This document shows, one piece after another, positions 1-64,000 of a DNA stretch of 64,000 bases. This DNA is from Tubulanus polymorphus (lineage: Eukaryota > Nemertea > Palaeonemertea > Tubulaniformes > Tubulanidae). The translations under genes and the position numbers were made by a program. The notes under the pieces were generated by a model. The model did no database searches and was not told the DNA's origin. It saw only the letters and a program-made list of their open reading frames with translations. Location of the stretch: contig NC_134025.1 in the NCBI RefSeq assembly GCF_964204645.1, positions 28,054,001 to 28,118,000 on the forward strand, written 5' to 3'. The first letter of the stretch is position 1; each line of letters starts with the position of its first letter.

Positions 1-371
1 TGTATCTAGATACAGCAAAAATAACAAACCTAAATACACTCGTAGCCAGTAAACTCATGTAAGCATAATATCTGCAGAAACCACAAAATGTACATAATAT
101 AATCATAATTAACTAAGGATTAATACCGGGTTGAATATAAGTCAAATAAAAAACATAGGTTACGATTCGAACTGAAGGAGAAAACAAATTTTAATCACGT
201 CGAGATCGTAATTGATTTACGCTCTTTATCTGACTAGTGCTAACATCATACATTTATGTGATATAGATTAAACATGAATAAGTGTTTGATATTTTGTTAA
301 AACAAGTAATCTATGAACATTCATCATATTCGTGCAGTGATATATATATATATATATATTCAAACCCTTAC
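1..371 (-). other. FIG4 intron sequence at left edge
   Basis: This lies downstream of the donor at 371-366 of the last readable FIG4 exon. The C-terminal FIG4 exons were not recognised in these 371 bases and probably lie outside the window. Confidence 0.55.
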
Positions 372-3300
372 CCTGTCTCCTCCTGTCTCCTACCGGGTTG
401 AGCTCGCACCGCAAATGGACTTTCATCAAGAGAATACTTGGGCTTAAAATCCCTAAAAAATTTTCATTGCTTATAATTAGTAACAGTATAAAGAGAATGT
501 TGGGTGTGTTCTATAAACGAGGTCTAGTACTTGACGAGTGAAACAAACCTAATGGAAGACGTCATATGACAGCAATATAGATCTTTCAATGTTGTCAGTT
601 CATACGGTTTATAATAATCCCAGAATTGATTCACTCTTTCATCATCTTTATGCGCGTGAATTAAAAGCTGTACATTTTCTGCGCTCTTGTTGGCTAGAAT
701 CATACATACATACATACATACATACATATAGAAAACTATGATTATTCGATAACAAAAAACTGTTGACCTCTTTACTTAATGAATATGATATCAAAAAGAT
801 AAGAATGGAAATCCATGACCAACAGTTTATTAAGTGCAGCTACATTATACATACTCTCTTCAGCGGACCAAGGCAATGATTCAATTGATTCTTCATCCCA
901 CCATTGTGAATATCTATAAAAATAATCAATTACTTTCTTCGCGATCATTATAGATAAAACTTCAAGCTGGGTGAACACCTAATGCTGCCGGAACTCACAG
1001 TTTTCGAGATTTAGGTAATTTTCCCATGGCTGCAGGATTATGTAAGTAATAATCCGTAGATAATTCCCAGATATTCTGCTTCATATGCTTTGGATCGAAT
1101 ATGCCGAGGAATAAGTTGATCGCTTGTTGTTTGTCAGAGTCTGAAATTTGAAAAAAAAATTTTAGTTTAGTCTTAAAGTTTATTTCTTTGATATGTTTTC
1201 AATTCATTTTGATGCTAATAAATGTTTCTATCACCTCCGAATGTGTTACTGTAATAACGAGACAGCGTTTGCATGATATCTCTTGAATGAGACGTCCACG
1301 GAGCTATTTTTCGATATGTCTGTATTCTATGAACGAGTTGTGAACCTCCGTATTGTAAAGCCAACGTGTCACCTTGATCTTCATATAACTCCTCTAACAT
1401 ACGAACGCAATCAGTGTCGAATTCTAGTGATGGACTTTTCAAAATTCCTAGAGCATGCAACTGAAAGAAAACGTTAAAATCCACACAAGATTTATGATTT
1501 GAAGGTTTTAAAATGATTTTTCATCAATTTATTATTTCATTCAGACAATACGTTCAGCTAACCTGAAATGCCAGAGCACATTTTCCAATCGCAAACTGCG
1601 CTGTATTTGTTCTATCCAAACAATCGACACAATTTGTTCTAATAACACCGTGTTGTCTTCGAATGGTTTCCGAGAATCCTAAACCCGCACATCTGTCAAA
1701 GAGGCATGAAATAATAGTTTATACAAGATTGAAAAACCTCCTTTAATACATACTCTATTCAGTGGATGATACACACTTGAGATTAGGAGAGATTTTCTGA
1801 CAATACAGATCCGGAGATGTGTGAAAGAATCCAACTTTCTTCACACAAATTTCAGCGATATCAGCAAGACGAGACAGAACATTCGCATTTTTACTGAAAT
1901 TGAAATTTTCATTCATAAGAAATTCGTGAAGTCAGATACCAGTACGTCAATAAGCAATGTTTCTAAACAAACCTTTTATTTAGTCTTGCCATATCGAATC
2001 CTATATACTGTATACAATGTTCAGGAGGAAGAAACTGGTTGAGGTATTGTATCGCATTTCTGTATTGTTCAGTCAATGTACTTTCTTGTTTCTTCTTCTC
2101 TCTTTTCTAAAGTTAGCAAGAATATGATATCATTAATAAGATATTCTTTGAAGAGATCGTTGAAGTATTGTGGCAAATGTGGATAAACCTGTAAAATGTA
2201 TCAAAAGCAAGTACCTTGACTAGATTGAGAACAATAATCGGAGCACCATAATTTCTAATGACTTCATTGAAATGTTTGCCAGCGATAACAGCATATGGAT
2301 CACCCAGGTCCACTACACAAAACAATGGTAAACTTAATAACAAATTCAACAATGACATCATCAAGCCAAATTATTGTTTTTTGTTTCATATGTTTTTACT
2401 CACTGACAATAGTAGGTTTTGGCACCATTTTTGATACATCTTGAGACCAGAATAAAGGCACTGAACCTCTCACTTGAACAAACGACGTGAATTTACATTT
2501 ATCAGATATCAACGTGGACGCATCTTGCAAAATTTGTTCTGTTTCAACTTCATTCGCAGTTTGACCCTTTAAAAACATATTGCTTCAAATGAATATGCCT
2601 ATTTTCAGCAATAAGCCATTGGGGAAAAAAACTTAAAAAATTACATTAATATCATGGTATATACATTATATCAATATTATTACCTTGCAGTTAGCCCCTC
2701 TCTTCAAGAATCTAGTGCCAGCAAATAGATTTGATCGACGGGCTATGACAGTTAAATAAAGCGGCTTGTTATACACATTTATATCTGATAACAGTTAAGT
2801 AATCTTAAACAACAGACATGTTTTCATACCGGTACTTCTTTGAAAACAATCTCGTTTAAAGGATACTGGATTGTCCAAAAAATCCATGAATTATGTAGAG
2901 AATCCAATCAGAATGAACTACATTCTCAAAGTTTCTCAACAAGTAATTATTCCAGACAAATTTTCGGTTGGCTTTATTTCTTAAGCCGAATAACATTTCT
3001 GATTCATCTGAAAGAAAAAGAAAAAATTCAAGCTAATAAATTAGGGGATGAAATATGATATCTAAGACGATATTATATACAGTACAAACGAAAAGATTGA
3101 ATACCATGCTTAATGGGACTAGTGACGGGTGACTCAGCTGGGATATCAGAATCTTCGCCCGATAGATCAATGATACTGTCAAAACCTGTGAAACTTTTAC
3201 TAGCATCCTCTATACCACCTCCATCATCTGATTTCACTTTATCATGAACAGCTGGAAAACAATAGACCAGATATTGTTGAGTAAATAATGAAGGATTTAA

Positions 3301-4522
3301 GTATGAAATAAGAGCCATAAATGTATTTAATATACCCGTACCAATATTTTTTTTACTTGTCTGCCATAACTTTAAGAAATCACTGTCTTTTGTTTTAGCG
3401 GAATATTTTTCCGCGAGTCCAGCAGCTGGGGTCATGTTATATTGTAACGTGTGCGTCACATCATAACTATAACTGAAATCATGACAACAAATTGATAATG
3501 CAGCCAGAGATTCAGTTTTAATACATTCACTGTCGCTGACCCACAAGAACCTTTGGATCCACGCCTGCTGGCTATCTTCCTATTAGTAAATAGTACAAAC
3601 CTGTAGTAGAAATTGCTTGACAAATCCACATTTTGAAACATTTTCACATATCTGAAAAAAATGTATGAATTTAATTAAATCAGAGCTTTATATCGGACTG
3701 TATAGTGAGTATGAGAGAACTTACTTTGATTCATCTGGATGATTATATCCAGCTGAATCATTAGGAATGTATACCATACTTGTGTCTTCAATTTTATAGA
3801 TCGTATGAGCACCAATCAAAGCGATCTTCCTACGTTTCGTGATCAGAATAATGTAATATCCTTGTAGAAATCGGACGAACCCTGCGAAAATTAAACAAAA
3901 TTAGTGATCATCGTAATGAAACTTTGATTGGAATGTGTCATTTGTTACACAAGAAATGTAACTTACCGACGATACCAAAAGCTGACACCGTACGGAATAA
4001 TCCGGCTGTCGTCCTCATTTGTTTCGATCGATTTCCGAAATCAATCATCATCAACATATCACGGATTTGTCTTTGCGTATATTCCACGTCATCGTTGACG
4101 ATATTCAAACGTTTCGGTTCAGTGCGATCGATTTTTAATACTCTGAAAACCGTTTCTGTGTTGTTCGATCCAACGATGAAAAATCTCTATTGAGTAAAAA
4201 AAGAAAGAAATATGTAATTATAACTGTCAGTACGAATGATATCACAAAGATGATGAATTCAGGTGTACTGAATCATAATCGATCTCTATAAAAGTGTTGA
4301 GTGACGCCTGAGTTAGGGAGTATGAAGTGAGATCTGAAGGAAAGAGCAAGAAAGAAGCAGCAACCAAAAGGCAAGAAGGTCCAAGGAAACAACTTGAGTT
4401 GAAAGGTTCTCACGTATAATTCTTTATTCAGGCTTAAAAACAAATTGCCAAATTTTACTTACTGCTTTGGTTTCATACAGCACTATTTTCTGAACGGCGT
4501 TGATATAGGGAACTTGATTCAT
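372..4522 (-). CDS. FIG4: Polyphosphoinositide phosphatase FIG4 (Sac domain), 3' end outside window
   Basis: FIG4/Sac3 removes the 5-phosphate from PI(3,5)P2 on endolysosomal membranes and works in a complex with PIKfyve and VAC14. Coding exons on the minus strand, in transcript order: 4463-4522 (ATG at 4522), 3967-4186, 3725-3881, 3601-3651, 3357-3472, 3105-3251, 2867-3007, 2684-2784, 2404-2566, 2215-2312, 1973-2106, 1777-1893, 1563-1692, 1235-1460, about 1000-1150, about 780-925, 549 to about 628, and 372-452. Phases agree across nearly all junctions. The Sac-domain CX5R(T) catalytic motif is intact ([12 protein letters not shown], exon 1563-1692), and the family stretches YYSNTF, INLFLG and YKPYEL are present. 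The last readable exon ([11 protein letters not shown]) ends in a good donor, so the C-terminal tail lies left of base 1. The acceptor near 628 has a poor pyrimidine tract and is the weakest junction. The exon at 3105-3251 is an acidic, divergent loop compared with vertebrate FIG4. Identification is very secure. Confidence 0.93.
701..729. repeat. (CATA)n microsatellite
   Basis: About seven CATA units occur in the FIG4 intron just upstream (in transcript sense) of the exon at 549 to about 628. A (TA)n run also lies at 341-359. Confidence 0.85.
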
Positions 4523-4810
4523 TTTCTATCTGAGCCAAATTATTTGCTAGATTATTGGCTTATTGACAAAATAATATTAACTCGATCGACGACCTTGAGC
4601 CCGTATATCTACCACTGGCTCGGTTTTTTGACCGGTCTGTAGTCCGAGTTCTTTTCCGCAAGTGAATTAACTCTGTGTTTGACCACTAGGTGACGCCAAA
4701 ATTCAGGAAGTCTACTGCGTCGAACTGTCAAAAAATAATTTTTTTTGAGGCCTCCTCAAAAACGCCACCAAAATGCTATTTTGAAGTAATTCACAATCGA
4801 AAACATTAAA
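4523..4810. promoter_or_regulatory. Short divergent promoter between FIG4 and RAB39
   Basis: Only 288 bp separate the FIG4 start codon (minus) from the RAB39 start codon (plus). No open reading frame of note lies here, so both 5' UTRs and both transcription starts must fit in this stretch, unless upstream non-coding exons overlap the neighbour. This fits a bidirectional promoter. I saw no clear TATA box at a plausible place. The role is inferred from geometry alone. Confidence 0.6.
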
Positions 4811-5623
4811 ATGGTCGAACCTATCTTTGATTATCAGTTTAGACTGATACTGATCGGTGATAGTACAGTCGGAAAGTCGTCGTTATTGAAGTATTTTACT
4901 GATGGTAAATTTGCTGAAGTTTGCGACCCAACAGTCGGTGTAGACTTTTTTGCTCGGTTGATAGAACTGAAAAATGGTGTACGAGTGAAGTTACAGTTGT
5001 GGGATACAGCTGGGCAGGAACGATTTAGGTAACCGTCATTCTTCATCAGTGCTGCGCAAGTCAAAATGAGGTTGCAAAGCTTCACCTACCTTTCTTTAAT
5101 TAAATTGTGAATCTTGGAATCAATTGCCTTGTTTCTGCTGAATTAGGCAATGAACTATTATTCTGTAACTTTATTTCTGATCTTCTTTTTCAGATCAATT
5201 ACAAAGTCATATTATCGGAATTCTGTCGGAGCATTGTTAGTTTTTGATATTGCTAAACGTAGCAGTTTTAACCATATCGGGGACTGGTTAACCGAAGCTA
5301 AATTCCATATTGAGCCACACAAAGCTGTTTATTTGATAGTTGGTCATAAAGCTGATATGGAAGATGACCGGAAGGTCACCTACAAGGAGGGTAAAAGTTT
5401 GGCAGAACAGCATGGATTGAGTTACATCGAAACTTCAGCTGTGACGGGCCAAAATGTAGAAGAGTCTTTCTTACGTGTAACTCAAGAGGTTTATGACCTT
5501 ATGGAAGCGGGGAAAATTCAAATCGAAGATGGTTGGGATGGGGTAAAGAATGGTTATTCTAGACCTAGAGAGACATTTCATTTACAAGAAGGTGAACCCG
5601 AAAGTGGAGGTTGTTGTGGATAA
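4811..5623 (+). CDS. RAB39: Ras-related small GTPase Rab39
   Basis: This is a Rab GTPase of the Rab39 subfamily, which acts in late endosome, lysosome and autophagy traffic. Two coding exons, 4811-5028 and 5194-5623, join in phase ([14 protein letters not shown]) to give about 215 residues, close to the family norm. Visible GTPase motifs are the P-loop GDSTVGKS (residues 16-23), DPTVGVDFF (switch I/effector region), WDTAGQERF (switch II), VGHKAD in place of the usual NKxD, and ETSA. The VGHK variant and the late motif [10 protein letters not shown] are typical of Rab39. The protein ends in GGCCG, a two-cysteine geranylgeranylation site. The intron after the WDTAGQERF motif is about 165 bp. 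The start is chosen because it is the first ATG and gives the expected short N-terminus. Confidence 0.95.
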
Positions 5624-7438
5624 GTTTATAGTTTTAAGATTAGTTCAACTGAAGAATCAGATCTTCACTCTTCTTGTGCTATTATGATATTCCTCGATAA
5701 TAATAGTTGTTGTTAATGTAATTGCCAAAATTAATATAAGGATGTTGTCTATTGAGCTATTCATGACTAAACATTGTTTTCACTTGGTTCAGTTCTCGTC
5801 ACATTATCTCAATTATCTCACAAATATGATACCGGTTTGGATTATGCACTTATATTCTGTTAATTTTTCCCATTCAATTTATTATTATTGTCAGCCTTGA
5901 AGATCATTCAAAAAGCTTCCATGCGATGATGCATGTTTCAGCTGCTAAACTTAGCATTATATCAACCGAATTTGCGCTGTGATTTTGATTCCTATCGGTA
6001 GGCAGTGTGTACCCCCTATTTCTTTATATCTTCCACACATTTTAAGTGAATTTTATGGATCTTTTTTTAAGAGATTTCCGGTACCTGGCAATGTTATCTC
6101 AGATCTGATATTTTTTCGTCTTGTGTACATATGTATATATTTGTTTGAATTGCATTTCTAACCTGAACTAAAAACCTGAATTTTAAAAAATACAGAAGGC
6201 TGTATACCTCAGTAGTCCCTCAGTAGTATACCTCAGTAGTTTCAATGTCATAGAATTAAATCAGAGTACCCTTTAGCTCAGTCAAAATTCGATGGTCTCA
6301 ATAATTCCAATGTAAGTAGAGTCTACTGTTTTTATGATATCACTCACAAATTCTTTGTTATCACAATAAGCTGCATTTATAATTATTCACGAGCGATATC
6401 AGAATTTCAAAATAATCTTATAATCTTTCTGATAATAGGAAAATGGAATGTTCAACAGCCTATGAATTATGTTATGGTATTAATTTGTAAATAGAAGTGT
6501 GCTTAACTATTATTTATTTCATGCATTTATTTATTTATAGTCATTGAAGTTGAATTTGAATAAATGCACTATTAGAATATAATGATATTGGCACACTGTG
6601 TAAGATTCATTTGTATATATATATTCATACATATATGTGTATATTATCATAACTTTCAGTACGTTTATTTCAGACTATGCTGATATTTAAAGACTTTTTG
6701 CTAAATTTGATAGATTGCAAGTAATTTTATACTTTAGCTTCTAACGATGTGTTATTTTTTATCATAATCAAAATGTGTTTCTAGTCATAGAAATTATTTT
6801 CCCAATAATGAACAAACAATATTTATAATTTTGGAGTGAAATTTCAGATTAACTTTAGTGACCCATGTTTTATATTATTGGTTATTATTAAAGAAATATT
6901 TCCTTTCTTATCTGAACACGCCAAATGTTTACCGCTAATTTTGTGAAGCTAAACAATAGTCTAATATGAATCAATGCTTCCAATCATGTTCAGCATAATG
7001 GCGTGGGTTTTAACCATTTAATGTCATGTATGAATGGTAATGCTTTTTGACATTAACAGCTTCAAACGCTTGTGTATCATCGATGTGAGGACTTAGATCA
7101 ATTGAAGAAAGTGAAGACACTGATCATTTTAGCTTAGTGTATGATTGATGTTGCTTTGCGTTGTCGAATTGCGAAGTGAGAGATAACAAAATAAAAAGTT
7201 GAATGAATAATTTTGGTTTTCAGCTTATTTGTCTGGACATGGAATTATTCATCTCATTGATTCGATTCGTTTGGCCTGTGTGTGTTATATCGTGCGTAGC
7301 CCGACGGAGCCATCCTACCTTTTCTCCAGGCACTTCGTCACCGAAATTCTCAAGGTCGCTGCCCTTGTTTTGTTCATTTGACAGATATATAAATTTTTTC
7401 GAATCGATGGACCTTCTTTTGTGTTAAATCGATAAGAG
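5624..7438 (+). other. RAB39 3' UTR and spacer before DCAF6
   Basis: No supported gene lies here. The stretch is AT-rich. An AATAAA at 6559-6564 is the best poly(A) signal candidate for RAB39 and would imply a 3' UTR of about 950 bases. A small direct repeat of the decamer CCTCAGTAGT (about three copies) lies at 6204-6240. The right part must hold the DCAF6 promoter and 5' UTR. Confidence 0.6.
6204..6240. repeat. Short tandem repeat, CCTCAGTAGT x3
   Basis: Three near-identical copies of CTCAGTAGT occur in 37 bases within the RAB39 3' UTR. It looks like simple local duplication. Confidence 0.7.
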
Positions 7439-11949
<4,511 letters not shown>

Positions 11950-12964
11950 AAACCTGTATAATTAAAGAAATGCGCAATGTTACTAGTCAGCGTCAGCGAA
12001 TGTAAATATCATGGTAGATAAGTTTTGACCATTGGAGTGGTATTCTCCACTCGGTATTTTCCATGAAAAAATTGTTTTGTTGTTTTTCATAAAATATCAT
12101 CATTATATTGTAAATTTTGTTTGGTCATGTGTAAAAAGGTTATTTTATAGACTGTTGAATTAAAAAGTAGAAATATGTATGTGTTGTAGAACTTAATTCT
12201 TCGATTTAGATTTTCCACTAGTAACATCTGTGGCTTGTTAGAAATGAATTTGAATCACTGGAAAAATCATGCAATTAAAGATAATTATCTCAAAAGTAAT
12301 TATTCCTCGGTCAGAGGTTGTTTCGGAACATCGATAATATATTTAATGCTTATATTGTTAAAAATTATATTAAATTATGTTGTTGTACAAACATTTTACA
12401 GTATTGATTCTGGCCATTAATAAAGGTCTGTTTTATATATCAAATTCATTGTATGAATGTAATGTTTGATGACTTGATCCATACAGTGGAACCTTTTTAC
12501 ATTGAACTTCAGGTTACCAGTAAATAGGTTCATTAAAACCAATTCATTGTATCCAGTACAGTGTGAAATAAGGTTTTCCGATTTGGGACGAAACTCTAGG
12601 TTCATTATAACCGATTAATCATTATATCCGAGATCGTTATAATGAGGTTCCACTGTAGCCCTATCACCCCAGTGACATTACAATCGACTCTTATTATTCG
12701 ATACTACCATATTTACTTTATTAGCATATATACATTATTCATATAAGCTTAACATTTCACATTAGACATAGAGTCATAATAGCAGATTTCTTACATGTGC
12801 AATAGACAAATACAAGTTTACTGGCCTCTGCTGTGTCTAGGATTCGTTATTGAAGTTTTGTTATATACAAGTTAGTTATAATGAAACTCACTGTATGTAA
12901 AGCCATACATACATACATACCGTTGATAAGTTATCTACGCATCTAAGGGAAGTAACAATGTCGT
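11950..12964. other. Convergent 3' UTRs of DCAF6 and IRF
   Basis: This region holds the 3' ends of DCAF6 (plus) and of the IRF gene (minus). AATAAA at 12419-12424 on the plus strand and its complement TTTATT at 12717-12722 are candidate poly(A) signals for the two transcripts. A MITE sits at 12484-12655 between them. A CATA tetranucleotide run lies near 12905-12921. I see no gene. Confidence 0.6.
12484..12655. mobile_element. MITE with TA target duplication (Tc1/mariner-pogo type)
   Basis: The element is 172 bp long. It begins CAGTGGAACCT and ends AGGTTCCACTG, which are perfect inverted repeats at the tips, and is flanked by TA on each side (12482-12483 and 12656-12657). The interior is rich in short CATTATAACC-like motifs in both orientations and has no coding capacity. 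TA duplication with CAGTGGAACC tips is typical of pogo/Tigger-like non-autonomous elements; the family placement is from memory. Confidence 0.8.
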
Positions 12965-14179
12965 TTATGAGAATGAAACATCATACTGTGCATTCATAAA
13001 ATTAGCAAAATCTGTTGTGTTACAGGCTTGTAAGCGTAATTGATCCATCTTACTGGACAGTAGCTTATCAAGATCATCAGGAGATGATAGCTCTACTGAA
13101 TTATTCACTTTCATCGCGACTTCATCAACTAGCAATTTAGCGATCGTGTGGGTTAATTCAGCACAAATAACAGTTTTATCAATTTGCCAGTGGGTGTTCC
13201 ACTTTTGGCCAAATGACAAATACACCAGAGGACTGGGTTTAGGTCCCTGTTGGCTTTGGTATAAACCCAGAGCTCTTTTAAATGATCGAAAGCAAAATAC
13301 TTTAGTCGGTTCGCGTCGGTTTACTGAAGTTGCCTCATTTGTACAGCCTATACCAGCAAAAAAGACCTTACTGCGGCACAAACGATACACAAAGATGTCA
13401 CATGTTTGACTATCAAAACAAACTACTAAACCTCGCCTCAAACCTTCAAGCGCTTTTTTAACATTCTGTAAGCCTGATTCCAACTGTGGGTCTACAATTT
13501 CAGGAATATTTGGCAATATGATACAAACTGCATCAGATGGGCCATATAATTCAGTAGTGTTCTCGGCAGCAAATTCGTTTTCAACTTGAGAACAGATTCT
13601 CCACATATTACCAAAAAGATCCTCTGTCCTAACAGTTCCCCCTTTATACCTGATTTCTAAGGATAGTAAAGATTGGCAGCTTTGAGAGCAACTTTGGTCA
13701 TTAACAATTTGATCATTACTTTGAATTGTAACATTGGTTAATGTTGGATTCCACTCTGCAACAGTTTCAGGGATTGTTACATTATGAGGAGAGTTGCTGT
13801 ACCCTGGCTGAGTTTCCATTGGAATATTTTCTTGCTGATTTTGTTTTTCCTCATCAACGAATCGAAAATATTTGTGCAAATCATCTTCATCTGGTACTGG
13901 TAGTTCTTTGATATATTTGGATTTTCTTATGGCATTTCGAAACCGTGCCTTCATTTCTGAGATATTGATGTCGGAAATGTTCTTAGTTGCTGAACCTTTC
14001 AACAAACACCAATCTTTGAAAACCTTAGCATCTTTTGATTCGTTGTAGTCCGGTCTGCCTGCATGTACCCATCTAATACGAAATATTCTCTGATCTTCAT
14101 CAGACCATTCCAAACTGGGGCCATAGTTTCTGTCACACAATTTTTCTTCCAAAAACTGCACGAGATTTTGACGAGACAT
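12965..14179 (-). CDS. Interferon regulatory factor-like transcription factor, single coding exon
   Basis: The protein is 404 residues and is read without interruption from the ATG at 14179. An acceptor (TTATTTCAG) lies six bases upstream, so a non-coding 5' exon is spliced to it; the in-frame ATG further upstream lies in that intron and is not used. Residues about 5-105 form an IRF winged-helix DNA-binding domain: tryptophans W25, W37 and W57 in EWSDED, RIRWVHAG and DWCLLKG, then a basic helix (MKARFRNAIRKSKYIKEL) and the PDEDDLHKYFRF ending. A Ser/Asn/Gln-rich linker follows. From about residue 180 there is an IRF-association domain (SLEIRYKGGTVRT, GLVVCFDSQTCDIFVYRLCR, VFFAGIG, YLSFGQKW). 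IRFs act in the nucleus on ISRE sites, usually after C-terminal phosphorylation. Which IRF clade it belongs to cannot be told here. The IRF identification rests on both domains and is strong. Confidence 0.88.
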   Translation of the reverse strand: MSRQNLVQFLEEKLCDRNYGPSLEWSDEDQRIFRIRWVHAGRPDYNESKDAKVFKDWCLLKGSATKNISDINISEMKARFRNAIRKSKYIKELPVPDEDDLHKYFRFVDEEKQNQQENIPMETQPGYSNSPHNVTIPETVAEWNPTLTNVTIQSNDQIVNDQSCSQSCQSLLSLEIRYKGGTVRTEDLFGNMWRICSQVENEFAAENTTELYGPSDAVCIILPNIPEIVDPQLESGLQNVKKALEGLRRGLVVCFDSQTCDIFVYRLCRSKVFFAGIGCTNEATSVNRREPTKVFCFRSFKRALGLYQSQQGPKPSPLVYLSFGQKWNTHWQIDKTVICAELTHTIAKLLVDEVAMKVNNSVELSSPDDLDKLLSSKMDQLRLQACNTTDFANFMNAQYDVSFS

Positions 14180-14724
14180 GATTTTCTGAAATAAGAACAA
14201 TAAATCTATCGATTAAAAATCCCGCAGTTTCTTACTTAAAAACACTACCCTCAACAGAATATATCATTACTAGTCAGCCACTGACTCGTCGGTGGCAACG
14301 CAACCTGCCTCGCCTGTGCTTTTAGTTTCACACGATCGCGGGATATTTTTGGTGATGATGGCATGCAGCTTACTCGCCACCAACGTAACTAATTACCCAA
14401 GGCAAATAAATATGAATATAATATTTTGGGTTTCTACTATCATTACCTTTAATTGATATTCAATTGCGTCAGAGGATTCAAACTGCGTCTTCCAACATCG
14501 GTAGCAGGCACTACTATCGGTTTCAGTTCAATGTACGTGGGTTTTCCCATGTTTTTCTTACCAGGTACCGCAATTTTGTCCTAACATCACGTATTGTAAA
14601 CCACGATCGAACTACCTCTCACCAGCGCTCACGAACGGTGTTTAATATCTGCCCTCGAAGAACATCGATGATTCGACTTGGCCCAAATTCGCATGGGATC
14701 CGTTAAATATTGGCCCCTCCGAAG
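14180..14724. promoter_or_regulatory. Divergent intergenic region IRF/CASD1
   Basis: This 545-bp gap lies between the IRF coding start (minus) and the CASD1 coding start (plus). It contains the end of the IRF 5' UTR intron and, somewhere, the first non-coding IRF exon and the CASD1 promoter. An open stretch at 14464-14706 has no recognisable product. The divergent arrangement makes a shared promoter plausible. Confidence 0.45.
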
Positions 14725-17700
14725 ATGGTTGAGCAAAGAAAACACAGCCACGCCTCACCAGAAATACCTCAATTTGTAACTGTTGAAAATGCGAAGGTTG
14801 TGGCGTTCTCTATGGTGGTTACATTCGTGCTTTACCACGGGCTCATACATCTCAAATACGGTGTGTGTCAATCTATTTTACTTGCAAAAACAAGCTTGTT
14901 TTATGTGTCTAATCATGTATAAATTTCAGATTTTATATCATAATTGCCAATTAATTGTAACTAACTGCTGTGTTATTAGTGAAACCCTTTTGGTTGTAGA
15001 TCTCGATACTGTAACCACATACCTGTATATTTTACATCATATGAATCACAGACAGTTATTTTACTGACTGGTAGTGCGCTTGACATCTGAGTAGTCAGAT
15101 GCAGTCATCTCTCGTAACTGTTAGTAGTTTTCAAATATGGTCGTGGAATCATAAATGAAACCTAAATGAAATATATTTCTTTTGATTTTTAAAGTCCATC
15201 TTTTCGGTTTTTGAACGAGTTGACTGATTGTGAATTAACTAAATTTAGGCCTACTTCAAATTGCAGGGAGTTCTTACGTCGTAAGTTTTTTTTATCCCTC
15301 TGTTTGGAAAGCTTGAAGTTGTGGCCACGTGTAACTTGGCTCTAGTCAAAAGTTTGCATCGAGTTGATTCGGATTTTGTGTCCGTTGAATAATGTGCATG
15401 TTTCGATCTCCACAAAATCTGCCACACACCAATGTTGTTAAACTTAGATCTTTAAAGCCTTTATTTAAATGGCAAGTCTTTAAATCTGGTGAACTAATTC
15501 TCTGCACCCTTTCCCAATAATTGAATATCTGTTTTCAAGTGTGGGTGCCAAACTGTTCCCCCGTACTCTTAGCTAAATGTGATCGTTCTAGAGTTTTTTT
15601 TGTTCAGGTAAAGGAATGGCATATCCATGAGGACAAAAGATCGTTTGCTTGTGGACAAGATTTGTACTTATACATCTCGTAATCATAGCGGCGCGTTGAT
15701 CTCTTAAAGCTGTTGTTAAGGTTGCTAAAAATTCGACCTTTAGGATCAATTTTAAATTGATACCATGAAATATAAGTTACTAAAAGTTGTTGATTGTATG
15801 AAAAGAAATTACTTGTCTTTACAGTCGATAGGTGCTCTGGAATTTTGCCTGTTCAGATTGTGGCATTATAAACACTCTGTTGCTGGTTTGATCACTTTCC
15901 ATTGTCAAGTAAACAAAAATTTCAGCTGATCTAATCTTAGAATTTCCTGATTTTAATGGTTTTCTACTTCCTAAGTTTAATCGGTCGAGTCGTAACTCTG
16001 ATCTCCCTCTGATCTATAGGATGTAGTTAGTTAATAGATAGTTATGTTTTTCGTATCAGTTATCACTATTCATTCCTATAGAATTTCAGTGAATAACCCG
16101 GATATGGACTGATCTACTCTCCGCACGTGCGCACTACTTTCCCGCTACTACTGGTACTTGAAAGATCCCTAGAATTTAGCAAACTAATATAATTTTACTG
16201 AAATGGTTGAAATGTGGACAATCAATCAATATATTTTTGTTTTTTCATATTCCTAAATTGTGTTATTTCTGTGTAATTTCTTTAGGAAGTGACTCTTGCC
16301 AATGGTTATTAAGCGATGGGCGTTTTCAAGGTTATAACGCATGGCAGCCTTACGGTTGTATGATGCATAGATATTCAAAAAGGTAAAAAAATGCCATTAT
16401 CTCCGATCATATTCAATAACTCATGTAATATGAATTTTTAACATCTTTCGCTTGTTATTTTAAACACACTAGTATAATATTGCCTGAGTTCAGCCTAAAT
16501 GATGTTTATTAGCACAGTTCTTATCCTATAAACTGCAACTTTCCTATTTTTATTTACCGCCTAATCATGTTTATCAACCTTAGTATTCAAACACTGTTTA
16601 CGGACAGTTTCCTTAGAATATTTTTGTCAACTTGACTTAACTTTATTACCATTTTCTATTGTGCCCTTCCACAAGAGCATTTATCTGCTTTCTCTTTCAA
16701 CTGCTGCATTTTGAAGTGTCTGCCTCTTTTACAGCACAAATCTTCTACCAAGGAGATGGAATGTTCCATCTTTCAGAAGGGCACAATCTATATCTAGTCT
16801 AGGTCTTTATGTAATGCACAGCATTTCGATTTTTCAGCGATTCCAGGAATTGTATGCATTACATATCTTACTGGGGCGGATATAATCACATAGTATTTCT
16901 GGGTGATTCTCGAATACGACAGCTGTACCACGAGTTTGTCGGAATGTTCTCTAATAAACCACCTCAAAAAGGCAAACAACATCATGACATGCACTTCAGC
17001 GATGAGAAAATCAATTTGAAAGTTGTAAGTAATGAAATCTCCTAGCGGACCTTCAAGGGGCCTAATTTTCCTGCCAAAAAATATTTTTCCTTCGAATTCC
17101 TCATTTTTTGTGGAGAAACAGTTTTTCCCTATTTCAAAAGAGAAACATCAGTCCATTAGCAATAAAATGTTAAATGTCATGAATCATCTGAAATTCTTAT
17201 GTCAGTGTATTTCAGGTCTCCACATCCTTAGTATAAGTTCTGGTTCTGTCACTTAAGAAGTTGATGCCAATTGGATACTTGTGCCCTGTCCAGCCATCTA
17301 AAATTCCTATTTTCATCCATCAAAGAAAATTCGATCCCCCTTCTTTTTTTCAAAGGGACCATTTGACAGTCTGTACTAGCTAACTCTTAACCATTGGTGT
17401 TATGTCTGATTTCGAGGCAAATATTTCAACTTTATTTCAGGATTTCCTATGGCAACCGATGGTCAGCGATACTATGTATAACGTTTACAAATCATGGCTA
17501 AAGATGGAGCCACGTGACCGTCCTAACCTTGTTATAACAGGCAGCGCTACTGTGAGTACCTGTATATAATGGCTAAAACAAATCATCAGTTGTTCACAAT
17601 TTTATCTGAAATTCGTTTTCTGCATTTCTCTTCCACTGCAGTGGAGTGTAAAACTTTCCAATGGAAGCAAAGAATTTTTGGGTAATTTCAAAGGTATGTA

Positions 17701-20700
17701 TAAATGCAACCGCATGTAAACCTTATGTAGAACAAGGTGTTAAAGAGGTGTATTCGATACCATTTCAGTGAATCTCACTTATATTGTGCCCTACTTCAAT
17801 AAACTGAAGTCAACTATGAAAGTTCTGTGGATGTTACAAGGTAAATTGTGTCTGGATATAACTAATATAACAGTATGTGAATCATCAGGTTCGTGGGTAT
17901 CTAATATTTGGTTGATGAATTACAGATCCAGTCGTCGAATCACGTTTAGTTCCCAATCATTCAATGATTACAAATGAACGTATTGATGAATACAATCGAG
18001 CTGCTATCGATATATTGTAAGTATGTGAATATATACACTTAAACACTAAGAATTCAATTTTATGATTGATTAGAAAATAGAATTCATTATGTAGCCTCAA
18101 CAGATTTCAAAATTTCCAAATTTTACGTATCTTATTTTTTGCTGGCTACTTTAGGAGACACAGTACAGCCAAGGTGTGGAGTTCCTCACGTCTGATAACT
18201 CAAGGTTATAATCATGATATGAACGACGGTCTTCATGCCGGACATGTAGCTTTAGACTGGGTAAGTCCAGACCTACTACGTTTCGAATTGCTCAACTCCG
18301 AAAATTAAGAAAAACCTTTAGAATTAGAATTACTTCTACCGATAGTTTGAATCAGTGACTCTTTTTGAGGCAAAATGATTCGTTAGTGATGATTCTTTGA
18401 TCATTTAGTATTTTATGTTGTTTTTAGGATAATCAAATAGTAATGAACATGTACTGTAATGATCATATGGGATATAATGATGGCACGTGTTGTAGCAGTG
18501 CTGAACCAGTGACTAAATTACAAATCTTTGTTGCTGGCTTCTTTTTGTTTTGGTAGGTTTTCAAATGACTTACCGTAATCAAACTGCTGAATCCCAAATC
18601 ATTCGACAAGGCTGAAAATGTATCTTTTGTTTTTCTAGTATTGTGTTATCATTGAGTATGTATATATATAAAAGACGAAATAAAAGAAATGGAAATAAAA
18701 CCAGAAATTCTGTACATTCAGGTAAATCCTAATTTCTTCAAGCATTAATACTCGGGTCTGTATTTTGCTTTCAACGTTGTTGTTAATCTTATTGAACGGT
18801 GACTTTACATATTCAGATAATAATGGTCAAAGATTGGCCAATACCCCACCGACTGTTGGAAAGAACAACGAAGAAGATGTTTATTATATAGTTTTCACCA
18901 ATTTAGCTAGATTGGGAGTTATTATGGCTTATTTCTTTATTTGCGATCGGTGAGTTGAGCTTTCTATAGGAACTATATTTCTCTGACTGAATTGATACTT
19001 ATTACTCGTGCGTTCTTACTGTTTGCTTTTTAGAACAAATTTTTTCATGAAAGAGAACAAAGCTTATACATTGTTGAACTTTTTGTTGCCACTTGGTTAC
19101 GTAATGGTCCTGGGTTTCTTCTTTACCGATAACACCGACAAGGTTAGATTTTTTTTACAAAAAAATCGAATGAAATCTATATTAGAATCTATCTCATGTA
19201 TTTCAACTAAGCCGTGCTAAGTCGTGCATGATACAATTAAAACATCATTTTGAATTGATTCTGTTGGAATATTTCAGACAACGATGTTACATCGTGATCA
19301 GACCGATGAATGGAAAGGTTGGATGCAACTTGTCATTCTGATATATCATATAACTGGAGCTAGCAGAGTAAGTAATGTGTAATTATTTGACTTCAGTTGA
19401 AGTTATGTCTTCATGAACGACAAGTTTTAAGAGATATTTTGTTAGATTTTGACTTCATAATCTGCTGTCTCAGTCAGAAATGTATATTTATCAAGAGTCT
19501 GATTTGTAAATTTCAGGTGCTGCCTATTTATATGCATATCCGTGTTCTAGTCTCGGCATATTTGTTCCTTTCTGGTTATGGTCACTTTCATTATTTCTGG
19601 AGCAAAGGAGAACACAGCCTCAATCGGTTTTGTCAGGTAATTAGCTGTCTATTATAATTTTTCTGTGCATGGCATTGTGTGGATTACCGGTTTGAATTTC
19701 AATTGATTGAATTCAGTTTTATTTGCTTTCAAATATTCATTTATTTTGGCTTGAATTAACTGACTGAATATGTTGTGATAGGTTCCTATTATGGAGTGTG
19801 TGTTTTCGATTCCATTCCTCTCAAACACTTCACTGTTGTTTCACTCTGGTTGTTGGGTTTCATTCAGAAGTTCTCTTCGGTAGTAGAATATATCCTAGTT
19901 AAAGGCACTTCATATTGATTAGTCATTCAGTTAACCTGAACTTTGGTGGAGCGATCTCTATTCTTCACAGATTAATAAAGAATTCAAGTAACAGTAATTA
20001 TTATTATCTATCACTAGTTGAATTAGCCTAAATCTGTATATTAAACACGATATATATTTAAAAGCTTAAACAGAACCAATATTTCAATATGATTTGAACA
20101 TACATTTCAACGCTGTAACGGCATACTCTGAACGTTCGGTTGGTTAAATCATTGGATATCATGAATTACATGTTCAGTGTAATGTTTTGGTCTTTCAGAA
20201 TATTTGTACATCCAGGTCATTTTGGTCTTACCGTCAACACGGTCTACGTAGAGTGGTAGAAGTAAGTTTGATTGTAACGTACACACTCACAGAGCATGGA
20301 CTAACATTTTAATACTGGTTGCTTACCATTCTCCATTCCAGACTCGTGGTATTTGCATATATAATTACTGTTATTCTTGATTTATGATAAATGAATCATC
20401 CCCGTGTGGTTTGAATTTTGCAAATGATTTGTTTATTATTCGTCATTAATTTGTAATTCTCGGTTTTCCAGCACTTAGTAACATTAATATGTTTCATACT
20501 CTTTTCATGTTGGCATGATAAACTTATGTGGAATGGAGAAGCGTTTTTCTTTTATAAATGATGATAACAACACTGTCTGTCATACTTTGAGGGTTTATTC
20601 GAATATATTACCATATGACTTTTATTCTGGTGCCAAATTGTCTTCAGTTTACCATTCATGTGTATTTTGCATCCCATCGAGATTGATTTTTGTGGTTTTT

Positions 20701-22992
20701 GAATTGATTTGCTATTTGTGGGTGGAATGAACATGATGACACATTGATTCAGGGTCCCTATGACTCCTTGGTGCCTTAAAACACTTCTTCAAAATGAAAA
20801 ATGTTTATAAAGGTGCTTGAAACTCCTTTGATTTGAGCAAAATGCCTAAAACTTCAATTTCGAGAAATAGCATTTAGATACTTCAGATGTTTATTAGTTT
20901 AGTACATGAGACTGCACCTAATTCAGTAGTTGCAAGCAGGATCTTTTTGTTCTCTAATTAGGCAGTTACCGAATTAGAAATCAAGTTTACTAGTGTCGAG
21001 GATAGATATTTATGTGTAAAACCATCAAATATATAGTTTATGTAAATAAACAGTACCGAGTGGGATATGAAAGTGATGTGGATGCATCCTTGAAATATGA
21101 AATTTACTCCTTTGAAACTCCTCGAAAACTCCTTATATCCAGGAATAACTGATCTGTAGGGACCCATGTTCAATCCATGTGTATTTACTTGAATTTATTG
21201 TCATTATGTTTGTTGCCTTGATGTGATTGTTGCTTTACACAAACTGCTTATTTTACACAGTATATTTCACCTCGGCATATAGCAATAGTGGTGTTTGGTA
21301 ACCGAAATTCATTTCAAAATTATATATAGGAAATATATGTTTCATGTTCTCTTATTTTTTTTCAGGTTCTGTTCCGTATGAACATGTTGGTGGTCACATT
21401 ATGTTTCGTGATGAACAGACCGTATCAGTTTTACTATTTTGTTCCATTGATATCTTTTTGGTTCATCATCATATATGTAGTACTGTCAGTATGGCCTCGG
21501 TTATCAGCTAGCAGTGCTGAAGGTAATGTAAACCAATTCAATCAATATGCTTTAATAAGAGTTCAAAATCTGTTTACGGACTCAAATCTGTAGTTATTCT
21601 ATCTGCCAATCCCAAACTCTGAACTCTGTTCTTTTGTTTCAGCTAATATTTTTCACTATTTGTATATGATGGTGAAGTTTTTAGTGCTCATTCTAATCGT
21701 TACTTTGCTGTACGTTTCTGAGGTAAAACATCGACTTCTTGCTCAAATAAGAAAGAAAGGTAACACGTGAATTTTGAGCTCATTCATTTATTTCTGTTTT
21801 GTTTGTAGGTCTTGTTTGAGAAGATATTCTTGACAAATCCATTCAAAGCTTTTTTTGTGACGTTGGATGATTCGTTGCATGAATGGCGTTTTCGTTGGCA
21901 GTTGGATAGATACGTGAGTTTTTGATATTTAACATATTTTCTCTACTGAAATCGAGATAAATACGAGCAAATTTCTACTTCTATTTCCAGAGTTTTATAT
22001 ACGGAATGATATTTGCATTTGTTTACATGATACTGAAGCATTTTCGATTGATAAACGACGAAGGGGAAGAAACTCTATTTTCTAGGACGGTGTCATTTAT
22101 CGTAGCCGGGTGCTCCGTACTCGGAATAGCTGTAAGTATGCTCTATATCTTCACTCATGTAGATAACCATAAATACACAAAGAGAATATACATACTCTTT
22201 ATATATTTTTGACGTAACCTATGTTACCTTTTTATGCCGACATTGTTGAATAATTTCAGGGGTACGCCGTGTTTTCAGTATTATGTAGAAGCAAACAAGA
22301 ATGTAACGAACTTCATCCATACCTCACATTTTTACCCGTAAGTCAATATTCTATAATTGAATTCTACGATGTTCTACCGGATATCTGATGTTTGTTTGTT
22401 GAACTGTGAAATTCACGGGGCCAGTCTTAAAATACGTATTGTAATGTATGCACAATTTTGCCTATTTTCGTAGGACGAAGTCATCGGTTTTTCCCCGTTC
22501 ACTGTGGATGCATACCTACTTAACGAATGATCCCTGAATTGAAAATCCCTCTTTTTTCAGATTGTATCGTATATATTCCTTCGTAATACATGGGGAAGTT
22601 TAAGGTCTCGTTACAGTTCATTCTTCGCTTGGTTCGGAAAAATATCGTTGGAGGTAAATTATTTGTTTCTTTACGGATTTCTGCTACATCGAATGAACGA
22701 ATCACTGAATGTATTTCCGTTTTGTATCTCGTTGTAGTTATTCATCGCTCAGTATCACATCTGGCTCGCGGCCGATACTCACGGAGTTCTAGTTCTCATT
22801 CCGAGCAATCAAGTTCTCAATATAATCATAACGACATTTATATTCGTGTGCACGTGTCACGAAATCCATAAAGTCACCGAGACGTTGACAAAATACGCGA
22901 TTCCAACCGATTGGAAGTTGGTTCTGCGCAACGTCGTATGCTTTACGATCATTCTGATACCGATCGGATGGACACACGGCGTGTTTTCATAG
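14725..22992 (+). CDS. CASD1: CASD1-like sialate 9-O-acetyltransferase
   Basis: CASD1 is a Golgi multipass enzyme that transfers acetyl groups from acetyl-CoA to sialic acid (CMP-Neu5Ac). Coding exons: 14725-14860, 16286-16382, 16838-17024, 17441-17551, 17642-17693, 17769-17840, 17926-18016, 18155-18260, 18428-18552, 18639-18721, 18817-18949, 19034-19142, 19278-19367, 19517-19636, 21366-21522, 21643-21722, 21809-21913, 21991-22131, 22260-22337, 22561-22653 and 22738-22992. All phases close, giving about 806 residues (human 797). An N-terminal signal anchor is followed by a luminal SGNH-type domain: the nucleophile Ser102 in [10 protein letters not shown], and Asp273 and His276 in DGLH. Then comes a Cas1p/acyltransferase-3 membrane domain with many hydrophobic helices and the near-invariant [41 protein letters not shown] and [15 protein letters not shown]. 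Start: the ATG at 14725 gives the expected short cytosolic tail. AATAAA at 23384 is the likely poly(A) signal. Confidence 0.95.
20750..21167. mobile_element. Possible hAT-like MITE in CASD1 intron
   Basis: Within the 1.7-kb intron 19637-21365 a segment starts CAGGGTCCCTA and ends TAGGGACCC, inverted repeats of nine to ten bases. The interior repeats ACTCCTTTGA/AACTCCT motifs several times and has no coding capacity. Such ends and ACTCCTTG-type interiors recall non-autonomous hAT elements of marine invertebrates. I could not see a convincing 8-bp target duplication, so the call is tentative. Confidence 0.4.
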
Positions 22993-23804
22993 ATATTCAT
23001 GGATTATTATTTACCCAGCGATAGTCAATGTCGGATACGACTCTATCTTCCTCACCTGTATCCTATTGTAAATGTGCGTGAGAGTGCGTGTTATAAAAAA
23101 AGTTATTTTTGCTGTGATGTGCTTTAAAAAACCAGTTTTGTTTTGTGATATCTAATTCTCTTTGTTCTTTTTTAGTTTTCTTAAATTTTCTTATAATGTA
23201 TATACTGTATATAGCATATATGAATGTATCGTTATTATTACCGTATATACACATGGATGTACAATATAATCAATTGATGACAGTAAAATCAAACTGTTTT
23301 ACATTTATTTGAAATTTCCTTTTACATCAACTGTAATACAAACATTGTATTCTGATCTCCATGAGGATATAAATTATTTCAAAAATAAATTTGTCATTTT
23401 ATAGTATACTATAATGGTCCCTTTTTGTTTGTATTTTTTCTGACGATGCATTCATGGCATAACACACTGCGACGGATGGCGAATAAAAAGTCATGAGGAT
23501 CTTTAAAAACTGGTTTCAGGATTCGTATTGATCGTAGAATTTACTGGTCTAGGTACACTGTCTGTGCAGGTGAAACTGACAATAGAATAAACCTGTTATA
23601 CCGGAATGAAAAAAAGGAACTTGACAAACGGTTTCGAATTTCACCGCGGCTATACATTACGTACATTGAAAAAAACTGCTAGCCTTTATATAATATAGCC
23701 TGCATATGATTAGAGGACGTTAATTGATTTGAAAGGCTATCTCATATTCTCTATAACTGGCAGTAATACTACAGCTATAATTCCTACTGGATGCTTTATT
23801 TATA
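22993..23804 (+). other. CASD1 3' UTR and upstream region of the calmodulin-like gene
   Basis: This is AT-rich non-coding sequence. AATAAA at 23384-23389 likely ends the CASD1 transcript. The rest, about 400 bp, should contain the promoter and 5' UTR of the calmodulin-like gene. No independent gene is supported. Confidence 0.6.
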
Positions 23805-25141
23805 ATGGTAAGTGTTATCTTTGTAGAAGACAAAATCTATCTTTTCTTAAAGCAAAACGAAAATCACAGGTGGATTACCTGGTAGGTCTTCCCATTCCGG
23901 CTTATCTAAAATAAGAGCGAAGAACATTTCTGAACACATTCATATCACAGACATTTCACATGTGGTGAGCTTACTTTTTAAACATGATTTACATTCGGAT
24001 TACAAGATCTATCTTTGCTATGGAAGTGTGTGTCAATAATTAGCTGATTTCATCTTGATCTGAATATCATTCTAAATTCATATTATGCGGTGGAATTACA
24101 TTTTCTATTTCGCCATATATTTGGCAATGTACACGTATTTTGTATGTAAAAAGTAACAATTCGATCGCAATCATTTCAGAATATCATTTTATGTCATATC
24201 AACATGTGCGTATGATAGGTAGTAGTAAACCGATTCGCTACATATAAATTATCAATGTTCTCTCACGTTTCAGGATTTTTTATCAGAAGAACAGATTGCA
24301 GGTAGATCATATTACATAAAATAAATCAGAGTTTACTAATGCGTCGTCGTTAAAGCTCCGTGCATGGCTAGTCCTAGTTCTGACATCTTGTGGCCCGTTC
24401 GTTGAAGGTTATCAACCGAAAAACAATTTTCCTTGTACGGTTTTTTGTTTTCAGAATTTAGAGAAGCATTTTCTATTTTTGATAAAGACGGAGACGGTAC
24501 AATTACAACTAGGGAGCTCGGTACTGTCATGCGGTCATTAGGTCAAGACCCTTCCGAATCTGAACTACAAGACATGATTAACGATGTTGATATTGATGGT
24601 ATTAACCGAATTATTTCTTTTCAAACATTCATTTCATTTTCACGGTGTTAATTAAAGAGATGACGTGAATACAGACAAGTTGGCCGGAAAGTCAATCTTC
24701 GTAAAACATCTAAGCTAATCGTGGTGTGGTATCAAATCTCTAGGCATTTCTAATTAAATTAGGTAATGGAACGATCGAATTTCCTGAGTTTTTGAAATTG
24801 ATTGCTGGTAAACTAAACCAGCCAGATGCAGAGGAGGAAATCAAACAAGCTTTCCAAGTGTTTGATAAAGATGGCAACGGATTCATCAGTGCAGATGAAC
24901 TGAGAAACGTCATGGCTAATCTGGGAGAGACACTCACGCCACAAGAAGTCGAAGAAATGATCAACGAGGCAGATGTTGATGGAGATGGGCAAATTAATTA
25001 TGACGGTAATAAAATAAAATGTCAAAGGCTAGAAAAAAATTATGTCTTCTATATTTCGCCGCAGATCATACAGCATAAGTCGCATAATTCATAAAAGAAA
25101 TGTCTATTTCAGAATTTGTAAAAATGATGGTATCGTATTAA
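23805..25141 (+). CDS. Calmodulin-like protein with four EF-hands
   Basis: This is a small calcium sensor of the calmodulin superfamily. Secure exons are 24274-24301, 24455-24598, 24763-25005 and 25113-25141. The first starts in phase 0 with DFLSEEQIA, so a preceding exon must supply the Met. The ATG at 23805-23807 is followed directly by a strong donor (ATG|GTAAGT), matching the conserved animal calmodulin intron immediately after the initiator codon; this first exon is inferred. The predicted protein is 148 residues. All four calcium loops are complete: [36 protein letters not shown] and [12 protein letters not shown]. Regions between the loops differ from canonical calmodulin ([16 protein letters not shown] in the central linker, end KMMVSY), so this is a divergent paralogue and not the near-invariant calmodulin. 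AATAAA lies at 25300-25305. Confidence 0.87.
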
Positions 25142-26693
25142 AACACGGGGAAAAAAGATGTGTGTTTTACGAATTTTGACAACAATTTTTACCAGAGTAC
25201 AAATCTACGGAACCGATTGTCGTAAATGATTTTATTCAATATTTTAGGGAGAAATGCTTCATCTTTATTGTAAATAGAATAATTTTTTCATTACTTGTAA
25301 ATAAAATTCAAAAATTTTCATATTGATTCTATAGATCTATTCTATTTCGGCAGAGTAGAGGAACACGAACCCGATGATAAAAAATGTGCATGTTGGAACA
25401 TGGAAATGAGAGTTATATACACGGTGTCTCAAAATGTGACCGTGGGTCATAATTTTCGAAAAATGTTCGTGTTACACAGAGCCTGGATATCTCGATATAT
25501 ATTCCATACTTCAAAATTCGGACATTTCCGTCCAAGGTGCCGCACACAAAAAAAATCACCCACCCTTTTAAGATATCTTGAAGAAATACATCCTAAAAGA
25601 TGGAAATTCCTAGGATGAGTGTCAAACTTGCATATTTTAACTATCCCGGCTTCTGATCAGGCATGGTCCCGAGCCCCAAATCCGGCTCCGAATATACCGT
25701 CTTAAAATTAAGAGAAAACAATATTCGAAACTGATTCCCGTAGTAGAATATCCCATGTAAAGCGATGGGTTGAGCGCCAAGCGTTGGGCTCGCGTTGGAT
25801 CTGAAGGTTGCATACGACGGCGTTCACCGCATTTAAAACACAGTTGAGCGCAGAAATCGACTGTTCAGCTGGTCCCGTAGGAATAAGTTTTCATTTTAGG
25901 TGTTAATCTCCTCATGCGTAATCGAGTTCTCTAAGCTTCTTCCTCCGAATACTCGAGTAATGTGACAGGGATCACGCCTCGTATTCTCGAGAACCGTATG
26001 AACTCCGCTGATTGAAAAATATCGGGTAAAAGTGTTGTTTGCTGGCGTAAACTCATCGCTAAGGGTTTATATTGAATGTAAGAATATTCAACATCAATGA
26101 AACAATACAATTTGTCTTAAAATGCATTTTATTTTCATCATAACTTAATAAGAATTAACAAAATTGATTGAGGTCTTTTCTTTTGTTCATCCCTCCTCCG
26201 CCTCCCTCCTGTTGTCCTTCCTTCAGACACAGACAGGCTTCACTTTTTACCATCTTCTAGAGACTCAGGCCTGAGACATATAAATTCATTTTCCCACATG
26301 CCTTTTTCTTCTATTTAGAGAGACTAAATTAATCATAATTATATTTTATATGAAGTTAATTAGGCCTTCAATCCCGACCCAGTCACGTCATGTAGGGTAC
26401 AACACAATATTATTGCCCTGCTATATTGCTACTGTAGTGTTAAGTTGTTGTTGAACTAGACCAAGCTAAATGCTGTCTGTGGGGTAACATACTAGTTCTG
26501 GCCCTAACACCTCATGTAGGCCTAGGTGATACAAATAATGTATTGAATAATAAGCAAATGCCTCGTAGACAATTTTTGGTACATGAAATATGAGATGACA
26601 TATTTCAATTGATTAAAATGTTCACGAAAAGTCAGCGGTTTCAAATTCAACAGTTTCATATTCGTTTTTACAGATAGTATTGAGCAGGTCTCT
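25142..26693 (+). other. Calmodulin-like 3' UTR, spacer and UBE2E 5' region
   Basis: There is no supported coding sequence. The poly(A) signal at 25300 closes the upstream gene. The remainder must contain the UBE2E promoter and at least one non-coding 5' exon, because a splice acceptor (TTTTTACAG) lies about 21 bases before the UBE2E ATG. A CpG-containing stretch around 25760-26000 is a candidate promoter region. Confidence 0.5.
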
Positions 26694-26696
26694 ATG

Positions 26697-27569
<873 letters not shown>

Positions 27570-28473
27570 TGTGTGACGCGTTTAATTCAAACTGATGATC
27601 AGTAATGATTACATTAGCTCTTTCATATCAGTGTTTAGTATTAGTAGACATTTTTTGATGTTGTATCCTGCATAGATTAATACTGCACTATTAATTGACA
27701 AGTGCAATAGGAATTATGTCGACGATTCTAAATCCATGTGTTACACGTATTATGTGGATATTTGCATTTATAGTTGTATTTGATGCAATACTACTCTGCA
27801 CTAGTGGTATTGTAAGTATGACATTCTTCAATATGGATTTCTTTTGTTTGCGAGTGAACAAATTATAATGCCTTAACGGTAATAAATGCCTTTTAGAATA
27901 GTGAAGGTTTAACGAAATGAGTATTAAGCTGGCTTTATTTAGCTGTATATAAATGATAATGTATTTTTCAGTGTTTATAAATAAACCTCATTACAGTATC
28001 TGTACTTGACTGGAATTTTACTTATGAATGTTAGACCATTCTTTTTTTAGATAAACGTACATTTGTGCGCACTGCCTTGGAATTTTTTACTAAACAAGTT
28101 TTAGACAAAAAATTATGATGTTCTCCACCGGAAAATGTTGCCTTTGTAAAGATAGCTGTTTTGCTTATCCTAATAAAGTATTGATATTGTAAATGTATTT
28201 GGATCTTGTCTATTTACGAGGAACTAGCAACTAGCACCACCTTCAGGATGTTATGAGAACTAGTTCGTATGTAGCCTCCGACAAACACAGAAAATTGAGC
28301 ATAGTTAAAAGCCTTTATATGTGTAAAAATATTTATTCGGGATATAAATTATTGAAGTTTACAAAAGAAAGTCCAATGAAAATAGAAAACACTCCATCAG
28401 CAATTTTAAAATATCTGAATACTATATGTAAATATAGATATCACACTTCAATGATTACAATGCTATGGTTCAC
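27570..28473. other. Convergent 3' UTRs of UBE2E and the ankyrin gene
   Basis: AATAAA motifs near 27978 and near 28173 are candidate UBE2E poly(A) signals. On the minus strand the ankyrin gene has AATAAA at 28337-28332, about 137 bases after its stop. No further gene is supported, and the open frame at 28253-28573 on the plus strand is antisense to the ankyrin 3' end. Confidence 0.6.
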
Positions 28474-31400
28474 TTATTGTAATTTTTTGCCCACTAAAAA
28501 TCTGGTAACTCGTTCTTTCACTACTTTCAAACTTATTCGGTCTGAAGATACGGTATTTTCTCTTATATATTGAACAAGATCTGTATAACCGAGGTGCGCT
28601 GCATACTCTTCTGAATTCATCCATTTAAACGTATCTTCTTCAACTGCTATCTGTAACATAGAACATTGTGTTAGTCGATGTTTCTTGAGAAAATCAACTT
28701 TCCATATACCAGGGTAAAGGTATTAATTTCAATGGGTAATTTTGATGGTTATATGGACTTAATTTCACTACAGTTTACTTATTTCAAATTAAACTTAAAC
28801 TATATGGAACTTAGTCCAGCCCGAAGGTAGCTGAGAAGTGTGATCTTTGGACCAGAGAATAAGCTGCCTGGACACCTTGCATTTCTACGCGTTAGGCTAA
28901 AAAAAATTGATACCTTGTTTCTCCGCTCTGCTGAGCTTAAATGTTGACCCGGCCGGCCGCCTATCTACCCTATACATTACTTTTTTTTAAAATCGTGATC
29001 AATTTAACCATAACAGACCCGGCCGCTATAGAAATGAACTGTTTATAAATTTTATCATATTTTACAAAAAAGACCCGGCCGCTGCGGAGAAACAAGGTAT
29101 CATTTTTGTTTAGCCTTACGTACCTTTTCTTTTCGTTTACAATCAGAACCGAGGTAGACCAGTTTCTTCACGATATCCGGTTGATTGTGCTCGAGAGCTA
29201 GAAACACAAGATCGCGAAAATTCATCCGCAGCGGAACTGAATACGGCTCCAACTGAAATAAATAGAAAACAATCAATAGAACACAACTATTAACTAATAT
29301 TTCGGAATGAGTAACACGCTACTTACCACTTTAGGAAATGATGAAAATGGATACAGCATGTTTTTAATCCCGCGCAGAAATAGAATGTATTTTCTATGTG
29401 GTGACTTCTTTGGGCTGACGATTATTTTCTTCAATGCTTCATACTGCAATCAAAACAATAACATCGTCATTTTCTGATGCACTTTAATTCAGCAACATTC
29501 AACCAATAGAATCTATGGCACGTGTACCTTCGTTAAAATGATCATCTCCCACTGGAGACCATAAACTTTCTGAAAAAGAATAATACGGTTGATGTCTATG
29601 TCAGGATTTTAAAGTTTTTTTCTGAACAAAACCTAGTTATGTACGCAATTTACCAATTTTTCCTGAGGTATGAAGTCAATATCATCAGCATAATCGGATG
29701 GAATTTTTCCCATCTAAAGACAAAAAAAAAATATCTGATACACATAATACATCCATCAAATCTTTTTTATTTTGCTTACTGTAGTCTATAAAATCTCCCG
29801 AAGGTATTTTGGATTTTTATCATTGGGCGTGTATTATCTATTTCTGTAGTCTAATATATTTTTGCATTTATGATACTACAAATATATAACTTAATTCTTT
29901 TATATCAGGAACAGTTGCTTTTCTGCTGATAAAATGAAATATAACGTATTGCACTAACCACATCCTCTGCTAGTTCATCAGCGTTGTATGATTTCAGAAT
30001 AGTCAGCAGATCTTTTCCACCTTCTCCCAAACTATATGCATAATGTAGCGGTGTTCTGTTCATCTGAATGGAGAAAATTAGGCTTTTTACTTTAACTAAG
30101 TCGAACAATGTTTAACGACTGCCACAGTTATTAGCAATTAGATGCATTACGTGCAAGGATTTATTGGGAAAATAATTAACAAATGAATATCTATCGATTG
30201 ACACTTTTCATGTTCTGATTAATTAATCAGACGCTCCATTTACGATTAGTTGATTGACAGGTTCAATGCATGCTTTCCCTGCGTTACTCGTACATTCATT
30301 TCCTCAACTCTTTCACTGCCATTTCATGCCGTCTAACCACAGCCAAAATTAAATCTTGCTGTCACTTTGTGTGACAGAATCAGAAAAAGGCCGCTCGGCT
30401 AACAAAATGAAAACGCGGAAATTTTTCTTTTCTGACAGGAAACCGTATCATAGGCAGGGAAATTACATAGCTCATAATTCTTTGCAACATAAAGTTGGAA
30501 TGTGATAGAATTTCCTCCGACTACTGCACAACTTAGCATCCTTGGTTTAGCTGTAGAATGCTTGACAGATTCCGACCAATAGCCGATGATTATAAAATAT
30601 TAACAGTGGTTATATACTATTTTTTTCTCATGAATGAATGAATGTTCATCAGCCACATTGAATCATGCACTGTCATATGAACACTGTGTTCTCCGAACGT
30701 CCAGATTCAAGCAGCAAGGTTTCAGCATAGATGAAAATATCAACAATTATATACTAAGGTAAGGTTAACAGATTTCTTTTAGACAAAAACTTCTTGATAC
30801 TAAACAGAAAATATGTTGCTAGAAATAACCAAATTTCAGGAAATGATGCTTGGACTCTCTCTTGAAATTAGTTTCTACTTGGCTGTCAGATATAACAAGA
30901 TATTCTCGTCATATACCGGGATAACGCTTGAGAAGTCAGTACCAAAAGATCCATCGACTTTTAGCTTGATTTTCATGAAAATATTCTAACCAGATTAAAT
31001 CATCATCTGATACTTCATCACCAGAGTTATGAAAGAATTAGTCAGCCGTGTGACCAGTTTCAGTCAATATGGAAAATGGAAGTCAGATGCCAGCAGTGTG
31101 AGGTGCATCTCTAAACTTACATTGTCTTTACTATTGACAACCGAGTCGCATTTCTCCAGTAGCATCTCCATAAAGCTTGTGTTACATCCGTGAAGAATGG
31201 CGAGAGTCAGAAGACATCGGCCAGCCTACAATCACAAGTCATGGTATTCTATCATATGAAATCCTGGTGACCTTCCATTATAGCTTTAATGCATTATAGC
31301 TTTAAAAATGTTAAAACATCAAAATATGAGGAATATTACTATTGACTCGAGCATGTTCGGTGCATCAATATCCTCGAACGATGTTTTAGCGAGTGACTTT

Positions 31401-34400
31401 TTTCATAATAGATTCTTTAGAGCACATCATTTGACAGACGGATGAAACCAATATCATATTCATTGCCCTTTGGGGGACTTAGTGCGCTAGCAACATGAAC
31501 GCAGTCATCATTGAAAGCATAATTCCATGTTCTCTTCGCTTACAATAAAACTCTAATGTGATCAGTATGTTTTGCGAAATATGAATTTTTCCTTAACGGG
31601 CAAAAAAGCCACTACGCCCTGAAGCGGTTTTTAATTGATTGACACCACCCAAATTACAAAAATTCTATCAAATTAAAGTGATTAAATACATTAGGATTCA
31701 ATACATCGTGTCTAAATTGAATGAAGAGAAATATCAATAAGTCGACGCAATTCTTTTGGAAATCGGAAAATTTGGTATGTCCAGAATTTTCCTGTAAATA
31801 TTCCAGTGGGATTTTGAGGCAAACACTTAGTGGAAAAAGCATTAACGACCAATATGCCTGTAAAGGCAATATCATTAGCCAAAGAAAAACTAACCAATCA
31901 CTATCGTACAGCCATGATATAATTACGCGGCACAATTTGTGCTAAAAACGTAAGGATTATAGTTTGCGCACCACACACTGTGTGCCAGTATAATTGTCAT
32001 GGGTTCAGTGAAGGCGCAGACGCGACAGTAAAATAACCAATTGCAACGCAGCTTCTTATTGATTAAACTGCTTGACGGAATACCGCTGACATCAGTGAGT
32101 CTACACGAGACTGATTCCTGTCGTTGACTAAAGGCCACAACCTTATTATTATAATCACGAATAGGTCTCCCCTGAATCGACATAACGCACAAATAGTCAA
32201 GCTAATTTTGCAATGACGACAATCTAGTTTCTAAACGCGAAAAGGAGAGAGAATCTGTCGTGCACTGACCCTATCTTTGAATTTCATCAATAATTCAGCA
32301 TTTTGATGATTATTCAGGAGCTCGATTACTCGTTCCTCCTTATCTCCTCCAGTTATCAAGCTCTGTATCCGTTTTACGTCATTCTGAAAAGAAAAAAGAT
32401 TTCGTCGAAAATGTTTATAATCTGCGCTTAGCCGAACTATATTATATGCTGTTATCAAAATGTGTTTATTACAGATCATGTTTTTCGTAAAATCTTTGTG
32501 GAAAATGTCGGATTACCTGCACATCGGGTAATCCTTTCAGGAAACTGGACACTTCCTCTGTCTCATTACCAGCCGCGTATATGTAGGAATCTCGCCACTG
32601 AAAACGTGCATTGTTATTATTTGGATTAAAACCGATATGATTTGAATAATGAAACAATTCAACTGACATTTCTGAAATCCCAACGTCATTCGATGATCAT
32701 TCGAAAAGATTAAATCTGAGAAATTGAAATCGGATACTTTGCTCTGACTATAAAATCGACTTTCAGTTTGAAAATCATTTATAATTAATTTTCAGAATTC
32801 GTCCCCTGCAGTTTCAACAATTCAAAATAATCATGATTAGTTTCGAAACCATGGAATAAAATCAAGAGACGCTGAGCTCAAAACTTGCAAATAAAGACAT
32901 ATTGGATAGAAATATATATATATATATATATATTTGCTGGCTCAAAATTTACAGAAGATGTTGAAGATATATTATATTGGCTAGACATACATTTGAAGGT
33001 ATTTGATGGTATTTGATGGTATTTGAAGGTATTTGATGGTATTGCCAATTCACAGAAAAATACAGTATGAGATGTATACAATTTGTTACTCGCAATGACT
33101 TTTTTGTCGAACTCTAAACGAAATAAGATTTGTGCGATTTTTGCATTAAAAATAATTTCTAACATTATAAGACATCCCGTTGGATTGTGAGAAAAATAAA
33201 ATACCCTATTGGTGTATATCTACCTGAAGATGAGCTGGCTAAATATTTGAAATTTTTTTGTCACCAAATACACCATGAACTAACTGGTTAGGTTTTTTTA
33301 TATAAATATATTACATTATTGGTAGATTATTACGTTTGATTAACTGTAGAGATGATCTACCCAAATTCACGAACAAAAAACTAACATCGCCTTTCCATGT
33401 TTCATATTACAATTCATTTATGACAGCCTCAAGATTTTTGAGCTTATTCATCATTAAGCCAGCTTAATCAGTAATAATATGTCCTAGGAGAGTTTTCTCC
33501 AGTTTCTACCCCACAGTCCACCAGTAATTTCAGCTGATGTACATGAATCTGATACATGGTTTCCCTCATCAGAAATATCTTTCAATTAGCTATGATATTC
33601 GTGATTTTATTAATTACCTATTTCCCACACACCTGAATTTATCTATAATTACGCTAACCTGATATTCGATGAAAAAATCTTCATAGCCTTCGACGAAAAG
33701 TTTCCAAAGTGTATCCAGTTTTGTGCCTCTGATCAATTCAATGAGGCGCTGAAAGAGATTTTCCAAATCAGTCGGTGACCAGTTACAAATTAGGGACGGA
33801 TCCAAGAGGATGGTGCAGGAGGTGCGCACATACCCCCTAAAAATGTCAGGTTGCCGGAAATTTCATGGGAAAATGAAATATATCAAACTGAGTGCTCAAA
33901 GTATAATCCTCTTTAATTATATCAGATAAATCAGTTGCGTAAAGATTTTAAATGCAATTTTATTAGATGTAATTGAAATTCCATATCTCTTATATAATCA
34001 TTATAAGTTCGTAAGTTTGAGAAAGGAATTGAAATCAAAAATTAAAAACTTTTTATATGAACCTTATCAATTGCAGTTACAACACTTGTTTGTCCAGTCA
34101 ATCTCGCTATATTCCTCGCTGTTGCTCCAGTCTAAAATATCAATTTTCAACTCTTTCAGCTGCGAAAACTGTAGTCAGATAAAGATTGTGGAAAGTTTTC
34201 GAAACTTTAGAATTGTTCAGAATCTCGATACGATCAGCCATCGTTTAGAGCAGAAATGAATTTCATTGCATAATCGGTAAAAAATTCTCAATATGCATTA
34301 TTGAATTTCTGCTAACAAAATTTGAATATAAATGGGGTTTTATGCAGATCGCTTCGAGGGACATCCATGTCATTTCGGGAAAATATTCAAAATCGAAAAG

Positions 34401-37400
34401 CTATTAATGTGATGGATAAGAATCAATTAGTTGCAGATTGAAATGAATGGATATTCGCCGCAAGATATGGGTCTGAACATAACTGAAAATATATCCAGGG
34501 CATAGAACACTGCGGGTATTTAATCAGTTGCAAATTTCACATCAATAATATCAATTGACGAAAAATGCGTGCAATAATGACGTAAAGATTTTTGGCAGCG
34601 ATATCACTGGTCAGAACTGAGTTATCAACTGTGAAAATAATATCCAAGTAACCCTAAGGTTCATCTTTTTATCCATTCCACAAAGTTGAGTCATCGTTCA
34701 GTATAAAGCGTTGGTCGATTACAGATTTATTGAAACGTACGCGTAAATAATGAGGTTTCACAGTTTATCAACTTAAGAAATGTAGCATTCGCTTAAACTC
34801 AAAGCTTATAATCAATTCTTCTCTGTGAATATGCTAGCAAAACAAATGGCAATAAACTTACATCATCTCGGGCGGCGATATCAACTCCTTTAGCCAGAAA
34901 ATACTGAATGAAATTCAAATTACTTTCTTCATCGCAACGATCAACAAGATAATGTAACGCAGTTCGTCCTTTCTGTAATGAAGAAAAAAATGATCTTTCT
35001 TTTTAGTATTAAGTAGAACGTTCGACTAACCAATAGAAATGATTCCTCCGTGGTAGACACAGTAGAGACAGGCCAAAATCCCAGGAACAATAGCGCTCCA
35101 GTCTGCGCTACAAACAATTGCAAAAAAGACATCTTCGAAGCAATACAACAAAAAACGTCACATCACCTCATATTTAAAAAAAAAAACGCCGGGAAATTAT
35201 CTATTCTTAATCATCTATTTTCTAGTGCCATGATTTACGCACAATTTTCTCTAAATTCAGATCATATGACACGGGGCATATGCCTGCCGGCAAAATGATA
35301 ATCTACTCTATGATAAACGGAATAATAAACAAAGCTTTGAGTAATAGCCGGACACCGATTTGACAAAATCTACGTAAATTATGCCTCCGGCAAATTAGGC
35401 ACATATGCTGCTGGGGCGAACGAGAATGCCACGGGCGACGCCAACGGCAGCAGATCAATCCTAACCACATGCTGCTGAGCACCGACCTTAGTAGGAAGTA
35501 ATTGCGTGGATTTACAGTTGTAAATAAGAAAATTTAGCGTGATATCATCAACACTGCAGGCGACTGGGCTAATTAAATAGTACAAGCAGAGCGAGATGAA
35601 CCAAAATGCATGTGACAGCAAAACTGTCACAAACATTTACGATTCATTTCGGAGTGTACTCAATAAAACATCTTTTAATTAATCTAATTGTAATGGACGA
35701 ATTCTTCTATCCATTTACCGAAGAACAAAAATGTAAAAAAACATCTTCTCATGGGTTTCGGTTTTTCAAATCCCAAAGATGAGCCATTCAGGCTCACATT
35801 ACTTTATAGTAAGACAGTAAACAATAGGAGTATAATGTAGAAAGGGGATATTATCAGTGGAAATGAGTATAAAAGAGGGAATCATGTGGAGTTGATGTCA
35901 TGCTTGTCTATGTGTGGTTGATTGTAAATGACACCACAGCATCACAACATACAGAAACTATCATCAGCCTTTTACAGGACTCTGGACTCATTCAGGACTG
36001 ATAATTTATACCAATGACTATTCTCAAGAAGTGATTATTCACAGTCACTGAAAACATGTTTAGATAACTTATTTCGGCAAATATCGCAACTTTTTCTGCA
36101 GTTTCAACTAGGGCTTTTCTCTTCCATTCCATACCGTTCAATAATGTGACAAATAACATCAAGTTGTTCTAACCATTTTGATGGACATTGATCGAATTTC
36201 CAGCTCGGACAAGGAATCAACTTATCACAGAAAATAATGTAGTTGCCATTATAGATTTCTACTTAGTTTCTGGCAATGAAAGTCTTATCGAGGAGAGAAG
36301 ACAGTTCGGCATTTCTGTGTAGGATAAATACAGCATCTTCGAGGTCTATAACAATGTCGAGTTAATGCGACATTTGAAGCGTGAAAGCAACTGAGCTGCC
36401 GGTCCATTCATTTTATATACCCACAAGCTCTATCAACTAAGTTTCACGACTGAGAGCTGTGCTTCTATCATCTACCGTCAAGTCATTAAAATGTGCCCCG
36501 GGTACGCGTCGTATAAAACCTTTGAACTAAATAAAAACCCGCTGCTGAGATAGGTCAAGTCATTCTTTGCGTGACAAGTAATAGGAAATAACGCAAATTA
36601 TTCATAGCTTAAATCATCGGATTTAGAAACACGAAACACATTTCAAACTCGTCTTTTACAGTCAGGAATGTTCGTAATAATATAGGGCAAAATATCGTTC
36701 TTTATTTACTGATAAATCGAAAGAAATAGGTATAGAAAATGATTTTCAAACTTTAACAACTTGCTGCTTTTTTTCTATTTCTTAACAAACAAACAGGTCA
36801 GTATTAGATGAGCATAGAAAAAGAAATGATCAGAATTAAATGGGCTATGTTGAAATATAATCTCGTGGACAAAAATATTTTTAGGACAATCGATAATGAT
36901 TGACATGTGACAAATGTGCCAGAAAACTGGTTGTTCCAGTCACTGGAAGCTACCCGACTCGCTGTTTATTGAACCATCAAGAAACTTGACAAGCCTTATA
37001 ATGGTTTTACCGTGTAACCCCCAGGATTCTAAACCTGAAAACTATATCGAGAATAACAATAAGGATGCGGGTGCTAATGATTTAAACAAGACAAAATGAC
37101 AAGGCCGGGATCGTCTTACAATATTCACAAATTGACATGGATATCATTTCGAAAAAAAGTAAACCATTTCGGCAACTTCTCGCAAGAAAATCTCTCCGAG
37201 ATTCCTTTCATTTCAGTGTGATGGTGATTTTTACGGTATTTCTTATTCCAAATGAGATGAGGTGGAAATATGAGTTGGTGGATGAAAATGGGGGGTAATG
37301 CGTTAGCTGTTGTTAACAAAAACAAGAAAAGAAGCCGAAATACACCAAAAATACAAAACCCTCAGCAAAAAAATGATGCGGTATCACATTTGGAGCTCAT

Positions 37401-40400
37401 TATTTTGTAGAACAGTAATGAGTTGTCAGTTATTCCAGGTACACAGGAAGGCTTAATCATCATCACAGTCCCATTGAGAAGATCATGTCACGAGACAGCG
37501 AACACATTCGAAAATCTTTCACATCTCAGTGGAATTCACAGCATCATTCACTAATTAGTGACAAATAATTGATAAAGATAACATGTCCGTTTTAAATAAT
37601 CCGTATCGGTGTCAATTCCACTTCCTAAACACTCTCATCACATAATTTATTCCTTAAAATTAACATAATCCATTTTCGTTTCCGATGTTTGTTCATTCCT
37701 TTTCTTCACTTTTTCCAACAAACCTTTGAAAATTGTCAAACATTGAACATTTGCTGTGATAGCAATCGAGTGCGAAAACCTATAGAAGCCTAGCGATATA
37801 TACCAGCATACAAATTAGTTAACCGTAGTTATTCAATGAATGAAAAACCCTTATATTTTAATAAAATCAAGTAAAATTAGTTGATATTTTCAAATAAAAT
37901 GAGCGAGTTTCCGTTGACAGCATTGACATAATCAACAGAGATTGTGTGCATGTTATCAGCCAGTGAAAGGATGATTCTTGTCAAAACCATTTTCAAAGAA
38001 ATGTCCATTTTTAACTACATTTTTAGATTTTACAATATTACATAAACGATAAGAAAAACCGTCATCAATAGATGTAAGCGACAACTCAGCAGCCGAATAA
38101 TATTTTTTCATTATTCACTTCAAACATCTCAATTGATTTGACTGTCAAATGTCCGTGAAATTAATAGATCAGCCTAAATTCTCTTAATACCAACTAAACA
38201 GAATATCACATCATATACCACGAGCATCAATCTTACGAGAACGTTCCTACAATAATCTGCTTTTTTAGAAACTACGGAATAAAAATGTAATCGTAAGTAT
38301 GTTTCAAACGATCCAATCCGAGATATCGAATGATACTAATTAGGCACGTTTAATCAAGCAATCAAATATGTCGTACTTACATAAGCAAGTTAATAGTTCC
38401 ATAGTGTAACAGGACCCAACTGACGACTGGCACCCAACTAAATAAAAAGCTTCTTATTTCTTCGACAACACACAGATGATGAACGTTTATTTTTAGACGT
38501 TAACGACAAATATGCGTTTGTTGCAAAAAATAAGAAAAGAGCATATGGCATATTAATTTTCATCCAGAATGACGCCCTTCAAATTACCGAATTTTCTGCT
38601 CGAGTTGAACATCAAAGAGGGACGACGGTACAAACGAATGCCCCGAGCCCACTGTGCGCTCATGAAGCACTTTCAGATTGTAAGAATGCCTTACAAATTT
38701 GCATAACATAAAATTGTGCCTAGTTACTTTTTCCAATATAATGAGTGAATTGTTTGATGAAAGGGGGCCGAAAATCTACTCCGTTTTTCCTTCGGGGAAG
38801 CCGAGTCTGTACCCTAATTCTTTACATCCTATTCATTCATCGTGAAAAAATAGCCGGTAAACTTATAGCTCGAGTAAAGACCACTACGGTTATATAACCG
38901 AAACCTGGATATCTAAAATACCGAAAATATTCGAATACATTTCGTCAAATTTCGAAAATAACGAGAAAATTGCACAGAAGTCATCGCTGCACATTGTTAT
39001 TTAAGATCCCTATCGACCGGGAGAACATCCTTTATGCTGAATGTCCAATCAGCATTGAGCAAGAACTGTTTCAACACTGCATAATTCATCATGATGGGAA
39101 ACAAGAAAAATATTTATCACACCACAATCCGACAAGGTAAGTCAGTTTACCTATCATTTCATAATCATCCTAACCGAAGATTTGACATATTTGAAATGCA
39201 GTAAATAGCCTTTATAAAGGACAATATATTTCTAGGATAGAACAGTGACGATATCAACTGAATTTCTCCGAGAAAATCATCGCTAAATACTGTGAATGTC
39301 ATTCTCTCATCATCCGGGCACTGCTTCACAAATTTACTCCATTTCAAGCTTGGTAAGTAATACTACTCTTTATTCTCTATATCAGACAGCATTGTGCTAA
39401 TACTAAACTCAGTACAATACCAAACAAAATATCTTTAGGGCAAAACTTCAGATTTTCCACAAAAAATTTCTCGCTATCAATTTGTAACATCGGGCTCTTT
39501 GTGTCAGTGATATCTTTATTTTTTTTTGTTCCAAAATGTTTTAATTCACTCAGGCTATTCAGTAGATCAGTTCACTATGGAATTCAATACGACAAAGCCA
39601 TTTTAGATTATATTCAATGCTATATTCTGACAATAATAGTTCTATTCTTCTTAGGATGAAATATATTTCATCCGATTATCAAAACTGTATTCATTCCAGA
39701 AAAGATTATACATTTCACATATGTAACCAGACAGTGGCAATTTATACAATTTGGAAATGTACTAAAAACATATATATCTTTGTAACAAAGATAAAAGTAT
39801 CTAGGTATAAAACCCAAAACTTCAATATCAACAGAAATTCCATATCATTCAATAATTCTTGTTTAGCTTATTTTGTCAAGAACAGGCGACCCATTAGCAC
39901 TTTTTAGCAAAATCAATAGTACTAGAAATGAAATTAACTCGTTTCAACACAAAGAACCAAACGCACATTTCATAATTCATTCATTAGGAAAAGACCCACT
40001 TTCTGGAAATAAATCCGCTTTCCAAATCATTATTTCATTAAAAAGATTTTCTTCTTCAAATCTTTAAGGGGAACTTATAATTTTCTGATATTTTTGTCGT
40101 GGATGTTTGTAATTCATCATTATCTGATCTTACCTCATCCTTAGCCTTCGGATCAGCACCAGATTCAAGTATACACTCAGTTATCGCTGGTGATATATTT
40201 TCTCCTTTCAATGGAAATGCTTCATAGTAGAGCGGACCCTGATAACAAAAACACATATCATTTCAGTTTTTTGAAGCCTTAAAAATCACCTTGAGTGGTT
40301 CGGCGTGCCTTTTCCTAAGTAGTGAATGATCAAACATCGAAATAATTAGCTTATAATCCCACTCAGTGAGATTTTTTGATATGAAATGCTTAGCTCACTG

Positions 40401-43400
40401 TCCTGATTGGCATGTTTTAGAACGCGATATAAAGACGCAAGCAAAGGGTATCTTTTCTTTCCACAATAACGGCAACAATGCGTGGATCCAGGGGACACTG
40501 AGTTGTTGACGGACAATAGGTTTCTGGATAATGAATGGGTGTGGGCTCAGTGACACACGTGTACAGTTATAAAAATTAGGGAGTCATTCCATCGTATCAT
40601 GTTTAACAAACTGCTCAACAATATTGCACCTGTTTTATATCATCTTTGAAGAGTAACATCTCATTGTACATTTCAATCTGTTGAGAAATCTCGATGTGAG
40701 ATGATCTCATTTTATAATCTGAATGCTATTAGAATAATGCAAAAATTAGAAGTAGAAATATCACCCTCTTCAATATCAAACTGTAGTTAGAATCTAAAAT
40801 CAGTCATAAATATCAACATCAAATGCACAAAATTCTGTTTTCTGATGAGGAACATACGGTTTTAAGCGATAACAGGAAAGGAAAGAGCAAAATTTGATGG
40901 TCATGAATTGCATTAGAATCCAACAGCGGCCAACAATGCATTAAGCTTTCCAAAATCCACCTGAAGGCAAACGAAAACTGCAATAGGATACAACATGCCA
41001 TCAAATTCTCGACTAACGTTAAACAAACTTAATTCTTTTAAGAATAATATTTCAAGAATTCTGAAAGAGTGATTTGTGAGCGAGATCCCCGGAGGTATAA
41101 AGTCATTAGATCGCATGGGTCTAATGTTATTGCCTACAGAATTTATTACGTGGCCAGAGTTTTCATAAGCAGGAGAATAATCCGAAAAGAGAGCATTTAT
41201 AAAACATGAAATCACATGAGATCGGGAATTTAGAAGTAATAATTTCTGCTATTCAGTGAAAAAATCTCTGTTAGTAGAAATATGAAACGAACATTACTCA
41301 TCACTGGGCTCTTGCGTGAATATTCATTGAATCAAGTTACAGATAAACTGAAAACTGACACATTTGAATACAATTCCTATAATAACCACTGATAATAATC
41401 ATATTTTTGCTGAATTAATAATTACGCGCATAACTCTTGGGAGACAATTCAAAAATTTCATTCATAAGGTAACAGTTTTCGATGGATAATTAGTCCGATG
41501 AAATGTTGAGATTCAATTTTTTCTACGCAAGAAAATGTCCTTTTCCAAATGAAATACAATGACAACAGCCATCTCACTGATTTCTAGCCCACTGTTTCCA
41601 TGCGAACAGAGGCTACTTATTTCAGCTCCCATTATTTTGATTAAAGGTTGTAGTTAATAGCTTTACCCCGAAGCATTGCGGTATAAACTATCGGTCAACG
41701 TGTGCAGAAACCATTAGTTCGCCCACTGTGGTCCGATGCAGTTAGTTGTGATTCAGATCTTCATTAGTTTCATTTAAAAATCTATGAAGAACTAGTTTCG
41801 GTGACTACAAGTACGTCGATCGATCGCCATACACGACTGAAAAGGTTGCGAGGTCAATAGAAAAACTGCAAATTATTTCTATTAGAATTACATGAGAGAA
41901 AGTGCAGGCGAATAATGCATGAATGAACACAAAATCGCAACCAGAAAAATCCAAGAACTGGAGAGTATGTAAAAGTGTCCATTTTATTGACATTCTAATG
42001 ACAAGCCTTCCACCTCCTACCCGTGTATCAATTAGTGACTCATGTCGTGATAGCCCAGGTGTGCAAGACATTTTCATCTTGTTTGGCCCCACAGTCCTTG
42101 TTATCGATGACAGGGAAAAAAGAGATGCATCCTCATAGATAAACATATCCACGACGACCACTGAAAGCGAAACACGCGAGGTTTTCATCACAAAAGCACT
42201 GATTGGGTATAGGAAGGATATCGGATTAAAATATCTTAGAAGTCAGACCACACTTTAATGAAATCTGACAAACGACAAACATATTTCGCACAAAATAGGA
42301 ACCTTGAGAAATTGGAACAAAAGAGCTTTAAAGATTTTGAAATTATCCCAGAAAACCTTCTCTTCCGTTAGACCAATGACTCTAAGTCTTAAACACTTTA
42401 AGACTGAAATCTCGATGAAACAGTTTTTAGTCGGTTCTCTTTGTATACCATAGAAGGACGTCGTCAGAACCGTGTATTCTCGGATAAACAAGTTCATGCG
42501 TACAAAATGATAAAAAATCCGTCTCACACCGGTGATGATGGTAGTGGAATATCAAACTTGCCAGTTGTTACTACTCGTAGGGATCAGAGATTCTCCTTGA
42601 TCTGAGAACTTCACAGAGTGTTCACCTCATCAGAATTCATACGCTGTTCCCCTGAATCTTTGTTCTTTTAGCATTCCTGATGGATCCACTTTAAACTATA
42701 CCCAAACCTTGATTGCCGCAGTGACAGTAGTCTCCCATGTGGTGCTCTCTCTTTCCTCATGAAACATACATTAGATTATTGTCACTGTGCAAACATAGCC
42801 CATTAAATTAAACATCACCAGTTCTTGTCAATAGGGGCTGGGTGGAGCTGCAAGATTTGCAGCGTGGTGAAAGATCAACAAGAAAACCATAAGTGACTTC
42901 ATTGACCTTTCAAACAAATGTATTTTCAGAAACGAAATACATATCGATCAATGCCTTAAAAAAATAACTCAAATTTCAGAGCACAGACATCCACCTCTTC
43001 ATCCGAGACAAATCAGTTGTAAACACTGTTCTATTTTGAGGTGCGTAGCTCAATTGTTACTCGATGAAAATTCATAATGAAGGGAGAAAAATGATGTGTG
43101 TGACCAAGTTGTGACCTGAGCACGATTTTTCTAATATCAGGATACAACTTCAGAAAGCTTTTCTACTTAATTCGCTCGCTACTGGTTTAGCACGGATGAA
43201 GTGACAGCAATGATGCCCGCGGCTATCCGCGCCGACGTCACTGTCGTCGCAGCAAAATGCAATCACTTTGCTGAGATTTTACATAAAAATATTGACGAAT
43301 GCGCTCACATCATCGTATGGATGTGCTGCTGCTGCTGCTGCTGTAGCTTGCGTTTTGCTCAACGATTATAATAACTGTAATGTAAAGCAGTCCGTCTGTT

Positions 43401-45818
43401 CACAAATGACATGACTCAGGGCATTGGGTCATGTGACTATAATCTTATAAACAATTAGTTCGTTACAAGGCTGCCTTCGATGGAAAAACTCCGGCAATGA
43501 ACATTTTTTTTATATTTGCGATAATCAAATTTAGTAGTTTGGATCAAAATTTAACATTCTAGTGTTAGGCCTACGTATTACCAAATACTGGCGATGAAAT
43601 AGAAAATCAACCAGACGACACAAATTAGATAAATAAAATTATCCGGGGGCCAAAGCTCGTAATGGGCGTATTCGCTCTTAGATAAAATGACGGAAATTCA
43701 GTCGCGAAACAACTAATACTAATCGATACACACATTGTTCATCGATCAGTGGAACTAATCAAATTGCCAATATTATGTTATGTCACCAGCGTTTCTTTGT
43801 TTTTTAAAACGTATTCAGCGTAGAAAGTAAATGAGCAATCGTGTTTATAAATGTCAGAGAGACATAGTAAAAAATTGATAAGGATCGATTACATGAATAT
43901 GACTTTCCAGGAAAATGGTGTAATTAAAGGAGAGCCGGATTTATGAATTAATTTGTCTATCATTATTATCTCTGTTTCCAATTTCATGAGTGTTTTTATC
44001 AGACATGTACCAGGATATACCGTCCGTACGAGGTGTCAATGAATATAAATCATGACAGATGCAAAGCATATCAATGGTCTATTGACACTTATCACTTACC
44101 TACTTATGATAAGTGATAAGTGCCAGTTAACGCTCAACATAAGATCACCGACTAACTCGGATCAGCATTAAATATGCCTAGCTCTTATGGAAATTGCGTA
44201 ATTACGCAGGTACGGCGGAGAAGTAGCTGAAAATATTGGATAACATCGCTAGTTTATGCCGGAGACATCTTCCGGTGATCAATATAGCCATCGGCAAAGA
44301 AAATAGCTTTTACCATGAGAGATTTACATACCCTGAAGAAATGCCGGATAGATATTGGAATATTGACATTGGCTCCGTTTGTACACAGCAATGACACAAT
44401 ATCATGTCGATTCATATCAATAGCATATTGTAGAATATGTTTCTTACCATGCCCCTAAAAGACAAGGTCATATACAGCTGAAATACGTATTTTGATGACA
44501 GTTCGGTCAAAGTCAATTCTTCAGAATGTATATCAATACCTCATTCAGATAATTCACTTTACAGGATGTTTTTTTCAAAGCCTCTTTCACTTTCTTTACA
44601 TCATGTTCTAAGACACCATAAATGCAATTCTATAAAATATAAGTATGCATCATTGTTAGTATCGTTACAGCGCTAAAGTCTATTTTTATATATCTGAAAT
44701 GAGTCCTGATAGATACTATGTATAATTAATCAATGGATTGGAAGCAAACTCACCAATGTATATTGATGACTATCAATAATGCCAACTATATCATGAAACT
44801 GTTTAGAAGCTGCATGCTGACGCAAAGTTCGTCCATCCTAAATAAATCAGATGAAAAATCAAATGAAATACTTGTAATTGTCAAAAAAGTAAAGATTGGT
44901 AAATATCTTTTGAAGCTCACCCGGCTGGCATCATAACGACACCATTTGTGTAAGAGTTGTTTGAAATTATGGACGTCATGGTTATCAACGCATTCAAATA
45001 ACCCAGGCTAAAATTTGAAATTCTTAAACTTTATTCTTTCTCAGTAAATCTATAATTAACAAAGCACATTGGAAAGGGGGATTAACCTGATACAATTCAT
45101 ACAGTTTCTTCCATGTACCATTTTTAGTCGGTAGGTCACAAGCCAGTTTACCATCCTAAAATAACAAATATTAAAGCATCAAGCTTATGTGATACTAAAA
45201 TATGAATGTACAGGAATAATGCAGATTACACGGCTTGATATTGATATTACCTTATTGCGTAACGTAGTATTAGCTCCAGCCATCATTAAGAGCGGAACAT
45301 TGAAACTTATTCCAGCTAATGCTGAATTATGTAAAGGGGTATTACCATGCTATAATGATACGATAGATATAAGATAATTCCCTCATTTCAAAACAGTTAA
45401 TCTACAAATATAATCCAGATACCTTGTTTTGAATGTTAATATCGACACCAGCTGATATCAAAATATGAAATATATTTGGTTGATAGACTGCAGCAAGTAA
45501 ATGAATATAAGTATTTCCTCGCTGAAAATAATCAGAATAGAAATAAAAATAAATAGCTGGAGTGATAAATGTGTCTTGATGAAAGGCCCAGCGCTTATAA
45601 TATCACCTTGTCTCTCCATCTCAGATTCTCTTTCTCTTTTAAACATATCTTCACATTTTCTATATCGCCGTTCGCAATCGCATTGCCAATTCTAGTCTGA
45701 AATATTGAAAACAACAATTAAAAACACATCATCAGCAAACCCCATGAAACTAGAAAAACCAACCTTTGTCAGTTCTGATAAGTCCCCTGCCATCATTGCA
45801 TAGTTCCGCAACTCAAAG
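28474..45818 (-). CDS. Large ankyrin-repeat protein, family not recognised
   Basis: Minus-strand exons in transcript order: 45765-45818, 45607-45696, 45423-45521, 45251-45349, 45087-45155, 44921-45007, 44754-44837, 44540-44629, 44332-44454, 40630-40677, 40134-40238, 34862-34972, 34063-34131, 33659-33836, 32517-32597, 32270-32383, 31121-31225, 29959-30063, 29654-29713, 29528-29569, 29327-29443, 29124-29252 and 28474-28650. The predicted protein is about 735 residues. Ankyrin repeats are clear in HGNTPLHNSALAG, KGRTALHYLVDRC and MNRTPLHYAYSLG; others are degenerate. The frame is open upstream of the first Met (45796), so coding may start in an earlier exon. I see no signal peptide, membrane helix, death domain or kinase domain, so it is most likely a cytosolic scaffold. 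Every exon except 33659-33836 has a length divisible by three and the introns fall between codons. Introns 35-40 kb and 40.7-44.3 kb may hide further exons. One gene is assumed; two adjacent genes cannot be excluded. Confidence 0.72.
28895..29115. mobile_element. MITE, PIF/Harbinger-like, beside an ankyrin-gene splice donor
   Basis: The element is 221 bp with long terminal inverted repeats of about 32 bases (GGCTAAA...ACCTTGTTTCTCCGC and its complement with few mismatches), flanked by TTA on both sides (28892-28894 and 29116-29118). A three-base TTA duplication fits the PIF/Harbinger superfamily. The interior is non-coding and contains the motif GACCCGGCCG three times, a GC-rich contrast to the surrounding AT-rich DNA. 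The right end lies only eight bases from the exon 29124-29252, inside the intron by the splice donor. Confidence 0.8.
30064..31120 (-). other. Ankyrin-gene intron, about 1.06 kb
   Basis: This is the intron between exons 31121-31225 and 29959-30063. I see no open frame or repeat of note. Confidence 0.55.
32991..33043. repeat. Tandem decamer, five copies of ATTTGATGGT/ATTTGAAGGT
   Basis: Five consecutive 10-base units occur, two of them with the AAGGT variant, in an intron of the ankyrin gene. A pure (AT)n run lies just upstream at about 32911-32933. Confidence 0.85.
34973..40133 (-). other. Long ankyrin-gene intron, about 5.2 kb
   Basis: No exon continuing the ankyrin pattern was recognised in this stretch. 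It is AT-rich. The only noteworthy open frame is the 85-codon minus-strand frame at 35379-35636, described separately. Short plus-strand frames at 36914-37099 and 39617-40067 show no family features. Confidence 0.5.
35379..35636 (-). CDS. Candidate small secreted or membrane protein nested in intron
   Basis: An uninterrupted 85-codon frame starts at the ATG at 35636. The first about 27 residues form a strong hydrophobic segment (FWFISLCLYYLISPVAC) that resembles a signal peptide with a plausible cleavage after Ala-Cys; the rest is mildly hydrophobic and Pro/Ala-rich, with three further cysteines or fewer. I recognise no family, and chance frames of this length occur in AT-rich introns. It could also be an exon of an alternative transcript. 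Weak support. Confidence 0.2.
   Translation of the reverse strand: MFVTVLLSHAFWFISLCLYYLISPVACSVDDITLNFLIYNCKSTQLLPTKVGAQQHVVRIDLLPLASPVAFSFAPAAYVPNLPEA
43323..43343. repeat. (CTG)n trinucleotide run
   Basis: About six to seven CTG units occur in an intron of the ankyrin gene. It is a simple microsatellite. Confidence 0.85.
44086..44122. repeat. Perfect 13-bp inverted repeat, 11-base loop
   Basis: CACTTATCACTTA at 44086-44098 is exactly complementary to TAAGTGATAAGTG at 44110-44122. It would form a stable cruciform or RNA hairpin in the ankyrin-gene intron. The stem is too short for a typical animal microRNA precursor. No function is evident. Confidence 0.75.
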
Positions 45819-48800
45819 CTAAACATTGAGAAAGGAAATTAAAAGTCTTTTATCATTTGCTTTCGATTGGGTTAGGATTGCTACAGTAAGCTACAGCTTG
45901 GACTTATAAAAACCATGGCAAAAGAGTTACCTCTACTCTATATTCTGATATTTGAAGGTTGTCATGGGTGTGGATACTTCCAATAATAGTAATATAGTAC
46001 GTACAAACTGGATCTATTTAAATACAGTCACTGATGAGACTGAGATTGAGCTGAGGACCGAGTTGAATGCGGTAATATCTCTAGACTTAGCCATCATAAC
46101 TTAAAAGAGATAAAATTCGCCATCACTTTTGGTTTTGACAGAAAGGAAGCACATGTTTCCCATGGTGAATGTAAACAATTTCGGGCGCCACCTACTATCA
46201 ATGTGGCACCGGACCTATTACTGCAGTCCAATCTGTAAAATAGCGAGTATACTGTGGCACGTGAGCATTGGTGGAATTCCGTCGATTGAAAAGTAGTACG
46301 CAATTAAGCAAATTTATTAAACCTTAACCAAGCCTGTAATATAAAACGCCATATGCAATAATGGGACTATGTCAGACTAAAGCGATTATATGTTCGAAGA
46401 GGTTTTTGCTAACTTGATTGATTAAAGGGACGTACTGTCTTCGTATTTTGTCACGCACTATACTGCGTGTCGCGTGTATTAGTGCGCGTCCAGTGAATGA
46501 TTGACAGCTCCTGAAAGGGGAAGCCATCTTGGAATGTAGAGTCTGTGTTTTCGATAGTATTCTTCGGAGAAAGTGATAATTTTACCGAGTGGCTGTGGAA
46601 TTAGCTCGACGAGGAATACGCAGGCAGTGTAAGCAGGTCCTGTTTTAGAGGTCAGCCTATATTTCATTTCGTTATTTAATGCATTTCGAACTGTAAAATC
46701 GATTTTTAATCGGTTCATAAGTGTCAGTCTAAAAAACGTCGAGTTTGAAAGTAGCGGCGATCGAATCGGTGCCGATTTCTTTAAATTTCGTAACGGTGTC
46801 TTGATTTTTAACTATCACTAATTACTCATTGAAGTTATAATTGTGTTAGTGTAATTGTAGAGTATTGTTCTTATTCAATTAAACAGTAGCATTGTTGTTA
46901 GTGATTTGCCTTCTCAATCCGTCTTCTTGCTGGACGGTTTCTTTCCGACTGACTGCTGGTGTGGTCCGCGTCGGCCTCTTGTTGCTTCTGATTCATGTAT
47001 TTTGATTTCCTTACAAAGATCTACAAATGGTCGAGAGAGAGAGAGAGAGGCCCCCTATCCTACTTATTCATCTGATGGGTGCGGTGCTTTATTTTTTTGG
47101 AGCACGCAGCAGACGAATAGTTGACCAGCTGTATTATGCTCGCTGTTGATGATCATCCCACCCAAAAACTACGACCAATATCGTTCTTACTGGTAACAAT
47201 GTCCCTAACAAACCCTTATCTACAGTAAAACTACCACCGCGAAGTGGAAAGTTGACCTAAACTGCAGTCTTTCTAAGTCGCCATTTATTGAATCTTAAGT
47301 GAACCAGTCTACTGGATGCCATCCTACCTATTTCCTGTTAGCCCTAGGATCAGTGGTCCATGACTATAGTATTATTGTAGACACAGGAATGCGGCTTTAT
47401 TGGTGTGGTCAGTGGAGCTTAAACTGCCAGTTGACTGCACTCGATTGGCAACAAGTCAACTGAGACAATTGTCATTCAAAGCAAACATGACAGGTTTGAA
47501 TATTGAGTCAGCCGATTGGAATTGCAGTTGAGCGCTGATATTCTTTATAGTGAGACCTCGCTAATATCAGAGTCCAGTATTCACCTGCAGTATTTCCTGT
47601 CTGTTTTGTTATTAGTGTAAGTCAGGGTTTTTCGACATTTTGCTGAATATCAAAGCAGCACGGTTTTATGTACGATAGTTAGGTTATGTCAATCTTTTTT
47701 CATTGCTAAAGTTTTACCATATTTTCAGCTTTATATCGGTGTACAATCTATATAGGGCTAATACCAACTGGCTAGGTACTCGCTGGTATTCATAATATTT
47801 CATGGAAACATTCTGTTCGAACAATTAGCCATGAGTCAGCAGCAGAGGCCAGATTATCATAGTAAATTTTACTTTGATAATTCCTACTATAGTACCTTTA
47901 ACCTACATTGTAGGCGTAATTAAATTTTGCTCTGTTGAAAGGGTTAGTATATTAAAGAGTAGGTTCAGTTGAGGGTTTCCAGTAAAAGATCAATGTGGTT
48001 TTGCTTTCATCTCAACCGTCACTCTCAATAAAACCAGCAGAACTAGCGGCGCTGCTTACAAGTTTCTCACAACTCTGTTCATTGTATTTATTTATGATAG
48101 TAAATTACCTGATAAATCTAATGTTACAGGTTTCAACTGGTCATGTTTTGCCGTTTGATGCCGGAAACCTATCATGATTGTGTGGAATGCTTCTATAGAA
48201 AAAATATGTTCAAGTGGGGTTCAATGCGGTCGGTGAAAGTCCTTGAATTTAGCTCATCGGAATTTTCTATCATTCAGAGAAACATTATAAAATTTTATAG
48301 TTGTGTTAAATTTTCGTTGAATATGTGTAAGGCTTACCTGTAATACCTCAAAAATCCTGCATCCCCTAAGAATCTTCGATATATCCACCAGCGGAGTTTC
48401 TGATGATTATTTCTCCGCAGTGAAATCTATTGGGGGATTTATTATTTATGACATACCGACTACATTTACCACGTTCAGTTCCAGTCTCATTAGACTATGT
48501 TAATGCATTCGGGAAAAGGATTTGTGATGAAGGGTTGTAGCCGGGTTCTACCTGTAAGACGAAGATGCATTGATTGAAATCCTATCACCTAGCTATAGCT
48601 GGCTATTCATCGCTAGGAGAGAGAGAGAGAGAGAGAGAGACAAATAACCGATGATGAGGGATAATCATTGACGAAGTAGCGCAGAAATCCTGAATAGCGC
48701 AATCGTAATAAATAACTGGCCGTAGGCTTCTTCCGCTCTGACTAACTCGACGGTAGATTTTCATAGGGCCAGAAAATCAATTCACGATGCCGAGAGTTTG

Positions 48801-50032
48801 CATGACTTGGTCGTTGTACGTATACGAGATGGCTCGAACGTAAAACCAATTTTTGTTAGCGTTAATTGTTAGTGTAAGGATTAATCTCGGCAAGTTAGTT
48901 TTCATACATTGAACTTGTATGTTTTCACGTGTCTCCCTGACGACAATTTTCAGTATCGATATTACTCTCTCGTCATTACGGCGTAGGCTTAGATTGCTCA
49001 TTTCTAATCAGCGCGATGTTGTTGCGCAATTCAGTCTATTTTATTGCTTTATCTGTTCGAATGTATTTTAGATTTTTACTTAGATACTGAAGAAACGCAT
49101 TCGAAATGCCATCGATGAAATTGCGACGGAAATTTTTTGTAAATCAATATAAGTTCCCGGGCGGTTGCTTAGATTATTTAACAAACTGAATCGATGCCTC
49201 TCGGGGTTTTACATATATATTTAGGTTTTTGTAGGTAAATTGTGGGAATAATCAATTTGAATTCGAAATCCAGTGACATTTCATTACGTTATGAATTGAA
49301 TATTTAGTTGGTAAGCGCTGCTAATTTGCGGCACGGGTTCTAAACGAAACGAAGCATTTAAATAGTATGCGAGGCCGCCGGTGGCATTAATAATGAATTC
49401 CTGGTATTCAATGAACTGTTATCGTTCTCATATTCGTAATACACCGCTGCAACTATTATTATTGTGTTCGGCTGTGGCTTCGTATGCTGCCAGCGAATAA
49501 GACCTAGTCTTTAACATTTTACTCCTCATACTTGAGTGGACTCGCGGCCCCCGTAGACCGATGAAATCCCGATCATCCGGGGCGACTTATTTGTCTGCAA
49601 TAAATGTCATTGCATTTACTTGCCTGTAAGCATGCCCCGAGGTGCAGTCAACGCAGTAATGGGTCTTGTGCTGGTGTGCGATTACATTTCTCATCTTTAA
49701 TGAAGAGGCGATATAATTTTAGTTGATCCGGTGGTTTGTTTTTTTAGTGCCGCCTCAAAAATCATACCATTAAATCTTCTGATTCGACAGCAGTTTAAAC
49801 GCGAATGATCGAAGATTCTAATCATCGGCCAATTCAAAATCATCAGACATTGTGAGATATGATATTTACTAATGGGTGTCGACTGCATCGGATCATATTG
49901 CAACTCGGTCATTTCTTGCTTCTGCTGCCGGCGTTTTAACTTAAGGTGTTGTTAAACGTGTATTAAGATTCAAAAGACCTTTGATGCTTGTATATTTACA
50001 GGGCCAGCATATTAAACAGTGGTGGTTAACTG
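45819..50032. other. Divergent region: ankyrin 5' side and CTNNB1 promoter, 5' UTR and first intron
   Basis: This 4.2-kb stretch separates two head-to-head genes. A (GA)n run lies at about 47035-47049 and another at about 48619-48641. An acceptor (ATTTACAG) just before 50002 shows that CTNNB1 has at least one non-coding 5' exon upstream, probably in the less AT-rich area near 46480-46950. A 79-codon minus-strand frame at 46479-46718 has no recognisable features. I see no additional gene. Confidence 0.5.
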
Positions 50033-54990
<4,958 letters not shown>

Positions 54991-56715
54991 GCTGCGAATT
55001 TCACCGCAAAATGAATGGAGGAGATTGGTGATTTTGAACGCGTCGACAGTAGACAGACTATATCAAAATATCTCCTGATCTGTCAACAACAAAAAAAACA
55101 GTAAATTTTCGTATGAATTTTCACAGGGAATATTTTCATTCTTTCAAACTTCTTCACTTTCAAACGAGATTTTCTATGTTGATTTAACATTCCTTGATAA
55201 CCTTTTCACCATCTGTTAAATTTTCGGAATTCGTACGATATTTGGTGACGGTTTATCGCAATGCTTCTATATAATGGTGCTCAAATTCGATATTCGTAGT
55301 AACTTCATTTTTTCTATACCGGGATTTTGTTTGTTGAGAAAATTTCCTGTGGAAATATATCCGCGACAGAGGACAAGGACCCCCGGGTGGGAGTCTTTTT
55401 AAGTCATATGAAATAGTGTGCATGAATCCGGGTGAGGATGCAATTACAATGTACTACAATACTGATATCGCTAACATATTTTTGTACAAAGATTTTAATT
55501 GACCGTCATTAACGAAAAAAAAAGGAACCCATTGAGCTTCCTCCACTCAACGTATAAATACAAAATACCCTTTGTTTTGTGTCGCAGTGGGAGGATGTTA
55601 AAATGGTGCTTCTCTTTGTTCAGGCCATCCTGATGTGTCGTGATTGTTGTCTTACTGATGTTTACCGAAGTCTGGGCAAACGTGGCTTCAAGCATTACGT
55701 AACGGGAGACAATTGTTCTGTAAATATAAATTTTAGTATTAGACCCTTTATAATAACCTCCGTGTAGTTTTGCATCATATATCATGTGTGCACTTCATTA
55801 TAGCGAGGTTAGTTTTCATTTAAAGATAGGTATGTAAAACGTGTTATCTTACAAACTTAGTAACTTTTGGTTGCATATTTCATGAATGCTCTCTATTTGC
55901 TGTGTATGGTATTTGAGACTTGTGTGACTTCAAGGCAATATATCACCTCATTATTATTTCGGGAAAACACAGTTTAAAAGTGACATATCACCAAACGATT
56001 TCGACTTTTATATTTGCATTCCAGTTTAGGCTCGCCCCACTGTCCTGTCAATGTGTCTATGGCTTGCACGCAATAGTTCATATTCTTAAAACTTTTTAAG
56101 AGATGCAAAAAATCTTGCTATACGTGTTATGATACATTAAACAACAGCTGTACTTTAAGCTTATTGTGAAACTTAAATCGTCTTAAGAAATGACTTAATT
56201 TAAGTTCAATTTTCTTTTACATCTATCGTGCGGTTATTTGGCCAATTCCATTTTACCACACTGGTACTTCTATTTTTTTCAATCAACCGCTATGATATCA
56301 GAAATTGCGTTCACTTTGCTCATTTAAAAAAAGATATCTCTTATGTTTTTATGTGAAGAGTCATTTATAGAAAAACGTAATGTAATAAGTTTGGTTCATG
56401 CCTTTACTTATGACTTATTTCTTAACCTATTATAATGGTTTGTTACTTAATGATATATACAGTATGATGATGATGATGATATTGTTACTTTTATTATAAC
56501 TCTGGTAGAAGCAGCAATCATTTTATAACAATAATGTAATAGCAAAAGCAGTACCGCGCATGTGTGTAATAGGATGCCACACTTTTATACAAATTTTGTA
56601 ATTTACTCGTAGTTGTCCTGTGCGTTCATATTATGTTCTACGTATGCTTTTCATTACATGTGACCAGTTTTATTTTAGTAATTGTATATTTTAGAAATTA
56701 TGTGTAAAAAATAAA
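54991..56715 (+). other. CTNNB1 3' UTR
   Basis: AT-rich sequence follows the beta-catenin stop codon. AATAAA at 56710-56715 is the most likely poly(A) signal, giving a 3' UTR of about 1.7 kb. A short (ATG)n run lies near 56462-56479. Small open frames here have no coding features. Confidence 0.65.
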
Positions 56716-59700
56716 GCCATATTGGTACCGTATACTACTGAATGTGTTTGTAGTTGTTTATCGGATAGTGCTGCCACCTGCATTATTTACTACGCGCACG
56801 TGGCGCGTGAGTGATTGAGTGATGGTCTGTCACGACTGATTGATGGCGCGCTGATTGAAAATACTGAAAATGTGCTACTAGAATTTGTTTTCTGTTCAGG
56901 TAATTTAAGTCACAATGATCGAAGGAAGGCAAGGTTAAGGATGTCATGCTCCTAGATCGATGTCAACCTACTCTCGATTCTGAATCGAGCGAGGAGGCTG
57001 CACGCCACAGCGCGCTGAGCATCTCTCCACTGACTGCACTAACCACCATAGTCAGTAACCTGACTGGTTTAGTTTCACGATCGGATATTTTCACAAACCA
57101 CACGCCCATCCGATTATAAAAAGCTTACCACCAACGATTAGGTAACTAACTATAACCACCATTACTTTTAGTTAACTACTACTACGCACCCTGACTGTTC
57201 TGTATTATGGTTAACTAACCTAATCACAATCCAATCGTTAGTGGCAAAATATTTTTATAATCGCATGCTTCTCTGGTCGAAAATAACCACAGGATACAAG
57301 GTTCTACTTGAGGATAAGGATAGGATACTTCGGTATGTTGCATCAGGCCCCGGTCTTGGAGTTGGAGCCTCTGATGAGAGAGCCCTCGTAATAGGCCATC
57401 GATCCAATTTGTGTTGCCAGTTTGATATTGATTTCATTTTCTGTATGATTTTTGAATGAAATTTATGATGTTATTCCTTCGTCTCCAAAGAATCGTACTA
57501 CAGAGTGAAGCCTGAGATACAGGCTGCTTTTCGAACCGGGCTTTAGTCATCGCGTCAAAGACTAAAGAGCACTTCTCGGCTCATATATCAGATGTTTTCA
57601 TTATTAAGCCAAGTAACAGCTCCCAGCTCTTCATCCCTAGATTATATTAAACTCAAGAAGTCCTCTGCATTCAGTTCAAACATTGATCAGAATTGAAGTA
57701 AGGATGCTAACCACCTCGCTAGCAGTGCAGTCTCAGTCGGTCGTGGGTACAAATCATATTTGTCACTGGAGTCATTGATTCTTAAGACAGTTACAGATGA
57801 AATCAACTACAGATGATACTGTCAGTTCATCTGTCCAGTGAGAACTTAGTGTCATATGAGCAAGCAACATGTAGCTTACTATCGCATGTAGCTGCGTATC
57901 GGGTATCAAGAAGAAGCCGTATCAATCACTCCTATTCGAAAATTCGATACATCGGTTTGGAACAAATTCAACGCATTTAAAAATGTCTAAAGAGCATGAG
58001 AAAAGCGTGTCCCAGTCATCAGTTACTCATTGCACTAAGGAATTTATGAAATCAGTGTTAACACCTTTTTGTGGATGTTCCGATAAGCAAGAGGTAAGCG
58101 TTGATAAACTCATTTTGATACCTAATGAAAGATTAGTCGATGGTAATGATGTAGAGTAAGGTACTACCTGTAGCTACTAAGCCTGGTATGGAAATCGGTA
58201 GGAGAGGTAGGTGGCTGTCAGTTTAACACTCGGCGAGCGATGCTTGCTAATGGAAATATCTCGTCAATAAATGTCTAGCTTATCTCAAGTGATTTTTGCT
58301 TTCACTACACATTTGACAAAATCAACAAACGACTTCCTTTCTGGCACCGATGTGTATGTCTGGTGAATTGATCATTCTTTTGTATCTTATGAGTAAGATG
58401 AGTGGATGCAATGATTTCATATGTCATAATGTGATTGAGGCTTGAGAGGTTTATAGTATTCACTCAGTTTCTCAATAACGAAAGTTGATTGAGAGGGTTA
58501 TAATAAAACTTCCATCATCATCGATAGATTCATCTCTGTTTTATGTCCAAGAACCCTATACATGTACCGCATTTTGAATGTGGAGTTAGAGTTGTTTAGA
58601 ATTAACCAATTTTCACTCAGAACTCGGATTAAGATAAATACCAGCCTATAAAGCCAGGCCCTAGTTGCTGAGTCTGAGCTTGTAGTAATCATTTGACTAC
58701 TTCAAGGTTTGAGATAGGCCTACATATAATGGGCAATATTTAACTGTCCGCAGAGATCACAGCTATTATTTCCATTTTTTCCATTCCAGTAATTACCCGA
58801 GTTAGAATTTCTTAATGAAACGGAACCCAGGTATGATGCCCCACTAATAAGCGTTGTTTTATTTTTGTTGAAAATTGTTCTCAGCTCGAACCAGAACAAC
58901 AGAGTCATTATATTATTTTCTGTATGCGGTAATGGAATAAGGAGTGGCCGAGGATTGGAAATTCGTGCCTTATCGACATCAAGTATAAAAATTCTTGCTC
59001 CAGTTCTATTGATTTTTACTGTTGTTGCGATATCGAAATTTCGTGGCTGGCAAGTGACTTATGTTTAACCGTCGATGTATAATCCTTCGATCATCCCCAC
59101 GTATCACGCATTTACTCAAGTGACAGCTCTGATATACAAAAGACTGCGTGGTGCGTGACTAAATATTCTAACTTAATTTCTTGAATAAAACATGTTATCC
59201 ACCGTATTCAAAGATGCTGCCATTCTGTGCCGATAGATTAACTCGGAGTGACTGGTTTGCGTCATAGAGAATATGAGCGAAATGCAAAGCGATGCTCCTA
59301 TAAAATGACTTGGTCAGTTATTTCAAATTGTAAAGACGGTTCTTCATTATATGACCTTCTCAGACCACTACATAATAAGACACTCAATCATCTCAGTTGC
59401 CTGGGACGAGTAGTGTACTGGTTAGTGGCCTGTCTCGTGTATATATTTGGGCCAGATGACTTATTGTCCGAAATGATATCCAAATCGAACAGTCAGATTC
59501 TGGTGAAGCTGTCTAATTCGCTACACTGGCTACAGCTATACATGGTGCGGTCGTGAAGATTTATGTTGTTCACTGCGCGCCTGTGTTTGTATCTGATCAA
59601 ATTGATAGTTTGTAACCATCTCTCTGAGCAATTCTGTTACAGTGGATGCTGTTGATTACGCATTGCTGCGCAGTTAGTATATAACGATATAATCAATGAG

Positions 59701-61630
59701 AAACTGATCAGAGAACTAAGAGTTAATCACTGTCCGAGCTTCTCTCACATTTACTGTCAATTCTCACAGCTTTCTGTTTGTATATTCCGGTCGACGAATG
59801 CTCTTTTTTGGCAAAGACTGAATCGACATTTTTCCATAGATTAGAACGATAAGAGCGTGTATTAATTCCGGCTCGTATCAAATTTTTTCATCACTGCAGA
59901 TTTACATGCAGGGATTATTCAAATGAAATTACCCTCACAGCAGTGTTTTAGAATCGTGATTATGTTGTTGGGATTGCCGAGTGTTTTATTATATTTACTT
60001 ATAATCAGTGGAGATATGGATTTTGTGGATCACAGCCGCGGTTTATACTGCTTTTGAATATGAGATTTGATGGGATTTATACCACCAGCGAACGGCTTAT
60101 CCAGCATCTCGTGGGTTCATGTATCGATAAAAATATTTCGATACAAGGACGAATGACTTTTTCATATGAATCATTGAACCCGATTGATTCTCTCATCTCT
60201 AGTCCTGGAACGGTGAGGGTTAATGTAATATTAAGATATTAGATGGATGTGGTGGCAGAATGAAGGAATATTCATTATTGACAATAACCGGGGACCTCTG
60301 GCTCTTGAGTGAATATATCTAATTAGTCGGAGACACTAGACTCGTAAAACAAGTCGTACATAGTGTCACTGTGTCTGCAACATAAACTATCATCTATTGA
60401 AATAATGACTGCATAATCTGAGGAAAATCTTACAATCTGAGCTTAATCATTTGTACTATCTCAGGACTGACTGGCTTTATTCTACCCTAAGCCACACTTC
60501 AATTCTATCAAAATCACCGGAAATAAATTGTGGGCCTTCGATTGTCATAGATTTAACTGGATCTACTGTAATAGTCTCCCGTGTAACTAACCCATTTTGT
60601 ATATCGTATTACATAAATTTTTATCGCGGAGGATGGTGTGATAAATATTGATATGATGTGGAGGATTTTTTCAGATGTCTGCAGAATCTCTACTCGCGTG
60701 ACACAAGATTTGTGTGTGCAGAATCTCTCGTGGCAAATCTCATGTGGATTGTTTTGGCCCATTTTGCTGGCTAGTTTTATTGATGATATTTGAAATGATA
60801 AATCACATGAGATTCGTATTCGGTGACTTTATATCGCTCATTCCCGGTTGATTTAAAGCAATTCTCGGTTTCAGTTCGGGGTTATATCGTCTTAATGGCT
60901 CAGACCAGTCCACTCTTTTACAGATTGGATATCATAGCTACTACTTTTCCATAATCACGTGGAAAAATGAATAAACCTTTTTCAAATATTCCTTGTTTAT
61001 TTCAAGTTTTATTTGTGATACTAATGGCGATGTCCAGGAATGACATTTGACTGATATCAATTCCACAAGTGACATTTGACTAGTGGAATCTTTTATCCAA
61101 CTTGTCTAAATTCTGCTAAAAAGACATTATATTTATAAACCATGGATTCTTCAGCTGTATACTTATATCTGCATGCATGAAATCATCGATTTTGGATGTA
61201 GATACGTTTGAAATATTGAACAATAAATCAAAATTGAAAGTGGTATCTGTATTTAGGATGAAACTGATGGAATTTCAATCATCTTTTTAATTGCCAGTGG
61301 CAGGAAGGAGATAACTGGGGTAGGAAGCAAACAATATCATCCAGATTTTTGTGTTACAACTGAATAAAAGACGAGATAGAAATTGAGTTTGAAATTTTTT
61401 TTTTTTGCATTTATAACTGAAGATTGAGCAAGAAGCATTGAATTTGGACTGACTTTTCAATTGATCTACATCTGTATAATGAGTTTCTTAAGTGCAAATT
61501 TTTGCAGTTCATGGATTATGTAGTTCAAACATATGTAGAAATTCGTTTTTTTTGTGTGACCTGTTGAATGATGCTTGTAGCAGCAGTCTCCATTCAGTAC
61601 GGTATAGCCCAACAGTATTCTGCTTCACAG
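56716..61630. other. Non-coding stretch between CTNNB1 and the C1-domain gene
   Basis: No supported coding sequence occurs in about 4.9 kb. An imperfect inverted repeat lies at 57128-57244. The longest open frame (59248-59556, plus, 102 codons) has a hydrophobic patch but no family resemblance and no flanking splice signals I trust. The region probably contains the promoter, 5' UTR exon(s) and first intron of the downstream gene. Confidence 0.45.
57128..57244. repeat. Imperfect inverted repeat, possible decayed foldback element
   Basis: CCACCAACGATT at 57128-57139 pairs with AATCGTTAGTGG at 57233-57244 with one mismatch. Further short complementary blocks built on GGTTAACTAAC/GGTAACTAAC lie inside. 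No clear target duplication was found. It may be a degraded MITE. Confidence 0.4.
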
Positions 61631-61631
61631 A

Positions 61632-63974
61632 ATGGTTGAAACGAAACTAACAGAAGTAAGTACTAAATCTAAGAGACAGAATTGAATATTCATTAAAATC
61701 CTGATCTTCAAATATGATCCTTTGTGATAATGCACACATTACTAGTCAGCTGCTTAGAATATCTCTCACAATCTAGTGTCATCCAGTTCAATCTTGAAAT
61801 GATGAATATCGAATGATTTGTAAATATTATGGTTTCATTTGCATTATGTATTAATCTGTTTAAAGCGTTCGTGCTCATGCTGCGATTTTATACAAGATTG
61901 TTGACATTTGTCACAAGTTAAAATATTCTTCACAAAAGGTGTTTGTCTTGCCTTTGTGCGCTTGCCAATAAAATGTCCCTCATGTATTATATATGTCAGT
62001 ACTGGTTCCCTTCAGTACACAAATAACGCACATGCACATGGTTGACGGTTTACCGTTGATAGTTTTGTTTGCAACGACTAGCTTTGGCTGTAATCGAATT
62101 TCATTTAATCATTCATCCTGCATTTTGAGTATGGATTAAATAGATTCAAGGTAATTGAAATAAAAGATACTGAATTCCGTGAATTGACACAATTCTTCAT
62201 CCTGATAACAAACTACCTGATTGTAGAATTATCACGCGGAATGTTGAAGTGTATGTTGCAGTCGCCATCTATACTACTGGATGCTAAATATTTATAGCCC
62301 GTTGCGGTATTATATCATATCAATATGAAACAAACAATAACATCAGTGTAATATAGAATCTGTAGTAGATGTTGAAGTCCTCTTCAATGAAATATCTATT
62401 GTTAGTAGGAAACAGTGAATGTATGCGGTAACAGGAATTATATCAATTCATTGTCCGGATATTGTCAACTTAGATTAACTCATTAAACTAACATTTCATC
62501 ATCGGATTTTCAAATGATGTTGGATATGTTACAGTTATTCTAGCAGTCTGCTGCATGAGTGAGTATTTCTAATGAAATTGTCTCTTGATTCTAAATCTCA
62601 ACAACCTCGTTTTATCTTGAAGTGAGATATGACTGTGATGATTTTCAAGGCAATGTCCGAAATAGATCAGATCAACTTCTCATGATTTAACAGATATCTG
62701 TGGATTCATGTTGCGATTACTATATGGTGATGTATGTCATGAGATCCAGTTTGTTCTACTTTTCCTTGTCTAATTACTCATAGCTTTACAACTGAATCTA
62801 CTTATTTTGCCTCAAGTCCCGAATATCAATGGATACGATGTGTGTCGGTGATACTTAAAAATTGATTTGTTGACAGAGAAATGAATGAGTCAGATGGTAC
62901 AGATTTTGGTGTCGTATACTTTTTATTTGTCACCAAACGTCCATATGTTCCGTGGCATGAATGGAAGTTGAGGATGCTTCAGATGACTGTTGAAACGTGA
63001 TACGAGGCTGATTTTCTTGTCGTTCTAGAATAGAAAAATTATGTTGACTTAGACACGATTTCTAGGAAAGTTTTGGCTCGTTAAAGTAGAGTATGTTTTC
63101 TGTACGTTATGGTAAGTTTCTCTGGGATGTGTAATGATCCGTTTAATGTCTCTCGCTATATTTGCCGAAACAAATTTCTCACAGAAATCATGTGCCTTGA
63201 ATGAGTTTAGTACAAGTGTCTGAAGAGAGATGAAAATGTCATTGATAACCGATTAATGCATCAATTCTGTTGATTGTCTGTCTGAATATCTTCTGCTGCG
63301 GTTTCGACTCCCAGTTCTTCACGCGTCAGTGAAGAGCGGCTGTTTTTTCGGGTCTCTTGCGAAAATCGTCTGCCGCAAGAAAGAAGTCTTTAATTCCTTC
63401 AATCGAATTAGTGAAGAAATGGAAGAGTTTAAAATGCGAAGATTTATCAATCTCGACTCGATTTAGTGCAGAATGAATGGTTTAGTCTCCGTATAGTGGA
63501 GTCTGTCACTGCGACTCCCGTTTCATAAGATAAATCACCTTGTTGGATAAAGGTCTCAGTTTTCAGTTGCAGGATTTACTGTCTCGTGGTTCTATCCAAA
63601 CATTGCATATGGATTGTATATGTAGCTCGGTTAAAACCACCAGTCCCTTGTCTCCGGAGCCAGTAAGTAACGACTGTCCGGTGTTTTGAATCGTTTTCCG
63701 TCGTCAGGGCTTTATTTCAATTAAAGGTTGTTCTGACATCAACAGGATATTGCGGAGATAAGGTGTTCTTCAATTTATTTTAAATCGTTTAATGGAAGAA
63801 GAAAATGTGCTAGATTTTTTTAATTCATTCGCTATTCAGCATTATTTTTTTGGTGTATTTCCAGCCTGAAGACATTGGTAAATGCCATACATTTCATTTA
63901 AGGACGTTTAAGAGATCTAGACCTTGTAACTTATGCGGAAAAACTATCGTAAATCAAGGTGTCACTTGTAGAGG
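61632..63974 (+). CDS. C1 (phorbol-ester/DAG-type) zinc-finger gene, 5' part only; possibly tensin
   Basis: The exon 63865-63974 is bounded by a CAG acceptor and a GTAAGT donor. It encodes a C1-type zinc finger start: the first His in KCHTFHLRTF, then RPCNLCGKTI and GVTCR. This matches the HX(10-12)CX2C...C spacing of C1 domains, and the finger is completed in an exon beyond the right edge. It begins in phase 0. A tiny candidate first exon at 61632-61655 (MVETKLTE, after a CACAG acceptor and before GTAAGT) also ends in phase 0, so the joined frame would run MVETKLTE|PEDIGKCHTF; this is inferred. An N-terminal C1 finger occurs in tensins, chimaerins, RasGRPs, PKCs and others. A near-N-terminal position with no preceding domain makes tensin one reasonable candidate, but the family is undecided. 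Confidence 0.5.
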
Positions 63975-64000
63975 TAAGTAACATAACTACACGGAATTCA

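Follow-up and report, generated by a model that had tools for sequence, protein, structure and literature searches.

The window analysed here is a stretch of 64,000 nucleotides of NC_134025.1 (positions 28054001-28118000; contig C1 of G000, a genome of 268 Mb in 77 contigs). It carries an ankyrin-repeat gene on the minus strand at window positions 28474-45826, hereafter the window gene, for which we predict 22 coding exons of 42-177 nt. All 22 are multiples of three, and the 21 introns of this minus-strand model are without exception GT-AG and in phase 0. The reading frame opens with an ATG at 45826, closes with a TAA whose last base is at 28474, and gives a predicted product of 702 aa. The exons, with the evidence that places them, are as follows.

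Exon 1: 45764..45826 (-), 63 nt, ATG start, in-frame stop upstream, AAG|gt donor
Exon 2: 45607..45696 (-), 90 nt, begins at repeat register 4; de novo chain and register profile
Exon 3: 45423..45521 (-), 99 nt, single ankyrin repeat, register 1-33; paralog splicing and register profile
Exon 4: 45251..45349 (-), 99 nt, single ankyrin repeat, register 1-33; paralog splicing and register profile
Exon 5: 45087..45155 (-), 69 nt, truncated repeat; de novo chain and paralog splicing
Exon 6: 44921..45007 (-), 87 nt, PGL...WC segment common to the paralogs; de novo chain and paralog splicing
Exon 7: 44754..44837 (-), 84 nt, repeat, register 1; paralog splicing and register profile
Exon 8: 44540..44629 (-), 90 nt, with an earlier donor giving a possible 72-nt form; paralog splicing
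Exon 9: 44332..44454 (-), 123 nt; paralog splicing
Exon 10: 40134..40238 (-), 105 nt; de novo chain
Exon 11: 34862..34972 (-), 111 nt, single ankyrin repeat (Pfam Ank positions 2-33 match residues 305-340); de novo chain and register profile
Exon 12: 34063..34131 (-), 69 nt, repeat, register 1; register profile
Exon 13: 33659..33748 (-), 90 nt; de novo chain
Exon 14: 32517..32597 (-), 81 nt; de novo chain and paralog splicing
Exon 15: 32270..32383 (-), 114 nt; de novo chain and paralog splicing
Exon 16: 31121..31225 (-), 105 nt, repeat; de novo chain and paralog splicing
Exon 17: 29959..30063 (-), 105 nt, repeat; de novo chain and paralog splicing
Exon 18: 29654..29713 (-), 60 nt, truncated repeat; de novo chain and paralog splicing
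Exon 19: 29528..29569 (-), 42 nt; de novo chain
Exon 20: 29327..29443 (-), 117 nt; gene model
Exon 21: 29124..29252 (-), 129 nt; de novo chain and paralog splicing
Exon 22: 28474..28650 (-), 177 nt, TAA stop included

The least secure exons are 12, 19 and 20, on account of a poor donor or low similarity; the start of exon 1 is also not certain. A sequence-only reading of this DNA had counted 23 coding exons, 22 of them divisible by three; the divisibility stands, but the count does not, as we find 22 exons and all are divisible. Its lone exception was probably exon 1, where its upper limit of 45818 fits a weak AG (score 4.1), against our ATG at 45826. The neighbours of the window gene comprise a Ras-family GTPase, an IRF-like transcription factor, an EF-hand (calmodulin-like) protein and an armadillo gene, which we take to resemble beta-catenin. 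The IRF-like gene (12965-14212, minus strand) is an uninterrupted 415-aa ORF with IRF DNA-binding and IRF-3 domains and is intronless in this stretch.

Because our initial list of candidate exons had been filtered for phase 0, we performed retests in which this filter was dropped. A stringent de novo chain, open to all phases and using splice and codon scores only, recovered 13 exons, all of them present in the model and all of the 0-0 type; looser settings added mixed-phase false exons, as expected with a crude scorer. When the protein of the paralog on contig C2 was spliced onto the locus with any intron phase allowed, 16 of 20 introns were in phase 0; most introns coincided exactly with the model, and the remainder fell where conservation is low and the sites are weak. 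Moreover, among open candidate exons flanked by good splice sites, 32 of 93 in the gene span are of the 0-0 type, compared with 10 of 103 in the rest of the strand. The probability of finding 21 of 21 introns in phase 0 is 5e-7 at p=0.5, and 9e-5 at the average of the ankyrin genes of the same genome, in whose automatic gene models 41 of a total of 64 introns are in phase 0. Exon lengths divisible by three and phase-0 introns, as first read from the sequence, are thus upheld by phase-free tests.

The position of the exon boundaries within the repeat was determined with a 33-residue profile derived from the genome's own ankyrin repeats. Register 1 (xGxTPLH) is the best start for exons 3, 4, 5, 7, 11, 12 and 16 and the second-best for exons 17 and 18, which confirms the proposal that repeat-type exons begin at a shared xGxTPLH point. 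Overall, registers 32-4, which correspond to the inter-repeat loop, contain ∼16 of the 21 boundaries (P ∼1e-8), the registers of degenerate exons being approximate. The model and the register profile together bear out an ankyrin gene in which exon and repeat unit correspond and every exon is symmetric. The short exons 5, 7, 12 and 18 may cap sub-arrays. Bjorklund et al. 2006 (PMC1553488) report that exon junctions are over-represented in the linkers separating repeated domains and that ankyrins expand in multi-domain blocks; among the papers available to our search, none dealt with ankyrin intron phase.

A Pfam search with the joined 702-aa product, which had been suggested as a check, gave ankyrin families solely: PF12796 with 106.6 bits (cut-off 27.3) and PF00023 with 70 (cut-off 21.1), and nothing but ankyrin at E up to 1. 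In this search, the ZU5, UPA and death domains that mark ANK1/2/3 ankyrins were not found, nor did Pfam detect in the 702 aa any ion-channel family that would indicate TRPN/NOMPC or TRPA. Matches in the PDB are to designed ankyrin proteins, ankyrins, tankyrase and proteins of this sort. The protein family, not recognised at first reading, is therefore still not recognised for the whole protein, since Pfam and PDB yield ankyrin repeats alone. Ankyrin repeats and degenerate ankyrin-like repeats would make up nearly the whole product, which, from its fold class alone, is most likely an intracellular protein-binding scaffold.

Four relatives of the window gene are present in the same genome: L027 (C2:5.73 Mb), L028 (C1:26.25 Mb) and a tandem pair, L029a and L029b (C9:10.18 Mb). 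Their identity is ∼22-29%, the repeats align colinearly with all four, and their tree is star-shaped, its branching weakly supported. They resemble the window gene in encoding a colinear divergent protein with the PGL...WC segment and in sharing introns 14, 16 and 17 where these are covered, but differ from it in having far fewer first-half introns, or phase-1 introns. CaaX-like C-termini, ACQLL and CTIM, occur in L027 (end 7506) and L028 (a 389-aa minus-strand ORF), which suggests, from these residues, prenylated, membrane-tied ankyrin proteins; the window protein does not end in such a motif, and a hidden CaaX exon was sought downstream of its gene and none was found. A structure prediction for the C2 paralog from a two-row alignment (mean pLDDT 34) was set aside.

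The C2 paralog also bears on the unity of the window gene. Introns 9 and 10 are long (4.1 and 5.2 kb) and exons 9-13 are poorly conserved, as would be the case if two adjacent genes met at one of these introns. However, one open frame of L027 aligns with window protein residues 7-420, corresponding to exons 1-14, and further exons beyond this frame match window exons 15-21. Since a single ORF spans their equivalents, exons 1-14 belong to one gene. We therefore regard two genes as very unlikely here, and the evidence runs against a split into two unrelated genes, which the sequence-only reading had named as an outcome that would refute it.

Comparison of the intron positions reveals large differences within the family. 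Introns 14, 16 and 17, all in phase 0, are common to the window gene, L027 and L029b (intron 17 of L029b within a few residues) and are the only ones common to three family lineages; intron 21, also in phase 0, is common to the window gene and L027. The 17 further phase-0 introns are private to the window gene within the family. None of the four other copies has an intron at the positions of introns 6 and 7, and the two copies that extend over introns 10-13 lack these as well. Introns 1-8 are missing altogether from two paralogs. L027 and L028 each encode the first half in a single exon, and L028 has no intron at all. The pair L029a and L029b has private phase-1 introns near window protein residues 108, 146, 217 and 262, and L029b another near residue 454; throughout this tandem pair (L029:2100-8300), private introns are nearly all in phase 1.

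We also considered whether the introns derive from introners. Compared with one another, the introns of the window gene show one 22-nt match between different introns and no other similarity. Intron 21 contains, adjoining its donor, a MITE-like element of ∼225 bp (28890-29122) whose ends, AGGCTAAA...TTTAGCCT, are inverted. Across the genome, at least 40 copies were scored as 97-100% identical and a first look gave ∼2,370 candidates, indicating that this MITE family is young. Thirty inspected copies, whose flanks were read by eye, have no fixed GT...AG at their ends. An introner origin was rejected, as the introns of the gene have no common sequence and the inspected MITE copies no fixed GT...AG ends.

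How the array and its introns arose can be read in several ways. Symmetric 0-0 exons, several of which begin at the same repeat register, speak for recent exon duplication and shuffling, with resulting isoform diversity, and expansion by exon duplication had been suggested from the sequence. However, the exons of the window gene resemble one another only weakly, their order is colinear with four deeply diverged paralogs at ∼25% identity, and other ankyrin genes have the same layout. Recent expansion is not borne out by these data, no recent case of shuffling was seen, the repeat order being colinear in all paralogs, and we consider this scenario very improbable. Weak exon similarity and colinear order indicate instead that the repeat array predates the family. 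Isoform diversity as such is possible, as symmetric exons would permit frame-preserving skipping.

A more serious contender, although still an unlikely one, is intron gain. The ancestral gene would have opened with a long exon and contained a few introns in phase 0 (14, 16, 17 and 21), the window gene would have added ∼17 at repeat boundaries and the C9 lineage would separately have added phase-1 introns. The absence of introns 6 and 7 from every other copy and of introns 10-13 from both informative ones, the single-exon first half of two paralogs and the restriction of three-lineage sharing to introns 14, 16 and 17 all agree with such a history. However, some targeting cause would be required for 17 separate insertions that are without exception in phase 0 and for the most part at repeat boundaries. 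G follows the junction in only ∼6 of 21 exon starts, so that insertion at a plain AG|G site is not apparent; the introns lack a common sequence and the layout is the same as in other ankyrin genes of the genome. Within the family, the intron sets are largely non-overlapping and each is uniform in phase: the window gene has 17 of its own in phase 0, the C9 pair ∼5 of its own in phase 1, and the C2 and C1 copies 0 in their first half. That such sets reflect single-phase bursts of gain at repeat boundaries, and not loss, seems to us a rather remote prospect.

On balance, we favour a single scaffold-type ankyrin gene whose array predates the family split and which kept its introns while the paralogs lost many. 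Retention is favoured because 17 independent phase-0 gains, mostly at boundaries, need a cause and because ankyrin genes of this genome often have the layout. Assembly of the array would predate the split and probably took place in a deep ancestor, through the duplication of exons that carried repeats. The window gene would then retain the one-repeat-per-exon, phase-0 layout found in several ankyrin genes of the same animal; its paralogs on other chromosomes would have lost many introns, and the C9 pair would also have acquired some in phase 1. With paralogs of 0 and 13 introns in the same coding stretch of one genome, the family could be used as a small system in which to weigh the gain of introns against their loss. 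The differing intron content of the family is of modest interest; the layout of the window gene is itself ordinary, since three other ankyrin loci of the genome share it.

In these three loci, introns are mostly or wholly in phase 0 and fall at the same repeat point, whereas the remaining ankyrin genes have mixed phases. The locus at C4:7.69 Mb, which from its repeat sequence we take to be an ankyrin (ANK1/2/3-type) gene, has phase-0 exons of 99, 198, 297 or 396 nt cut just before xGxTPLH. Its 33-residue repeats are regular, often with several per exon, whereas those of the window protein are degenerate and of varied length, with no other domain. The array at C2:22.73 Mb, presumably NOMPC/TRPN-like, has mostly a single repeat per exon, phase 0 and the same register; the window protein differs in having no detected channel domain. 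At C5:5.93 Mb, a gene that we assume to be Kidins220/ARMS-like has exons of 99 and 198 nt, again in phase 0 and in the same register, but its repeats are more regular, and the window protein has no non-ankyrin Pfam family. The one-repeat-per-exon, phase-0 architecture is thus of an already known kind, to which the window gene conforms, adding one more, unnamed ankyrin family to the known link between repeat unit and exon.
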